DNA from: an uncultured Wenzhouxiangella sp.
GTDB lineage: Bacteria > Pseudomonadota > Gammaproteobacteria > Xanthomonadales > Wenzhouxiangellaceae
NCBI GenBank assembly: GCA_913057195.1
Contig: CAJXNL010000001.1
Coordinates: 62,001 to 126,000, forward strand
Reading direction: 5' to 3'
Length of the DNA: 64,000 nucleotides
Within the stretch, counting starts at the first letter, position 1; each line of letters starts with the position of its first letter. The translations under genes and the position numbers were made by a program. The notes below the pieces were generated by a model, which made no database searches, had not been told where the DNA came from, and worked only from the letters and a program-made list of their open reading frames with translations. Below, piece after piece: positions 1 through 64,000 of this stretch.

Positions 1-340
1 ATCCGGTCAACTGCTGAGACGATTGATCCCATACAATCGCGAACATGTCACCGCCTAAGCCATTGCCGGTCGGCTCCATCAACCCCAAGGCTGCGTTCGC
101 TGCAATCGCAGCATCCACCGCATGCCCGCCCTGCTTGAGAATATCCAGCGCGATCTGCGTGGCCAATGGATGAGAGGTGGCTGCCATGCCATTTTGGCCC
201 ATCACCTCAGAACGCGAGGCAAAAAGCTCACCCGTGATTCGGTCATATGCCCAACTGGAGGATGTCAAAAACAGCAGCACCAAAAGCGCAATCAGTGGAT
301 GTGTATTCAGCGGCGTCGGCGACTTTCGAGTCATGGTCAT
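1..340 (-). CDS. ggt: Gamma-glutamyltransferase family protein, N-terminal part (cut by window edge)
   Basis: The first 113 codons can be read; the rest lies beyond position 1. The start is the ATG at 340, which gives a clear Sec signal peptide: a basic start (TRK), a run of Leu/Ile/Val at residues 16-25, and likely cleavage after SSSWA at residue 31. The mature part carries motifs of the GGT N-terminal region: GGHAVDAAIAANAALG, then EPTGNGLGGDMF. The second form is typical of the YwrD-like branch of the family. Such enzymes are Ntn-hydrolases that cleave gamma-glutamyl bonds (glutathione and related peptides) in the periplasm after self-processing. The catalytic Thr is outside the window, so activity cannot be judged. 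The gene is divergent from mdh. Family call firm; exact substrate unknown. Confidence 0.85.
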   Translation of the reverse strand, partial: MTMTRKSPTPLNTHPLIALLVLLFLTSSSWAYDRITGELFASRSEVMGQNGMAATSHPLATQIALDILKQGGHAVDAAIAANAALGLMEPTGNGLGGDMFAIVWDQSSQQLTG

Positions 341-442
341 GGTGGACTCCCTTTAACTTCGGTCTCAATATAGCCAAAGCTCGAGGGTACCGCAAACGCA
401 GTCCGACGTGTGCCGACTCAGCCAAACAGGGGTCAAGTAAGC

Positions 443-448
443 TAAAAT
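443..448 (+). promoter_or_regulatory. Possible -10 element of mdh
   Basis: TAAAAT lies 35 bases before the mdh ATG in the 143-base gap between the divergent ggt and mdh genes. No good -35 hexamer sits 16-18 bases upstream, so this is a weak prediction. Confidence 0.25.
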
Positions 449-483
449 AGAGACATTAAGAAGCCGTATTGGAGAAACGTTCA

Positions 484-1461
484 ATGAAAGCGCCCGTTCG
501 CATTGCTATCACAGGTGCTGCTGGTCAAATTGGCTATCAGCTCATCTTCCGAATTGCTGCCGGAGACATGCTCGGCAAAGATCAGCCCGTTATTTTGCAG
601 CTGATCGAAATCCCACCCGCACTCGAGATGCTTAAGGGTGTTGTTATGGAGGTTGATGATTCAGCGTTTCCACTGGTTCAGGACATCATCGCCACCACAG
701 AACTTGACGAGGGCTTTAATCAGGCAGACTATGCAATATTGGTCGGTTCAAAACCCCGTGGCCCTGGTATGGAACGGGCTGATCTGCTGAGCGCGAACGG
801 CCAAATCTTTGGACCACAAGGGGCCTCAATGAACCGAGTCGCCAGCCGTGACGTCAAAGTCCTCGTGGTTGGCAACCCAGCCAATACAAATGCGTTGATT
901 GCTCAGGCCAATGCGCCTGATTTGCCCCCTGAAAACTTCACTGCAATGACTCGGCTGGATCACAATCGAGCATTGGCACAACTGGGACAAAAACAAAGTG
1001 TTCATCATGCCAGCATCCGCAACATGACAATCTGGGGAAACCATTCTTCGACGCAGTACCCAGACCTTCATCATGTCAACATCGATGGAAAGCCAGTGAT
1101 GCCTCACGTTGATCAAACTTGGTATGAATCTGAGTTCATTCCAACCGTTCAACAACGCGGAGCCGCCATCATCAAAGCGCGCGGCGCATCCAGTGCTGCA
1201 TCAGCGGCCTCCAGTGCCATTGACCACATCAGAGACTGGGCCCTTGGAACGCCAGAGAATGATTGGGTTTCTATGGCAGTGCCTGCCGATGGGAGTTATG
1301 GGATCGAGCCGGGCGTGATCTATTCCTTCCCCTGCCGCTGCAATGATGGGCATTGGGAAATCGTACAAGGGCTAGAAATCAATCCTTTCTCACGCGAGCG
1401 GATGGATGCAACCGACCAAGAACTTCGCCAAGAGCGCCAGGCGGTCGAAGATCTTCTATAG
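484..1461 (+). CDS. mdh: Malate dehydrogenase (NAD-dependent)
   Basis: Converts malate to oxaloacetate with NAD in the TCA cycle, in the cytoplasm. The protein has 325 residues, the usual length of the group found in beta- and many gammaproteobacteria. Visible features are the Rossmann motif GAAGQIG (residues 11-17), the substrate-binding loop [13 protein letters not shown], the NPANTNAL strand, the catalytic Asp159 in TRLDHNRA and the catalytic His187 in [10 protein letters not shown]. The start is the ATG at 484, preceded by GGAG at 471-474; an in-frame TTG at 469 would add five residues and has no ribosome-binding site. It converges on the DAHP synthase gene with only 9 bases between stop codons, too little for a separate terminator. 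Confidence 0.96.
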
Positions 1462-1470
1462 CAGGCCCCG

Positions 1471-2841
1471 CTAGGCGATGCTTCGGTGCTTTTTCACGAC
1501 CAGCATCGCCAACTCTAGTGCCTGCTCATAATTCAGACGCGGATCAACGGTCGTTTTGTACGCAGTCACGAGGTCAGTTTCGCTCAAGCGCCTGGCACCA
1601 CCAATACACTCGGTCACGTTTTCGCCGGTAAGCTCTAGGTGGAGCCCGCCTAAACGCGATCCGTGGCTGGCATGAATATCGATCGCTTGCTCTACCTCGG
1701 CCTGGATATTATCAAAATGCCTCGTTTTGTAGCCATTGCTCGTCTTTTCTGTATTGCCATGCATTGGGTCACAGATCCAAAGCACGGGCGAGCCAGTGGC
1801 TTTGACGGCATCAATGAGCCCAGGCAGCTGATCGGCGATATTGGCGGCGCCAAGACGGTGGATCAGCACCACACGCCCCATCTCATCGTCAGGATTAATA
1901 CGCTTTAGGAGCGCCTGCACGTCACGCCCAGTCATACCGGGGCCCACTTTGATGCCCACCGGATTTCGAATTCCACGCATCAACTCGATATGCGCGCCAT
2001 CGACTTGAGCGGTTCGCAGCCCCACCCAAGGCAGGTGAGCTGATAAATTGAAATGGCCCCACTGCCGCGGCACCTGTCTTGTCATCGCCGACTCGAATGG
2101 GAGATGCAAAGCCTCATGAGAGGTGAAAAAGTCCACACGCCTCAGCGCTCCTGGCGTTTGGCCTGTGATGGTCTCAACAAATCGCACGGAACTGCCGATG
2201 CTTTGACTGATCCGATGGAACTCTTCTGCTAACGGGGAGTGCTCGACCCAACCCAAATCCCAATACTCCGGATGGTGAAGGTCAGCAAAACCACCATCAA
2301 CCAGTCCTCGGACAAAATTCATGGTGATCGCAGAGTGCGAATACGCCTGCAACAACCGCTTAGGGTCAGGTGTTCGAGACGCTTGCGTAAAATCGGGTCC
2401 GTTGACTAAGTCACCTCGATAACTGGGCAAAGTCACGCCATCAATGGTCTCCATATCTTCGGAGCGAGGTTTAGCATACTGACCAGCAAAGCGACCGACC
2501 CGAAGCACCGGGATCTCGAGCCCATGAAGCATAATTAAAGACATTTGCAGGAGGACTTTCAATCGGTTGGCCACAATCGAAGGCTGACACTCCGAGAAAA
2601 GTTCTGCGCAATCGCCCCCCTGCAATAAGAAACGCTTGCCCTGCTGGGCCTCAGCAATTTGATTCTTCAGAGATAAAATTTCCCATGAAGTCACCAATGG
2701 AGGCAGCGCTTGAAGGGCTTGAAGCGCACCTTCCAATTCGGCCTGATCGGGATAGGTGGCCTGCTGCAATGCGGTTTTTTTCTGCCAGGAATCTGGCGTC
2801 CAATCTTGAGCTTGTCGGATCGGTTCAACCGGACTGGTCAT
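1471..2841 (-). CDS. 3-deoxy-7-phosphoheptulonate synthase, class II (DAHP synthase)
   Basis: First enzyme of the shikimate pathway: phosphoenolpyruvate plus erythrose 4-phosphate gives DAHP. At 456 residues it matches the class II (plant and actinobacterial type) family rather than the 350-residue class I AroF/G/H enzymes. Seen in the sequence: the metal-binding Cys78 in LLQGGDCAE, the substrate-binding VGRFAGQYAKPRSE (residues 116-128), a downstream HLELTGENVTEC stretch with the metal-binding Glu, and DPRLN near the C-terminus with the metal Asp. AAGGAAG lies just before the ATG. It follows dsbB by 36 bases in the same direction and may share its transcript. Because it is class II, its feedback control may differ from the E. 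coli enzymes; that is inference. Confidence 0.95.
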   Translation of the reverse strand: MTSPVEPIRQAQDWTPDSWQKKTALQQATYPDQAELEGALQALQALPPLVTSWEILSLKNQIAEAQQGKRFLLQGGDCAELFSECQPSIVANRLKVLLQMSLIMLHGLEIPVLRVGRFAGQYAKPRSEDMETIDGVTLPSYRGDLVNGPDFTQASRTPDPKRLLQAYSHSAITMNFVRGLVDGGFADLHHPEYWDLGWVEHSPLAEEFHRISQSIGSSVRFVETITGQTPGALRRVDFFTSHEALHLPFESAMTRQVPRQWGHFNLSAHLPWVGLRTAQVDGAHIELMRGIRNPVGIKVGPGMTGRDVQALLKRINPDDEMGRVVLIHRLGAANIADQLPGLIDAVKATGSPVLWICDPMHGNTEKTSNGYKTRHFDNIQAEVEQAIDIHASHGSRLGGLHLELTGENVTECIGGARRLSETDLVTAYKTTVDPRLNYEQALELAMLVVKKHRSIA

Positions 2842-2877
2842 GGTGCTGCTTCCTTGACTGAGTCTACAACGGCCTTT

Positions 2878-3390
2878 TCAAGAGGCCACTTGTCTGCCCC
2901 ATACCGCTGCAGTAAAAATAAACACAACGGCCACAACATACCAGATCAGCGTCCAAAAGGGCATCGACAGTCCCAGAAACGCCCAATCAATTTCTGCACA
3001 TTGTCCAGACCCTGTGAAGGCCTCGGTGACAATCTCAGCCCAACTGAACCCATACGACTGCATGAACTCCAGACCTGGCCCACAATCAGGAACTTCGTCT
3101 TCGGGTAGGCTTTGCAGCCAGACATGGCGATAAGCCGTTGTCAGACCCCAGCCTGCGCTGGCGAGCATCGGAACGGCATACAAACGTCGACCCCATGGGC
3201 CCGGATTATGCAATAGCGCCAAGAGGGCCACGACCAAGATCCCCATAAAGCCAAATCGCTGCAACATGCACAACGGACAGGGTTCTAGTCCCAATGCAAA
3301 TTCTGCAAAATACGCATAGCCCAATAAGCCAATGCACATCATGGCCAACCAGGCAAACGGCGCGCGTCCATCTACAAAATAGGCTCTCAT
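2878..3390 (-). CDS. dsbB: Disulfide bond formation protein B
   Basis: Inner-membrane quinone reductase that reoxidises DsbA, so driving disulfide formation in the periplasm. The 170-residue protein has four hydrophobic spans and both functional cysteine pairs: Cys38-Cys41 in EPCPLC within the first periplasmic loop, and Cys103 with Cys131 in the second. Arg44 after the first pair fits the quinone-binding Arg of the family. The ATG at 3390 overlaps the stop of the unknown upstream gene by four bases (ATGA), pointing to one transcript with yajC-secD-secF. No dsbA is present in the window. Confidence 0.93.
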   Translation of the reverse strand: MRAYFVDGRAPFAWLAMMCIGLLGYAYFAEFALGLEPCPLCMLQRFGFMGILVVALLALLHNPGPWGRRLYAVPMLASAGWGLTTAYRHVWLQSLPEDEVPDCGPGLEFMQSYGFSWAEIVTEAFTGSGQCAEIDWAFLGLSMPFWTLIWYVVAVVFIFTAAVWGRQVAS

Positions 3391-3839
3391 CGTCCTTCAG
3401 ACAGAACGGTGGCGATCAAGTAAATCTCAGCGCTCTCTGGCGTGGCTTCGCCATCCGCTCGCGACAGGCTCATCTCCACCGCTTGGCCCAAGGGTGCGCC
3501 CAAGAGTGCATCAGTAACATGCGCCCAGGCCTGGGTTGAACTGTCCCATGTTGAAACATCAACGGTCAGCCAGACAGAGCCCTCAGGAGCAAACGGATCT
3601 GCCACTGGCTCTAGAGCAAATGTCAGCAAGTGGCTTTCTGGAATTTCTAAAACACCCTGGCCTTCGCTCAGCTCGACGACTTGTTCGGCCTCATATGGCT
3701 CACCATTGAGCCACAGTGATATCTCAACGGCAGACGGGGTGTCCACAGCTTCAGTGCTGGCCATGACCCATTGGGCCCCGAACAGCAATGAGATCATCAC
3801 GATGCTTAGGGTGATGCGTTGCAAGGAAATGATGCTCAT
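3387..3839 (-). CDS. Unrecognised secreted protein between secF and dsbB
   Basis: I do not recognise the family. The 150-residue protein has a convincing Sec signal peptide: Arg8, a hydrophobic stretch from residue 9 to 22 and likely cleavage after WVMA (residue 27). The mature part is acidic, has no cysteine and looks rich in beta strands (ISLWLNGEPYEAEQVVELSE, SVWLTVDVSTWD, AEIYLIATVLSEG). It overlaps secF upstream and dsbB downstream by four bases each (ATGA), so translation is probably coupled to both. The position suggests a periplasmic or anchored role linked to export or folding, but that is inference from context. The reading frame is intact and uses codons like its neighbours. Confidence 0.8.
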   Translation of the reverse strand: MSIISLQRITLSIVMISLLFGAQWVMASTEAVDTPSAVEISLWLNGEPYEAEQVVELSEGQGVLEIPESHLLTFALEPVADPFAPEGSVWLTVDVSTWDSSTQAWAHVTDALLGAPLGQAVEMSLSRADGEATPESAEIYLIATVLSEGR

Positions 3840-4801
3840 CCCTGCCTGAACCTTTCTGGCAAGACTTCAGTATCAGGCTGATCCGCGCCCTCTTTTTCTA
3901 CAGGCATCAGATCCTGTTTTGAGACGCCCAGCATAATGGCTGCATTCCCTGCCACGTAGATTGATGAGTATGTTCCAACAATTACGCCCATAATCAAAGT
4001 ATAGGCAAAGGCATGGATGATCTCGCCTCCAAAATAAAACAGCGCAATCAAAACCGCCATGGTGGTCAATGATGTCATTAAGGTTCGGCCCAGCATTTGA
4101 TTGATGGATAGATTGGTCAGATCGATTGCGGTGCCTTTTCGTTTCACTCGGAAGTTCTCACGCAAACGGTCATAGACCACGATCGTATCGTTGAGCGAGT
4201 AGCCAATCACAGCCAAAATGGCCGCGACCACGGTCAAATCAAAGCTCATTTGGAACAATGACAAAAGCCCCAGCACGATGAGGACATCGTGCACCAACGC
4301 CGCAACGGCACCCACGGCGAAACGCCATTGAAACCGCAAAGACACATAAATCAAAATTCCAAAAAGCGCATACAGCAAAGCCAGACCACCCTGCTCTGCA
4401 AGCTCTTCGCCCACCTGCGGGCCAACAAACTCAACGCGCCTAAGATCCACTCCAGCATTGTCAGCTGCCAAGGCTTCCAACACGCGCGTGCTCAAATCTG
4501 CCCCTCCCTCGCTGCCGTCCTCTGCGGGGATCCGGACCACGATGTCGCGTGCGGATCCAAAGGTTTGGACTGTGAATTCTGCAAAACCTGCATCGGTCAG
4601 GGTGCTTCGCACGTCATTAAGTTCAGGCGATTCGCTGTATGACAGCTCAATTAGGGTCCCGCCTGTAAAATCCAGCCCAAAATTGAGCCCCCGCAAAGAC
4701 AACGAACCAATGCTCAGGAGGATGAGCACCACGGAAAAGACAACCGCAAGCTTGCGTTGCCCCATGAAGTTGATCGCTGTATTGGATTTAATAATGTCCA
4801 T
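3836..4801 (-). CDS. secF: Protein translocase subunit SecF
   Basis: Inner-membrane partner of SecD; together they use the proton gradient to pull exported proteins to the periplasmic side after SecA-driven translocation. The 321-residue protein has one membrane span near residues 18-36, the family motif GLDFTGGT (42-49), a periplasmic domain to about residue 130 and five further spans. A conserved VIGYSLNDTIVVYDRLREN segment lies in the C-terminal membrane part. It begins nine bases after the secD stop and its stop overlaps the next gene. C-terminal tail QPDTEVLPERFRQG is hydrophilic. Confidence 0.95.
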   Translation of the reverse strand: MDIIKSNTAINFMGQRKLAVVFSVVLILLSIGSLSLRGLNFGLDFTGGTLIELSYSESPELNDVRSTLTDAGFAEFTVQTFGSARDIVVRIPAEDGSEGGADLSTRVLEALAADNAGVDLRRVEFVGPQVGEELAEQGGLALLYALFGILIYVSLRFQWRFAVGAVAALVHDVLIVLGLLSLFQMSFDLTVVAAILAVIGYSLNDTIVVYDRLRENFRVKRKGTAIDLTNLSINQMLGRTLMTSLTTMAVLIALFYFGGEIIHAFAYTLIMGVIVGTYSSIYVAGNAAIMLGVSKQDLMPVEKEGADQPDTEVLPERFRQG

Positions 4802-4810
4802 CTGTAATCC

Positions 4811-6670
4811 TTAGATCGACAAGGCTTGGACGCGCTTGCGATTGCCATAAATTAAGTTCACCACTGCGCGTGTGCCCAAGATGGCGGTAAACATGGAAGT
4901 CAAAATGCCCAGACTCAAAGTCACCGCAAAGCCTTTCACCGGCCCGGTGCCAAACATAAACAAAACAATGGCTGCGATCAGGGTGGTCACGTTGGCATCC
5001 GCAATGGTGGAAAAAGCCTTCCCGTACCCTGCTCTTATCGCTGTTTGTGGAGTATTGCCCAGTCTGAGCTCTTCTTTAATTCGCTCAAAAATTAATACGT
5101 TAGCGTCGACGGCCATGCCCACGGTCAACACAATGCCCGCAATGCCTGGCAACGTCAACGTGGCCCCCAACATAGACAATAACGCGACGATCAAAACCAA
5201 GTTTGCCGTCAGCGCCAAGTTCGCAATCAACCCAAACAACTTATAAAACACGGCCATCACAACCAAGACCAACGCAAAGCCAATAATCACCGATTGGAAG
5301 CCCTGGTCAATATTGTCTTGGCCCAGGCTGGGACCAACGGTTCGTTCTTCAATAATTTGCATGGGAGCAGCCAGCGCACCAGCGCGTAACAGCATAGCCA
5401 GCTGCGTGGCCTCTGTCGCTGTGCCCAACCCAGTTGTTTGGAAGCGCCTCCCAAAGGGCTCACGGGTCACGGCGGCTGAGATCACCTCTTCAACACGGCG
5501 CGTTGTGCGAACCTCTTCGCCATCCACGATCTCAGTTTCCGGGCGGTGCTCAATAAAGACAACTGCCATTCGATTGCCCACGTTTTCGGTGGTGTGCTCA
5601 AGCATCCGACGTGCCCCCACGCCGTCCAATGTCACCACCACATTTGGCTGACCAGACTGCTGATCAAACCCAGCTGCAGCACCTACCAAATTGTCACCCG
5701 ATGCAATCACCGTGCGTGACAGTAAGATGGGTTCTCCTTGCCGGTCGAAATACAGCCGCGATTGCGCAGGAACACGCCCGGTCCGCTGTGCTTCATACGG
5801 ATCATTTTGTTCATCGACACCGCGGTACTCGACCGTGGCCGTTGAGCCCAACACCCGTTTGGCTTCTGCAGTGTCCTGAACGCCTGGCAACTGCACCACA
5901 ATTCGGTTGGCCCCTTGTTGCTGGATAATGGGCTCAGATACGCCCAGCTCGTTGACGCGATTTCGAAGTGTGGTGATGTTTTGTTGAAGGGCATTTTGCT
6001 GCAGCTCTTGCAACACCGTCTCATCAATTTGGGCTTGAATATTGTAGGTTTCGGACCCGTCCCTATTTTCCAAGGTCAACTCAGGCAGATCTCTGGCAAT
6101 AATCCGACTGGCTTCCTCTCTGTCCTCTGGGCTTCTTAATTCAGCCACAATGTCGTTTCGATCAACTCGCACAGAGCGGTAACGAATCCCTGAATTTCTC
6201 AACACCAACCGGATGTCACTGACAAAACGCTCCAGCTGTTGAGCTCGAGCCGCGTCCATGTCCACTTCCATTAAAAAGTGCACACCACCCTGAAGATCAA
6301 GCCCCAGAACCATCGGCTCGGCTGAGATCGCGCGGAGCGAATCCGGCGTGGCCGGTGCCAGGTTAAGCGCCACCACATACTCATCACCTAAGCGCTCTCT
6401 CAGCGCGTCGGCCGCCCGGGCCTGGAGCTCAGTGGATTCAAACCGAACCAACAGACGCTGGGGCGTGAAGTCAATGCCTTTTGACTCGATATTGATGCCA
6501 TCCAATGATCGCTGGATCTCGGCCGGGAATTCATCGGGCAATTCAAACCCTCGGGTCGATGAGATCTGAACCGATGGGTCGTCACCGAACAAGTTGGGGA
6601 GCGCATAAATCGCTCCCAAGCCCAACGCCACAATCAAAAGGGCATACTTCCATGCGGGGAATTTATTCAT
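4811..6670 (-). CDS. secD: Protein translocase subunit SecD
   Basis: Larger half of the SecDF accessory complex of the Sec translocon. The 619 residues show the expected plan: an N-terminal span (about 8-27), a long periplasmic region with the SecD motif GLDLQGGVHF (123-132), and a C-terminal block of five spans starting near residue 455. That block contains GMAVDANVLIFERIKEEL, whose Asp is the conserved proton-pathway residue. Its ATG at 6670 shares one base with the yajC stop (TGATG). The yajC-secD-secF order is the usual one. The tgt and queA genes that often precede yajC are replaced here by the SUF operon. Confidence 0.96.
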   Translation of the reverse strand: MNKFPAWKYALLIVALGLGAIYALPNLFGDDPSVQISSTRGFELPDEFPAEIQRSLDGINIESKGIDFTPQRLLVRFESTELQARAADALRERLGDEYVVALNLAPATPDSLRAISAEPMVLGLDLQGGVHFLMEVDMDAARAQQLERFVSDIRLVLRNSGIRYRSVRVDRNDIVAELRSPEDREEASRIIARDLPELTLENRDGSETYNIQAQIDETVLQELQQNALQQNITTLRNRVNELGVSEPIIQQQGANRIVVQLPGVQDTAEAKRVLGSTATVEYRGVDEQNDPYEAQRTGRVPAQSRLYFDRQGEPILLSRTVIASGDNLVGAAAGFDQQSGQPNVVVTLDGVGARRMLEHTTENVGNRMAVVFIEHRPETEIVDGEEVRTTRRVEEVISAAVTREPFGRRFQTTGLGTATEATQLAMLLRAGALAAPMQIIEERTVGPSLGQDNIDQGFQSVIIGFALVLVVMAVFYKLFGLIANLALTANLVLIVALLSMLGATLTLPGIAGIVLTVGMAVDANVLIFERIKEELRLGNTPQTAIRAGYGKAFSTIADANVTTLIAAIVLFMFGTGPVKGFAVTLSLGILTSMFTAILGTRAVVNLIYGNRKRVQALSI

Positions 6671-7002
6671 CAGGAAAGGTTCTTAATTGTGCCTTTAGGG
6701 ACCACTTGGGCAATGGAGTGGCGCTGAATGTTGACTTCGACGCCCTCACTGACCTCGACAGTGACAAAACTATCAGCCAACGCGCTCACTCGACCAAGAA
6801 GACCGCCTGCGCTGACCACCTCGTCACCGACCGAAAGACCCTCCACCAAGGCTTTGTGCTCTTTGTTTCGCTTCATTTGCGGGCGAATCAGCAAAAACCA
6901 AAAGATCACCACAATCAAGATCAGTGGTAACAGGCTGGCAATTAAGCTTGGCGCCTCTGGCTGGGCACTTTGTGCCATTGCGCTGGCAATCAAGAAATCC
7001 AT
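6670..7002 (-). CDS. yajC: Preprotein translocase subunit YajC
   Basis: Small single-span inner-membrane protein that associates with SecDF. The 110-residue product has a membrane helix at about residues 20-41 ending in RPQMKRNKEHK, the typical YajC junction, followed by a small beta domain (LSVGDEVVSAGGLLGRVSAL). The start is the ATG at 7002. It lies 55 bases downstream of the SUF operon in the same direction. RNA could read through from sufU or start in the gap; I found no convincing promoter or terminator there. Confidence 0.95.
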   Translation of the reverse strand: MDFLIASAMAQSAQPEAPSLIASLLPLILIVVIFWFLLIRPQMKRNKEHKALVEGLSVGDEVVSAGGLLGRVSALADSFVTVEVSEGVEVNIQRHSIAQVVPKGTIKNLS

Positions 7003-7057
7003 GGTTTAACCTCGATTTTTGTCAGATCAATACAGCCCCCTATTATCGCACAGCGCA

Positions 7058-7489
7058 TCAGGTCAAGCCAGATGGGATCTGCATTGCTTCCAGCACGGTT
7101 TTCCAAGGCAAATAGGCGTTGGCTCGGCGGGCCGGAAACGCGCCAACCGACCGTAAATGATTAAGCTGACCGAGTGCTTCAACAGGTGGCCGGTCGGCAT
7201 CATCCATCAGCGCTTGAAACGCTTCAAAAGCCGGCAAAATCTCATCCACGCCCCGCCCCTCAAGCCACTCAGTCAGCATTGACGCACAGGCCTTGGTGAC
7301 CGCACAGGCCTCGCCTGAGAACTGAGCTTTTTCGATGGTGCGCTCTGTGACTCGCAGCCACATCTGAATATCATCACCGCACAGGGCGTCTGTCCCTCGA
7401 GCACTGTGGGTGGCATCGGCCATGGATCCAAAATTATTCGGCGCCTTGTTATGCTCGAGAATGACCTTCTGATAGAGCCGGTCGAGCAT
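7058..7489 (-). CDS. sufU: SufU-type iron-sulfur/sulfur-transfer protein, atypical cysteine set
   Basis: Member of the SufU/IscU-like family that accepts sulfur from SufS in SUF operons. The 143-residue protein keeps the first conserved Cys (Cys37, in LCGDD, with Asp39) and the second (Cys62, in GEAC). At the third canonical site, usually Cys in an RxKCATLPW context, it reads RRANAYLPW with Asn124. A new cysteine, Cys68, replaces the Ser of the usual ASASM motif (here ACASM). The DNA reads cleanly in frame through this region, so it is not a frameshift. The start ATG overlaps the sufS stop (TAATG). It is last in the suf operon, and no sufE is present nearby. Family firm; whether it binds zinc or a cluster in the normal way is open. 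Confidence 0.9.
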   Translation of the reverse strand: MLDRLYQKVILEHNKAPNNFGSMADATHSARGTDALCGDDIQMWLRVTERTIEKAQFSGEACAVTKACASMLTEWLEGRGVDEILPAFEAFQALMDDADRPPVEALGQLNHLRSVGAFPARRANAYLPWKTVLEAMQIPSGLT

Positions 7490-8742
7490 TACTGCTTGAG
7501 CATCCCTTGCGCACGCTCCAGCGCCGCCACAAATGCCTCCACCTCCTCGAGGGTGTTGTAGGCTGCAAAGGACACTCGCGCTGTCGCAGGCACATCAAAA
7601 AACTGCATTGCCGGCATGGCGCAGTGGTGGCCAGTGCGCAGCGCGACGCCGAAATGATCAACAATTGTCCCAATGTCATTGGCGTGCGCCCCCTCCATCA
7701 CGAACGACACCACCGGTCCTTTTGCGCGTGCCTGGCCAATGATCCGCAACCCCTCAAACGCCGATAAGCGCTCGGTGGTGTATGCCAACAGGCGCTGCTC
7801 ATGTTCAGCAATGGCTTCAATCCCCCAATCATCCAGAAAATCAATGGCCGCTTTCAGTCCAATGGCGCCCGCGATGTGTGGGGTGCCGGCCTCAAACTTA
7901 TGCGGAATCTCGTTGAAGGTGGTCTTGTCCAGTGTGACATGCTCAATCATTTCGCCACCCCCTTGCCATGGAGGCATCGCTTCGAGGTGCGCTGCCCGCG
8001 CCCACAGCGCGCCGATGCCGGTGGGGCCATACATTTTGTGTCCCGACACACAGTAAAAGTCACAGTTGAGTGCTTGGACATCGACATTCAGATGCGGTGT
8101 CGCCTGAGCGCCGTCGACCAACACCGGCACACCACGGTCTTTGGCGATTTGGCAAATATCGGCCACGGGATTGACTGTCCCCAGAGCATTGGACACGTGG
8201 ACCACCCCGACAAGCTTGGTGCGCTCATTGATCAGTTCAGACACTTGGTCAAGCAACAGCTCACCGTTGCCATCCATCGGAATGACTTTTAACGTCGCAC
8301 CGGTGTGCTCGCACAGCATTTGCCATGGCACAAGGTTGGCGTGGTGTTCCATGTGAGTAATCAGGATTTCGTCGCCAGCGCTCAACGTGGGCCGGACAAA
8401 CGAATTGGCGACCAAATTGACCGACTCTGTGACACCCCGCGTAAAGACAATTTCTCGGTCGCTGGGCGCGTTGAGAAACCGTGCCAACCCTGCTCGCGCA
8501 GCCTCAAATGCCTCTGAGGCTTCCACCGAGAGCTGGTGAACGCCGCGGTGAACGTTCGCGTTGTAGTCGCGATAATACCCATCGATTGCTTCGATGACCT
8601 GCCGGGGCCGCTGGCAAGTGGCGGCGTTGTCGAGATAAACCAGAGGCTTGTCGTGCACGCGACGCTGAAGGATTGGAAACTCGCGTCGAATGGCCTCAAC
8701 ATCAAGCCCCCTCACGTCCTTGTCAGCGCGCTCAGCCGTCAC
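7489..8742 (-). CDS. sufS: Cysteine desulfurase SufS
   Basis: PLP enzyme that takes sulfur from cysteine, leaving alanine and an enzyme persulfide for iron-sulfur assembly. The 417 residues include the PLP lysine Lys236 (SGHKMYGP), the THMEHHAN cofactor region and the persulfide cysteine Cys374 in RTGHHCAMPAM, the signature of group II desulfurases. The start is GTG directly after the sufD TAA, with GAGG upstream in the end of sufD. Group II enzymes need a partner such as SufE or SufU to accept sulfur; the only candidate here is the unusual SufU encoded next. Confidence 0.95.
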   Translation of the reverse strand: MTAERADKDVRGLDVEAIRREFPILQRRVHDKPLVYLDNAATCQRPRQVIEAIDGYYRDYNANVHRGVHQLSVEASEAFEAARAGLARFLNAPSDREIVFTRGVTESVNLVANSFVRPTLSAGDEILITHMEHHANLVPWQMLCEHTGATLKVIPMDGNGELLLDQVSELINERTKLVGVVHVSNALGTVNPVADICQIAKDRGVPVLVDGAQATPHLNVDVQALNCDFYCVSGHKMYGPTGIGALWARAAHLEAMPPWQGGGEMIEHVTLDKTTFNEIPHKFEAGTPHIAGAIGLKAAIDFLDDWGIEAIAEHEQRLLAYTTERLSAFEGLRIIGQARAKGPVVSFVMEGAHANDIGTIVDHFGVALRTGHHCAMPAMQFFDVPATARVSFAAYNTLEEVEAFVAALERAQGMLKQ

Positions 8743-9960
8743 TTACAGCGCCTCTTTCAACTGCTCAAGCGCCCAATCACGAATGGCAGGCGTTTGAATC
8801 TGCATCAGAGGTTCCGCCGCGAATCCATACTTCAAAAGGGCCAAACTCTCTGCTTCGCTTAACCCACGCGAGCGCATGTAAAACAGCGATCGATCGTCCA
8901 GCTGGCCAATGGTGGCACCGTGACTGGCCGTCACCTCCTCAGAATAAATTTCAAGCTCCGGTTTGATGTTCACCCGAGCTTGGTCGCTCAGCAGCAAGTT
9001 GGCAGTGTTGAGATCCGAGTGTGAGTCATCGGCATCGGGGAAAATATGAATGCGTCCATTAAACACCCCAACGCTTGTGCCACCTGCCAGCATCCGAAAC
9101 GCCTCGCGGCTGTTGGTGTGGCCGGTGCAGTGAACAATCTCAGTATGCCAATCCACATGCTGGTGCCCATCCATGACGACAAGCCCATCAATCTCACCGT
9201 GGGCAGTGCCTTCACGTAAGCGCATGGTGAGGTCATGGCGTGTGAGTCGGCCACCGCGGTCAAATGCCACCACACGATATTCAGCCGCTTTGTGAATATC
9301 AACATCGGTCCGTTGCACCCAAACCGATTCATGGTTTTTGCAACAAAGCACGTGCTCGACTTGCGCACCTTCGGCCACATCAATCTCACAGTTCATGTTG
9401 ACCAAGCCTTGGCCGGCGTCTGTTTGATCCTGCAACAGCGTTAATCGAGCGCCTGGCAAAACCTCAATCCTGATCCGTGGGTGCACGTCGGCACTGAATG
9501 CATCAGTTGTGGTGGTGGCCATGATGACAGTGTGCTCACCACTGACCTGGAGATGCCAGGCGTGGTCAAATCGCGCCAAATTAAGCCAAGAAAATGCACC
9601 CTCACGGCCACCATACAGCGCGTCAAAGTCACGCTGCTCAAGCGCCTTGGGATCGGCTGGCATCAGTGTCAAACCCTCCGCCAACTCGCCGGGGTCGCAC
9701 TGCAAAATGCCATGATCAAAATGCAGCAAGGTGCCAGCCACAGGCCAGGCAGGCAAGGCCGCAGGCTCACCCATTGTCCTGGGTTCTGTTTGCGTCTCCC
9801 GCTGCTCAAGGACCCGCAACGGCGTGTACTTCCAGGCCTCCGTTTTTTGGTCAGGAAAACCATGCTGCATCAAACGCTGCAAACCCACCTTACGTGTGGC
9901 TTCATAGTCATCAGCGCAGGCCTGTGCCTCTGGCATCAATGTTTGGGCCAACGCGCTCAT
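8743..9960 (-). CDS. sufD: Fe-S cluster assembly protein SufD
   Basis: Subunit of the SufBC2D scaffold complex on which new iron-sulfur clusters form. The 405-residue protein has a helical N-terminal part ([11 protein letters not shown]) and the long right-handed beta-helix core shared with SufB. Its C-terminal region carries [20 protein letters not shown] with the conserved His near residue 345 that pairs functionally with the SufB cysteine. The ATG overlaps the sufC stop by four bases. N-terminal sequence is poorly conserved, as is usual for SufD. Confidence 0.93.
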
Positions 9961-10706
9961 GCCGATGCCCTCTCCAGGTGCGCGTAGCCTTGCTCTTCCA
10001 GACGATGCGCAAGTTCTGGCCCGCCGCTTTCAACAATCTGACCGTCCGATAAGACGTGCACGTGATCCGGAGAGAGATAGTCAAGCAAGCGTTGATAGTG
10101 GGTGATCACCAAAAATGAACGCTGACCATCTCTCAAACGATTGATCCCTTCAGCGACCAGTTTGAGCGCATCAATGTCCAGCCCAGAATCGGTCTCGTCC
10201 AAGATCGCCAGTCTCGGCTGCAAAACTGCCATCTGAGTGATTTCATTTCGTTTTTTCTCGCCCCCTGAAAAGCCTTCATTCACGGCGCGTTTGAGCAATG
10301 ACTCATCCATGTCCAGGCCTTTGAGCGACTCACGCACCATCTTTAAAAACTCAACGCCGTCCACCTCTGATTCCCCACGCGCTTTACGCTGCGCGTTCAG
10401 TGCGGCTCTGAGAAAGTAAGCGTTGTTGACTCCAGGGATTTCAACCGGATATTGAAAAGCCAAGAATAAACCTGCCGCGGCGCGCTCATCGGGCTCCATC
10501 TCACCGAGGTCTTCACCATCAAACTCAATCGAGCCGCTGGTGATTTCATAATCCTCACGCCCGGCCAGTGTGTAGCCGAGTGTGGATTTGCCAGACCCAT
10601 TTGGGCCCATCACGGCGTGCAGCTCACCGGGGCCAATCTCTAAATCCAGGCCTTTAAGGATTTCTTGATCTTCAACACTGACGTGCAAGTTTTTTATTTT
10701 CAACAT
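9957..10706 (-). CDS. sufC: Fe-S cluster assembly ATPase SufC
   Basis: ABC-type ATPase of the SufBC2D complex, cytoplasmic. Walker A is GPNGSGKST (residues 34-42), the signature motif reads [11 protein letters not shown] and the Walker B region [16 protein letters not shown], all matching SufC. I chose the ATG at 10706 ([13 protein letters not shown]), the usual SufC beginning, giving 249 residues. An in-frame ATG at 10724 would add MVGLSN but has no better ribosome-binding site. A short ATTCA repeat lies just upstream. Confidence 0.95.
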
Positions 10707-10722
10707 ATTCGATAATCCAACC

Positions 10723-10737
10723 ATTCAATTCAATTCA
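10723..10737. repeat. Three tandem ATTCA units before sufC
   Basis: Three exact five-base units lie in the 84-base gap between sufB and sufC, touching the alternative sufC start. Three copies is too few to call a phase-variable tract; recorded only as local structure. Confidence 0.3.
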
Positions 10738-10790
10738 TTTCACGCCAAGTCCGGCTCATTAGGCTTCACCCGATCGGCCGCTTGGTGGTG

Positions 10791-12236
10791 TTACCCGACA
10801 GAGCCTTCCAACGAGATTTCCAACAGCGCCTTGGCCTCAACCGCAAATTCCATGGGAAGCTCTTTAAAGACCTCCTTACAGAACCCATCGACAATCAGTG
10901 CCACTGCCTCCTCTTCATCCAGCCCACGGGACCGGCAGTAGAACAGCTGATCTTCACCAATGCGGGACGTCGTGGCCTCATGCTCAATCTTGGCCCCGGC
11001 GTTGGCCGATTCGATGTAGGGGAAAGTGTGTGCCCCGCAGGTCTTGCCAATCAAAAGGCTGTCACACTGGGTATAGTTTCGAACGTTGTCCGCTTTTTTC
11101 GCCACTCTCACCAAGCCGCGGTAACTGTTGTTGCTTTTCCCAGCCGAGATGCCTTTTGAAATGATCTTGCTTGTGGAGTCTTTGCCCAAGTGAATCATCT
11201 TTGTACCGGTGTCGGCTTGCTGATGGTTATGAGTCAGCGCGACCGAATAAAACTCACCCGCTGAGCGATCTCCGCGCATAATGCAAGAGGGATATTTCCA
11301 CGTGATGGCTGAGCCTGTCTCAACCTGAGTCCATGAGATCCGTGAGTCATCGCCTCGGCAATCCCCGCGCTTGGTCACAAAGTTATAAATGCCACCTTTG
11401 CCATTTTCATCACCGGGATACCAATTTTGGACGGTGGAATACTTGATTTGCGCTTGCTCTAGCGCCACCAGCTCAACCACCGCCGCGTGCAGTTGATTCT
11501 CATCGCGCATCGGCGCCGTGCACCCTTCTAAGTAACTCACCTTTGAGCCAGGCTCTGCAACAATCAACGTCCGCTCAAATTGACCCGTGTCGCGCGCATT
11601 GATCCGAAAATAGGTGGACAGCTCCATCGGACACACCGTGTCTTTGGGCACATAGACAAATGAGCCATCGGAAAACACCGCCGAGTTCAGTGCTGCAAAA
11701 AAGTTATCGGTGTGAGGCACGACCGTGCCCAAGTACTGCCGAACCAAGTCCGGATGCTTTTGCACTGCCTCGCTCATCGGACAGAAAATAACGCCCGCCT
11801 CTTCGAGTTCCTTTTGAAACGTGGTGCCAACCGAGACCGAGTCGAAGACGGCATCCACCGCCACGCCAGCCAAGCGCGCCCGCTCATGAAGCGGCACACC
11901 CAGCTTGTCAAAGGTCTCCAACAGCTTAGGATCAACCTCATCCAAGCTCTTGGGCCGATTTTTTTGTTTCGGCGACGCGTAGTAGTGAATGGCCTGAAAA
12001 TCCACCGCCGGCACATCCAAATGAGCCCAGTTTGGCGCCTTCATGGTCAGCCAATGGCGATACGCCTTCAGTCGCCACTCCAGCAGCCACTCAGGCTCAT
12101 TTTTCTTCGCTGAAATCATCGCAACGATTTCTTCATCCAAACCTGGACGAATCATGTCCGACTCAATGTCCGTTGTGAATCCAGCGGTGTACCGTTGCTG
12201 GAGTCGGCTTTCAATTTTTTCGACTGTCTCACTCAT
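10791..12236 (-). CDS. sufB: Fe-S cluster assembly protein SufB
   Basis: Scaffold subunit of SufBC2D where cluster assembly is thought to start. At 481 residues it has the usual SufB length. Recognisable blocks include [18 protein letters not shown] near the N-terminus, [20 protein letters not shown], and [18 protein letters not shown], whose Cys near residue 400 corresponds to the essential SufB cysteine. ATG at 12236. It follows the Rrf2 regulator by 92 bases and leads the structural genes of the operon. The order sufB-C-D-S-U is typical of SUF operons that use SufU. Confidence 0.96.
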
Positions 12237-12328
12237 AGGTCATATCCAAGTATCGCGTGTGTTGACTGCACGTTCGCAGCCATGGATTTTCGATCGTCTG
12301 ATTGTTGGCAGAAGCTGAAAGCCCCGAC

Positions 12329-12796
12329 TCACCCATCAAAATGCGTGGTGATTGGGATTTTGCCTTGCCCCAGCATCGGCTTTGACTTGTTTAAGCCAGC
12401 CAAGTCCGCCAGACTGAGGTCTTGCAGCGCCTGCTCGACGGCTGAACCGATCGTTTGCCAACTGCTTTTCAGGCTGCAGTAGGCCTCGTGCGAGCACAAA
12501 CCCGGCTCAAGGCCGCACTCGGTCATCGCAATGGGGCCTTCCATGGCTTCGACAATCGCCGCCACTGACATGTCGGCGGGGCGAGCAGTGAGCTGATAGC
12601 CTCCGTTCACGCCCCGAATGGAGCGCACCAAGCCGCCCCTGGCCAACATTTTGAGGACTTTTGCCACCGTGGATGGCTCAATCGCGGTAACCTCTGCAAG
12701 CTGATTGGCCGAGGCACGCGCATCCCACGGCTGTTGCCGAGCCAGCTCGGCGAGCAGCACCGTGGCATAGTCTGTCAGCTTGCTGATTCGGAGCAT
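12329..12796 (-). CDS. Rrf2-family SUF operon regulator
   Basis: Transcription regulator of the IscR/SufR-like Rrf2 family, placed first in the SUF operon. The 155-residue protein starts MLRISKLTDYATVLL, a winged-helix DNA-binding beginning typical of SUF-associated Rrf2 regulators, and has the conserved RSIRGVNGGYQL wing. Three cysteines (Cys94, Cys101, Cys107; spacing C-x6-C-x5-C) could hold an iron-sulfur cluster, as in IscR. The ATG at 12796 has GAGG just upstream; an in-frame TTG at 12811 is less likely. It probably senses cluster demand and controls its own operon; this is known for the family and inferred here. I could not identify a clear operator in the 133-base divergent gap. Confidence 0.9.
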   Translation of the reverse strand: MLRISKLTDYATVLLAELARQQPWDARASANQLAEVTAIEPSTVAKVLKMLARGGLVRSIRGVNGGYQLTARPADMSVAAIVEAMEGPIAMTECGLEPGLCSHEAYCSLKSSWQTIGSAVEQALQDLSLADLAGLNKSKPMLGQGKIPITTHFDG

Positions 12797-12929
12797 AATG
12801 GCCTCGCCCAATACTTATTAATCACATCATAACAAATGAAGACCAAATCAGTATGAATTACGTGAAGATCGGGGATCCCGTAGACTGGGGTGAAGGCCCT
12901 TTTCGGACAGTGTGACAAGGCTTGATGCG

Positions 12930-14774
12930 ATGACAGAGCAAAACGATTCTTTTGACTTCTCAATGAGCCTGGATGCGACCCCCCAGGCCAAATCGACTGA
13001 GCCACCAAAGCGCTACATGGCACCGCCATTCCGAGGCCATCCGATCAACGCCGAGGCTGTGCTGATTCAGCCACACGGGCAATATCCACCCCAGCAGATC
13101 AACGCGCAATTGGCTCAGCTTTTAGGCTTGTGCAACGAGCTTAGGGACATGGATGGCCACCGTCGACACATTGCGCAGACGCTGGGCCTGTCATCGAAAC
13201 ATGCCGGCGCTGTACAAGAGGGGCTTGAGCATCTCAAAGACCGTGGACTGTTGATCCCGGAGTCGACGCTGCTGCAGGGCCTGAGCGTGACTGCTGGCCA
13301 GGATGCCCCTGCGCCAGCGTTAGGCCATTGCTTTATTCGAACCTGCGATCGACCAGACAACTTGAGTCAACTTCTGGCCAGCCTCCAGCACACGCTATCC
13401 GGCGGGCCCGATCTGACGATTTGGGTGCTTGATGACTCCAAGCAGGCATCAAGCGTGTCAATAAACCGCACAGCGATCGATGCGTTTGCCGCGCAATGGA
13501 CCGGCAACGTCCACCACGTGGACATCGACAGACGTCGCGCGCTGATCAAACTGATCGCCGAGCGCGCCGGGGCCGATCACGATTGGCTTCATTGGCTGAT
13601 TGAAGGTGATGAACATGATCCCGAGCCCACCTATGGCGCCAGTCTGAACACCGCCCTGTTGTTGGCGGCCGGTCAACGACTGTGCATACTCGACGACGAT
13701 GCCACACTCAGCCCCTTTGGCTTGCCCGACGGGCATGCCAGCATTCACATCCAAGCAGACCGTCATCAAAAGACCGCGTTCGTTGATCCCGATCAACCCG
13801 AGGCCAGCCAATTTCCCACGCTGACCGTCAACCCAGTGGCGCTTCATGCCCAGTGGCTGGGCCAATCACTGGCCAACGTGGTTGCCAGTCAGGCCCCCCG
13901 CCATCCCGAGCTGCTCAGTCGCATCGACGCCCAAACCCTCCATGAGCTCAGTGGCGACCCGGTCATCCGTCTGACAACCAACGGGACTTTGGGCGATCCG
14001 GGAACAAGCGCCATGACCTGGCTCTTTGGCCTCCCGGCCGATGAACTCAGCGCCATTTGTCATCAAGACGCGGCGTGGAAAAACCGCCTGTTCAATCGAC
14101 GCTTCGCGCGGTCCAGCTTGGGCACACAGATCACCACGGATTTTCATCTGATGACAACGACCCTGACGGGGATCGACAATCGGGTGATGCTGCTGCCCAC
14201 CGCAGCGAAAGGCCGCAATGAGGACTTGTTGTTTGGTGTTTTGATTCGTTTTCTCTACCCCGACGCGATGTGTGCGCAGTTGCCGATGATGTTGCCCCAC
14301 CGGCCCGAGGACAAACGAAGCTGGACCGAGGACAACCTCTCAGTCGATCCCTCCCTTCACAAGCGCCATGGAGTCATTCGTGTGCTGTGCGACTGGATTT
14401 CGACCTTGGATATGTCCAAGGGTCACCATGCAACTCGGTTGGCCTACTTAAAAGCATGCCTTGAGCACCTGGCGAACTTAAACTCGCAAACTCTGAAAGC
14501 CCAATTGCTCAATCAGCTGGCTGAACTTCAAGCAGCGCAGCTCAAAGACATCAATGAAACCGCTGCTGAAGCTGACCCCCCGGCCTGGCTGAAACCCTTG
14601 TTTACACAGGTGGCAGAGCAAATGGCGGGCGTTGATGAGCATGCCGAAGCGCACTTGGAGGCGCTTGCCGGTGACCTCCAGACGTTTGCAAAACGGTATG
14701 CGCAAGCGCTGGACAGCTGGACTCAGAGCTGGCGTTGGTGTTGCCAACACGACATGGCGGAACACTTGAACTGA
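12930..14774 (+). CDS. Unrecognised glycosyltransferase-like protein heading the amgK-murU operon
   Basis: A 614-residue cytoplasmic protein with no signal peptide or membrane span. I do not recognise a named family. Residues 60-115 resemble a small winged-helix domain (LLGLCNELRDMDGHRRHIAQ followed by LEHLKDRGLL). From about 130 the chain looks like a GT-A fold: FIRTCDRPDNLSQLLASL, IWVLDDS, then CILDDDATLSP with Asp255-257 as a likely DxD metal site. A conserved-looking GRNEDLLFGVLIRFLYP follows near residue 428. The last 130 residues are mostly helical. The ATG at 12930 has AAGG upstream; a GTG at 12912 is possible. Its stop overlaps the amgK start (TGATG), so the three genes are probably translated together. 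A sugar-transfer role is inference. Confidence 0.75.
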   Translation: MTEQNDSFDFSMSLDATPQAKSTEPPKRYMAPPFRGHPINAEAVLIQPHGQYPPQQINAQLAQLLGLCNELRDMDGHRRHIAQTLGLSSKHAGAVQEGLEHLKDRGLLIPESTLLQGLSVTAGQDAPAPALGHCFIRTCDRPDNLSQLLASLQHTLSGGPDLTIWVLDDSKQASSVSINRTAIDAFAAQWTGNVHHVDIDRRRALIKLIAERAGADHDWLHWLIEGDEHDPEPTYGASLNTALLLAAGQRLCILDDDATLSPFGLPDGHASIHIQADRHQKTAFVDPDQPEASQFPTLTVNPVALHAQWLGQSLANVVASQAPRHPELLSRIDAQTLHELSGDPVIRLTTNGTLGDPGTSAMTWLFGLPADELSAICHQDAAWKNRLFNRRFARSSLGTQITTDFHLMTTTLTGIDNRVMLLPTAAKGRNEDLLFGVLIRFLYPDAMCAQLPMMLPHRPEDKRSWTEDNLSVDPSLHKRHGVIRVLCDWISTLDMSKGHHATRLAYLKACLEHLANLNSQTLKAQLLNQLAELQAAQLKDINETAAEADPPAWLKPLFTQVAEQMAGVDEHAEAHLEALAGDLQTFAKRYAQALDSWTQSWRWCCQHDMAEHLN

Positions 14775-15763
14775 TGGATGCGCGCGCGGCGGCGGCGTGC
14801 GAATGGGGCATCTCTCAGCTCGAGGGCAGTCATTGGTCTGTTGAGGCCATTGGATCAGACGCCAGCTCAAGGCGCTATTTTCGGCTGCGCGGCTCCAACC
14901 AAACATTCATCGTCATGGATGCTCCACCCAACAGCCCCGAGATCTCACCGTTTATTGACGTCCAACAGCGCCTGTCGTCAGCGTCACTTCATGTGCCCAC
15001 GATCCTGGCATGTGAGCCTGGCGAGGGGTGGATGCTGTTGACGGACTTAGGGCAGCAGACTTTTCTTGAGGCCTTGCAAGACGCACCGTCGTTTGCGCTG
15101 CTGGACAAGGCCTTAAGTGCTCTGGAGACGATGCAAACGCAGGTGGCAACTCAGGGGCTTGAGGTATACGACGCTGCAAAGCTTCAACGGGAGATGGATT
15201 TATTTGTCGATTGGTTTTTGGCCCAACATTGGTCGGTCACGCCCACGGCTGCCGAGCTCGATCGGTGGCATGCGCTGTGCGCTGAGTTGATTGATGTGGC
15301 CACAAGCCAAACGCAGGTCTTCTGTCATCGCGATTTTATGCCCCGAAATCTCATGGTCAGCCAACCCAACCCAGGCATTATCGATTTTCAAGACGCCTGC
15401 ATCGGGCCGGTCACTTACGACTTGGTCTCGTTGTATTTGGATGCTTTTATCAGTTGGCCACGCGACCAAGTCGATGAGGCCTTCGAGCGGCATCGACATC
15501 GGCTATTGACCCAGGGGGTGAGCGTTCCAGACTCAGCCAATGAGTGGTTGATGTGGTGCGATGCGATGAGTGTTCAACGCCATCTCAAAGTCATTGGCAT
15601 CTTTGCGCGCATCGCTTATCGTGATCACAAACCCCACTACCTGGCCGATACACCGCGTTTTTTTGACTATCTGAGCGACACACTGGGGCGTCTGCCGCGC
15701 TTGAGCCCGTTGGCTGAGCTGATTCATGCCTGGCGGCAGCGCGCCACGCCGGAGCGGGCATGA
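14774..15763 (+). CDS. amgK: N-acetylmuramate/N-acetylglucosamine kinase AmgK
   Basis: Anomeric sugar kinase that makes MurNAc 1-phosphate in the cell-wall recycling shortcut that bypasses de novo UDP-MurNAc synthesis. The 329-residue protein is an aminoglycoside-phosphotransferase-fold enzyme: a P-loop-like SDASSRRYFRL near the N-terminus, catalytic CHRDFMPRN (His185, Asp187, Asn192) and the metal-binding DFQD (204-207). The ATG at 14774 overlaps the previous stop, and its own TGA overlaps the murU start. In Pseudomonas this route gives intrinsic fosfomycin tolerance because it avoids MurA; the same is likely here. Confidence 0.92.
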   Translation: MDARAAAACEWGISQLEGSHWSVEAIGSDASSRRYFRLRGSNQTFIVMDAPPNSPEISPFIDVQQRLSSASLHVPTILACEPGEGWMLLTDLGQQTFLEALQDAPSFALLDKALSALETMQTQVATQGLEVYDAAKLQREMDLFVDWFLAQHWSVTPTAAELDRWHALCAELIDVATSQTQVFCHRDFMPRNLMVSQPNPGIIDFQDACIGPVTYDLVSLYLDAFISWPRDQVDEAFERHRHRLLTQGVSVPDSANEWLMWCDAMSVQRHLKVIGIFARIAYRDHKPHYLADTPRFFDYLSDTLGRLPRLSPLAELIHAWRQRATPERA

Positions 15764-16509
15764 TGACCGCTGCATCTGCGCTCATTACTCAAGCAATGGT
15801 GCTCTCGGCAGGCCGCGGCGAGCGGCTGCGACCACTGACCGACACTGCCCCCAAACCGTTGCTTACGATCGGGGACCGGCCGCTTTTGGTTCATCAACTT
15901 CAACGGTTGCACATGGCAGGCATTGAGCACGTTGTGATTAACTTAGGTTGGTTGGGTGAGCAGATCCCCAAGGCGCTGGAGGAATGGCTAAGCCAACCGC
16001 CGTTGCTCAAGCTCAAGGTGAGCTATTCTCAAGAGCCTCAAGGGGCGCTGGAGACAGCCGGTGGCATTCGCCATGCCATTGACCGGTTTACACCGGGGCC
16101 AGTTGTGGTGATCAGTGCGGATGCATGGTGCGACTTGGATTACCGTCAACTGACCACCCATCGCTTACAACGTGCCGGTCATTTAATCATGGTCGACAAT
16201 CCCAACCATCACCCCGCGGGAGATTTTGTGTTGGACGATGGCTTGATCCAGCTGCCCAAGGACTCAACCGAGAGGACGGTGACCTTCGCAGGTTTGGGCG
16301 TGTTCTCCACCGAGCTCTTTGGTCAACTGCCGGAGGGCCACCGCCGACTGCGCCCAGTTCTCGAGTCTGCCATTCGGGCCGAGCAGCTCACCGGCACGCA
16401 CTTTAAGGGCCAGTGGTTGGATTTGGGGACGCCCGAGCGCCTCCAGACGGCGCGCGATCAATGGATGGGGGCTTGGCCATCAACTCGGCCCCCATCGGAG
16501 TCCATTTGA
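15760..16509 (+). CDS. murU: N-acetylmuramate 1-phosphate uridylyltransferase MurU
   Basis: Converts MurNAc 1-phosphate and UTP to UDP-MurNAc, the step after AmgK. The 249-residue protein is a small nucleotidyltransferase with the signature LSAGRGERLRPLTDTAPKP (residues 15-33), ISADAWCDLDY in the metal-binding strand and a C-terminal FKGQWLDLGTPERL. The start overlaps the amgK stop within ATGATGA; ATG at 15760 or 15763 are both possible. The TTGATT/TACACT promoter proposed for pntAA overlaps its last codons. Confidence 0.93.
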   Translation: MMTAASALITQAMVLSAGRGERLRPLTDTAPKPLLTIGDRPLLVHQLQRLHMAGIEHVVINLGWLGEQIPKALEEWLSQPPLLKLKVSYSQEPQGALETAGGIRHAIDRFTPGPVVVISADAWCDLDYRQLTTHRLQRAGHLIMVDNPNHHPAGDFVLDDGLIQLPKDSTERTVTFAGLGVFSTELFGQLPEGHRRLRPVLESAIRAEQLTGTHFKGQWLDLGTPERLQTARDQWMGAWPSTRPPSESI

Positions 16510-16535
16510 TTCTGTTCACAGCCAAGCGCTACACT
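16506..16535 (+). promoter_or_regulatory. Candidate sigma-70 promoter for pntAA
   Basis: TTGATT (16506-16511) and TACACT (16530-16535) are separated by 18 bases, four of six matches each to the consensus. They lie across the murU stop, 28 bases before the pntAA ATG, leaving room for a short leader with the GAGG ribosome-binding site. No expression data support this. Confidence 0.4.
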
Positions 16536-16562
16536 CGATGAATACGCGAGTGAGGTGTGGGT

Positions 16563-17687
16563 ATGAGTGCAGTCATCGGCGTCATCCAAGAAACAGCGGC
16601 GGGTGAGCGGCGCGTTGCCCTCGATCCGGGCAGCGTTTCGAAATTGCTTCAACAAGGCCACTCAGTGGTGATCCAAGCGCAAGCGGGCCAAGCCGCCGGC
16701 TTCAGCGATGACCACCCCGGCTGGGCGGACGCCGAATGGGTCGGCCAAGCGCAACAAGTCGCCCAACGGGCTGACATTCTGGTGTGCGTCCAGGCACCCC
16801 CCGCTGAAGTGATCGCCGCGCTCAAGCCGCACGCGGTGGTGGTGGGACAGCTCGATCCGCATCACAACCTTGCGACCTTGCTCGCTGCAGCAAGCGCGCC
16901 CATCGCACTGATGTCAATGGAGCTGGTGCCTCGAATCACGCGCGCTCAGGCCATGGATGTGTTGTCCTCACAAGCCACCGTGGCCGGCTATAAAGCGGTG
17001 ATTCTGGCCGCGCAACTGTCTCCTCGATTATTTCCAATGTTAACCACAGCAGCGGGCACGCTTAGACCGGCCAAAGTGGTGGTTATCGGCGCAGGGGTGG
17101 CCGGCCTGCAGGCCATTGCCACCAGCCGGCGGCTGGGCGCTCAAGTGGAAGCCTACGATATTCGAAAAGCCGCTCGCGAGCAGGTTGAATCCCTGGGCGC
17201 GGTGATGATTGACACCGGCGTGGATGCTGAAAGTGATGGCGGTTACGCCCGTGCGTTGACCGAAGACGAGCAAAGGCAGCAAGCCGATGTGCTGGCCAAA
17301 CACCTGGCCAAAGCCGATGTGGTGATTGCCACGGCCTCCATTCCCGGGAAAACCGCGCCGGTCATCATCACCCAAGCCATGGTTGAGGGCATGAGCTCAG
17401 GTTCTGTGATTGTCGACTTGGCGGCCCAAAGCGGTGGCAACTGCGAACTGACCAAACCTGATCAAACCATCACTCACAATGGCGTGGTGGTTCATGGGCC
17501 GATCAATGTGCCTTCGATGGCACCGCTGCATGCCTCTGAGATGTATGCCAAAAACATCACTGCCTTAATGCGTTTGATTGTGCAAGACGGACAGGTGGTG
17601 ATTGATCAAGATGACGAGGTCATTCGAGGGTGTTTGCTGAGCTTCGAGGGGCAAATCGTTCATCAAGACTTTACCCAAGAAAGCTAG
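16563..17687 (+). CDS. pntAA: NAD(P) transhydrogenase subunit alpha part 1 (PntAA)
   Basis: NAD(H)-binding domain I of proton-translocating transhydrogenase, which makes NADPH from NADH using the proton gradient. The 374-residue protein covers only domain I. It shows QETAAGERRVALDP at the N-terminus, SMELVPRITRAQAMDVLSSQ, a Rossmann motif VVVIGAGVAGLQA near residue 175, and DLAAQSGGNCELT. The separate alpha-1 subunit is the Rhodospirillum-type arrangement; in E. coli, parts 1 and 2 are one protein. ATG at 16563 has GAGG seven bases upstream; a GTG at 16557 is less likely. Confidence 0.95.
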   Translation: MSAVIGVIQETAAGERRVALDPGSVSKLLQQGHSVVIQAQAGQAAGFSDDHPGWADAEWVGQAQQVAQRADILVCVQAPPAEVIAALKPHAVVVGQLDPHHNLATLLAAASAPIALMSMELVPRITRAQAMDVLSSQATVAGYKAVILAAQLSPRLFPMLTTAAGTLRPAKVVVIGAGVAGLQAIATSRRLGAQVEAYDIRKAAREQVESLGAVMIDTGVDAESDGGYARALTEDEQRQQADVLAKHLAKADVVIATASIPGKTAPVIITQAMVEGMSSGSVIVDLAAQSGGNCELTKPDQTITHNGVVVHGPINVPSMAPLHASEMYAKNITALMRLIVQDGQVVIDQDDEVIRGCLLSFEGQIVHQDFTQES

Positions 17688-17700
17688 AGGAGATCGCGTG

Positions 17701-17997
17701 ATGGAAGGCTGGGTGGCTTTATATATTTTCATGCTGGCGGCGTTCACCGGCATCGAAATCATCGCACGCGTCCCTGCGATTTTGCATACGCCGTTGATGT
17801 CTGGGTCAAACTTTATTCACGGCATTGTTTTGGTGGGGGCCATGGTCATTCTTGGCATGGCCACCACCACCGCGGAGATCATTGTTGGCTTTATCGCGGT
17901 GTTTCTGGCTGCTGGCAACGTGGTCGGGGGCTATGTGGTGACAGACCGAATGCTGGAGATGTTTAAATCGTCCGGGCAGGACAAGGACAATTCATGA
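17701..17997 (+). CDS. pntAB: NAD(P) transhydrogenase subunit alpha part 2 (PntAB)
   Basis: Small membrane subunit carrying the first part of the proton channel. The 98-residue protein has three hydrophobic helices (about 5-20, 38-56 and 60-80) and the typical PLMSGSNFIHGIVLVGAM loop. ATG at 17701 with GGAG upstream; the preceding GTG at 17698 is not needed. It overlaps pntB by four bases. Confidence 0.95.
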   Translation: MEGWVALYIFMLAAFTGIEIIARVPAILHTPLMSGSNFIHGIVLVGAMVILGMATTTAEIIVGFIAVFLAAGNVVGGYVVTDRMLEMFKSSGQDKDNS

Positions 17998-19394
17998 TGA
18001 GTGCCGTGATTGAATTTGTCGTGCCACTGGCCTATTTTTTGGCCGCAGTGATGCTCATCTATGGGCTTAAAGCCATGAGTTCTCCTGTGACCGCCCGCCG
18101 TGGGATTGTGCTCTCTGGCTGGGCGATGGCGGTGGCTGTGGCGGTGACCTTTGCCCACCCCAAAGTGTCTGACCACTATGGACTGATGCTTTTGGCAATT
18201 GGCACCGGCGGCCTGGCCGCGTGGGTCAGCGCCCGACGTGTCGCCATGACCGACATGCCTCAAATGATTGCGCTGTACAACGGCATGGGTGGAGGTGCCG
18301 CCGCGGCCATTGCTGCCGTGGAACTGCTGAAGCTGATCTCCGGTGAGGTGGTTTTGGACACGGTCACCATTGTCTTGGCGGTGCTCGGTGGCATCATCGG
18401 GGCGGTCGCTTTCAGCGGATCATTGATCGCCTTTGCCAAGCTGCAAGGGTGGATCAAGAAGGCCTGGCGGTTTGGAGGCCAACATGTGATCAATACCGCG
18501 GTCTTTGCAGCGGTGTTGGGCTTGGGCATCTATCTGATGGTGGCGCCAGCCAGCCCCGCGGTGCTCGCGGCCTTTTTTGGCCTGGCTTTGGTGCTTGGCG
18601 TGTTGATGACCATCCCCATCGGCGGGGCGGACATGCCTGTGGTGATTTCCTTATACAACGCCCTGACGGGCTTGGCGGTGGGTTTCGAAGGCTACGTGCT
18701 CCAAAACCCCGCCATGATGATTGCAGGCATCGTGGTCGGCGCTGCCGGGTCATTGCTGACCCAGCTGATGGCCCGATCCATGAACCGATCGCTGGCCAAC
18801 GTCTTGTTTGCAGGCTTTGGCCAAGCCGAAGAGGAGACCCAAGGGGGTGCTCTGACCGGCGAAATCAAATCCATCGACGCCACCGATGCCGGCATTCAGC
18901 TGGCCTATGCTGAGAAAGTCATCATTGTCCCTGGCTATGGCTTGGCCGTTGCCCAAGCCCAACACAAGATTTGGGAGTTGTGCGAACTTTTGGCGCAGCG
19001 CGGCGTCAAGGTGAGCTTTGCCATCCACCCTGTCGCCGGGCGCATGCCCGGGCATATGAATGTGCTGCTGGCCGAGGCAGGGGTCCCCTATGACATGATT
19101 CATGATCTTGAAGACATCAATGCGCAATTCCCCACCACCGATGTGGCGTTGGTGATCGGCGCAAACGATGTGGTCAACCCTGCGGCCCGCAAAGACACCA
19201 GCTCGCCCATTTATGGCATGCCCATCTTGGATGTTGACAAGGCCAAAAACTGCATTGTTGTCAAGCGTGGCCAAGGGACGGGCTTTTCAGGCATCGAGAA
19301 CCTTCTGTTTTTTGAAGACAACACGCGCATGCTCTATGGCGATGCTCAAAAAGTCGCTCAGCAGTTGATCGCCGATGTTAAGGCCTTGGGCTAG
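17994..19394 (+). CDS. pntB: NAD(P) transhydrogenase subunit beta (PntB)
   Basis: Combines the second half of the membrane channel with the NADP(H)-binding domain III. The 466 residues show about eight to nine membrane spans up to residue 265, containing QMIALYNGMGGGAAAAIA and the repeated SLYNALTGLAVGFEG. Domain III follows, with IIVPGYGLAVAQAQ, FAIHPVAGRMPGHMNVLLAE and VIGANDVVNPAA binding NADP. The complete three-gene set, with usual lengths and motifs, indicates a working enzyme. Thirteen bases separate it from the lipoprotein gene that follows. Confidence 0.96.
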   Translation: MMSAVIEFVVPLAYFLAAVMLIYGLKAMSSPVTARRGIVLSGWAMAVAVAVTFAHPKVSDHYGLMLLAIGTGGLAAWVSARRVAMTDMPQMIALYNGMGGGAAAAIAAVELLKLISGEVVLDTVTIVLAVLGGIIGAVAFSGSLIAFAKLQGWIKKAWRFGGQHVINTAVFAAVLGLGIYLMVAPASPAVLAAFFGLALVLGVLMTIPIGGADMPVVISLYNALTGLAVGFEGYVLQNPAMMIAGIVVGAAGSLLTQLMARSMNRSLANVLFAGFGQAEEETQGGALTGEIKSIDATDAGIQLAYAEKVIIVPGYGLAVAQAQHKIWELCELLAQRGVKVSFAIHPVAGRMPGHMNVLLAEAGVPYDMIHDLEDINAQFPTTDVALVIGANDVVNPAARKDTSSPIYGMPILDVDKAKNCIVVKRGQGTGFSGIENLLFFEDNTRMLYGDAQKVAQQLIADVKALG

Positions 19395-19407
19395 GCCAAC
19401 ACGGCCC

Positions 19408-21057
19408 ATGATCCCGTCAATCCCAACCCAACTTTGGCGACTCAGCGCGCTGGTGGTTGCAGCGCTGGTCTTGGTCGCTTGCCGATCAGGCACCGAAGCG
19501 ACAGCGCCAGTCCCCGCCAACCCATGGCTCGCCGAGATCGAGCTCGACAGCCCCATTGTGATTGCCAACAACCGCCGCCTCTCCGATGGCCAGTGGAATC
19601 GATTGATGAGCCCGGCCCGATGGCCAGGACTGCTCGATGGCGCGGCGCAGTGGCGTCGATATCCCTCCATTGGCGGGATCCTGGATCAGCTGCAGACCGC
19701 TGAGCGATGGCGCGCGGCGGGTTTTGATCCCAATGGATTTTTTGCTGTGCATGCCCGCCCCAATCAGCTGATCGCGCGACTGCCGCTGAGCGACGTGGAG
19801 GCGTTTTGGCGCTGGTGGTCGCAACTGCAGCCCGATTGGCCTCCAGCCACCGCCGGCCCTGATGATGGATCCACGGCCACTCGTATGACCCTTCCGGCGG
19901 GCCGATGGCTGAGTGAACAGGCGGCACCGTCTGTCGTTGAGCTTGTTGCCCGCGCCGATCACCTCACGGTGATTTGGCATCTTGCCGGCACAAACAATCA
20001 GTCTGGCCGACGCGTTCCGCCCGCCATCAATCCCTGGACCGCAAAGCGCTGGCATCGGTTCAACGAAGACCACCGCTTTGATGGCCACTTGAGCGCCCGC
20101 ATCAATCTCGACACGGCCCTGACCCAAGCGGGTTGGGTGTCTGCTGCATGCCGTGCGCTCTGGCCGCCCGATGCCCTACCGGTGCGCTCGATTCGTCTGG
20201 GCACCCACAGACTCGATGACAATCAACTGCATTGGCGAGCGAGCATCGACACCCCGCTGTGGCGCCCAGATCCGACACTGGATGAACCCACTGGCCCGGC
20301 GGTTGATGCCACTGCTGTGCGACATGCAAAGATCGCGGGCATCGGATTCGCAGTCAATCTGTCGCGCATTCGAGAGCGAATGCTCGCCTGGACTGATGCG
20401 GCCGACGCTGGTGCCAGCGCGTGTCCCCATGCCGAGGCGCTCAGCCGCCAGCGTCGCCGTGTGCGGTCGTTGGCCAATCGGCCGATACCGCCATTGTTCA
20501 GCGGTGTGATGGGCCTCACCAGCCGGCTGGAGGGCTGGGCCGACACGAGCACAGGCCCCGCGCCTCAGTATGCCACTGAACTATTTTTACGCGACCCGCA
20601 GGTTGTGTTGGGCCTGGCACAACTGTTCTCGCCCGATCTGGCCCGGTTGGATCTGCGTCCCAACCAAACGCCCGTTGCGCTCCCGAAAAAGCTGACCGAT
20701 ATGGTCGCGGGGGTGCCGGTCTACCTGTCCACCACGCCCTCATCCATCCGAGCCAGCGCGACACCCGATGTCCCCCGGCAGCGCTCCACGAGATCGCAAC
20801 AGCGCTTGCTCGGCGACTCTGCATCAGATGATGTCGTGCCGTGGGTGATGGGCGTTGTTCAGCTTGATCAGTTGGATGTGCTTCGCGACTCGCTGTCCCT
20901 GTGGCCTGCCATCGCGGCTCAAGCCGAGTGGCTTGAGCGCGTCCGCTCGTGGGGCCAAATCACCCAGACTGAGCGCATTGAGTTTCAACTGGGTGTGGAT
21001 CGGTCCAGCCTGGAGGTTGATCTGTCAATGGCCGGCGGGACGTCAACGCCTCAATGA
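19408..21057 (+). CDS. Large lipoprotein of unknown function downstream of pntB
   Basis: A 549-residue protein I cannot assign to a named family. ATG at 19408 gives a lipoprotein signal: Arg11, a hydrophobic run, and a lipobox LVAC with Cys25 as the lipidated residue. The longer frame from 19375 overlaps pntB and has no signal start. The mature part has segments such as SIGGILDQLQTAERWRAAGFDPNG (shown in part) and regular aromatic/Arg residues that loosely recall DUF3352-type periplasmic proteins, a weak impression only. It is likely on the pnt transcript. Its last 7 bases overlap the end of hda on the other strand. Confidence 0.78.
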   Translation: MIPSIPTQLWRLSALVVAALVLVACRSGTEATAPVPANPWLAEIELDSPIVIANNRRLSDGQWNRLMSPARWPGLLDGAAQWRRYPSIGGILDQLQTAERWRAAGFDPNGFFAVHARPNQLIARLPLSDVEAFWRWWSQLQPDWPPATAGPDDGSTATRMTLPAGRWLSEQAAPSVVELVARADHLTVIWHLAGTNNQSGRRVPPAINPWTAKRWHRFNEDHRFDGHLSARINLDTALTQAGWVSAACRALWPPDALPVRSIRLGTHRLDDNQLHWRASIDTPLWRPDPTLDEPTGPAVDATAVRHAKIAGIGFAVNLSRIRERMLAWTDAADAGASACPHAEALSRQRRRVRSLANRPIPPLFSGVMGLTSRLEGWADTSTGPAPQYATELFLRDPQVVLGLAQLFSPDLARLDLRPNQTPVALPKKLTDMVAGVPVYLSTTPSSIRASATPDVPRQRSTRSQQRLLGDSASDDVVPWVMGVVQLDQLDVLRDSLSLWPAIAAQAEWLERVRSWGQITQTERIEFQLGVDRSSLEVDLSMAGGTSTPQ

Positions 21058-21725
21058 TCGAGTAACGCCCGAACCATGGGTTTGGTAATGACGCGGCGCT
21101 CGCTTAACGCCTGCGTCATCAGCGCATTCATCGTCCGTGTCAGCACATCGGCATTGCGCGGCATACGCAGAATCAAATAGCGGGCCACCTCAGCTGAGAG
21201 CTGCATGTCTTGATCGGCCACCAGTTGATGCGCCATGGCCTCCAAGCCGACTTCGTCCAACGGCTTGATGGTCAACCGCGTCGCCTGTCCCAAACGTGAA
21301 CAAAGATCGGGCAACACAAACGCCGAAAGGCTGCGGGTGGTCATCACCACGGTGGATTGATCGGCATGCCAGCGGTTTAATGCATTGAACAGCCGCATCT
21401 CACCCGAGCGGTCGGTCGCCAGGGCGTCAACGTCGTCCAGCACAAGCACCGCCGATGCCATGTCATCCAACAGCGGCCAGCGGCTTGCATCAGACAGCGA
21501 CACAAAGGTGGCCGCATGGCCCGCTGCCAACGCGTGGTTGAACAACGCCGTGGCCAAGTGACTCTTTCCACAGCCTTGCTGCCCCACAAGCACCGTCCAA
21601 CCGGGCACCGTCGGGGCATTTTGCAATGTGGCCACGGCCGCCTCATTCTCGCCCACAACGAAATTCTCAAAGCTCGGACGCCTGGGCGGCTTGAGCGCCA
21701 GAGGCATTTGTTGAAAGGGATTCAT
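21051..21725 (-). CDS. hda: DnaA regulatory inactivator Hda
   Basis: AAA+ protein that, with the DNA-loaded sliding clamp, stimulates hydrolysis of ATP-DnaA to prevent re-initiation. With the ATG at 21725 the 224-residue protein starts MNPFQQMPLALKPP, placing a clamp-binding motif (QQMPLAL) at the N-terminus as in other Hda proteins; this supports the start over the longer frame from 21779. Walker A is GQQGCGKS (48-55), Walker B VLVLDDVDAL, and the C-terminal sensor region contains LILRMPRNADVL. It follows the phosphatidyltransferase gene with overlapping stop/start. Confidence 0.92.
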   Translation of the reverse strand: MNPFQQMPLALKPPRRPSFENFVVGENEAAVATLQNAPTVPGWTVLVGQQGCGKSHLATALFNHALAAGHAATFVSLSDASRWPLLDDMASAVLVLDDVDALATDRSGEMRLFNALNRWHADQSTVVMTTRSLSAFVLPDLCSRLGQATRLTIKPLDEVGLEAMAHQLVADQDMQLSAEVARYLILRMPRNADVLTRTMNALMTQALSERRVITKPMVRALLDH

Positions 21726-22288
21726 GACTGACCTTTGAGCGTTTGCGCCATTTGTCGTGCCCGGTGACTCCACAACCACAGATACTGAATCAAGGTGACT
21801 CCTGTCAGCAGACCAACCACGGCAATGATTCCGGCATTGATCGTGTCAGGCATGGTCAATCCCGCCAAGATCAAAAGCTCCAACCAGATCAGCATCACCT
21901 GAGCCAAAGTTGTGGCCTTAGACCACCACGTTGGTTGAGCAGCAAACCGCCCAAACAAGTGGCGATACAACAAGGCCCCACCAATGATCATCCCGTCTCT
22001 GACAATCACCAATCCGGTCAACCAAATCGGCAACACGTCCATCAGTGTCAGGGTGATGTAGCTTGCACCCATCAGCAACTTATCGGCAGCAGGGTCAGCC
22101 CATCCCCCAAAATGACTCTGCCAACCGCAACGACGAGCCAAGTAACCATCCAACATATCAGACAACCCGGCGTATAACGCCACGGCCAAAGCCGCCCAGT
22201 AGTGGCCTGTCCACATCAACCCAACCAGCGGGATCACCGCCACCATTCTGGTGACCGTGAGGACATTGGGAATGCTGTTTGGAGACAT
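21722..22288 (-). CDS. CDP-alcohol phosphatidyltransferase family protein
   Basis: Integral membrane enzyme that transfers a phosphatidyl group from CDP-diacylglycerol to an alcohol. The full catalytic signature is present: Asp44, Asp47, Gly48, Ala51, Arg52, Gly61, Asp65 and Asp69, with the exact D-x2-DG-x2-AR-x8-G-x3-D-x3-D spacing. The 188-residue size with five to six hydrophobic segments fits a phosphatidylglycerophosphate synthase-like enzyme (PgsA), but the acceptor cannot be told from sequence alone. Its stop overlaps the hda start. It sits between DUF2066 and hda, a spot where Pseudomonas-like genomes carry related genes. Confidence 0.9.
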   Translation of the reverse strand: MSPNSIPNVLTVTRMVAVIPLVGLMWTGHYWAALAVALYAGLSDMLDGYLARRCGWQSHFGGWADPAADKLLMGASYITLTLMDVLPIWLTGLVIVRDGMIIGGALLYRHLFGRFAAQPTWWSKATTLAQVMLIWLELLILAGLTMPDTINAGIIAVVGLLTGVTLIQYLWLWSHRARQMAQTLKGQS

Positions 22289-22299
22289 GTAAGCTTGAT

Positions 22300-23349
22300 T
22301 TATTGCAACCGAACGGTGACCGCCCCATCTGGCGCGGTCCCCGTGACTTTCAAAGTCTGCCCGACCGCCAAAAGGTCAATTAAGTTATCGCCTCTGAGCA
22401 TCACCTCAAAAACCATCTCGTCTTGGGCGGCTTTGATGAGACGAAGGTCATTGATCATGCTGAGATCGTTGAGATATCGCACTGCTTCGGCGTATTGAAC
22501 CGGGTCAGTGATGCCCTCCAGGCGAAGGACCTTGGTTTGGGTTGTCGTATCGTTAAGATCAACGGCGTAACGCTGGACCAGGGCCTGCAAGAGGCCTTCA
22601 AGCGCGTCCACCAGCGCCTCGACCTGCGTGTCCCCGTCAAAGACCTGACCCTCATCGACCCCATCAATTCGCCAAAAAGCACGCACCGACCAGCCGCTGC
22701 CTCGTGGCCTCAAGTCCAGCATCAATGCCACACCGGCGCCATACCGGGCCAGCCCAGGCTCCGCTTGATCCAAAAAGCCGCCCCGGATGTCAGCCAGATC
22801 CAACTGCGCCAAATCCATGGCATCACCCAATGGCCGAACCAAGTCCAAACCATAGACATCGGCCCACTGTCTCAATGCGCGCTCCAGCGTCGGATCATCC
22901 AGCAATCGCACATTGAAAGCTTGCTCAATCACCGCCCAGGTCAGCACGCTGACCCGCTCGCGGCCCCAGCGCCGCAGTCGAGCTTGCGCCAAGCGTTGAT
23001 CGAGAGCGATCGCATCAAACTCCACGCGCAATCGCAGCTGCGTCTCCAATTCGCCTTGAAGATTCAGCCATTCGCGCTCAACCATCTGCTGAGACTGAAT
23101 CAGGCCGGAGATATTATCGCCGTCAATCGCTAAGCGCTCGCGAGTCTGCCACTGACCGGTGAGCCGAAACAGCACGTTTTCCAAGGCGGCCAGCTGGGCT
23201 TTGGTTTGCGCATTGTCTTGTTGCGTTAAAACCCCCTCACCGGTGTACAAAGCCTCAAAAAACGCCGCTTGAGCCGGCCCAAAGGCGCTCAAAGCGATGC
23301 CAAGACCAATCACTCGGCAGGCTTTTTTTAAATTGAGGGCTGTTTTCAT
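22300..23349 (-). CDS. DUF2066 secreted protein
   Basis: A 349-residue exported protein of the DUF2066 family, function unknown. The start is the ATG at 23349: MKTALNLKK gives a basic n-region, followed by a hydrophobic run and probable cleavage after GPAQA (residue 28). The longer frame from 23427 reads through an unlikely Arg-rich leader. The mature chain contains LRLRVEFDAIALDQRLAQAR and RERVSVLTWAVIEQ, followed by a C-terminal part with paired beta strands. It is divergent from purM with an 88-base gap, the arrangement known from Pseudomonas. That shared neighbourhood is the main support for the family call. Confidence 0.82.
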   Translation of the reverse strand: MKTALNLKKACRVIGLGIALSAFGPAQAAFFEALYTGEGVLTQQDNAQTKAQLAALENVLFRLTGQWQTRERLAIDGDNISGLIQSQQMVEREWLNLQGELETQLRLRVEFDAIALDQRLAQARLRRWGRERVSVLTWAVIEQAFNVRLLDDPTLERALRQWADVYGLDLVRPLGDAMDLAQLDLADIRGGFLDQAEPGLARYGAGVALMLDLRPRGSGWSVRAFWRIDGVDEGQVFDGDTQVEALVDALEGLLQALVQRYAVDLNDTTTQTKVLRLEGITDPVQYAEAVRYLNDLSMINDLRLIKAAQDEMVFEVMLRGDNLIDLLAVGQTLKVTGTAPDGAVTVRLQ

Positions 23350-23437
23350 GGCCTTGAAACGATACCATAAGGGCGCCAGCCGGAGGCGAGCAGACAGACC
23401 CCATGAAACCCTTTGACAAGCGCACACTCAACCCAAG

Positions 23438-24490
23438 ATGTCATCGAAGAAACCCCTGACGTATAAAGACGCTGGTGTCGACATTGATGCGGGCAATGCC
23501 CTTGTCGATCGCATCAAACCTGCGGTGGCACGAACCCATCGGCCTGAGGTCATGGCCGGCCTGGGTGGCTTTGGGGGGCTTTTTGCCTTGGGTGATCGGT
23601 ATAAAGACCCGGTATTGGTGTCCGGCACCGATGGGGTGGGAACCAAACTTATGCTCGCACAAGATACGGACACGCTCGATACCATTGGCATTGATCTTGT
23701 GGCGATGTGTGTCAACGATATTTTGGTCTGCGGCGCCGAGCCGCTGTTTTTTTTGGATTATTTCGCATGCGGGCACTTGCAAGTCGAGCAGGCCGCTCGC
23801 GTTGTTGAAGGCATTGCCCATGGGTGTCGGCAGGCAGGCTGCGCACTGATCGGCGGTGAAACCGCTGAGATGCCAGACATGTATGCAGACGATGAGTTCG
23901 ACTTGGCAGGATTCGCCGTCGGCGCCGTCGATCGCCATCAAATGATCAATGGGGATCAAATTCGCGCCACCAGCCACATCGTGGGAATCGAATCCACCGG
24001 TCCCCATGCCAATGGCTATTCGCTGATTCGAAAGCTGATCGAGCTGGACCCCGAGGCCTGCGCGCCCAGCGCATCAGGCCAAAGCCTTCTGAATGCGTTG
24101 ACCGCGCCGACGCAGATCTATGTCACTGCTGTGCTGAGTGTCTTATCGCAGCCACAGTTTGCCGTTCAGGGAATGGCGCATATTACCGGTGGTGGGCTGA
24201 CTGAGAACATCACGCGCGTCGTGCCAGAAACGCTTGGCATCCAAATCGATGCCTCTGCCTGGCCAATGCCTGAAGTGTTCGATTGGATGATGCGCACCGG
24301 ATCGATTGATATTGAAGAGATGCGCCGGACATTCAACATGGGGATCGGCTTTGTGCTGATGGTGCCCGCTGAACAGTCAGCAGCCTTGATTGAGTTCATT
24401 GCTCAACACCACGGTCTGCATGCCTGGGCGATCGGCGAAGTGGTGCCACACAGCGAGGCTCGCCCCAGAGTGGAATATGTCAATGGCTAA
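23438..24490 (+). CDS. purM: Phosphoribosylformylglycinamidine cyclo-ligase (AIR synthetase)
   Basis: Purine synthesis step 5: FGAM plus ATP gives aminoimidazole ribotide. The 350-residue protein is the normal length and has LTYKDAGVDIDAGNALV at the N-terminus, VSGTDGVGTKLMLAQ, GIDLVAMCVNDILVCGAEPL and GGETAEMPDMY, the hallmark PurM blocks. ATG at 23438; the ribosome-binding site is weak (CCCAAG). purN overlaps its end, as in many gammaproteobacteria. Confidence 0.97.
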   Translation: MSSKKPLTYKDAGVDIDAGNALVDRIKPAVARTHRPEVMAGLGGFGGLFALGDRYKDPVLVSGTDGVGTKLMLAQDTDTLDTIGIDLVAMCVNDILVCGAEPLFFLDYFACGHLQVEQAARVVEGIAHGCRQAGCALIGGETAEMPDMYADDEFDLAGFAVGAVDRHQMINGDQIRATSHIVGIESTGPHANGYSLIRKLIELDPEACAPSASGQSLLNALTAPTQIYVTAVLSVLSQPQFAVQGMAHITGGGLTENITRVVPETLGIQIDASAWPMPEVFDWMMRTGSIDIEEMRRTFNMGIGFVLMVPAEQSAALIEFIAQHHGLHAWAIGEVVPHSEARPRVEYVNG

Positions 24491-25184
24491 AGATCGGCCT
24501 CAAAGGCTGGTGATTCTTTTGTCTGGGCGCGGCAGCCACTTTGAGAATCTTCACCAAAATGTCCATGCCAATTCATTGATTAATGCTGAGATTGTCGGCG
24601 TGATCGCTGATCGCGCGGATGCCGCTGGCTTGGCCAAGGCGCAACGGCTCGGCGTGGCCACGGCTTTGGTGCGCCCCGACAGGCATTCATCATCGAATCA
24701 ATTTGAGCACGCATTGGTCACACAGATTCGTGACTGGCATGCAGACTGGGTGATTTTGGCGGGGTTTATGCGGATCTTGACACCCACCGCTTTGATGCCC
24801 TTCGAGGGTCGGATGCTGAATATCCATCCATCCTTACTGCCGAAATATAAGGGGCTGGATACGCACCGGCGCGCACTTGAAGCAGGGGATGGCGAGCACG
24901 GTGCCAGCGTGCATTTTGTGACCGCAGCCCTTGACGGTGGGCCTGTTCTCAGCCAGGTTCGAATGCGCATAGACAAGACCGACACCGCCACCGACCTCGC
25001 CGAACGGTTGCTGCCGTTAGAGCATCAATTGATGCAGGCCAGTGTGGCACTATTGACAAGACATGCGGTCGAATATCGAAATGAAGACATTGCGATTGAT
25101 GGGCAAAACTTGGTCAACCCCATGGTTCTGGGTCGGGATCTGGATGTCACTGGCCACTGGCAGCCTCACTGCCCTAGCCAATGA
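24483..25184 (+). CDS. purN: Phosphoribosylglycinamide formyltransferase
   Basis: Purine synthesis step 3: transfers a formyl group from 10-formyltetrahydrofolate to GAR. The 233-residue protein shows LVILLSGRGSHFENL at the N-terminus, the catalytic NIHPSLLPKYKG (Asn113, His115) and the catalytic Asp in ALDGGPVLSQ. Start choice: ATG at 24483 or 24477, both inside the end of purM. Its C-terminus is about 20 residues longer than E. coli PurN and overlaps the start of the DUF3108 gene by roughly 100 bases. Confidence 0.94.
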   Translation: MAKDRPQRLVILLSGRGSHFENLHQNVHANSLINAEIVGVIADRADAAGLAKAQRLGVATALVRPDRHSSSNQFEHALVTQIRDWHADWVILAGFMRILTPTALMPFEGRMLNIHPSLLPKYKGLDTHRRALEAGDGEHGASVHFVTAALDGGPVLSQVRMRIDKTDTATDLAERLLPLEHQLMQASVALLTRHAVEYRNEDIAIDGQNLVNPMVLGRDLDVTGHWQPHCPSQ

Positions 25185-25881
25185 TGCGCCTCCCATTCCC
25201 GCTCACGAATCAAATTATCGGGTGACACACAACGGCCGCGCTGTCGGCGAGGCATCGTTTGTATTGAAAAAAGCCAATGCCTCGGTGTGGCATCTCAAAA
25301 CAGAAACCAAAGCGACTTCGATGCTGGCCAAATTGGCATCCATGTCTGTCACAGAGGCCAGCCACTTTGTTTGGGAACAGCAAAAAGACCGGCTTCGCGT
25401 TGTGCCGCTGACCTATCACAACGTCTCGAGGGGGCCTTTTCAAACGCGCTATTGGCAACATCGCTATGATTGGGATGCCATGACCTCGGCCACCTCAACC
25501 CACGATGGCGAGCAAATCATCGAGCTCAGACCTGATCTACTGGATCCGCTGACGCTTCGATTGCAACTGGCCGCTGATCTTCAAGCCGATCTGCCCATGC
25601 AGCCACAACGCGGTTACGTGGTGCTCGATCGCGACGATGTCGAAAATCAGCGCATCGAATACCGAGGACAAGCCCAAATTCAGGTCCCGGCGGGTTGCTT
25701 TGATACCGAGCACTTTTATCGTTTCAGGAAAACAGGATCGTCCCGAAATTACGACTTGTGGGTCTCAGCCGAGTTCAACTGGCTCCCGGTGAAGATCGTG
25801 CAATCTGATGGCGCACGCACCATCGAGATGGCGCTTCGCGACAGCACGCTTTTAGACGCCACACCTCGTTGTAAAGAGTGA
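25081..25881 (+). CDS. DUF3108 secreted protein
   Basis: A 266-residue exported protein of the DUF3108 family, function unknown. I chose ATG at 25081 because MKTLRLMGK gives a basic n-region before the hydrophobic WFWVGIWMSLATG and probable cleavage after LTALA. ATGs at 25099 and 25144 are alternatives. The mature part has YRVTHNGRAVGEASFVLKK, a typical DUF3108 opening, and later strands such as YRFRKTGSSRNYDLWVSAEF and WLPVKIVQSDG. It follows purN as in Pseudomonas. The long overlap with purN (about 100 bases) leaves the exact start uncertain. Confidence 0.82.
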   Translation: MKTLRLMGKTWSTPWFWVGIWMSLATGSLTALANDAPPIPAHESNYRVTHNGRAVGEASFVLKKANASVWHLKTETKATSMLAKLASMSVTEASHFVWEQQKDRLRVVPLTYHNVSRGPFQTRYWQHRYDWDAMTSATSTHDGEQIIELRPDLLDPLTLRLQLAADLQADLPMQPQRGYVVLDRDDVENQRIEYRGQAQIQVPAGCFDTEHFYRFRKTGSSRNYDLWVSAEFNWLPVKIVQSDGARTIEMALRDSTLLDATPRCKE

Positions 25882-25891
25882 CTTAAATCCG

Positions 25892-27399
<1,508 letters not shown>

Positions 27400-27493
27400 G
27401 AATGTCACTCTTGGGTCACTTAACGCTTAGATCGGAAATGATCGTTGGCCAGAAGATCCGTAGTGTACCCCATGCCAAACTGGGCCTTTGAAA

Positions 27494-27508
27494 TGAAATC
27501 AGATTTCA
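27494..27508. promoter_or_regulatory. Short palindrome in the ibaG-yrbG divergent gap
   Basis: TGAAAT-CAG-ATTTCA is a perfect six-base inverted repeat with a three-base centre. It lies 32 bases before the yrbG start in the only regulatory gap between ibaG and yrbG. It could be an operator; a six-base arm can also occur by chance. Confidence 0.25.
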
Positions 27509-27539
27509 CCGAACCTCACCCAACCCGCGGAGCACTTGA

Positions 27540-28529
27540 GTGACGCTGCCCCCCGTGCTCATTGCATTGGGCGCTGTCATCCTCGGCATCGCCTTGTTAA
27601 TCTGGGCGGCCGATCGGTTGGTGGCCGGCTCTGCTGCCTTGGCCAGTCATTTTGGTGTGCCTGCGCTGATCATTGGCGTGACGCTTTTGGGCTTTGGGAC
27701 ATCGGCGCCGGAGATGGTGGTGTCTGCCATCGCCTCGTTGGAGGGCAGCCCGGGCCTGGCGATTGGCAATGCGCTGGGTTCGAATGTGGCCAATATCGGC
27801 TTGATTCTGGGCGCCACCGCTGTCGTTTATCCGTTGACGATTCAACGCAGCACCATGATCAGAGAATTTCCAATGCTGCTGGCGGTGATGGCTTTGAGCG
27901 TTCTGGTCATGTGGGATTTTGTGTTTCAGCGTTACGAGGGGGTCGTATTGCTGGCTGCGTTAGTCGCGGTCATGGCTGTGATGAGCATGTGGAGCATGCA
28001 ACAGCCCGACGCCGATGCGCAGATGTCTCACCTGACCGAAGAGATTCCAACTCAGATGGCACCACGCATGGCGGTGTTTTGGGCGGCAGCGGGCTTGGTG
28101 GCGCTGCCAGTGGCCGCACACATCCTGGTGCAGGGGGCCGTCTCGCTTGCAACCATGGCTGGCGTATCGGATGCGGTGATTGGTCTGACCATCGTCGCGC
28201 TGGGCACGAGTTTGCCTGAACTGGCCGCCGCCATCGCCAGTGCCATCAAGCGTGAGGATGACTTGGTGATCGGCAATATCCTCGGCTCGAACATCTTCAA
28301 CCTACTGGGCGTGTTGGGCATCTCAGCGGTGATTGCTCCAATGGCAATCACGCCAGAATTAATCAGTCGGGACCTGTTGGTGATGTTTGTCATCACCGGC
28401 CTGCTGGCGGTCTTTGTCTGGCGGCGTGCCGGCATGGGGCAACTTAACCGCCTTGGTGGCGGCTTTTTATTGCTCTTTTTTGTTTTATATCAAGCGGTTA
28501 TTATTGCCTCTGCACTGAGCGGCCGATAA
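27540..28529 (+). CDS. yrbG: Calcium/sodium antiporter family protein YrbG
   Basis: Inner-membrane cation exchanger of the CaCA superfamily. The 329-residue protein has about ten spans and both alpha repeats: GFGTSAPEMVVSAIA with GNALGSNVANIGL in the first half, and ALGTSLPELAAAIAS with GNILGSNIFNLLG in the second. The start is GTG at 27540, with GGAG seven bases upstream. It precedes kdsD as in E. coli and may be co-transcribed with the KDO and LPS-transport genes. A 227-residue frame inside it is only an overlapping shadow. Confidence 0.93.
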   Translation: MTLPPVLIALGAVILGIALLIWAADRLVAGSAALASHFGVPALIIGVTLLGFGTSAPEMVVSAIASLEGSPGLAIGNALGSNVANIGLILGATAVVYPLTIQRSTMIREFPMLLAVMALSVLVMWDFVFQRYEGVVLLAALVAVMAVMSMWSMQQPDADAQMSHLTEEIPTQMAPRMAVFWAAAGLVALPVAAHILVQGAVSLATMAGVSDAVIGLTIVALGTSLPELAAAIASAIKREDDLVIGNILGSNIFNLLGVLGISAVIAPMAITPELISRDLLVMFVITGLLAVFVWRRAGMGQLNRLGGGFLLLFFVLYQAVIIASALSGR

Positions 28530-28552
28530 CGAATACACTGGCACTGACCCCG

Positions 28553-29557
28553 ATGACGGAGCATTCAACATTGTCCAACCCACCGCCCAGCCTTGAGCAC
28601 GTGCTCAACGTGGCCAAGCAGGTCTTGGCCACCGAAGCCCAGGCCATTGAATCCCTGGCTGAGCGGCTGGATGAGTCGTTTAATCAAGCCATTCAGCAGC
28701 TGCTTGGCTGTCAAGGCCACGTTGTGGTCACCGGCATGGGCAAATCTGGCCACATTGGTCATAAAATCGCTGCCACACTTGCCTCCACAGGCACACCGGC
28801 TTTTTACGTCCACCCGGGTGAGGCCAGCCACGGCGATTTGGGTATGATTCGTGGCCAAGACATGCTGCTGGCGCTATCAAACTCTGGCGAAACCAGTGAA
28901 ATTGTCCACTTATTGCCAGTGATCAAGCGCCTCAATGTTCCCTTAATTGCCATCACGGGCCAACCAGGCTCAACGCTCGCGCAGCATGCCGATGTGCACC
29001 TAAATGCCAGCGTGAATCAAGAGGCGTGCCCGCTGGGGCTGGCACCGACCGCGTCAACCTCAGCGCAGTTGGCGATGGGCGATGCCTTGGCCCTGACGTT
29101 GGCACAACTGAGAGGCTTCACCACCGAGGACTTTGCGCGCTCGCATCCCGGTGGCGCACTGGGCCGGCGTTTATTGGTAACCATTGCTGATGTCATGCAT
29201 GCCGGCGAAAACTTACCCTGTGTTGTTGAGGGCGCGTCTGTTGCCGAAACGATCGTTGAGATGACTCGCTCAAGACTGGGCATGTGTGCCGTTGTCAACT
29301 CGAAAAATCACGTCTTAGGCGTGGTCACTGATGGGGATTTGCGTCGCCATATGGATCAAATCGAAAACATCAACGCCCTCAAGTGCCAACAGATCATGAG
29401 TGCTGATCCGCAAACGATCAAGCCCGATGAACTGGCGGCGCAGGCGGTTGAACTGATGCAGTCGCATCGCATTCAAGGACTTCTCGTTACCGATGATCAA
29501 GGGGCTTTAATTGGTGCGTTGAATTTTCAAGACCTGTTACAGGCGGGTGTGGTGTGA
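28553..29557 (+). CDS. kdsD: D-arabinose 5-phosphate isomerase
   Basis: Interconverts ribulose 5-phosphate and arabinose 5-phosphate, the first step to KDO for lipopolysaccharide. The 334 residues comprise an SIS sugar-isomerase domain (VVVTGMGKSGHIGHKIAATL, SNSGETSEIVHLLP) and two C-terminal CBS domains (VVTDGDLRRHMDQ; MQSHRIQGLLVTDDQGALIG). Length and layout are those of KdsD/KpsF. Its end overlaps kdsC by four bases. Confidence 0.96.
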   Translation: MTEHSTLSNPPPSLEHVLNVAKQVLATEAQAIESLAERLDESFNQAIQQLLGCQGHVVVTGMGKSGHIGHKIAATLASTGTPAFYVHPGEASHGDLGMIRGQDMLLALSNSGETSEIVHLLPVIKRLNVPLIAITGQPGSTLAQHADVHLNASVNQEACPLGLAPTASTSAQLAMGDALALTLAQLRGFTTEDFARSHPGGALGRRLLVTIADVMHAGENLPCVVEGASVAETIVEMTRSRLGMCAVVNSKNHVLGVVTDGDLRRHMDQIENINALKCQQIMSADPQTIKPDELAAQAVELMQSHRIQGLLVTDDQGALIGALNFQDLLQAGVV

Positions 29558-30060
29558 GCAGCTCTTCTATTCAATTGGCGGTGTTTGATGTGGATGGTGT
29601 GTTAACCGACGGCCGTCTTTTTTTACTAGACAACGGCCAAGAGATGAAGGCCTTTCATGCTCGCGATGGGCTGGGTCTTAAAGGCTTGATGCAATTTGGC
29701 ATTGAGGTGGCCATCATCACTGCCCGGCAGGCACCGCTGGTTGCACAACGGGTCACAGAATTGGGCATCTCACACTACATCAGTGGTCGCGAGGACAAGG
29801 AAACCGCTTTGATGGAGTTGGCCCGCCAGTTAAAACTTTCCCATGATGCGATCGCCTATATGGGGGATGATTTGGTCGATTGGCCAGCCATGCGCCACTG
29901 TGGGGCCACATGCGCGCCCTGTGATGGTGATGCGTGGCTGCGGACACAGGTCAATTATGTGACCAAAGCGCGCGGCGGCCAAGGAGCGGCACGTGAGTGG
30001 GCCGAAAAAATATTGGCCACCGAGGGCGTTTTAGATCAATGGCGGGCACAGTTCCAGTGA
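29554..30060 (+). CDS. kdsC: 3-deoxy-D-manno-octulosonate 8-phosphate phosphatase
   Basis: HAD-family phosphatase making free KDO. The 168-residue protein has the catalytic FDVDGVLTDG (Asp12, Asp14), the ITARQAPLV region, and YMGDDLVDWPAM with the metal-binding acidic pair. Lack of a cap domain fits the tetrameric KdsC type. GTG start at 29554 overlaps the kdsD stop. kdsA and kdsB are not in the window. Confidence 0.95.
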   Translation: MSSSSIQLAVFDVDGVLTDGRLFLLDNGQEMKAFHARDGLGLKGLMQFGIEVAIITARQAPLVAQRVTELGISHYISGREDKETALMELARQLKLSHDAIAYMGDDLVDWPAMRHCGATCAPCDGDAWLRTQVNYVTKARGGQGAAREWAEKILATEGVLDQWRAQFQ

Positions 30061-30641
30061 ATCGCTGGCTGATCACTCTGGCCTGCCTGTCGCTGGTGCT
30101 TGTCTTTTTATTTCGTGTTTGGCTGCCCTCAGACCGCACGCTCAGAAGCATTCCTGAATTGCCCGACACCCGCTTTGACTATACCTTGTCTGACTTCCAG
30201 TCTGAGTTCTATAACAGCCAAGGCCGCGTCGAGTGGATGATTCAAGCGCCCGCGCTAACGCATGAATCGAGCAGCAAGACCGCGATAATTCAAACGCCCA
30301 CCGTCATCATTGAGCCCGATGGCGAGCGCTTAGATGCACGCGCGGATCAGGGCACCATCGTAAGAAATGAAGACGAGATCATCCTCACGGGCAACGTGAT
30401 TGTCCGCCAAAAAATCGCCGAAGGTGAGCGGATAATCACCTCAGACCGACTACACCACGACCGGCGGGAGCGTACAATCGTGGCTGAACAGAATGTCAAC
30501 GTGACAGAACCGGGGGCCAGCCTACGCACGCAGCGTTTGCACATTGACTTAGACAGTGAGACTTTGGAGTTTTCTGATCATGTACAAGGTGAAATTTACA
30601 TGGATCGTCGCCCTGGCCACCGCTCTGCCGCTGATCGCTAG
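30057..30641 (+). CDS. lptC: LPS export protein LptC
   Basis: Bitopic inner-membrane protein that receives LPS from LptBFG and passes it to LptA. The 194-residue form starts at the GTG at 30057, overlapping the kdsC TGA, and begins directly with the single membrane helix (residues 4-20, WLITLACLSLVLVFLF), followed by the periplasmic beta-jellyroll. Typical signs are FDYTLSDFQSEFYNSQGRVE and DARADQGTIVRNEDEIILTG. An ATG at 30039 would add six residues. It overlaps lptA by 62 bases. Confidence 0.92.
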   Translation: MNRWLITLACLSLVLVFLFRVWLPSDRTLRSIPELPDTRFDYTLSDFQSEFYNSQGRVEWMIQAPALTHESSSKTAIIQTPTVIIEPDGERLDARADQGTIVRNEDEIILTGNVIVRQKIAEGERIITSDRLHHDRRERTIVAEQNVNVTEPGASLRTQRLHIDLDSETLEFSDHVQGEIYMDRRPGHRSAADR

Positions 30642-31098
30642 CGCACAGGACGTTGGGTTTAATGCAACACCCGAATCGTCCAGCCAAGGCCCCATCCAAA
30701 TCGATGCCGACAGCGGTGAGTTTGACAACCGTGTCAACGCCTATAAACTTTTTGGCAATGTCACCATCACTCACGATACATTGACAGTCAGAGCGGATGA
30801 GGGCTTTGCCTACCGCAATGATGATGAAGATGATCGAGTTGAGTTATACGGCGAGCCGACACGTTGGACCATGGTGTTGGAGGATGGCACCGAGGCGAAT
30901 GGCCAATCAGACAAGATTGTTTACAATCTATCAAGCAACATTATCGTCATGATTGGACAGGCCCGCGTTCAAGACAGTCGCGGCGTTTTCACAGGGGCCC
31001 GTCTGACCTACAACGTCGATACGCAGACAACAGAAGGCGAAGGCGGTGTTCAAGTGGTGATTGAACCGCCTGATCAAGATGACTCCGACCAAGAGTGA
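30580..31098 (+). CDS. lptA: LPS transport periplasmic protein LptA
   Basis: Forms the periplasmic bridge that carries LPS to the outer membrane. The 172-residue protein has a signal peptide (MYKVKFTWIVAL, cleavage after LIASA at residue 22) and the OstA-like fold: PIQIDADSGEFDNRVNAYKL, GNVTITHDTLTVRADEG, and VFTGARLTYNVDT. ATG at 30580 with GGAG upstream. The acidic DQDDSDQE tail is unremarkable. Unusually large overlap with lptC suggests coupled translation. Confidence 0.94.
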   Translation: MYKVKFTWIVALATALPLIASAQDVGFNATPESSSQGPIQIDADSGEFDNRVNAYKLFGNVTITHDTLTVRADEGFAYRNDDEDDRVELYGEPTRWTMVLEDGTEANGQSDKIVYNLSSNIIVMIGQARVQDSRGVFTGARLTYNVDTQTTEGEGGVQVVIEPPDQDDSDQE

Positions 31099-31107
31099 GC
31101 CAGCATT

Positions 31108-31827
31108 GTGCTAGAAGCCCAGCATCTGATTAAACGATATCGTGACCGTGCCGTGGTTGAAGACGTGTCTTTGTATGTCGAGCAGGGTCAAATTGTGGGA
31201 TTGCTTGGCCCAAACGGCGCTGGGAAAACCACAACGTTTTATATGGTGGTTGGCCTGGTGGGCGCCGACGGAGGTGCGATCACACTGGATGAATACGATC
31301 TCACTCATGCCAATATGCACCAGCGTGCGCGGCGTGGCCTTGGCTATCTGCCGCAGGAGGCGTCGATCTTTCGAAAGCTGTCCGTGGCTGACAACATCAT
31401 GGCGATCTTACAACTGCGTAAAGAATTGGACACAGACCAGCGTCAAGCCGAACAAGAGCGCTTGATGGACGAATTCCATATCGGCCACCTCGCTGATCAA
31501 CTTGGTGTGTCTCTATCAGGTGGTGAACGTCGGCGAGTCGAAATTGCCCGATGTCTGGCCAGCAATCCCAAATACATCCTTCTTGATGAGCCATTTGCGG
31601 GCGTCGACCCCATTTCAGTGGGTGAGATTCAACAAATCATTCGTTCTCTGGCTGACAAGAACATCGGCGTGTTGATCACTGACCACAACGTCAGAGAAAC
31701 GTTGGGCATCTGTCATCGAGCCTACATCATCAGTGAGGGGCGCGTGCTCACCGATGGAACACCCGACGACATCCTGTCCGACGACCGCGTTCGCGAGGTC
31801 TACCTGGGCAGCGAGTTTAGGCTCTGA
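31108..31827 (+). CDS. lptB: LPS export ABC transporter ATPase LptB
   Basis: Cytoplasmic ATPase that powers LPS extraction with LptF and LptG. In the 239 residues are Walker [11 protein letters not shown] (34-43), the Q-loop [15 protein letters not shown], signature [17 protein letters not shown], and Walker [17 protein letters not shown]. The GTG start at 31108 lies nine bases past the lptA stop. rpoN follows after 16 bases. Confidence 0.97.
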
Positions 31828-31843
31828 ATCTGACTTGCTTTCC

Positions 31844-33061
31844 ATGCCACTGGGTCAGACGCTTCAACTCAAACCCGGCATTAAACAACGATTGACGCCT
31901 TCGATTTCCCAGGCATTTGAGCTCCTCCAGATGCCTCACCCAACCCTGGTCCAATACTTACAACAGCGCATTATCGACAATCCCCTGCTCTCGTTAGAGC
32001 GCGATCATGAATCAGACATGGCCGCCGACAACTCGCTCATTCAATGCGGTCACGACATCGACCAATGGGCGATTGACCCCTATTGTGGCAGTGGCAAAGC
32101 GCACTTGGCCTGGCAATTAAATGGTGCGCGGCTGCCACTGCGAGACCACGTCATTGGCCTGGTGATAATCCAAGGCATGGGCAGTGATGGCTTGTGCGTG
32201 ACCGACGATGATGAACTGGCGCAGTTCGTTCGCTCAGAATTGCATGATCAAGCCATTTCAGACGAGACCATTGCCACACTCCGTGCACTCATCGACACCT
32301 TTGATGCGCCAGAGCGGTCCCATGCGTCAGACCCTGCTCAGCCAAGTTATCAAGCTCCTCTCAAGCATCGGCCAATCAGTTGGACACACCCAGCCTGCTC
32401 TGCCCCACCCGATATCATACTCAGCGCCTGTCCGATGAACGGTTCAGAAGCACGTTGGCGCACGCATCTCAATGTGGAGGGTCGACCGCAGCTCGCCTTG
32501 ACCACTGTCGACCAGCTCCCCGCTCAAGCCTCACAGAAAACGACAAAGTCCTATTTGGATCGGTGCCAAGGCGAGGCAAAGCGCCTTATTCGGGCATTGG
32601 CACTGCGTGATCATGCGCTTTTGCGAGTCACCGACCATGTTGTTCACCACCAACGTGCGTTTTTAAGTCAGAAAACCAATTGCCCTGAGCCGCTCACGCA
32701 AAAAGAGGTGGCGCGTGCGCTAGGATTGAGTGCATCGACTGTGTCTCGGGCACTCAGCGGCAAACGCATCCAAAGTCGGTCGGGGACTTTGGCCATGGAC
32801 GCCTTATTCGACAGAGGCATCAAGCACCACCAAGGGGCGGCACTCAGTCGGAGCAAGGTGCTTAGGAATATCGAGACACTTATCGCAAAGGAGTCTGCCT
32901 CAGCCCCGCTGTCTGATGAGGCCATTGCCACCCATCTGCGGGCCTTTGGGGTTAAAATCACCCGCAGGACAATTACAAAATATCGTCAAAAATTGGGCAT
33001 TGTTGGCTCGAATGAGCGCCGGCACATGCCGAGCGGGTCGACTTCAAGGAGCATGCTATGA
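31844..33061 (+). CDS. rpoN: RNA polymerase sigma-54 factor, short and divergent
   Basis: Alternative sigma factor requiring AAA+ activators, used for nitrogen and motility genes. At 405 residues it is well below the usual 470-500. Region I is recognisable (LKPGIKQRLTPSISQAFELL and NPLLSLE, residues 9-49). The core-binding part is weakly conserved and apparently shortened. The DNA-binding half is clearer: a helix-turn-helix ARALGLSASTVSRALSGK near residue 290-307 and the RpoN box TRRTITKYRQ (373-382; consensus ARRTVAKYRE). ATG at 31844. The locus and the RpoN box make the identity secure; the divergence suggests altered or relaxed function. Confidence 0.88.
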   Translation: MPLGQTLQLKPGIKQRLTPSISQAFELLQMPHPTLVQYLQQRIIDNPLLSLERDHESDMAADNSLIQCGHDIDQWAIDPYCGSGKAHLAWQLNGARLPLRDHVIGLVIIQGMGSDGLCVTDDDELAQFVRSELHDQAISDETIATLRALIDTFDAPERSHASDPAQPSYQAPLKHRPISWTHPACSAPPDIILSACPMNGSEARWRTHLNVEGRPQLALTTVDQLPAQASQKTTKSYLDRCQGEAKRLIRALALRDHALLRVTDHVVHHQRAFLSQKTNCPEPLTQKEVARALGLSASTVSRALSGKRIQSRSGTLAMDALFDRGIKHHQGAALSRSKVLRNIETLIAKESASAPLSDEAIATHLRAFGVKITRRTITKYRQKLGIVGSNERRHMPSGSTSRSML

Positions 33062-33357
33062 ATATCGAAATTTCGGGTGACAACGTTGAAATTACGGATG
33101 CGTTGAGGGCCTCAGTGAATGACAAGCTGGCACGCATTCAACGTCACTTCGATAACCTCACTGCTGCGCATGTGGTGCTGAAACTCGAAAAGCTGGTTCA
33201 TTCAGCAGAAGGCACCATTCATGTGGGTGGCAGACCCAACCCCATTCATGCACAGGCCAATGCTGAAGACATGTACACTGCAATTGATGAACTGATGGAC
33301 AAGTTGGATCGTCAAGTGCGCCGTCACAAAAGCAAAGTCACTGACCACCACCGCTAA
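33058..33357 (+). CDS. hpf: Ribosome hibernation promoting factor
   Basis: Short-form Hpf/YfiA-family protein (99 residues) that binds the 30S subunit and helps form inactive 100S ribosomes in stationary phase. The chain NIEISGDNVEITDALRASVN with later HVGGRPNPIHAQANAEDMYT and a basic end RQVRRHKSKVTDHHR matches the family. The ATG overlaps the rpoN stop by four bases; this is the standard rpoN-hpf-ptsN arrangement. Confidence 0.95.
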   Translation: MNIEISGDNVEITDALRASVNDKLARIQRHFDNLTAAHVVLKLEKLVHSAEGTIHVGGRPNPIHAQANAEDMYTAIDELMDKLDRQVRRHKSKVTDHHR

Positions 33358-33386
33358 TCCAAACGTTAAGCATCGCGAGCGTTGCC

Positions 33387-33839
33387 ATGCAATTGTCTGA
33401 TGTCCTCACCACAGACCGCGTTCAGCTCGATCTGACCGTCTCGAGCAAAAAAACACTCCTGGAGCGAATGGCGACCCTATTGGCCACCGAGTCAGGGGGT
33501 GCAGATGAGCGCGAAATCTTTGAGAGCCTTTGTCAACGCGAGCGGCTTGGTTCGACTGGTTTAGGTCAGGGGGTTGCGATCCCCCATGGACGAAATGACG
33601 AGCAAAAAGAAATCATCGGCGCGGTGATACGCCTTAAAAAGCCGATTGACTTCGATGCCCCAGACCAACAACCTGTCGATCTTTTTTTTGCCTTAGCCAT
33701 TCCCAGTCAGTGCAGTGATGCCCACCTGGAACTCTTAGCCAACATTGCAGACTTTTTTAAAGACAGTGAGCATCGTGAGGTTTTTCGTCAAACGATTGAT
33801 GCTGAGCGCATCATTGAGCTGATGAGCGATGACGAGTGA
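33387..33839 (+). CDS. ptsN: Nitrogen-regulatory EIIA component PtsN
   Basis: EIIA-like phosphocarrier of the nitrogen PTS, a regulator of potassium and nitrogen metabolism. The 150-residue protein has the phosphorylatable His67 in GVAIPHGRN. Typical features are LTTDRVQLDL at the start and the LELLANIADFFKD helix. It overlaps rapZ by 11 bases. Its phosphate donors, PtsP and NPr, are not in the window; npr is usually just beyond rapZ. Confidence 0.95.
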   Translation: MQLSDVLTTDRVQLDLTVSSKKTLLERMATLLATESGGADEREIFESLCQRERLGSTGLGQGVAIPHGRNDEQKEIIGAVIRLKKPIDFDAPDQQPVDLFFALAIPSQCSDAHLELLANIADFFKDSEHREVFRQTIDAERIIELMSDDE

Positions 33840-34695
33840 CGCCCCACGAATCATTATTGTGACGGGCCTGTCTGGCGGGGGGAAATCCAGCGCCTTAGAT
33901 GCGCTGGAAGACCTTGGCTACTATTGTGTCGACAATCTTCCCAGCACGCTCTTGGCAGGCATGCTCAAGCAAGCTCAGGCGAACTTTGAACGCTATCGCT
34001 ATGTTGCCATTGGCATTGACGCCCGAATGGGTTCTGATGGTTTAGAAGAAGTGATTGCCACCATCGATGAGTTTTCGCCAGTGCTCTCCACGATGCTGGT
34101 CTTCATTGAAGCCAACCACGAAGTGCTCATGCGCCGCTTCAGCGAAACTCGCAGACGGCATCCGCTTATTGGAGAGGCCGGCCTGGCGCGAGCGATTGAG
34201 GAAGAACGCACTTTACTTGCACCCATTAAACGCCGCGCCGATCACATCATTGACACCTCTGAGAACAACATCCATCAGTTGAGGCACCAAATATGGCGCC
34301 TCATGGGAGAACAAGCACACACTGAGATCCAGACCATCGTCATTGAGTCTTTTGCATTTAAAAGAGGCGTGCCCAAAGACATCGACTTCTTATTCGATGC
34401 CAGGGGACTGCCCAACCCACATTGGGAGAAAAATTTAAGGCCGCTGGATGGACGGGACGAGGCGGTGGTGTCCTGGCTTGAAGATCACACAGATGTGATG
34501 GCATTTAAAGAGGACATCTTGAGCTTTATGCGTCGCTGGATTCCTTCGCTGGCTCAAGGCCAAAGAAGTTTATTAACGATCGCCATAGGCTGTACAGGGG
34601 GGCAACATCGATCCGTTTACTTGGCAGAAACCATCGCGCGGTCTTTGGAGAAAGATAAACTCAAAGTTCGGACTTTTCACCGCGAGCTGATGTGA
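33829..34695 (+). CDS. rapZ: RNase adapter protein RapZ
   Basis: ATP-binding adapter that in E. coli directs RNase E to the GlmZ small RNA and so controls glucosamine 6-phosphate synthesis. The 288 residues include Walker A GLSGGGKSS (13-21), YYCVDNLPSTLL and the C-terminal RNA-binding/metabolite domain with GCTGGQHRSVYLAE. ATG at 33829 within the end of ptsN. No npr follows; tsaB converges after 48 bases without an obvious terminator. The GlmZ system itself is not established outside enterobacteria, so the exact role here is uncertain. Confidence 0.95.
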   Translation: MTSDAPRIIIVTGLSGGGKSSALDALEDLGYYCVDNLPSTLLAGMLKQAQANFERYRYVAIGIDARMGSDGLEEVIATIDEFSPVLSTMLVFIEANHEVLMRRFSETRRRHPLIGEAGLARAIEEERTLLAPIKRRADHIIDTSENNIHQLRHQIWRLMGEQAHTEIQTIVIESFAFKRGVPKDIDFLFDARGLPNPHWEKNLRPLDGRDEAVVSWLEDHTDVMAFKEDILSFMRRWIPSLAQGQRSLLTIAIGCTGGQHRSVYLAETIARSLEKDKLKVRTFHRELM

Positions 34696-34743
34696 TGGCT
34701 CGATGTGAAGCGCACGCGGTGTATCGTTAACCCAAACCTTGAT

Positions 34744-35394
34744 CTAACCGGTGACCTGGTTTCTGACGTAGTGTGCATGAAGCGCCCAAGGGGCAACCGA
34801 GGAGTCAGCCAGCGCCAATGCGCGCTCCGCACAAGGCTCAGCTTCTGTCCATAAGGCAACTGCCTCTCGGCGAAGCTGGTCAGGCAAGGCGCCCTCATGA
34901 ATCTTTAAGCCACTGCCCATCACCACCCAGCCGTCGCGTGGGTCTGGCCAGGTCAGTGCCTCGGGTGAACACACCGACGGGTCATTGAGCGCCGCCCACT
35001 GTTGTGTCCTCTCGTCGAACTCAAATCCTTGAGCATACACCTGACCCAAACGCGCATCCATCACGACCAAAACAGAAGTGCCAGCTGGGCAACCTGAGGC
35101 GATGTTAAGCATTGTGGGCACCGGATAGATCGGCAATGCGTGCGCAAGTGCGACGCCTTGCGCTACCGACAGACCCACCCGGAGGCTGGTGAAACCACCA
35201 GGACCGGTACCGACAACCACAGCATCAAGACTGTCATATCCAAGCCCTGCATCACATAGCAACTCACCGACCCAAGGCAACAAGACCTTTGAATGGATGC
35301 GTTGATCTGCTTCAGACCTGACGTAAACACCATGGGCGGTCTCAAGAGCGATAGAGCATGTATTGGTCGCGGTTTCTATGGCCAGTCTATTCAT
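34744..35394 (-). CDS. tsaB: tRNA threonylcarbamoyladenosine biosynthesis protein TsaB
   Basis: Non-catalytic partner of TsaD in the t6A tRNA modification of ANN-decoding tRNAs. The 216-residue protein starts at the ATG at 35394 (MNRLAIETATNTCSIALE), with VVVGTGPGGFTSLRVGLSVA and LVVMDARLGQVYAQGF as family marks. A longer frame to 35439 lies within the upstream gene. Its start overlaps the yoaA stop; the yoaA-tsaB pairing is also found in E. coli. Confidence 0.94.
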   Translation of the reverse strand: MNRLAIETATNTCSIALETAHGVYVRSEADQRIHSKVLLPWVGELLCDAGLGYDSLDAVVVGTGPGGFTSLRVGLSVAQGVALAHALPIYPVPTMLNIASGCPAGTSVLVVMDARLGQVYAQGFEFDERTQQWAALNDPSVCSPEALTWPDPRDGWVVMGSGLKIHEGALPDQLRREAVALWTEAEPCAERALALADSSVAPWALHAHYVRNQVTG

Positions 35395-37336
35395 GCCGAC
35401 AGGCACCCGCATCGTCTTCACAAGCGTAGATAAAGTCAATCGTCTCGGTCACTGACGCACTCTGTGTCATTTCCGGCAAGCTGTTCAGGAATATTTTCCC
35501 ATAGCCTTTGGTGGTGATTCTTGGATCACCGAGCACCAAGATGCCGTAGTCTTCGCTTTGCCTAATCAGGCGTCCAGCGCCTTGCTTCAGAGACAAGACG
35601 GCATGTGGAATCTGAATGGTGGAGAACGCACGCTCGCCTTGCTCATTGGCCGCCTTAATGGTGGCCTCTAAAATAGGATCGTCCGGCGGCGCAAAGGGCA
35701 ATTTATCGATCACCACAATGCGAAGCTGATCGCCAGGCACATCCACACCCTCCCAAAAGCTTGCAGCACCCAAAAGAATGCTTCTTGGCTCAGTCAAAAA
35801 CCGGCTCAGCAGGGTCGATCGACCGGCCTCTTGCTGCACGTGCAAGTTGAAATCCGCATGAGCCCGAAGCCAATTGGCGGCTTGGCGAAGCGCACGATGT
35901 GATGTAAACAACAAAAAAGCGCGACCTTCAGAGGCCACCAGCAGCGGGTGAATGGTCTCCATCAAGGCCTCAGTATGCCTGGCATCGGCAGGCTCTGGCA
36001 GCCCCTCAGGCACCCAAAGTCTGGCTTGAGACTTGTAATCAAATGGTGTTTCGACCACCAACTCCCGCGCATCCTCCAGCCCCAAACGTCGCGTGAAATG
36101 ATCAAACCGATTGGCCACAGCCAATGTGGCTGATGTCATGATCCAAGTCCCAGGGCTGTCTTGACGAATCGACTGTATGGGTTGAGCGATGTCTAATGGG
36201 GTCAAGTTCAAGCCAAACTGGCCGTCTCGATGACTGAACCAGCGAATGCGCTCAGGCTGCTTATCCAAAAAAGCAGCCAGATCTTGGCTCAAGACCTGGG
36301 CTCGGTGGGCACATTGGCCTAGATCTTTGCTGAAGTCAGCGATCGATCCAAGCGCTTCGGACAGACTCGTTAAGGCCTCAAGCACTTTTTGCAGCGCGGA
36401 CCAAACAGAGGCAGACAGACGACCACTGTCACCTTTACTGGGCAACTCCACAAAAGCGCTGACCGCAGCACTCAAAGCTGCTTTAAGCTCAGTGGCGGGG
36501 TGTTGAATAAGCGGCAATGCCCCTTTGGCCCGCCCCGCGGCTGCCAGCGTGTCTCGATTGAGCTCTCTGAGTTGCCAGGCACTGACTCGATGCGAGAAAA
36601 ATTGCCTGGCGATATCAGGCATTTGATGCGCTTCATCAATGACCACAACGTCAGCACCGGGCAAGACTTCTCCAAAACCGGTCTGCTTGAGTGATAGGTC
36701 CGCAAACAACAGATGATGATTGACAACCACTAAATCGGCGGTCTGAGCCTGGCGACGCGCGCGCACCAGATGGCATGCCGAAAAAAGCGGGCATTCGCTG
36801 CCCAAACAATTGTCTTGTGTTGATGTCACTAGGGGCCACACTGGCGAATCCGCACCTACCCCATCCAGCTCAGCAATATCGCCCGTTTCAGTGGTGCGGG
36901 CCCACGACGAGACTTTTTTAAAATCATCCAACACGTCAGCGCGCTGCGCCAACTCTGTCTGTGCATTATGCTCAAGACGATGAACACACAAGTAATTCGC
37001 TCGGCCTTTGAGCAGCGAGACCTTCTTTTCAATGCCCAACGCCTGCATGGCCACAGGGACATCTCGCTTGAACAGCTGATCTTGAAGATTGAGGGTGCCG
37101 GTTGAAATAATCGCGCGCTCTGTCTCGCGCAGCAGCGGAATCAGATAAGCCAGTGTCTTCCCTGTTCCAGTTGCGGCCTCAACCACCAAATCAACCTCAT
37201 CCTGGATCGCCTCCTCAATGGCTTCAGCCATCGCTATCTGGCCTGGCCTCAGGGAAAAGCGCCCCACTTGGTCTGACAAGGCGCCATCTTGACCAAAAAT
37301 CTGGCGGATGGAATTCAACTTTTCAACGTGGGCCAT
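35387..37336 (-). CDS. yoaA: DinG-family helicase YoaA
   Basis: XPD/DinG-type 5'-3' DNA helicase with an iron-sulfur cluster, linked to replication repair. In 649 residues: Walker A EAATGTGKT (53-61), four cysteines Cys117, Cys177, Cys182 and Cys188 that should hold the 4Fe-4S cluster, DEAH at 234-237, and a C-terminal motif QGAGRLIRQSEDYGILVLGD. Length and motifs match YoaA rather than the longer DinG. The cluster is a likely client of the SUF system. It starts one base before the preceding lipoprotein's stop. Confidence 0.93.
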   Translation of the reverse strand: MAHVEKLNSIRQIFGQDGALSDQVGRFSLRPGQIAMAEAIEEAIQDEVDLVVEAATGTGKTLAYLIPLLRETERAIISTGTLNLQDQLFKRDVPVAMQALGIEKKVSLLKGRANYLCVHRLEHNAQTELAQRADVLDDFKKVSSWARTTETGDIAELDGVGADSPVWPLVTSTQDNCLGSECPLFSACHLVRARRQAQTADLVVVNHHLLFADLSLKQTGFGEVLPGADVVVIDEAHQMPDIARQFFSHRVSAWQLRELNRDTLAAAGRAKGALPLIQHPATELKAALSAAVSAFVELPSKGDSGRLSASVWSALQKVLEALTSLSEALGSIADFSKDLGQCAHRAQVLSQDLAAFLDKQPERIRWFSHRDGQFGLNLTPLDIAQPIQSIRQDSPGTWIMTSATLAVANRFDHFTRRLGLEDARELVVETPFDYKSQARLWVPEGLPEPADARHTEALMETIHPLLVASEGRAFLLFTSHRALRQAANWLRAHADFNLHVQQEAGRSTLLSRFLTEPRSILLGAASFWEGVDVPGDQLRIVVIDKLPFAPPDDPILEATIKAANEQGERAFSTIQIPHAVLSLKQGAGRLIRQSEDYGILVLGDPRITTKGYGKIFLNSLPEMTQSASVTETIDFIYACEDDAGACRHE

Positions 37337-37852
37337 TTAGAATCTTGCCGGGCGATCGCGCACGCACAACGCCACTCGCGCAGACGCTTTTCCAGCAGCT
37401 TGTCGATCGCCTTGTTGATGATGAACCATCGCCAAAGCTCGCCAGTTCCGTTGGCACAAATGACCCACGCGAGGACCCAAGTCAATCGACTGCTCAACAA
37501 GGGCCTTGGCTTCGTCCCAACGGCCCTGCTCAATGCTGACTTCCGCCATTTGTTGGAGGATGTCGGGCGCCTGCGGCTCGATGACCTGGGCCTGTTTGAG
37601 ATAATCCATGGCCAGTGGATAACGTCCTTGGTTCTCAGCATCAAGCGCTTTTTGCATCAACTCAGCCACCACAGGGTTTCGCAGCCCATAAATCTGCAAT
37701 CCTTGAGGCTGATCTGCCCCCCCGCCTCGGATGCTTTGCGCGAGTTGATTGGGCCCTGGGTTGGCCACACCGCCCAACTGGCACCCCGCCAGGCCTGTCA
37801 GCACGGCCACCGCTAAGCCCAGCCTGCGTAGAATTTGAGGAGAAAACAGCAC
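37337..37852 (-). CDS. TPR-repeat lipoprotein
   Basis: A 171-residue lipoprotein with tetratricopeptide-like helices, function unknown. I chose the GTG at 37852: it gives a compact lipoprotein signal (two Arg, a hydrophobic run, lipobox LAGC with Cys24), and a TATACT -10-like box (37881-37886) lies inside the longer frame that begins at 37939. The mature part has at least two TPR-like pairs: QKALDAENQGRYPLAMDYLK and AEVSIEQGRWDEAKALVEQS, then WRALAMVHHQQGDRQAAGKA. Such small TPR lipoproteins often assist envelope assembly, but nothing here names the partner. It reads straight into yoaA. Confidence 0.78.
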   Translation of the reverse strand: MLFSPQILRRLGLAVAVLTGLAGCQLGGVANPGPNQLAQSIRGGGADQPQGLQIYGLRNPVVAELMQKALDAENQGRYPLAMDYLKQAQVIEPQAPDILQQMAEVSIEQGRWDEAKALVEQSIDLGPRVGHLCQRNWRALAMVHHQQGDRQAAGKASARVALCVRDRPARF

Positions 37853-37880
37853 AAAACAGCTCGATATCAACAGGCCAATC

Positions 37881-37886
37881 AGTATA
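37881..37886 (-). promoter_or_regulatory. Possible -10 element of the TPR lipoprotein gene
   Basis: Read on the minus strand this is TATACT, five of six matches to the sigma-70 -10 consensus, placed 29 bases before the proposed GTG start. The -35 region is poor. It favours the shorter gene start. Confidence 0.35.
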
Positions 37887-37986
37887 GCGCACCCGTTGGG
37901 GCACCGACATCGGCGATTGCCGAGACCGCCGTCGGTCACAAACCAGTGAAGCCATCCACCGAGCCCTGCCGGACGGGGTGGTTCGC

Positions 37987-37992
37987 TATAAT
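37987..37992 (+). promoter_or_regulatory. Possible -10 element of the giant glycosyltransferase gene
   Basis: A perfect TATAAT lies 104 bases before the ATG at 38097 in the 244-base divergent gap. No good -35 hexamer is seen at the usual distance. The resulting leader would be about 100 bases. Confidence 0.4.
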
Positions 37993-38096
37993 GGCAGCTT
38001 TAATTTGGGGGATCTTCACCGATCCATTCAGCCATGATCCAAGACAGTGGCGCAAGAGATGTTTAACAAGAATCAACCAAGGCGCCCATCATTCCT

Positions 38097-41000
38097 ATGA
38101 GCCTAAGCCAACCACTGCCCATTGTATGCCTGCCCGATCAGTCGGGTCATCTTGATCGTGACTGGCTCGCCAAGCTGCAGTCGCATGTCCCGCGAGATTC
38201 GCTGTACACGCTCCCTCGATTGGCGAAAGCACACGGCTTAAAGCCCGCCAACCCCCGCTCGGACGTCCAATCTAAAGGGGCTGCCGGCGCTCGAACCGAA
38301 CTCGATCAACCCCACCTGCAGATCACCAGCGGTCTAATTCCCCCACCTCACATGTTGGCGAGGCTGCGAGCCATTATTCAAAGCGAGCCGGAGACACCGG
38401 TGATTGCGTTTACCAGCAATCTGCACCCGCAGTTAAATCCCTTCAGCGGACTGACCGGGGAGTTTGTGCGTGAGTGTGTCGACTCACTGATCTGGGCACT
38501 GAGTGACGGCATCATTCATCCCCTCACCGACATCAGCGCCCGCAGTGTCCCAGTTGCTCTGATCATACCCACTGCTGGCCAGAATGCACAAGACCGAACA
38601 TCCGGTTTGGGTCTTTGTCATGGGCTGTACTTTGACTGCCCGGCTCTTGAACTCACGCATTCAGCAGGCCCTCAATCCAAAACCCACGCTTCGCTCAGCT
38701 TGCTCAGAGCACGATTAGATGAGCTCGGCCGTGAAGGCCATCAGCGTTTGGACTATTTTGGGTTGGATGATTGTCCCGTAACGCTTCATGTGACTCACGA
38801 TTGGGGTGGTGGGATTGATCGATGGATCCATGACATGCAAAGACACGATGGCCGCGGACACCACTTGGTGTTGTCGGCGCGCGCGCATCGCGACAGTCCC
38901 ATGATGGGGCAGTGGCTTGATTTATTCGCAAAGGGGCCCGGTGAGGGGCTGCTCCATCGGCAATACCTGAGCCAACCCATCGCCGATACCGCCGTCACCC
39001 ATCCCGATTACAACGCTTTCATGGACTGGGTGATCGAGCGCTACGGGGTTTCTCGCATCATTGTCTCATCGCTGATTGGACATAGCTTAGACGCGTTAAC
39101 AAAAGACCGGCCGACAATTCAAATTCTCCACGATTTTTATCCCGCATCCCCCGTTTTTGATGCTGATCCCTTGCCCTACTGTGACCCTAAACAGGGCTTT
39201 GACCTGGGACAACTGATTGCTGATCGAGCCTCGAACTTTCTCTTTGAAAACGATCAGCCGGAGCATTGGCGTTCCATTCGCGAGCATTGGCTTGAGCGAA
39301 TCAACTCACAGGGTGTCAATCTAATTGCTCCGACCGCGCATGTGGATACACGATGGCAAACCCTATTCGATCAACAGTTGCCAACCATCCACCGCATCTC
39401 CCATGGCTTCGATTGCCCTGCGGCGTGGGCTGGGGCAGCACCCCTTCGATTGCCACAAGAAGACAAAGGCCCACTGCGCTTACTGTTGGTGGGTCGCCTT
39501 TCTTCTGGTAAGGGCCTCAAGCGGCTGATCAAGTTGGTTGACCACTTTCAAGACCGCGTTCATTTCACCGTCTTGGGTGCTGGCCAAGACGGCTTAAACC
39601 TGTTTGGTTTGCCCAATGTCGACGTCATATTAGAGTACGATCGAGACACGCTCCCCAGCGTCATCCAAAAGCATGGAGCCCATGCCGCGTTGTTTTTGTC
39701 ACGGGTACCAGAAACCTGGAACTACGTGCTCAGTGAACTCAGCTGTTTGGGCTTACCCGCAGTTGCACCCAATGAAGGAAGCTTTGCTGAAAGAGTGACC
39801 GACGGCGTGAATGGTGTTTTATACCCTCCCGATGTTGAGGGATTGATCGCTTGCATTGAAGGATTAATCAGCAATGCCGATATTTTATCGGCTGTCAGTC
39901 CGCTGAGTGACGAGCCCAGCATGGCCGAAAGCATTGCCGCCTATGACAGCATCAGCCCGGTGCAGTGCGTGCACGCGCATTGGGTGGCCAAACCATTGCC
40001 AAACTGGGAAAGCATATATCAAAAGGGCCATGAAATTGAGGCCTTACAGCGCGGGCTCTCCGTCAAGCGAGCAGAGAACGAACAGCTCAAAGACCAAGCC
40101 AAGGCGCAAGCGCTTTGGCTGGATCGATTGGACCGAACGGTCAAAACGCGAAGCCAGTGGGCACTTCGGACACAAAAGGAACTGGAAGAGCTCCGGCAGC
40201 GATTGGAACAAAAAGAAGACTTTTTGACTGAAGAACAAGACGCTTTAGATGGTCATGTTCGACTTCTTAAGCAGCACACACGCCAGCTTAAAGAACAATA
40301 CCTTGAGCTTGAGCATCAAAAACACGTCGTCGACACAAAACTCCAGCAGGCACAGACGCAGGTCGAATCTCAATCCACCCACATCGCGTCTTTGCAGCAG
40401 CACAATGAGATGCTCCAAGGCCAACTTGCCGAGATTTTTGCCAGTAAATCCTGGCGATTAACTCGACCCTTGCGAGCCACCGTCAGAGTATTGACCACGC
40501 TTAAACAGCGCCGGGCATGGAATCCTGTCAATTGGCCGCGACAAACCAAGCGGTTTGTTCATGCGATTCGCGTCCACGGTTGGCGGGCGACATTGGACGC
40601 CTTGCAGTACCACCGACCGACTCAGACCGGCCTCGATCCTGCGATTGAACCCGTCACACCGCCCGATGAAACCCAAGCGCCCTCGCCGGTCACGCTCGCT
40701 GAAATGACATCGCCAGGCGAGCACGTCACCGCAAGTGTCATTATTCCCGTCTACAACAACGTGCACTATACCGCTCACTGCTTGGCGTCTATCTATCGTC
40801 ACCCACCCAAGACCGCATTCGAGGTGGTGGTCGTCAATGACTGTTCAGACGATGGCACCACCGAGTTTTTAAACCAATGCGACGGGATTCGGGTGGTACA
40901 CAATGAGAGCAATCTGGGTTTTATTGGCAGCTGCAACGCAGGCGCCGCCAAAGCGACCGGCAGCACCTTGGTTTTTCTCAACAACGATACTGAAGTCACC

Positions 41001-42635
41001 AACAACTGGCTGGACGCGCTGCTAGAGACATTTGAGCAATGGCCCCAGGCCGGCATCGTGGGCGCGCGACTGGTCTACCCCGATGGTCGCCTTCAAGAGG
41101 CCGGCGGCATCGTTTTCAATGACGGAAGCGGCTGGAATTATGGTCGCCTGGGCCCATCTGAGGCCGGCAGAGTCTGCTTTGTTTCTGAGGCCGATTACGT
41201 GTCTGGAGCGTGCCTTGCGATTTCACGTGAACTTTTTCAAACACTTGGTGGCTTTGATGACCACTATGCGCCTGCTTACTATGAAGACACCGACCTGTGC
41301 TTCAAAGTCCGGGCCAAGGGACTCAGTGTCTTATACCAACCACGCTCGACAATCATCCATTTTGAAGGGATCAGCTCAGGCACGGATGAAAGCTCGGGAA
41401 TAAAGCGCTATCAGGCCATCAATCGGGAAAAATTCAAAGCACGCTGGGGCGATACGTTGGCTGACCACCCCGAACCCGTGCCCGGGCCCAATGCCACGGA
41501 GCTGATCGAGCGAGCACGTCACCACCGATCATGCGCCCATGTCTTAATTGTCGATGCGGTCACACCACAACCCGACCATGACTCTGGATCGATGAGAATG
41601 GTGGCGATCTGCGAGATATTGGTGGCAATGGGCTATCGTGTAAGCTTCATGCCCATCAATCTGGCTTGGGATGGCCCTTATTCACAAGCACTTCAAATGG
41701 CAGGGGTTGAGGTCATTTTTCATCCAGAGGCCTCATCTCCGAAACAGTGGCTCAAGACAAACGGAAACTTGATCGACTGGGTTTTAGGCTCTCGCTACTA
41801 TGTTTTAAGCGAGATTATTGACGATGTAAGGCTGCATTGCCCAAAAGCCAAAATTCTTTTCGATACGGTGGATCTGCATTTTCTTAGAGAACAACGAAAA
41901 GCGGAGCTCAGCGATGATCCGACACTGCATGCAGCGGCCAAAAAAACTGAAACCCAAGAGCTGGGATTGATCGAAAAGAGTGACACCACGTTTGTGGTCA
42001 GTGAGATGGAGCAAGCACTTCTCCATGAAAAGACGCCACAAGCAGACATCCAAGTCTTGTCAAACATCCACACGACGCAAAATGACGTTGCCCCGTTTGA
42101 GGGCCGCGAGGGCATCTTGTTTGTCGGTGGGTATCAACACCCACCCAATCTAGACGCTGCTTGCTGGTTGACCGAAGAAATACTGCCCGCGCTTCGTGAA
42201 AGCTTACCCGATGTGCAGCTCCATTTGATTGGAAGCAAAATGCCAGAATGGTTAAAAACGAGGCAGCAACCCGGACTCCAAAATCATGGCTTTGTTGAGG
42301 ATATGACGCCTTTTTTAAGCCATTGCCTAGTGGCCGTTGCCCCTCTTCGATATGGTGCTGGCGTGAAAGGCAAGGTGAATCAGGCCATGGCTTGGGGCTT
42401 GCCCGTTGTTGCCACACCATGCGCTGCCGAAGGGATTCACACGTCTCATGACCATGACATCCTACTGGCCAACAGCACTGAAAACTTTGTGGAGGAAATC
42501 CTCAGACTGCACAATGATCAACAACTTTGGGCAACACTTTCGAGCAATGGCCAAAAAAATGTCGAGCGATACTTTTCCCGACAGGCGGCTCAAGCGGTCT
42601 TGGCGCGCGTTTTAGCGCACTCGTCGAGCAGATAG
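38097..42635 (+). CDS. Giant glycosyltransferase with GT4-like, coiled-coil, GT2 and GT4-like regions
   Basis: A 1512-residue protein joining several sugar-transfer domains. Residues 1-330 are less clear. About 330-620 look GT4-like (RLLLVGRLSSGKGLKRLIKL near 458, then RVPETWNYVLSELSCLGLPA). Residues 645-790 form a long charged coiled coil ending in FASKSWRLTRPLRA. A GT2 domain spans about 875-1130: SVIIPVYNNVHYTAHCLASI, FLNNDTEV near 960, and YYEDTDLCFKV. The last part (1145-1510) is a second GT4-like domain (ILFVGGYQHPPNLDAACWL). No signal peptide is visible. Such fused enzymes usually build O-antigen or surface polysaccharide. It stands alone, with no sugar-nucleotide genes nearby. Overall role is inference; its 3' end overlaps relA by 24 bases. 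Confidence 0.88.
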   Translation: MSLSQPLPIVCLPDQSGHLDRDWLAKLQSHVPRDSLYTLPRLAKAHGLKPANPRSDVQSKGAAGARTELDQPHLQITSGLIPPPHMLARLRAIIQSEPETPVIAFTSNLHPQLNPFSGLTGEFVRECVDSLIWALSDGIIHPLTDISARSVPVALIIPTAGQNAQDRTSGLGLCHGLYFDCPALELTHSAGPQSKTHASLSLLRARLDELGREGHQRLDYFGLDDCPVTLHVTHDWGGGIDRWIHDMQRHDGRGHHLVLSARAHRDSPMMGQWLDLFAKGPGEGLLHRQYLSQPIADTAVTHPDYNAFMDWVIERYGVSRIIVSSLIGHSLDALTKDRPTIQILHDFYPASPVFDADPLPYCDPKQGFDLGQLIADRASNFLFENDQPEHWRSIREHWLERINSQGVNLIAPTAHVDTRWQTLFDQQLPTIHRISHGFDCPAAWAGAAPLRLPQEDKGPLRLLLVGRLSSGKGLKRLIKLVDHFQDRVHFTVLGAGQDGLNLFGLPNVDVILEYDRDTLPSVIQKHGAHAALFLSRVPETWNYVLSELSCLGLPAVAPNEGSFAERVTDGVNGVLYPPDVEGLIACIEGLISNADILSAVSPLSDEPSMAESIAAYDSISPVQCVHAHWVAKPLPNWESIYQKGHEIEALQRGLSVKRAENEQLKDQAKAQALWLDRLDRTVKTRSQWALRTQKELEELRQRLEQKEDFLTEEQDALDGHVRLLKQHTRQLKEQYLELEHQKHVVDTKLQQAQTQVESQSTHIASLQQHNEMLQGQLAEIFASKSWRLTRPLRATVRVLTTLKQRRAWNPVNWPRQTKRFVHAIRVHGWRATLDALQYHRPTQTGLDPAIEPVTPPDETQAPSPVTLAEMTSPGEHVTASVIIPVYNNVHYTAHCLASIYRHPPKTAFEVVVVNDCSDDGTTEFLNQCDGIRVVHNESNLGFIGSCNAGAAKATGSTLVFLNNDTEVTNNWLDALLETFEQWPQAGIVGARLVYPDGRLQEAGGIVFNDGSGWNYGRLGPSEAGRVCFVSEADYVSGACLAISRELFQTLGGFDDHYAPAYYEDTDLCFKVRAKGLSVLYQPRSTIIHFEGISSGTDESSGIKRYQAINREKFKARWGDTLADHPEPVPGPNATELIERARHHRSCAHVLIVDAVTPQPDHDSGSMRMVAICEILVAMGYRVSFMPINLAWDGPYSQALQMAGVEVIFHPEASSPKQWLKTNGNLIDWVLGSRYYVLSEIIDDVRLHCPKAKILFDTVDLHFLREQRKAELSDDPTLHAAAKKTETQELGLIEKSDTTFVVSEMEQALLHEKTPQADIQVLSNIHTTQNDVAPFEGREGILFVGGYQHPPNLDAACWLTEEILPALRESLPDVQLHLIGSKMPEWLKTRQQPGLQNHGFVEDMTPFLSHCLVAVAPLRYGAGVKGKVNQAMAWGLPVVATPCAAEGIHTSHDHDILLANSTENFVEEILRLHNDQQLWATLSSNGQKNVERYFSRQAAQAVLARVLAHSSSR

Positions 42636-44741
42636 AACGCCTTGAATGCCCAAAAGACGGCTGATGACAGTGGATAACTGCTCAAAGTCCCTCACCTGAA
42701 CAGACAAACCAATCTCAACCGCATCTTCAGTATCTCGGGCGGTGCCTTTGAGTTCTGTCACACTGACATTTTCTGTCGACATCACCATGCCAATATCTTT
42801 GATCAGCCCGTTTCGATCCCACGCATCAATAATCAGTTTCGCGGGATACTTGTCGTTCGACTTGGTCTGCCAGCAGACCTGAACCACCCGGTCAGGATCC
42901 TGCCGCTGCAGATTTAAAAACTGCTTGCAGTCGGCTCGATGAACACTCACCCCTCGACCCCGCGTGATGTAGCCTTCAATGGCATCGCCTGGTACAGGCT
43001 GACAACAACGAGCCAATTGATGCATGAGTTGTCCAACCCCGTCAATGCGAATATCGCTTGACTGGCTTGGCTGGGCACTCGCTGAATGGATCGGCAATAC
43101 AGCGCTGGACGACTTGTGCTTGCTGACTTTTCTTTCGATGGCATTGGCCACTTGCGATGCAGTTAAGTCGCCACAGCCCACGGCCACATGAAGCTCATCA
43201 AGTGACTTAAAATTAAAATCGCTTATGACTTCAGTGACTTTACTGGCCTCCAAATCTAGCCGTTTCAGCTCCGCTTCCAACGCATGGCGACCAGCAGCCA
43301 AATTCTCTTCATGATTGGCCTGTTTAAACCATTGTCGGACTTTGGCCCGTGCCCGCGCGCTCTTGATGTAGCCCAAGCGGGGCAGCATCCAGTCACGAGA
43401 TGGGTTCGCCTCTTTTGTGGTCAATATCTCAACACGATCACCATTGTTTAACTGTGTGGTCAGTGGCACGATCCGGCCGTTCACCCGTGCGCCCTTACAG
43501 CGATGTCCCACCTCGGTGTGAACAAGATAGGCAAAATCCAGCGGCGTGGCTCCCTGGACCAAGTCTTTTACCTCACCAGTTGGCGTGAGGACATAGACGC
43601 GATCTTCGCTGGTGAGATTCTCAAACCCTTCAATCAGCGCTTGATCACTGTCGACGGCCTTCTCAAAGAGCTGGCGCATCACTCCGATGCGATTTTCTAA
43701 AGTGGGATCCCGAGGGGCGCCCTCTTTATACCGCCAGTGCGCGGCGACGCCAAACTCAGCGTGGTGGTGCATATCATGGGTGCGTATTTGGACTTCAATC
43801 ACTCGGCCGGAAACGCCCACAACTGCCGTATGTAATGACTGGTACAAGTTCGCTTTGGGGTTGGTGATGTAATCATCGAATTCACCCGGCACCGGCTTCC
43901 AATGGGTGTGGACCAAACCAAGCACGGAATAACACTCCGCAACCGTTGAAACCAAGACCCTGACCGCTCGAACGTCAAAAAGCTCGTGAAAGTCCAAGCC
44001 CTTGCGCTGCATCTTCCGCCAAATCGAATACAAATGTTTTGCGCGCCCACTGACGTCTGCATCAATGCCGTGGCTTTTGAGTTGAGATGAGAGCTTATCC
44101 ATAAAACGCTGGATGTTGCTTTGCCGCTCGTCGCGTTGTTCATCGACCAAACGGCGAATCCTCTGGTAGTTTTGAGGCTCCAAGTATTGAAATGCCAGGT
44201 CTTCCAGCGCCCACTTGAGCTGCCAAATACCTAAACGATTGGCCAGTGGTGCATGGATAAGGCGAGTCTGTTCAGCAATGGTTTTGCGCGTGGACTCATC
44301 CAATCGCCTGGCGGCTTGCAATCGCGCCAGCTGCCAAGCGAGCGTAATCAGCGCAACACGAACGTCCTCAATCAACGCCAAGAGCAGCCGCCGGAGCCCC
44401 TCAGCATGGCCCTCACTCGTGGACTGATAGTTCTGGCCGAAATAATCCAGCCGTTGCAGCTGTTTGAGCAGTTGATCAGCACCGGGGATCGCTTCTAAGA
44501 TTGGCCGCGGAGCGTCAACACTTTTATCGGGCAGCGCAAAGCCCAAAGTGGCGGCGACGGTTGCTGGATCGGGTGATAATGGCTCAAGATTTTTGAGCGC
44601 CTTGAAAATAAGATCGAGCGTTTCTTCTGGCGCATGGCTTGATACTGAGCGGCCCAATTCGAACAGCACTTCATCATCCGCCACGCCCGCGGTCTGGCAG
44701 TAATTCTCAATCCAGTTTTGAATCTTTTGTTGGACGCTCAC
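42612..44741 (-). CDS. relA: (p)ppGpp synthetase RelA
   Basis: Ribosome-linked alarmone synthetase of the stringent response. The 709 residues follow the RelA plan: a degenerate hydrolase domain without a working HD pair, the synthetase domain (KHLYSIWRKMQRKG, ELFDVRAVRVLV, EFDDYITNPKAN), a TGS domain (VYVLTPTGEVKDLVQGATPL), a zinc-finger/RIS region (CCQPVPGDAIEGYITRGRG) and a C-terminal ACT domain. One oddity is Leu299 in place of the usual Gly in the NGYQSxHT loop (here NLYQSLHT). The degenerate hydrolase and monofunctional type imply that a SpoT is encoded elsewhere. ATG at 44741. Confidence 0.95.
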   Translation of the reverse strand: MSVQQKIQNWIENYCQTAGVADDEVLFELGRSVSSHAPEETLDLIFKALKNLEPLSPDPATVAATLGFALPDKSVDAPRPILEAIPGADQLLKQLQRLDYFGQNYQSTSEGHAEGLRRLLLALIEDVRVALITLAWQLARLQAARRLDESTRKTIAEQTRLIHAPLANRLGIWQLKWALEDLAFQYLEPQNYQRIRRLVDEQRDERQSNIQRFMDKLSSQLKSHGIDADVSGRAKHLYSIWRKMQRKGLDFHELFDVRAVRVLVSTVAECYSVLGLVHTHWKPVPGEFDDYITNPKANLYQSLHTAVVGVSGRVIEVQIRTHDMHHHAEFGVAAHWRYKEGAPRDPTLENRIGVMRQLFEKAVDSDQALIEGFENLTSEDRVYVLTPTGEVKDLVQGATPLDFAYLVHTEVGHRCKGARVNGRIVPLTTQLNNGDRVEILTTKEANPSRDWMLPRLGYIKSARARAKVRQWFKQANHEENLAAGRHALEAELKRLDLEASKVTEVISDFNFKSLDELHVAVGCGDLTASQVANAIERKVSKHKSSSAVLPIHSASAQPSQSSDIRIDGVGQLMHQLARCCQPVPGDAIEGYITRGRGVSVHRADCKQFLNLQRQDPDRVVQVCWQTKSNDKYPAKLIIDAWDRNGLIKDIGMVMSTENVSVTELKGTARDTEDAVEIGLSVQVRDFEQLSTVISRLLGIQGVLSARRVR

Positions 44742-44812
44742 ATCATGCCTCGACCAGGCCAGATAGGCTTACTGGGCGCTGACCAGTTCAAAAAAGCCAT
44801 TGTAGCCCTGCC

Positions 44813-47800
44813 TCATCCGCCTGTGGTTGGGCCACCGCGCTCTTTTTCCATCATCACAGCTTCCCAAAGCGTCTCCAGCCGTTTTGCTGAGACCTTCTGT
44901 CGAGTGCCCAATGCTTGAGCAAAAAGCTGCACTCGATATTCTTCCATTGCCCAACGATAATCATCAAGGCGGTCGGTGTACCAATGCCCTGCTGCCAGAT
45001 ACTCAAGATAGCGCATCCAAAACGGTGTGATTTGTTGTTGACGGTCGAAATCACGCTTTGGATCAAGCTCCAGTGCATCCATACGCACTTGAACGGCCTG
45101 TAGATAGCGGCTGTAGTCTCGGAGGCGCGCCAGGTCAATGTCTCGAATGAAGCCCACATAAACCAAATCGTCGAGCTGACTTTGAATGTCTTCGATATTA
45201 CGCGGAACTGCCACGGCCAAGTCCTGAGCCCGCATCGTCGATTCATGCCATAAAATCAAGACCTCATTAAGGCATTGAATCATTTCATGGTACGCTGGAA
45301 CCAACGACTCCCGCAGCTTACCTAGGCAATGTTTTAAATCTTCTGGGTTGCGAATGTCCCATCCGCCATTGGCTCGAATGGCACTTAATATAAGCTGGTC
45401 AACCAACTGATCTATCAGCGCTGCAATCGGCTCTTGCATGCTCCAAATGACTTGCGCTGGCTGCGTGAGACCATGATTTTTTCGCAAATATTTGATTTTA
45501 TCTTTCAATGCCTGCCGGCACAGTCCTGTGATTGCGGCCTCGTGCTCCAACTCAGCCTGGTCGGGGGTGTCAAATAACCGCACCCCAACCTGATGGCCCT
45601 GAGCCACCCACGCGGGCCACGCCGTATGCCCTCCAGCGGTCGTCACTTCGGTCGGCAATGGAGACAACGTGCTTAAAGTAAGCCCATCTTGCTGCCACTG
45701 GCTGGCTTGGCGCTGCATGAATTGCTCTCTAGCTTCGCCCTCATGCGCCGCCTTCAAGGCCACGACATCACGCCCCTCTCCCAGTATTTCGCCAGGGCCA
45801 TTTAAGACTCGAACGCGCATCACCAAATGCTGCGGGATTTTTTCGAGGTTAAAGTCCTCTCGAGAGATCTCAAGCCCACTCAGTCGGCTCAAGACCGCAC
45901 TGAGTTGATCCAAAAGGCTCGCTTCGGGCGGACCGAGCGACTCAACAGCCGCATGTGCATACTCTTTGACGGGAACCAACAGTCTGCGCTGTGACTTTTT
46001 TAAACTCGAGATGAGCGCGGCAACTTTCTCTTCCAACAAACCTGGCACGAGCCATTCAAGTCGATGCACATCCAACTGGTTAAGTAAATGAAGCGGGCAA
46101 TCGAGCGTGATTCCGTCTGCCTTGTCACTGGGATCAAAAGCATATCGCAGCGGAAAACGTTGCCCATCAATCACCAACTCATCGGGATAGTCGACCTCAC
46201 TGGGTAGGGCCGCCTCTTCTCTAAGCAACGTTGCCTGATCGAGCAGCCACTGACTGCGTGTGTCATCATCCAGCGCTTGGTACCATTTTGAGAACGCTTT
46301 GGTCGTGTAGATATGATCGGGCAATAGCCGATTGAAGAATTGAACCACCGCCTCATCCGAAGCAAGGAGGTCGCGCTTTCGCTGCTTGCTCTCTTGGGTT
46401 GCCAACAATGCCTTAAGAGATTGATTATGCTCTAAAAAGTCGGCATTGAGATTGATCTGCCCTTGAACCAAAGCATGACGAATAAACAGCTCTCTCGCCG
46501 TCTTCGGGTCAAACGGCCCATAGTGAATACGGCGTTTTGCCACCACCACCAGTCCATGCAAAGTGAGTTGCTCAAATCCCAATACCCGCCCTTGACGCTG
46601 AGACCAATAAGGATCAAAGACCCGCCGCTTGAGTAGATGCTCACCCGTCTTTTCTAGCCACTCAGGCTTAATTTTGGCCACAACGCGGGCATAGGTTTGC
46701 CCTGTCTCAACACGCTCAGCTGACATGACCCAATTGGGTTGAGTGCGCGCCAAAACCGAACCTGGAAAAAGACGAAATTTGTGGCCCCGAGCACCTTCAT
46801 AAATCCCCTGTTCATCCAGCCGGCCCACCATTGCCAAAAGCCCAGACAACAATGCCTGGTGAATGGCATCGGACGACTCCATGCTGATCTTTCTGACAGA
46901 CCAGCCCTCCTGCTGAGCCATTTGCTTGAGTTGCTGATACAGCTGCGACCATTCGTGAAGCTTATTGACGACCAAGTACTTTTTTCGGGCTTGCTTATTG
47001 GCCTGATTGGTTGAATGCGCTTGGCGTGTGGCTTGCCACCACTGCCATATCTTTAGCTGAGTCAGAAAATCAGAGCCAGTGATGACAAACTCGCTGTGGG
47101 CCTGATCAGCGGCCTGTTGCTCATCCATCGGGCGGTCTCTGACATCTCCAACGCTCATGCCAGCCACCAGAACCAATATTTCGTTCAGTACACCAAGCCG
47201 CTCAGCTTCAATCAACATCCGGCCAAAGCGCGCATCGATCGGCAACCGTGCCAGTGTCTTTCCAATGGTTGTCAAAGCGCGGGACTCATCGACAGCCTGC
47301 AACTCAAACAGTGTTTGCCACGCCTCACCCAGCAACCGGTGGGGTGGGCTGTCCAAAAATGGGAAATCTTCGGGATCACCTAAACCAAGCGCTCGCATTT
47401 GCAGGATCACACCCACCAGGCTGGCGCGCTGTATCTCAGGCTCCGTATATTCTCTCCGCGCAGCGAAGTCTCCCTCGTCAAACAAGCGAACACACACCCC
47501 AGGGCCCACGCGCCCGCAGCGTCCTGCGCGCTGCGCACAGGCGGCCTGAGAAATAGGTTCAATGGGCAGCCTAAGAACCCTTGAATGGGCGGTGTAACGA
47601 GAAATCCTTGCCAGGCCACTGTCGATCACAAACCGAATGCCGGGGACGGTCAATGAGGTCTCGGCAACATTTGTGGCGAGCACAATCCGGCGCCCGACGC
47701 CCGATGAGAAGATTCTGTCTTGGTGGTGTGCGGGCAACCGAGCATACAAAGGCAAAATATCGGTATGGCGGTAACTGACACGCCTTAAATGCTTGGTGAC

Positions 47801-48517
47801 ATGAAATATTTCACGCTCCCCGGGTAAGAAAACCAAAATGTCACCGCGGGGGTCGATCGAACTCACCCGGTCAATGGCCCGCTTGACCTGGTCGGCCATG
47901 CGCTCTGCCTCTTTCGGCGGCTGGTACTGTACTTCGACTGGGTACGTTCTACCCTCCACTTCGATGATGGGGGCATCCTTAAAATGAGCCGCAAACTTTT
48001 CGGTATTGATGGTTGCAGAGGTGATAACTAGCTTAAGATCTGGGCGACGACGCAGCAGGCTTTTAAGATACCCCAACAGAAAATCAATGTTGAGGCTGCG
48101 CTCATGAGCCTCATCGATAATCAGTGTGTCGTACCGTTTTAGGTCACGGTCTTGATGGATTTCCGACAGCAAGATGCCGTCGGTCATGAACTTAATCTGA
48201 GTCTGGGTAGACAATCGGTCCATAAAGCGGACCTGGAAACCAATGGTCTGGCCCAAGTCTTGATTCAGCTCCTCGGCGACACGCCTTGCCACCGAGCGAG
48301 CTGCAATTCTCCTGGGCTGGGTGCAGCCGATCAAGCCATGAGAGCCTCTTCCGATTTCGAGACAAAGCTTGGGCAACTGGGTGGATTTTCCTGAGCCTGT
48401 TTCACCTGCAACAATCACCACCGGATGACGGTCAATCGCGTCTTTGATCTTCTCTGCCATCTCGGCAATGGGCAAATCCATCGCCGAGACGCGATTCGGT
48501 TTGGCTTCAATGCTCAT
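44813..48517 (-). CDS. hrpA: ATP-dependent RNA helicase HrpA
   Basis: DEAH-box RNA helicase linked to mRNA processing and rescue of stalled ribosomes. The 1234-residue protein has Walker A GETGSGKST (38-46), DEAH (135-138), the SATINTEKFAAHF and QRAGRCGRVGPGVCVRLF motifs, and the long C-terminal DUF3418-type region typical of HrpA. ATG at 48517 with a weak ribosome-binding site. relA is transcribed in the opposite order, 71 bases before this gene's end in the same direction of reading (hrpA is upstream of relA). No functional link to relA is implied beyond adjacency. Confidence 0.95.
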   Translation of the reverse strand: MSIEAKPNRVSAMDLPIAEMAEKIKDAIDRHPVVIVAGETGSGKSTQLPKLCLEIGRGSHGLIGCTQPRRIAARSVARRVAEELNQDLGQTIGFQVRFMDRLSTQTQIKFMTDGILLSEIHQDRDLKRYDTLIIDEAHERSLNIDFLLGYLKSLLRRRPDLKLVITSATINTEKFAAHFKDAPIIEVEGRTYPVEVQYQPPKEAERMADQVKRAIDRVSSIDPRGDILVFLPGEREIFHVTKHLRRVSYRHTDILPLYARLPAHHQDRIFSSGVGRRIVLATNVAETSLTVPGIRFVIDSGLARISRYTAHSRVLRLPIEPISQAACAQRAGRCGRVGPGVCVRLFDEGDFAARREYTEPEIQRASLVGVILQMRALGLGDPEDFPFLDSPPHRLLGEAWQTLFELQAVDESRALTTIGKTLARLPIDARFGRMLIEAERLGVLNEILVLVAGMSVGDVRDRPMDEQQAADQAHSEFVITGSDFLTQLKIWQWWQATRQAHSTNQANKQARKKYLVVNKLHEWSQLYQQLKQMAQQEGWSVRKISMESSDAIHQALLSGLLAMVGRLDEQGIYEGARGHKFRLFPGSVLARTQPNWVMSAERVETGQTYARVVAKIKPEWLEKTGEHLLKRRVFDPYWSQRQGRVLGFEQLTLHGLVVVAKRRIHYGPFDPKTARELFIRHALVQGQINLNADFLEHNQSLKALLATQESKQRKRDLLASDEAVVQFFNRLLPDHIYTTKAFSKWYQALDDDTRSQWLLDQATLLREEAALPSEVDYPDELVIDGQRFPLRYAFDPSDKADGITLDCPLHLLNQLDVHRLEWLVPGLLEEKVAALISSLKKSQRRLLVPVKEYAHAAVESLGPPEASLLDQLSAVLSRLSGLEISREDFNLEKIPQHLVMRVRVLNGPGEILGEGRDVVALKAAHEGEAREQFMQRQASQWQQDGLTLSTLSPLPTEVTTAGGHTAWPAWVAQGHQVGVRLFDTPDQAELEHEAAITGLCRQALKDKIKYLRKNHGLTQPAQVIWSMQEPIAALIDQLVDQLILSAIRANGGWDIRNPEDLKHCLGKLRESLVPAYHEMIQCLNEVLILWHESTMRAQDLAVAVPRNIEDIQSQLDDLVYVGFIRDIDLARLRDYSRYLQAVQVRMDALELDPKRDFDRQQQITPFWMRYLEYLAAGHWYTDRLDDYRWAMEEYRVQLFAQALGTRQKVSAKRLETLWEAVMMEKERGGPTTGG

Positions 48518-48557
48518 GGACGCTTATTCTTGCACATGGGCTTGCTACAATGCGTTC

Positions 48558-49601
48558 ATGCTCGAGCTCAATTTTAAAAGTGACAATGAAGCCCCCGCTC
48601 ATCCCAAAGTGTTGGAGGCGCTCAGCCAAGCCAACCAGGGTTTTGCAAGCGCTTACGCCACAGACGAGCTCACCCATCAGCTCGATCAAGCCTTTGGTAA
48701 CTATTTCGACACTGATGTTCATGTCTTGCCGATGGCCACCGGCACGGCCGCTAACAGCATCATTTTAGGTGAGCTTTGTCCTCCTTGGGGCAGCATTTGG
48801 TGCCACAGCCAGGCCCATATCCATAATGATGAGGGGACAGCCCCAGAGTTTTATACTCACGGTGCCAAACTCGCACCGCTCCCAGGCATGAACGGCAAAC
48901 TTGAGCCACAGATGTTAGACGAAGCCATCGGGAAAGCGGGGGCGCATGGGGTTCATAACGCCAAGCCGTCAGTCGTTTCAATCACGCAAGCGACTGAGTG
49001 CGGCACCGCTTATCGCCCAGACGAAATTCAAGCACTTGGCCAAGTCGCTCGATCCCATGGACTTCCACTTCACATGGACGGAGCGCGCTTTTGCAACGCG
49101 CTGATGCACCTCCAGTGTGAGCCCGCTGCGGTGACCTGGCAAGCAGGCGTGGATGTCTTGGCGTTTGGCGGCAGCAAAAATGGGGGGCTGTGTGCAGAAG
49201 CCATCATTATATTTGGCCATCCTGAGTGGTTCGATGGCATGTCAAGACGCCAGAAACGCGGCGGGCATCTCTTGTCCAAGATGCGCTTTATCGCCGCCCA
49301 ACTTCTGGCTTTGCTCGAGGATGATCTTGCCCACTCAATCGCCACGCAAGCCAATGCCGCGGCCCAGCATCTGGCGCGTGGTATCGCCGATTCATCCAAC
49401 GCCAGTCTAAAATGGCCAGTGGAGGCCAATGAGGTCTTCATCAAAGCCTCTCCTGCCACACTTGGCTGGCTGAAAAAACAAGGATGCCAATTTCACATCT
49501 GGCCTGGCTTTGATGATGTTGGGCGACTGGTCTGTTCGCATGAAACAAAGCTTGCTGACATCGATCGGTTCATTCAGCTTTTAGAAAAGGCCCCCCATTG
49601 A
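48558..49601 (+). CDS. Low-specificity L-threonine aldolase family enzyme
   Basis: PLP enzyme of the beta-eliminating lyase group, which cleaves threonine or allo-threonine to glycine and acetaldehyde. The 347-residue form starts at ATG 48558 (MLELNFKSDNEAPAHP). Features: VLPMATGTAANSIILGEL, LHMDGARFCNAL with the cofactor Asp, and FGGSKNGGL with the PLP lysine Lys207. Fold-type and signature are clear; the natural substrate is not. The longer frame from 48444 overlaps hrpA and lacks a plausible start. It is two bases ahead of the DUF456 gene. Confidence 0.9.
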   Translation: MLELNFKSDNEAPAHPKVLEALSQANQGFASAYATDELTHQLDQAFGNYFDTDVHVLPMATGTAANSIILGELCPPWGSIWCHSQAHIHNDEGTAPEFYTHGAKLAPLPGMNGKLEPQMLDEAIGKAGAHGVHNAKPSVVSITQATECGTAYRPDEIQALGQVARSHGLPLHMDGARFCNALMHLQCEPAAVTWQAGVDVLAFGGSKNGGLCAEAIIIFGHPEWFDGMSRRQKRGGHLLSKMRFIAAQLLALLEDDLAHSIATQANAAAQHLARGIADSSNASLKWPVEANEVFIKASPATLGWLKKQGCQFHIWPGFDDVGRLVCSHETKLADIDRFIQLLEKAPH

Positions 49602-49602
49602 T

Positions 49603-50106
49603 ATGCCCGCATGGTTGACAGACATCGGGCTTTGGCTCGGCTGGGGGCTGGGGCTGCTTCTCATCGTTTCAGGTCTGGCTGGCATCATACTGCCAATCCT
49701 ACCCGGCGTGCCCATTCTATGGCTTGGCCTTGTGATTTTGGCATGGATGGGAGAGTTTGCCGCCGTTGGTTTTTGGACCTTGTTCTGGTTAGGTGCGTTG
49801 GCAGTACTGTCTGTCATCGTTGACTTTATTGCCACCGCAGAGGGTGCCCGCCGCTTTGGCGCCGGCCGTCTGGCCATCTTAGGCGCCACATTTGGATTGT
49901 TATTCGGGTTTTTCTTTGGCGTCGTCGGAATTATTGTGGGGCCCTTCGCCGGTGCTGTGATCGGTCATTTGGTCGGCAAAGCCACACTGGATTCTTCGTT
50001 TCGAGCTGGGGTAGGTGCCACCGTTGGCGTGGTGGCGGGCACACTCGCCAAAGGAGCGATTGCCCTGATCATGTTGATTTGGTTTGGTGTGGCTTGGTGG
50101 CTTTAG
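49603..50106 (+). CDS. DUF456 membrane protein
   Basis: A 167-residue integral membrane protein of the DUF456 family, function unknown. It shows about five hydrophobic spans rich in Gly, with the motif GIILPILPGVPILWLGLVIL near residue 27 and GIIVGPFAGAVIGHL in the second half. It begins one base after the aldolase stop and is likely co-transcribed. Its last four bases overlap the end of nuoN on the other strand. Confidence 0.87.
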   Translation: MPAWLTDIGLWLGWGLGLLLIVSGLAGIILPILPGVPILWLGLVILAWMGEFAAVGFWTLFWLGALAVLSVIVDFIATAEGARRFGAGRLAILGATFGLLFGFFFGVVGIIVGPFAGAVIGHLVGKATLDSSFRAGVGATVGVVAGTLAKGAIALIMLIWFGVAWWL

Positions 50107-51548
50107 CCAGTCAAAAATGCACTGATGCACAACTCAATCAAACCACCGGAGAACAGTCCCAGAGCCAGAACAGCCAAGCCATTGGCACTCAAAAGCGCTT
50201 TAAAATCATAAGGCACTGCGATGGCCTGCTCAGTCTCCGGCTCATCAAAGTACATCACCTTAACCACCCGCAAATAGTAAAACGCCCCCACCACAGCCGT
50301 CATGACAGCCAAAATGGCCAGATTGGTGAATCCAGCATTAATGGTGGCTGCAATGACCTGCCATTTTGCAAAAAAGCCCAAGAATACTGGGATTCCCGCC
50401 AATGAAAACATCAGCATCAACATCAAAAATGCCTGCCAGGGGTTTCTTCTTGCCAACCCCTTAAAATCATCAATCTCTTGGGCTTCATGATCCGGCGTTG
50501 ACACCATAATGACCACGGCAAAGGCGCCCGCAGACATGATCACATAGGCCAAGGTGTAAAACATCGCGCTGGCATAGCCATCGGGCGTGCCCGCCAAGAT
50601 GCCGAGCAACATAAACCCCATGTGCGAGATCGTGGAGTAAGCCAACATTCTTTTTATATTGGTCTGTGCGATTGCCGCCAAATTTCCCAAGAGCAAGGAT
50701 AATGCAGCCAACACCGCAACCATCATCTGCCAATCGCCGTGCAAGCCAGATAGACCGTCATCTAGCATCCGAATGACTAAAGCCAAACCCGCAATCTTAG
50801 GCACTGTGGCAATAAACAACGTTGCTGCCAATGGCGCGCCGTGATAGACATCGGGCACCCACATGTGCATCGGCACAACGCCCAATTTGAAGGCAATGCC
50901 GACCACGACAAACACCAGACCAAAGGTCAGCATTAAACCACTTCCGGTCGTGCTGAGTTCCAAACTTTGACCGATTTCCGCCAGTGCCAGGGTCCCTGTT
51001 GCGCCATACAGCAGGCTCATTCCGTACAGCAATAGACCTGACGCCAAAGAGCCCAAAATAAAGTATTTCATCGCCGCCTCAGAGCCCGGCAAAGACTCAC
51101 GGTTGAACGCCACCAGCGCATAGGTGGCCAAGGCCAGGAGCTCTAAACCTAAATAGAGCGTCAACATTGAACCGGCAGAAATCATCACCATGATGCCCAA
51201 AAGGGCAAACAAACTTAAGCTGTAGAACTCCCCCTTTAGGAGGTCAAACTGACGCAGATAGTGTTTGGCATAAACAAATACTGCGGCCAATGTCAGATAG
51301 GAGAAAATCTTTAAAATGTCTCCGAACCGGTCACGAATAAAGGTACCGCTAAAAGCAAGGGCCTCCTGCCCGGCCGGCATCATTAATCGAACCGTCAAAA
51401 TTGCAGAAAAGATTAGCGTGAGCATCGCCAGCAAATGGGTTAAACCCCGACGATGCGCAGGAATAAACAAATCTGCGAGCAGTAAAATGCACGTCATGCT
51501 CAGCACAAAAATCTCAGGCAGTGCCAGCTGCAAGTCAATCAAAGTCAT
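50103..51548 (-). CDS. nuoN: NADH-quinone oxidoreductase subunit N
   Basis: Antiporter-like membrane subunit of respiratory complex I and the last gene of the nuo operon. The 481-residue protein has about 14 spans; MLAYSTISHMGFMLLG and KLGVVPMHMWVPDVYHGAP are the conserved channel segments with the key lysines. Its ATG overlaps the nuoM stop by four bases. No terminator is visible because the gene runs into DUF456. Confidence 0.96.
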   Translation of the reverse strand: MTLIDLQLALPEIFVLSMTCILLLADLFIPAHRRGLTHLLAMLTLIFSAILTVRLMMPAGQEALAFSGTFIRDRFGDILKIFSYLTLAAVFVYAKHYLRQFDLLKGEFYSLSLFALLGIMVMISAGSMLTLYLGLELLALATYALVAFNRESLPGSEAAMKYFILGSLASGLLLYGMSLLYGATGTLALAEIGQSLELSTTGSGLMLTFGLVFVVVGIAFKLGVVPMHMWVPDVYHGAPLAATLFIATVPKIAGLALVIRMLDDGLSGLHGDWQMMVAVLAALSLLLGNLAAIAQTNIKRMLAYSTISHMGFMLLGILAGTPDGYASAMFYTLAYVIMSAGAFAVVIMVSTPDHEAQEIDDFKGLARRNPWQAFLMLMLMFSLAGIPVFLGFFAKWQVIAATINAGFTNLAILAVMTAVVGAFYYLRVVKVMYFDEPETEQAIAVPYDFKALLSANGLAVLALGLFSGGLIELCISAFLTG

Positions 51549-53056
51549 TTAAGTTTGGACTCCACAATATGCATCATCAGATCTTGCACAGACGCCTCCA
51601 TCATCTCAATCAATGGGAAAGGCCACACACCCACTGCGAGAATAAAGGCTGCCAACGTCGTCAAAACCACCCACTCACGGCCAGTGAGATCTTTCAAGCC
51701 AGCCACCTTTTGGTTACCGACTTCTCCATAAAAAACCCGTTTGACGAGCCATAAACTGTAGGCCGCGCCCAACAATAGGGTGGTTGCTGCAACAAACGCG
51801 AACCAAAAGTTGGCGTGGAATGCTGCAATGATGACCATGAACTCCCCGACAAAGCCGCTCGTGCCTGGCAAGCCGCTGTTGGCCATAAAAAACAGCACAG
51901 CAAAGACCGCAAACCAGGGCATGGTATTGGCAACGCCGCCATAGCTTTTAATCTCTCGGCTGTGTGCTCGATCGTATAAAACGCCCACAGCGGAGAACAT
52001 GGCAGCTGAGATAAATCCATGAGAGATCATCTGAACCATCGCACCAGACATGCCCAAACCAGCCCCTTTCAGCTCACCACTGTTTCTTGCAATTGCAAAT
52101 GCCAGGAACAGTCCCAGTGTCACGAACCCCATGTGCGAGATTGAGCTGTAGGCAATCAACTTTTTCATATCGCTCTGCGCCAAAGCGACGAATCCAATGT
52201 AAGTAATGGCAACCAACGACAATCCAATGACAAGCCAGTCCAAGGCTGCCGCAGCATCGGGCGTAATGGGAAGTGAAAAGCGAACCAATCCATACCCCCC
52301 AATTTTCAGCATCACGGCGGCCAAGACCACCGAACCTCCGGTTGGCGCTTCGACATGAGCATCAGGCAACCAAGTGTGCACCGGCCACATTGGAATCTTG
52401 ACCGCAAAAGCGATTAAAAACGCCAAAAAGATTAAGATTTGCGCGTGGAGATCGATGGGCAAAGAATGAAGATCGGTAATCTCAAATGAGCCTGACTGGA
52501 GGTACATCCAAATCAATGCGATGAGCATGAACACCGATCCGAAGAACGTGAATAAGAAAAATTTGATCGTCGCATAAATGCGATTGGGCCCACCCCAAAT
52601 GCCGATGATCAAAAACATGGGAACGAGCATCGCCTCAAAGAATACATAGAATAAAAGCGCATCCATTGCGGCAAAAACGCCAACCATCAGCCCTTCTAAG
52701 ACCAGAAAAGCTGCCATGTATAAGTGGACACGGTCCTTGATGCCCCATCCGCCAATGATCACCAACACGCCAATCAATGCGGTCAGCATGATCAATGGCA
52801 AAGCGAAGCCATCCACGCCAAGGTGGTAATAAACATTAAAAGCACTGATCCAGGGTGCTTTCTCTTGGAATTGGTATGCAGAGGTTCCAGTATCAAACCC
52901 TAGATACAAGACCACAGAGAGGCCAAGAACAACCAACGCACCGACGAGGGCCAATGGTCGCACCAATCCTGGCTGGGCGCTTCCCACCAACGCCACCACA
53001 CAGGCGGCGACAATGGGCAACCAGATCAGAAGGCTTAGTAATGGCCAATCAAGCAT
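51545..53056 (-). CDS. nuoM: NADH-quinone oxidoreductase subunit M
   Basis: Antiporter-like proton-pumping subunit of complex I, 503 residues and about 14 spans. Recognisable blocks are FYVFFEAMLVPMFLIIGIWG (with the conserved Glu), AVKIPMWPVHTWLPDAHVEA and KKLIAYSSISHMGFVTLG. It starts 16 bases past nuoL. Confidence 0.97.
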   Translation of the reverse strand: MLDWPLLSLLIWLPIVAACVVALVGSAQPGLVRPLALVGALVVLGLSVVLYLGFDTGTSAYQFQEKAPWISAFNVYYHLGVDGFALPLIMLTALIGVLVIIGGWGIKDRVHLYMAAFLVLEGLMVGVFAAMDALLFYVFFEAMLVPMFLIIGIWGGPNRIYATIKFFLFTFFGSVFMLIALIWMYLQSGSFEITDLHSLPIDLHAQILIFLAFLIAFAVKIPMWPVHTWLPDAHVEAPTGGSVVLAAVMLKIGGYGLVRFSLPITPDAAAALDWLVIGLSLVAITYIGFVALAQSDMKKLIAYSSISHMGFVTLGLFLAFAIARNSGELKGAGLGMSGAMVQMISHGFISAAMFSAVGVLYDRAHSREIKSYGGVANTMPWFAVFAVLFFMANSGLPGTSGFVGEFMVIIAAFHANFWFAFVAATTLLLGAAYSLWLVKRVFYGEVGNQKVAGLKDLTGREWVVLTTLAAFILAVGVWPFPLIEMMEASVQDLMMHIVESKLK

Positions 53057-53072
53057 GTCTCACCCAGAGTCC

Positions 53073-55037
53073 TTATTGAAGCCAAAGAAAAGATGCCAGG
53101 AGTGCCACCAACCCAATGATCATGGCAAAGGCGTAATGAAATACAAAACCGGTTTGCACCTGACGCGCCAGCCGGGCGCATCGGCTCACCAGCCGGGCTG
53201 AGCCATTCACAACGCCATGGTCAATCAATCCGGCGTCGAAAATTCGAGAGAGGCCACCTGCCAAGCCCAGAGAGCCGCCCGCGATGATTTTTTGGTAGAA
53301 CGCATCAAATCCATATTTCTGATCAAGGATGGTCCAAAGCCAATACAGTCGATCCTTGGCTGCCTGTGCAACTTTGGGATTGCCCAGATAGACGTATGTG
53401 GCAACCCCGACACCCAGCATTGCCAGAGCAAAGACAGACGTGACAAATCCATGAAGGCCAAACGCAAATGCACCATGGAATTTCTCCGAAACTTTCGCCA
53501 TCACATCGTGGGCGGGCGCAACAGTAATGGCGTCAGCCAAAGCGCCACCAAATAGAATAGGCTCAACAGTCAGATAGCCAATGCCCACTGATGGGATGGC
53601 CAGCAAAATCAAAGGCACCGTCACCACCCAGGGGGACTCATGCGCATGTGCTCGAGTGGCGTCATCCATCCGTGTTGGGCCATGGAAGGTCAGATACAGC
53701 ATTCTGAACGTGTAAAGTGCCGTCACCACAACTCCGGCCATGACTGCAAAGGTCGCGAATCCACTCCCCCACCGATCCGACGCTTTAACCGCCTCGATGA
53801 TCATGTCTTTTGAGTAGAAACCAGAGAAAAATGGGAACCCAATAAGCGCCAGTGATCCCAGCCACGCGGTCGCAGTGGTTATGGGCATGTAGCGAGCCAA
53901 ACCGCCCATCTGACGCATGTCTTGTTTGTGATGCAGCGCAATGATCACAGAGCCTGCTCCCAAGAACAACAGCGCTTTAAAAAAGGCGTGTGTCATAAGG
54001 TGAAAAATGGCAGCTGAGTATGCCGAAACACCCAAAGCCACCGTCATATACCCAAGTTGGGAAAGCGTTGAGTAGGCCACCACACGCTTGATGTCGTTTT
54101 GGACAATGCCAATCAGACCCAAAAACAACGCCGTGAATGCGCCAACGATTAAAATGAAGCTCAGTGCAGTTGCCGACTGCTCAAATAAAGGCGACAGCCG
54201 TGCAACCATAAAAATACCGGCCGTGACCATAGTGGCTGCGTGAATCAGAGCCGATATAGGCGTTGGGCCTTCCATTGAGTCAGGCAGCCAAACGTGCAGG
54301 GGTGCCTGAGCCGATTTGCCCATGGCGCCGATGAATAAACAAATGCAGATCACCGTCATCACCGACCACTGCCAATCACCCACCAGTGTGACCGTCTGCC
54401 CACTCACTGCATCGACATTGGCAAACACTTCCCAATAGTCCAAAGACCCCATGTAGTAAGCGACGGCAGCCACCCCGAGCACCAGCCCAAAGTCTCCGCC
54501 GCGGTTGACCAAGAAAGCTTTCAGATTGGCTTTAACGGCTGAGTCTTTCTTAAACCAAAAACCAATTAAAAGATACGAGACCACACCCACAGCCTCCCAA
54601 CCAAAAAACAGCTGCAAGAAGTTGTTGGCCATGACCAGCATCAACATGGCAAATGTGAATAAGTTGATGTAAGCAAAAAAGCGCTGATAGCCCGGATCGT
54701 CATGCATATAGCCAATGGTGTAAATATGAACCATCAGTGAAACGAACGTCACCACCACCATCATCAAAGCCGACAAACTGTCGATAAGAAAGCCCACCTC
54801 AAAAGTAAAGCCATCCACCAACGCCCAGGTATAGACGCTGTAGTTCAAAGGCCCCAAGCCCTCGATAAAGACTTGCCAGGCAGTCAGCGCCGAGAGCCCA
54901 AACGCCCCCGCCACCGCCAATATGGTCACCCAATGCGCGCCGGCGCGCCCCAGCTGACGGCCTAAAAGACCTGCCAAAAGACTACCCACCAGCGGCAGCA
55001 AAGGAATCAGCAACAGTTGAGTTTGAATTGACACCAA
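53073..55037 (-). CDS. nuoL: NADH-quinone oxidoreductase subunit L
   Basis: Largest antiporter-like subunit, with the long amphipathic helix that runs along the membrane arm. 654 residues, about 16 spans. Conserved segments include FFGWEAVGVVSYLLIGFW, GKSAQAPLHVWLPDSMEGPT and RVVAYSTLSQLGYMTVALG. The C-terminal third forms the lateral helix. One base separates it from nuoK. Confidence 0.97.
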   Translation of the reverse strand: MVSIQTQLLLIPLLPLVGSLLAGLLGRQLGRAGAHWVTILAVAGAFGLSALTAWQVFIEGLGPLNYSVYTWALVDGFTFEVGFLIDSLSALMMVVVTFVSLMVHIYTIGYMHDDPGYQRFFAYINLFTFAMLMLVMANNFLQLFFGWEAVGVVSYLLIGFWFKKDSAVKANLKAFLVNRGGDFGLVLGVAAVAYYMGSLDYWEVFANVDAVSGQTVTLVGDWQWSVMTVICICLFIGAMGKSAQAPLHVWLPDSMEGPTPISALIHAATMVTAGIFMVARLSPLFEQSATALSFILIVGAFTALFLGLIGIVQNDIKRVVAYSTLSQLGYMTVALGVSAYSAAIFHLMTHAFFKALLFLGAGSVIIALHHKQDMRQMGGLARYMPITTATAWLGSLALIGFPFFSGFYSKDMIIEAVKASDRWGSGFATFAVMAGVVVTALYTFRMLYLTFHGPTRMDDATRAHAHESPWVVTVPLILLAIPSVGIGYLTVEPILFGGALADAITVAPAHDVMAKVSEKFHGAFAFGLHGFVTSVFALAMLGVGVATYVYLGNPKVAQAAKDRLYWLWTILDQKYGFDAFYQKIIAGGSLGLAGGLSRIFDAGLIDHGVVNGSARLVSRCARLARQVQTGFVFHYAFAMIIGLVALLASFLWLQ

Positions 55038-55038
55038 A

Positions 55039-55344
55039 CTAGCCCTTTAAGTCAGACAGCTCGCCCACTGCGATCGAGCGGCGATTGCGGAACAACACAA
55101 CCAAAATGGCTAAGCCAATGGCTGCTTCCGCCGCGGCCACCGTCAGAATAAAAAACACAAAGACCTGACCGTCCATCACGTCCATGAACCGAGAGAAGGC
55201 AACAAAGTTCATATTGACAGCCAACAGCATCAGCTCAATGCACATGAGCAAAATCAAAACGTTTCGCCGATTCAAGAAAATGCCTGCAACACTGATGGCA
55301 AACAGCAAAGCACCCAGTGTCAAAAAGTGCGCTAAGGTCAACAT
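55039..55344 (-). CDS. nuoK: NADH-quinone oxidoreductase subunit K
   Basis: Small three-span membrane subunit (101 residues). The conserved glutamates lie in [17 protein letters not shown] (Glu36 region) and in [16 protein letters not shown] shares a base with the nuoJ stop. Length and motifs are standard. Confidence 0.96.
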
Positions 55345-55982
55345 CAGCTTTTGTCTCCATTGCCACCACGGGCTTCAGATGTCTCACGCTCGCTTGCCAT
55401 TGAGACCAGCCGGACTCGCTCGCCCTTTGTGATCTTGACCTGGTCTGATGGATCTTGATAGCGCGTTTTCGGCCGTCGGCGATGTGTCAGGGCAATGGCT
55501 GCAATGATGGCCACAAGAAGCAAGATGGCTGCCACCTCAAACGCATACAGGTAATCGGTATACAACAGCTCACCGAGGGCGCGCGTGTGACTGAACGACT
55601 CAGGATACGGCTCTGGCATGGCCTGCAACTCCAGCCCCTGTGTCCAAATCAGCACAAACAGCTGCGCCGCCATGGCGACCGCCACCAAAAAGCCAACGGG
55701 CAGGTAGCGGCCGATCTGAAGCCTCCGCTGTTCGCCATCAACATCGAGCATCATCACCACAAACAAAAACAGCACCATGACCGCGCCGACATAGACCAGC
55801 ACCAGTACGATCGCCAAAAACTCCGCCTGGAGGAGCAGCCAAATGCAAGCCGCCGAGAAAAACGACAAAACGAGGAACAGCACCGCGTACACTGGGTTAC
55901 CAACGGTCACAACACTCAATGCCGAAGCAATCAGCACGGCGCCGAATAAATAAAAAACAATCTCAATGATAGGCATTGTCAC
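55344..55982 (-). CDS. nuoJ: NADH-quinone oxidoreductase subunit J
   Basis: Five-span membrane subunit of complex I, 212 residues. The central conserved region [20 protein letters not shown] includes the typical Tyr-Val-Gly-Ala bulge helix. The C-terminal tail (about 160-212) is hydrophilic, ending [11 protein letters not shown]-like, and is longer than the core domain. ATG at 55982, eight bases after nuoI. Confidence 0.95.
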
Positions 55983-55990
55983 GTCGTCTC

Positions 55991-56482
55991 TTAGCGGTAA
56001 GCAGCGTCTTGCCGTCTGGCTTCAGCAATTTGTGGCTCGTAGCGATCTCCGATGGCCAGAAGTTGCTCTTTGGTCACAATGTGCTCGCCGCGATTCTCAA
56101 AGTGATATTCACTGATATCGGTCTCTACGATAGAGTCAACAGGGCAAGACTCCTCGCAAAACCCACAGTAGATGCACTTAAAAAGATCAATGTCATAGCG
56201 TGTCGTTCGACGCGTGCCATCATCTCGTTGATGCGAGTCAATGGTAATCGCCAATGCGGGGCAGACCGCCTCACATAACTTACATGCAATACAACGCTCC
56301 TCGCCATTGGGGTAGCGCCGCAGCGCATGCAAGCCACGAAACCTCGGCGATTTTGGGGTTTTTTCCTCAGGATAATTCAACGTGTCTTTCGGGGCGCGCC
56401 AATAGCGCAGTGTCACACTCAAGCCCTTCAACAGCTCCAGTAACATCAAGGATCTAAGGTAGCGAACAACAGTTTGCATCAA
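55991..56482 (-). CDS. nuoI: NADH-quinone oxidoreductase subunit I
   Basis: Carries the two 4Fe-4S clusters N6a and N6b. The 163-residue protein has both motifs complete: Cys64, 67, 70, 74 ([12 protein letters not shown]) and Cys103, 106, 109, 113 ([12 protein letters not shown]). Its clusters depend on the cell's Fe-S machinery such as the SUF genes in this window. Confidence 0.97.
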
Positions 56483-56500
56483 CTTAACAAGGCCCTTTTA

Positions 56501-57517
56501 TTAACCGTAAAAGCCAGCCACACGAAAAACACCGGCCACCATGACCCATACAATGGTGATTGGAATAAAAACCTTCCAACCCAAACGCATGATCTGGTCG
56601 TAGCGATACCGCGGGAAAGTGGCTCTAAACCACAGATAAAGAAAGCAAAAGATCACCGTCTTCAATAAAAACCAGTGAATGCCCGAGACACCCAACCACG
56701 TCTGGCCAAGCACCGGCATGCTCTCAAATGGTGACAGCCATCCGCCCATAAAAAGCAATGCAGCCAGTGCTGAAATCAGAATCATATTGGCGTATTCAGC
56801 CAAAAAGAACACCGCAAAAGCGGCGCCTGAGTACTCCACATGAAACCCAGCGACAATTTCTGACTCGCCCTCTGCAACATCGAAGGGGGCTCGGTTTGTT
56901 TCGGCCACGCCCGAGATAAAATAAATGACGAACAGCGGCAACAAGGGCAACCAGAACCAGCTGAACAGCCCGCCTGACTGAGCCATCACCACACCCGTGA
57001 GGTTAAGCGTGCCCGCCAGCACCACCACCCCCACCAACGCAAATCCCATCGCAATTTCATAGCTGACCGTCTGGGCTGCTGAGCGCAAGCCACCCAGCAA
57101 AGCATACTTCGAGTTGGACGCCCAACCACCAATCAAAATGCCGTAAACCCCCATTGATGTCATTGCCAAAACAAACAAAAGGCCAGCATCAATGTCCGCC
57201 AGCACCAACCAATCATCAAACGGAATCACCGCCCAGGCGGTTAATGCAGGCGCCAGCGCCAGGACAGGGGCCAACAAAAACAAAAATCGGTTGGCATCGC
57301 TGGGCAATATCAATTCTTTAAAAAGCATCTTAAAGACATCGGCAAACGGCTGCAGCAGCCCCAATGGCCCAACGCGGTTAGGACCACGGCGCGACTGCAT
57401 GTAGCCGATCACTTTGCGCTCGAAATAAGTGAAGTAAGCCACACCGATGGTGACAGGCATAACGATCGCCATAATCTTGGTCATCGTCCACATCAGTGTG
57501 AGCAGCTGATCAATCAT
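56501..57517 (-). CDS. nuoH: NADH-quinone oxidoreductase subunit H
   Basis: Eight-span membrane subunit that shapes the quinone site and links the two arms. 338 residues, with [20 protein letters not shown] near the N-terminus and [20 protein letters not shown] in the conserved acidic loop. ATG overlaps nuoG by four bases. Confidence 0.97.
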
Positions 57518-59886
57518 GACTTGGCCAGCTCCACCGTGATTGGGCCATAAGCATCGCCCAAGCCGGACACCTCAGTGTGTGCGCTTGCAAGCCACACCGC
57601 ACCCTTGGGAATTCGATCATCGGCTGACCATGGCAATGTTGCACTTGCCTCGCCCTGCCTAACGTTAACCGCTTGTCCCTCAACAAGGCCGAGCGATTGG
57701 GCTGCTTCGGGATGAACACGAACCACCGGAGGCAACGCATGGTCGCTGTCTTGGAGCGGCTTAGACCGGCGTGTCAGCGCGTCGGTGTGATACATGGGCA
57801 CATCCCCGATCCGCATCAAATCGCTCGAGGCCGAGGCTGGCTCGCCTTCGCTGACTGACGGAGGCTGAATTTCCGATTGCGCATCCGGGCAGGCGGCATC
57901 GAAAGACACATCAATGTCAGCCAGATCAACAAAATCAAAACCATCCAGCCTCAGATCCGCACCCAGTCGCCTCAAAATCTTCCACCCAGGACGCGCATCA
58001 CCCAACGGGGGAACCGATGCCTCAAAATCCTGACGTATGCCATCGACGTTGATGTAACTGCCGTCGGTCTGAGGCACCGAAGCCAAGGGCAAAAGCACAT
58101 CCGCCACAGCCAAAAGATCATCACTGGCAAAGGCGGACACTGCAATCACCTGCGATGCCGATTTCAGCGCGTCCATCGCTAACTGTGGGTTGGCCGTGTC
58201 TGAGGATGGCTCAAAGTCATAGATCACATAGCTTGATAAGGGGGTGGTCAACATCTGCTTGGCATGCAGACCCGACGTCTTGGGTTGCGCGCCAGCGGCG
58301 TGCGCACCACGCGCGTTGGCTGGCCCTCCAAGGGCACACATCGACACGTCTGTGGCGGCGGCCAGCCACTCGGCCAAAGTCCGCAACCACCCCCCTTGGG
58401 GATGGTTCAGTGCCACATCACCCAAAACGATCAGCCCGCGATCGGCGGATTTCAAAGTCGCCACCACTCGCTCAATGGCCTCACCATGGTCCGTTGATGG
58501 CGAAATCGCCTCAAACCCATCAGGCAGAGTAAGCCCTTGATCTTTTGCTACTTTTTGTACCACACCAGCCAACACGGGCACCATCCGCTGTGGTGCATCA
58601 ATCAACCGCTCAGTCAGATCAAAATGAAAATCATAGGCGGCGGGATTGAGGTCCATGATCTGAGCGCCGGATTGGCGCCATGCGGTCCGCACGCGGTGAC
58701 CCAAAATGGGCTGATCGTGACGGATGTTGCTGCCGATTAAAAAAATTGCATCGGCCGTGGGCCACTGCGCGGTCGCCATATCCATTCGCCCCCACCCCGT
58801 TGCTGGATGGGAAAAATCACTCACGCGCAGCCGATGGTCAATGTTGTCGCACCCCAGCCCCCGAGTCAGTTTCGCCAACAAGTGATGCTCTTGCGTGGTG
58901 GCTCTGGGCGAAACCAAAATGCCCAACTGAGCCGGATCTTGGCTGACCGTGGTCTCCAGGATGTGCCGCGCCTTGGCCAGTGCCTCATCCCAACTGGCGT
59001 CTTGCCACTGCCCATCAATTTTGACCTTGGGTCGCGTTAAGCGCTCATCCGATGCCAGTCCAAAATGGGCATAGCGATCACGGTCGGGCAACCAGCACTC
59101 ATTAATGCGCTCATTGTCTCGAGGCACGCAGCGCATAATCTGCTTGCCTCGGACATGATGGAATAAGTTGGCGCCTACGTTATCGTGGCTACCAATGCAG
59201 GGCTTGGCACGCATCTCCCAAGGCCGGGCTGAAAACCGAAACGGCTTGTTGGTCAGAGCGCCAACTGGACACAAATCAATAATGTTGCCTGACAGCTCCG
59301 AGTTGATGTTGCGTTCAACAAACGTGGAGATTTCAGTGTGCTCACCACGGCCAATGCCGCCGAGCTCACTGGTGCCGGCAATTTCTTCCAAAAATCGAAC
59401 GCAGCGGGTGCAATGAATGCAGCGGGTCATGTCGGTGGCCACCAGTGACCCTAAGTTCTTGTCTTTAACCACGCGTTTTCTTTCAGTGAAGCGAGACACA
59501 GAGCGGCCGTAACCCATCGCCAAGTCCTGCAGCTCGCACTCACCGCCTTGATCGCAAATGGGACAGTCAAGCGGGTGATTGATCAGCAGAAACTCCATCA
59601 CACCGCGCTGGGCATCCACCGCGCGCCGCGACTCGGTAAAGACCTTCATGCCATCAGCCACCGGCGTGGCACAAGCAGGCAAAGGCTTCGGCGCTTTTTC
59701 TACGTCCACCAGACACATTCGACAATTGGCGGCGATGGACAATTTCCGGTGATAGCAAAACCTTGGAATATCAATGCCGATTTGGTCCGACGCTTCGATG
59801 ATCATCGAACCTGCCGGAACACTGACCGACTCACCATCGATTTCCAGCGTGACCATGTCTACATCTGTTTTTTCAACGGTTGCCAT
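57514..59886 (-). CDS. nuoG: NADH-quinone oxidoreductase subunit G
   Basis: Large peripheral subunit holding several Fe-S clusters, 790 residues (E. coli NuoG is about 908). Cluster ligands: 2Fe-2S Cys44, 55, 58, 72; N5 His104, Cys108, 111, 117; N4 Cys156, 159, 162, 206. After residue 215 the sequence reads [20 protein letters not shown]. The extra N7 motif of E. coli (C-x2-C-x3-C) is absent, as in the mitochondrial and betaproteobacterial type. The remaining C-terminal region is a molybdopterin-enzyme-like domain without visible cofactor residues. Starts three bases after nuoF. Confidence 0.96.
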
Positions 59887-59889
59887 GCC

Positions 59890-61182
59890 TTAAGCTGCCT
59901 CACCCACAGTGCTTTCGACCATTGAGTGTCCGTGCTCAATAAAGTATTCAAACTCATGCCTGAAGTGCTTCAAAAATCCTTGCACGGGCCAAGCAGCTGC
60001 CTCGCCAAATGCACAGATGGTGTGCCCCTCGATTTGACCCGCTGCTGATTCCAGCAGATCGAGGTCACTCATTTTTGCCTGGCCCGCCATGATCTTTTGA
60101 AGCAACCGATACATCCAGCCCGTGCCCTCACGACAAGGGGTGCATTGCCCACATGACTCGGCGTAATAAAAGCGTGCTATCCGCGTACAGGCGTTCACCA
60201 TGCAGGTGGTTTCATCCATCACGATCACCGCACCAGAGCCCAAGCCCGAGCCTGCTTTTTGCAGGGCATCGTAATCCATGGTGATCTCTTCCATGATGGA
60301 CGCCGGCAGCACGGGCATTGACGATCCACCCGGGATGACGCCCTTGAGTGCGTTGCCATGGCGCATGCCACCCGCCATGTCGAGCAGCTCGGCAAACGGC
60401 GTGCCCAACGGAATCTCAAAGTTGCCCGGTTGAGCCACATGCCCTGAGACTGAAAACACTTTGGGGCCGCCGTTGTTCGGTTTGCCAATGTCCAAAAACC
60501 ACTCGGCGCCATTTCGCATAATCGCCGGAACAGACGCCAGCGTCTCTGTGTTGTTTATGGTGGTGGGCTTGCCGTAGACACCAAAATTGGCGGGAAATGG
60601 AGGCTTAAAACGCGGCTGGCCTTTTTTGCCCTCCAATGATTCCATTAAAGCCGTTTCCTCACCACAAATATAAGCCCCCGCTCCCAGGGCGTTATGCAGG
60701 TCTACATCAACGCCTGAGCCTTGAATGTTCTTGCCCAATAACCCGGCCTCGTAAGCCTCATTCAAAGCGGCCTCAATCCGCTCGAACGGCTCATGATGAA
60801 ATTCGCCTCGAAGATAGTTGTAGCCCACACTCGCACCCATGGCATAGCACCCGATGGCCATGCCCTCCAACACCGCATGCGGGTTGTATCGCAAGATGTC
60901 TCGATCGTGGCACGTGCCGGGCTCAGACTCGTCAGAGTTGCACAACAAATACTTTTGGCCGGGCGCCGATCGGGGCATAAACGACCACTTCAACCCCGTG
61001 GGGAAGCCGGCTCCACCGCGCCCCCGAAGCGATGAGTTTTTGACCGTTTCGATAATGGTCTCTGGGGCAGTTTTCTCGCGTAGAATTTTTTCCCAAGCTT
61101 GCCATCCGCCCCGCGCCCGATAAGACGCCAGCGTCCAGCTTTCCGGCCCTAAATCGCCCAGTACAACGTGATGGTCACTCAT
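59890..61182 (-). CDS. nuoF: NADH-quinone oxidoreductase subunit F
   Basis: NADH dehydrogenase catalytic subunit with FMN and cluster N3. The 430 residues contain [13 protein letters not shown] (54-66) for FMN/NADH binding, [16 protein letters not shown], and the N3 ligands in [15 protein letters not shown] with a fourth Cys in [11 protein letters not shown]. Six bases separate it from nuoE. Confidence 0.97.
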
Positions 61183-61188
61183 CTACAC

Positions 61189-61716
61189 TCACTCCAATCC
61201 ATCCAGGATCTCGTCAATTTTCTCAGGGGTCAGATTTTCATGGTAATGGCCATCAACAATCATCATCGGAGCGCCAGTGCATGCCGCCACGCACTCCTCT
61301 TCAACCTTCAAAAAGATGCGGCCATCGGGTGTGGTTTCGCCCATTTTGATGCCCAGCTTATTTTCGACATGCGAAACGACTTGATCGGCACCGCAGAGCA
61401 TGCACGAAATGTTGGTGCAAATTGAAATCGAGTGGCGACCGACGGTCTCAGTCTCGATCATTGAATAGAAGTTGGCCACTTCATAGACCCAGACCTGGGG
61501 CACATCGAGATAGTCGGCAACTGCGTCCATGAGCTCAGCGCTGACCCAGCCGCCATTTTGGTCCTGAACAGCGACCAGCGATTGAATGATGGCGGAGCGA
61601 CGACCCTCAGGCGTGTCAGGGAAGCGAGCCAGCCAACCATCAATGCGCCCGCGGGTCGCCTCACTCAGCAATACAGCCTGCCCTTCGGCAGCAGAGGTGG
61701 TGGCTTCCAAGCTCAT
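61189..61716 (-). CDS. nuoE: NADH-quinone oxidoreductase subunit E
   Basis: Thioredoxin-like subunit with the 2Fe-2S cluster N1a. 175 residues; ligands Cys100, Cys105, Cys142 and Cys146 (SICTNISC and EEECVAAC). ATG overlaps the nuoD stop by four bases. Confidence 0.96.
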
Positions 61717-62966
61717 CGGTCGATTTCTCCAAAAACAATGTCTTGGGTGGCGATCAATGCCGCAATATCGGCCAGCATGTGGCCCTGCGCCATTTCATTC
61801 ATCGCCGACAGGTGAGCAAAACCAGGCGCACGCAAATGCACTCGAAAAGGTTTGTTCGCTCCATCGGAGACCATATAACAACCAAACTCCCCTTTCGGCG
61901 CCTCCACCGAGGCATACGTTTCACCTGCTGGTACGCAATAGCCCTCGGTGAATAATTTGAAGTGATGAATCATCGCCTCCATGTCGTCTTTCATTTCCTC
62001 GCGCGTTGGCGGAGAAATTTTGAAATTTCGAAGCATGACCGGCCCGGGGTTCGCTCGAAGCCAGTCAACGCATTGGCGAATAATGTGTGTGGATTGGCGC
62101 ATCTCTTCGATTCGGACCAGATAGCGGTCATAGCAGTCGCCATTGCTCCCCACCGGAATATCAAAATTCATCTGATCGTACGCCGCGTAAGCGCGTTTTT
62201 TGCGCAAATCCCAAGCCACGCCGCTGCCGCGCAGCATGGGACCAGTAAAGCCCAACTGCAGCGCCCGCTCTGGTGAAACCGCGCCAATGCCGACAGTTCG
62301 TTGCTTCCAGATTCGGTTGTCTGTCAGCAAAGTCTCGTAATCATCGACTTTGGTATAAAAATCTTCGGTGAACTGATCCAAAAAGTCCAACAATGACCCC
62401 TCGCGCCACTTGTTCATCCGCTCGAGGTCTTTGCCCTTGCGCCAGCGACTTTCAGCCACCTTGGGCATCTTGTCAGGCAGGTCCCGATAGACGCCACCGG
62501 GCCGATAGTAGGTCGCGTGCATGCGCGCCCCTGACACGGCCTCATAACAATCCATCAGATTTTCGCGCTCTCTGAACGCATACAAAAACACCGACATCGC
62601 ACCCAAGTCGAGCGCATTTGAGCCCAGCCACATCAAGTGGTTGAGGATGCGGGTGATCTCATCAAACATTGTGCGGATGTACTGAGCTCGCCGCGGTGCC
62701 TCAATGCCCATCAATTGTTCAATCGCCAAAACATAGGCGTGTTCGTTGCACATCATCGAGACATAATCCAGCCGATCCATGTAACCAATGGATTGGTTAT
62801 AAGGCTTTGATTCGGCCAGTTTTTCGGTTGCACGATGCAACAGACCCACGTGCGGGTCGGCACGCTCAACGGTTTCACCGTTAAGCTCAAGAATCAGTCG
62901 CAGCACACCATGAGCGGCCGGATGCTGCGGGCCAAAGTTCATTGTGAAATTCCGTATCTCACTCAT
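61713..62966 (-). CDS. nuoD: NADH-quinone oxidoreductase subunit D
   Basis: 49-kDa-type subunit that forms the quinone pocket with NuoB. 417 residues; [18 protein letters not shown] near the N-terminus carries the conserved quinone-site His, followed by [14 protein letters not shown] and [17 protein letters not shown]. It is a separate gene from nuoC; in E. coli the two are fused. Overlaps nuoC by four bases. Confidence 0.97.
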
Positions 62967-63709
62967 GACTCAGGATGTCCTTCTTTGACGGCTTTTGATT
63001 CAAGCTTCTCATCGACATAACGACTGTCTTCGCGAATTACCCGAGGGACGAGCACTCGCGGCTCAATCTCGACGGGCTCATACACCACGCGCTCTTTTTG
63101 TTCGTCGTAGCGAACGGTGACATTGCCAATCAGAGGAAAGTCTTTTCTGAATGGGTGACCAATGAACCCATAATCGGTCAAGATTCGGCGCAAATCAGGG
63201 TGCCCTTCAAACACCACGCCAAACAAATCAAACACCTCGCGCTCATACCAGTTCGCCGAGCTCCACACTTCAACCAAAGAGGGCACGACAGGCAAATCCT
63301 CCGCAGGCGCAAAACACTGAATTCGGAGTCGTTTGTTGTGCTTGATGCTCAAAAGATGCGCCACCACGGCGAAGCGATTGGGCACCGCGTCTGCCTCTGG
63401 CCTTTGAGACCAATCAAACCGGCCCGGTCCCAATGCATCCACACCACGCGAAAACCCTTCGCCGGTGGCTTCAGCGGTCTCCCACTCATCGTCGCCGTAG
63501 CCAAGATAATCCACACCACACAGGTCACTCAGCTGCTCAAACGCCAAGCCCGGCTCGTCTCGCAGCTGTAAAGCCACCTCAAACCAGTGATCGGGTGACA
63601 CCATCAAACTCAGCTGCCCACGATGCTCAGTCAACTGCTCTATCTTTTGGCCCAGCCAACGTTCGAGCTCGTCTGCAAGCCCTTGGAGATGTGGTGAAAA
63701 AGCACTCAT
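62963..63709 (-). CDS. nuoC: NADH-quinone oxidoreductase subunit C
   Basis: 30-kDa-type subunit of the peripheral arm, 248 residues. Landmarks are [35 protein letters not shown] and [20 protein letters not shown]. The ATG at 63709 overlaps the nuoB stop; the frame continues upstream to 63904 but that part is only a shadow of nuoB. Confidence 0.96.
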
Positions 63710-64000
63710 GAGCGGGCGATCGTGTTCGTTCGTCGAATTTTCTTTTGCAGCTGCAAAATGCCGTAGACCAAAGCCTCCGCCGTTGGCGGGCAGCCGGGCA
63801 CATAGATGTCGACGGGCACCACCCGATCGCACCCACGAGTCACCGCATAGGAGTAGTGATAGTAGCCACCACCATTGGCACACGAGCCCATGGAAATGAC
63901 CCACTTCGGATCGGGCATCTGGTCATAGACCTTGCGAAGCGCCGGCGCCATCTTATTGACCAAGGTTCCGGCGACAATCATCACGTCTGATTGACGTGGG
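63706..64000 (-). CDS. nuoB: NADH-quinone oxidoreductase subunit B (C-terminal part, cut by window edge)
   Basis: Subunit holding the terminal cluster N2 next to the quinone site. The last 97 residues are visible, ending in [12 protein letters not shown]. They include [20 protein letters not shown], the ligand Cys in MGSCANGGG and the ligand Cys in [12 protein letters not shown]. The adjacent Cys pair that completes the site lies outside the window. nuoA is expected just beyond. Confidence 0.95.

Follow-up and report, generated by a model that had tools for sequence, protein, structure and literature searches.

How does a cell move sulfur through a SufU protein in which one of the zinc ligands has been replaced? 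The question is raised by a stretch of 64,000 nucleotides (hereafter the window) from an uncultured member of Wenzhouxiangella, a gammaproteobacterial genus. An initial annotation of this DNA had remarked that SufU had lost its third canonical cysteine and gained another one nearby, and had proposed either a swapped ligand or a transfer of sulfur that dispenses with the usual metal site. Zinc, together with a swap of its ligands, is regarded as making the SufS-SufU pair work. In the Mycobacterium tuberculosis complex, as described in PMC10216065, zinc is held by one aspartate and two cysteines of SufU together with His354 of SufS, which displaces the acceptor residue Cys40 of SufU (the third zinc ligand is printed there as 'Cys31', and is taken here as Cys131). 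The place of that histidine is the 'X position' of PMC11408855, where it is given as histidine in enzymes that work with SufU, tyrosine in the Escherichia coli SufS-SufE pair and serine in CsdA-CsdE.

The sufU frame is intact, as first annotated; it lies on the minus strand, starts with ATG and encodes 143 residues, and the plus-strand frame over the same segment is interrupted by stops. Its start and the stop codon of sufS overlap as TAATG. The product scores 103.8 bits with the SufU model TIGR01994, above the curated cut-off of 92.5, and 39.5 bits with the IscU model, far below the cut-off of 192.4. NifU_N is the sole Pfam family matched at E 0.001, and a scan of the protein for the SufE family (PF02657) gave no match. 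The structures in the PDB closest to its predicted model (pLDDT 93.4) are Thermus thermophilus IscU (2qq4) and Bacillus subtilis SufU (6jzv and 6jzw). The five residues singled out at the outset, Cys37, Asp39, Cys62, Cys68 and Asn124, are all in place. In agreement with that annotation, B. subtilis SufU has a cysteine aligned with Asn124 and a serine aligned with Cys68. Residue 123 is an alanine where B. subtilis has a lysine. Sites 62 and 124 keep a spacing of 62, the same as that of Cys66 and Cys128 in B. subtilis (numbering of PMC6006206) and a longer stretch than in IscU. The cysteine equivalent to Cys37 is described as the sulfur acceptor in the SufU proteins studied (PMC10216065). By its sequence the window protein is a SufU; by the definition of the zinc site it is an atypical one.

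The gene is the last of the run rrf2-sufB-sufC-sufD-sufS-sufU (Table 1), and the catalytic cysteine of SufS is present, as had been noted. Beyond sufU, on the same strand, yajC-like and secD-like ORFs were recognized by eye (window 4811-7002); secD matches likewise lie beyond sufU at two other loci (L052 and L054). Within the genus of the window, sufU and sufS were found on one retrieved stretch and on the same strand in 23 of 25 genomes, with hits 3-2660 bases apart; in the other two, the contigs measure 4.2 and 3.1 kb. Two genera of the family, g3 and g7, carry sufU outside the suf operon, on a contig other than that of sufS (L058, L059, L060, L062, L067, L068 and L069). The ORFs around these seven loci, inspected by eye, displayed no common neighbour gene.

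Table 1. Features of the suf operon in the window (positions counted from its first letter).
Feature	Positions	Strand	Remarks
sufU, Asn-type, 143 aa	7058..7489	minus	ATG start; TIGR01994 score; predicted model
SufU Asn124 codon AAC	7118..7120	minus	third zinc-ligand place
SufU Cys68 codon	7286..7288	minus	additional Cys, unlinked to Asn124
SufU Cys62 codon	7304..7306	minus	second zinc ligand; Cys in 123/135
SufU Asp39 codon	7373..7375	minus	zinc ligand in studied SufU; Asp in 133/135
SufU Cys37 codon	7379..7381	minus	sulfur acceptor in studied SufU; Cys in 135/135
sufS, group II cysteine desulfurase	7489..8742	minus	GTG start; TIGR01979 577.3 vs 475.1 bits
SufS Cys374 codon	7621..7623	minus	catalytic Cys
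SufS Asn355 codon AAT	7678..7680	minus	place of zinc-swapping His (B. subtilis His342, M. tuberculosis His354)
sufD-like	8743..9960	minus	TIGR01981 212.7 bits, slightly below cut-off 222
sufC	9957..10724	minus	TIGR01978 370.2 vs 212.8 bits
sufB	10791..12236	minus	NF008773 903.4 vs 717 bits
SUF-type Rrf2 regulator	12329..12811	minus	TIGR02944 146.7 vs 110.65 bits

Is the asparagine an accident of this genome? A SufU hit was obtained in 139 of the 299 genomes of the order. Three partial hits (G082, G132, G176) were omitted and one locus (L133, in G137) fell below the SufU threshold; the comparison covers 135 proteins, 134 loci and the window. Their third site is Cys in 53, Ser in 38, Asn in 33, Thr in 6 and Ala in 5. 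Asparagine occupies it in 33 of the 38 SufU of the window's family, all 33 from genera g1, g3, g6 and g7, and in none of the order's SufU outside that family; the remaining five (g2, g4, g5) have cysteine. It is invariant across a 14-row alignment. In a SufU tree, built on few columns, the Asn-type proteins form one clade (SH-aLRT 95) and the Thr-type another (99). Further afield, a class-wide search outside the order returned a cysteine at this site in 29 of 29 best hits, with a SufS motif near 28 of them and a histidine at position X in all 28; a search with an Asn-type profile met cysteine in all 73 hits from outside the family (among the best 80 of at least 536). A sequencing error or isolated mutation of codon 124, named by the initial annotation as what would undo its case, is contradicted by the 33 of 38 family SufU that share the residue and may practically be dismissed. 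The best explanation is that the Asn-type SufU is a clade-wide subtype of Wenzhouxiangella and near genera. Loss goes further elsewhere in the order: Cys62 and the third cysteine are both missing in 12 of the 135 proteins, leaving Cys37 alone of the three. Six of these are Thr-type (L076, L083, L088, L103, L106, L110) and five Ala-type (L079, L085, L090, L093, L099), the last being L071. The window SufU is a new variant within this order-wide series of zinc-site losses; in the titles and abstracts of open-licence papers we found nothing on SufU devoid of the third cysteine.

Cys68, six residues past Cys62 in the same protein, offered itself as the substitute for the lost ligand. Its distribution speaks otherwise, and the co-occurrence with Asn124 that the initial annotation had proposed to look for does not hold among relatives. 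Only four of the 135 proteins carry it: two Asn-type (the window and G037) among 33, and two Cys-type (G069 and G076) among 53, which have it alongside a complete ligand set. The tree requires at least three separate changes to account for it. In the SufU model, moreover, helix 63-76 begins directly after Cys62, and Cys68 lies well within it. With 31 of 33 Asn-type proteins deprived of this residue, the swapped ligand suggested at first is ruled out by distribution as a general compensation, and we consider a role of Cys68 as zinc ligand very improbable.

The other partner has changed as well. At position X the window SufS has Asn355. We compared this position in 139 genomes, 109 SufU bearers for which SufS was obtained (out of 135; for 26, SufS was missing from the retrieved stretch or fell below threshold) and 30 hand-picked genomes without SufU, one of which (G055) has a SufS that ends before position X. 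Beside an Asn-type SufU, X is Asn in 31 genomes and His in 2 (n = 33); beside a Thr-type, Thr in 6 of 6; beside a Ser- or Ala-type, the histidine is kept in 38 of 38 (34 and 4); beside a Cys-type, it is His in 28 and Asn in 4. Seven Asn-type genomes have the two genes on separate contigs, and X is Asn in 7 of 7 of these. The cultured species Wenzhouxiangella limi (locus L232) likewise shows Asn at both sites. The SufU-less genomes have His in 17, Thr in 7, Gln in 4, Asn in 1 and one unread, so that histidine is lost in 12 of the 29 read. Two genomes, G099 and G201, combine an Asn-type SufU with a histidine at X, and four, G049, G063, G070 and G077 (L097, L104, L108, L112), combine a full-cysteine SufU with an asparagine at X; the latter are counterexamples to a simple link. 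In the SufS tree three changes are needed for the Asn/Asn state, in keeping with a single gain followed by two reversions to histidine. The association of the two sites has a Fisher p of 1.6e-20, a figure that counts related genomes as independent and hence is no proof. Because only two of the five independent SufS changes go with SufU (three do not), too few events for a test of the pair on the tree, which takes at least six informative pairs, the sequences make the co-change suggestive, not proven.

Where do the changes proper to the Asn clade fall? Taking SufU bearers only, we retained the columns in which one state reaches at least 90% inside the clade and no more than 10% beyond it. In SufS, five of the 417 columns qualify (70, 73, 76, 342 and 355, the last being position X), and in SufU four of the 143 (34, 40, 75 and 124). 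Columns 34 and 40 flank Cys37, and 124 is the third ligand; 75 lies elsewhere. In SufS, 70, 73 and 76 come just past Arg66, in a loop near the carrier, and 342 is outside both segments. Arg66 would correspond to E. coli Arg56, judging from the offset between Cys374 and Cys364, and the Arg56 region is described as contacting the carrier (PMC11408855). The rare changes of the clade cluster on the two sides of a single active site. As a side observation, SufU position 34, three residues ahead of Cys37 (window 7373-7390 covers residues 34-39), is a further mark of the clade: it is Asp in all 33 Asn-type proteins, against Asn in 100 of the 102 other SufU. The Thr clade is set apart by 15 columns of SufS and 9 of SufU, and the Thr match between the two proteins is weaker evidence for that reason.

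The sufU gene is under purifying selection: dN/dS is 0.09-0.27 in nine Asn-type pairs (simple counting; dS above 1 in three). In six of those nine pairs sufS has 0.04-0.08, the ratio of sufU being 2-5 times that of sufS. Cys37, Gly38 and Arg121 are present in 135 of 135 SufU, including the 12 that lack both other cysteines; Tyr6 is found in 127 of 135, and Cys37, Asp39 and Cys62 in 33 of 33 Asn-type proteins. On the side of SufS, His353 is found in all 109 SufU bearers and in 19 of the 30 SufU-less genomes, the other 11 having Gln. By its place, this residue would be the SufU contact His352 of PMC10216065. E. coli SufE is described as contacting the same residue (PMC11408855), and few clades are involved; the pattern thus counts as support for a SufU still in use and as nothing firmer.

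The initial annotation had reasoned that, with no sufE nearby, SufS must rely on SufU. There is indeed none near the locus, but the genome (1,775,052 bases, 98.94% complete) has one on another contig (G000:C14:14664-15020), overlapping the end of a cysS-like ORF (by eye). A genome without SufE is thereby ruled out, and the alleged reliance on SufU falls. Of the two joint conditions that the initial annotation had set against its reading, a Cys68 far from the site and a separate sufE, the second thus holds. This SufE displays the GCQS and Arg motifs, a pair shared by 30 of 30 sampled genomes; we take the cysteine of the former and the latter to be E. coli Cys51 and Arg119. SufE was found in 284 of the 299 genomes of the order. 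The window genome contains a single NifU_N protein, and no IscU was found in it. Because NifU_N proteins (SufU or IscU) are absent from 29 of 29 SufU-less relatives searched (G055 not among them), all 30 SufU-less genomes have SufS and SufE is so widespread, SUF in this order can, on gene content, run on SufE alone. One genome, G099, has a second, more distant SufE-like gene (G099:C1:1260489-1260884; 39% identity), and keeps the SufS histidine with its Asn-type SufU. Could SufU serve another desulfurase? A SufS query retrieved one other hit in the window genome, L187, which has no cysteine at the SufS place (by eye) and scores 167.8 against the SufS cut-off of 475.1; of the second SufS hits in relatives, the 15 retrieved, from 14 genomes, had no desulfurase motif in their longest frame. 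Among the hits of the SufS query, a second desulfurase as the real partner was therefore rejected. According to PMC6006206, genomes with SufU tend to be without SufE. In the order of the window the two co-occur, contrary to the tendency stated there.

Our main reading, to which we give roughly even odds (about 0.5), is that SufU continues to dock on SufS and, alongside SufE, accepts sulfur at Cys37 with no recourse to the classic zinc-ligand swap; we infer docking, sulfur transfer, absence of zinc and a contact between the two asparagines as its elements. SufU would dock through its kept face (Gly38, Arg121, Tyr6) against the HxxD helix of SufS, and Cys37 would enter the SufS pocket and receive the persulfide sulfur. 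Of the four ligands of the complex studied, only Asp39 and Cys62 are left, the other places being Asn124 and SufS Asn355; because two of the four are asparagines, the release of Cys37 would have to run differently. The opening of its loop might depend on protein contacts, perhaps a hydrogen bond between Asn124 and Asn355, by analogy with the zinc-free SufS-SufE pair. The one SufS of the cell would be shared by SufU and the separate SufE. The least demanding reading of the sequences would accordingly be a metal-free or metal-optional SufU carrier, with SufE and SufU on one SufS. That SufU works, and would do so by transfer without its usual metal site as first proposed, is reasonable, since the third cysteine is lost, relatives share the asparagine and selection is purifying; the transfer gains weight because position X of SufS has changed too, a point that the initial annotation did not report.

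Two other readings deserve discussion. SufU might be a leftover: SufE would serve SufS, while a relaxed SufU retained a minor or different role. The near ubiquity of SufE, with its motifs intact in this genome, the SufU-less relatives that have SufS and no NifU_N protein, the faster evolution of sufU relative to sufS and the loss of the SufS histidine in genomes without SufU all go in this direction. Yet dN/dS stays well under 1, Cys37, Gly38 and Arg121 never vary, Asn124 is invariant within its clade, and the clade-specific changes gather round the active site in both proteins, which makes a leftover rather unlikely in our eyes. Zinc might also be kept, by Cys37, Asp39 and Cys62 completed with Asn124 or water, and a weakened swap continue. 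The three residues are indeed retained by every Asn-type SufU, but the histidine that would carry out the swap is absent from the SufS of 31 of 33 such genomes, and asparagine is a poor zinc ligand. E. coli SufS, with its tyrosine at that place, is reported to gain nothing from M. tuberculosis SufU (PMC10216065). We grant this possibility little chance.

If sulfur is indeed carried without the swap, what does the window SufU resemble? It shares with the zinc-dependent SufU of B. subtilis and M. tuberculosis (TIGR01994) the family, the fold, the acceptor cysteine, Asp39 and Cys62, the docking arginine and the linkage to sufS. It departs from them in several traits: where these have three cysteines and one aspartate as ligands, the third is here Asn124; where a lysine precedes the third cysteine, as described in PMC10216065, here stands Ala123; where SufS has a histidine at the swap position, here it has Asn355; and where the genome tends to be without SufE (PMC6006206), here one lies on another contig. 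Like the E. coli SufS-SufE pair, it would combine a zinc-free sulfur carrier acting through one cysteine with a group II SufS; unlike SufE, it shows no homology to that family in family scans, and a true SufE is encoded in the same genome. With the scaffold IscU it shares the NifU_N superfamily, but it is far below the IscU cut-off and lacks the cluster-binding third cysteine.

Seen across the order, the combinations form a series: Asn in SufU with Asn in SufS; Thr with Thr, Cys62 being lost; Ser or Ala with the SufS histidine. This suggests, as a tentative extension about which our doubts outweigh our confidence, that the order may be dismantling the SufS-SufU zinc swap and yet keeping SufU, as a metal-free and partly single-cysteine carrier become SufE-like by convergence and sharing one SufS with SufE. 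A preprint proposes that SufE is a zinc-independent module that arose after SufU (PMC12803347); compared with that proposal as given there, the SufU series of this order would be another route away from zinc, one taken inside SufU. Such natural variants, which have lost one or two of the zinc cysteines and kept the acceptor cysteine and the docking arginine, would allow a direct test of whether zinc is indispensable or just one means of opening the loop.
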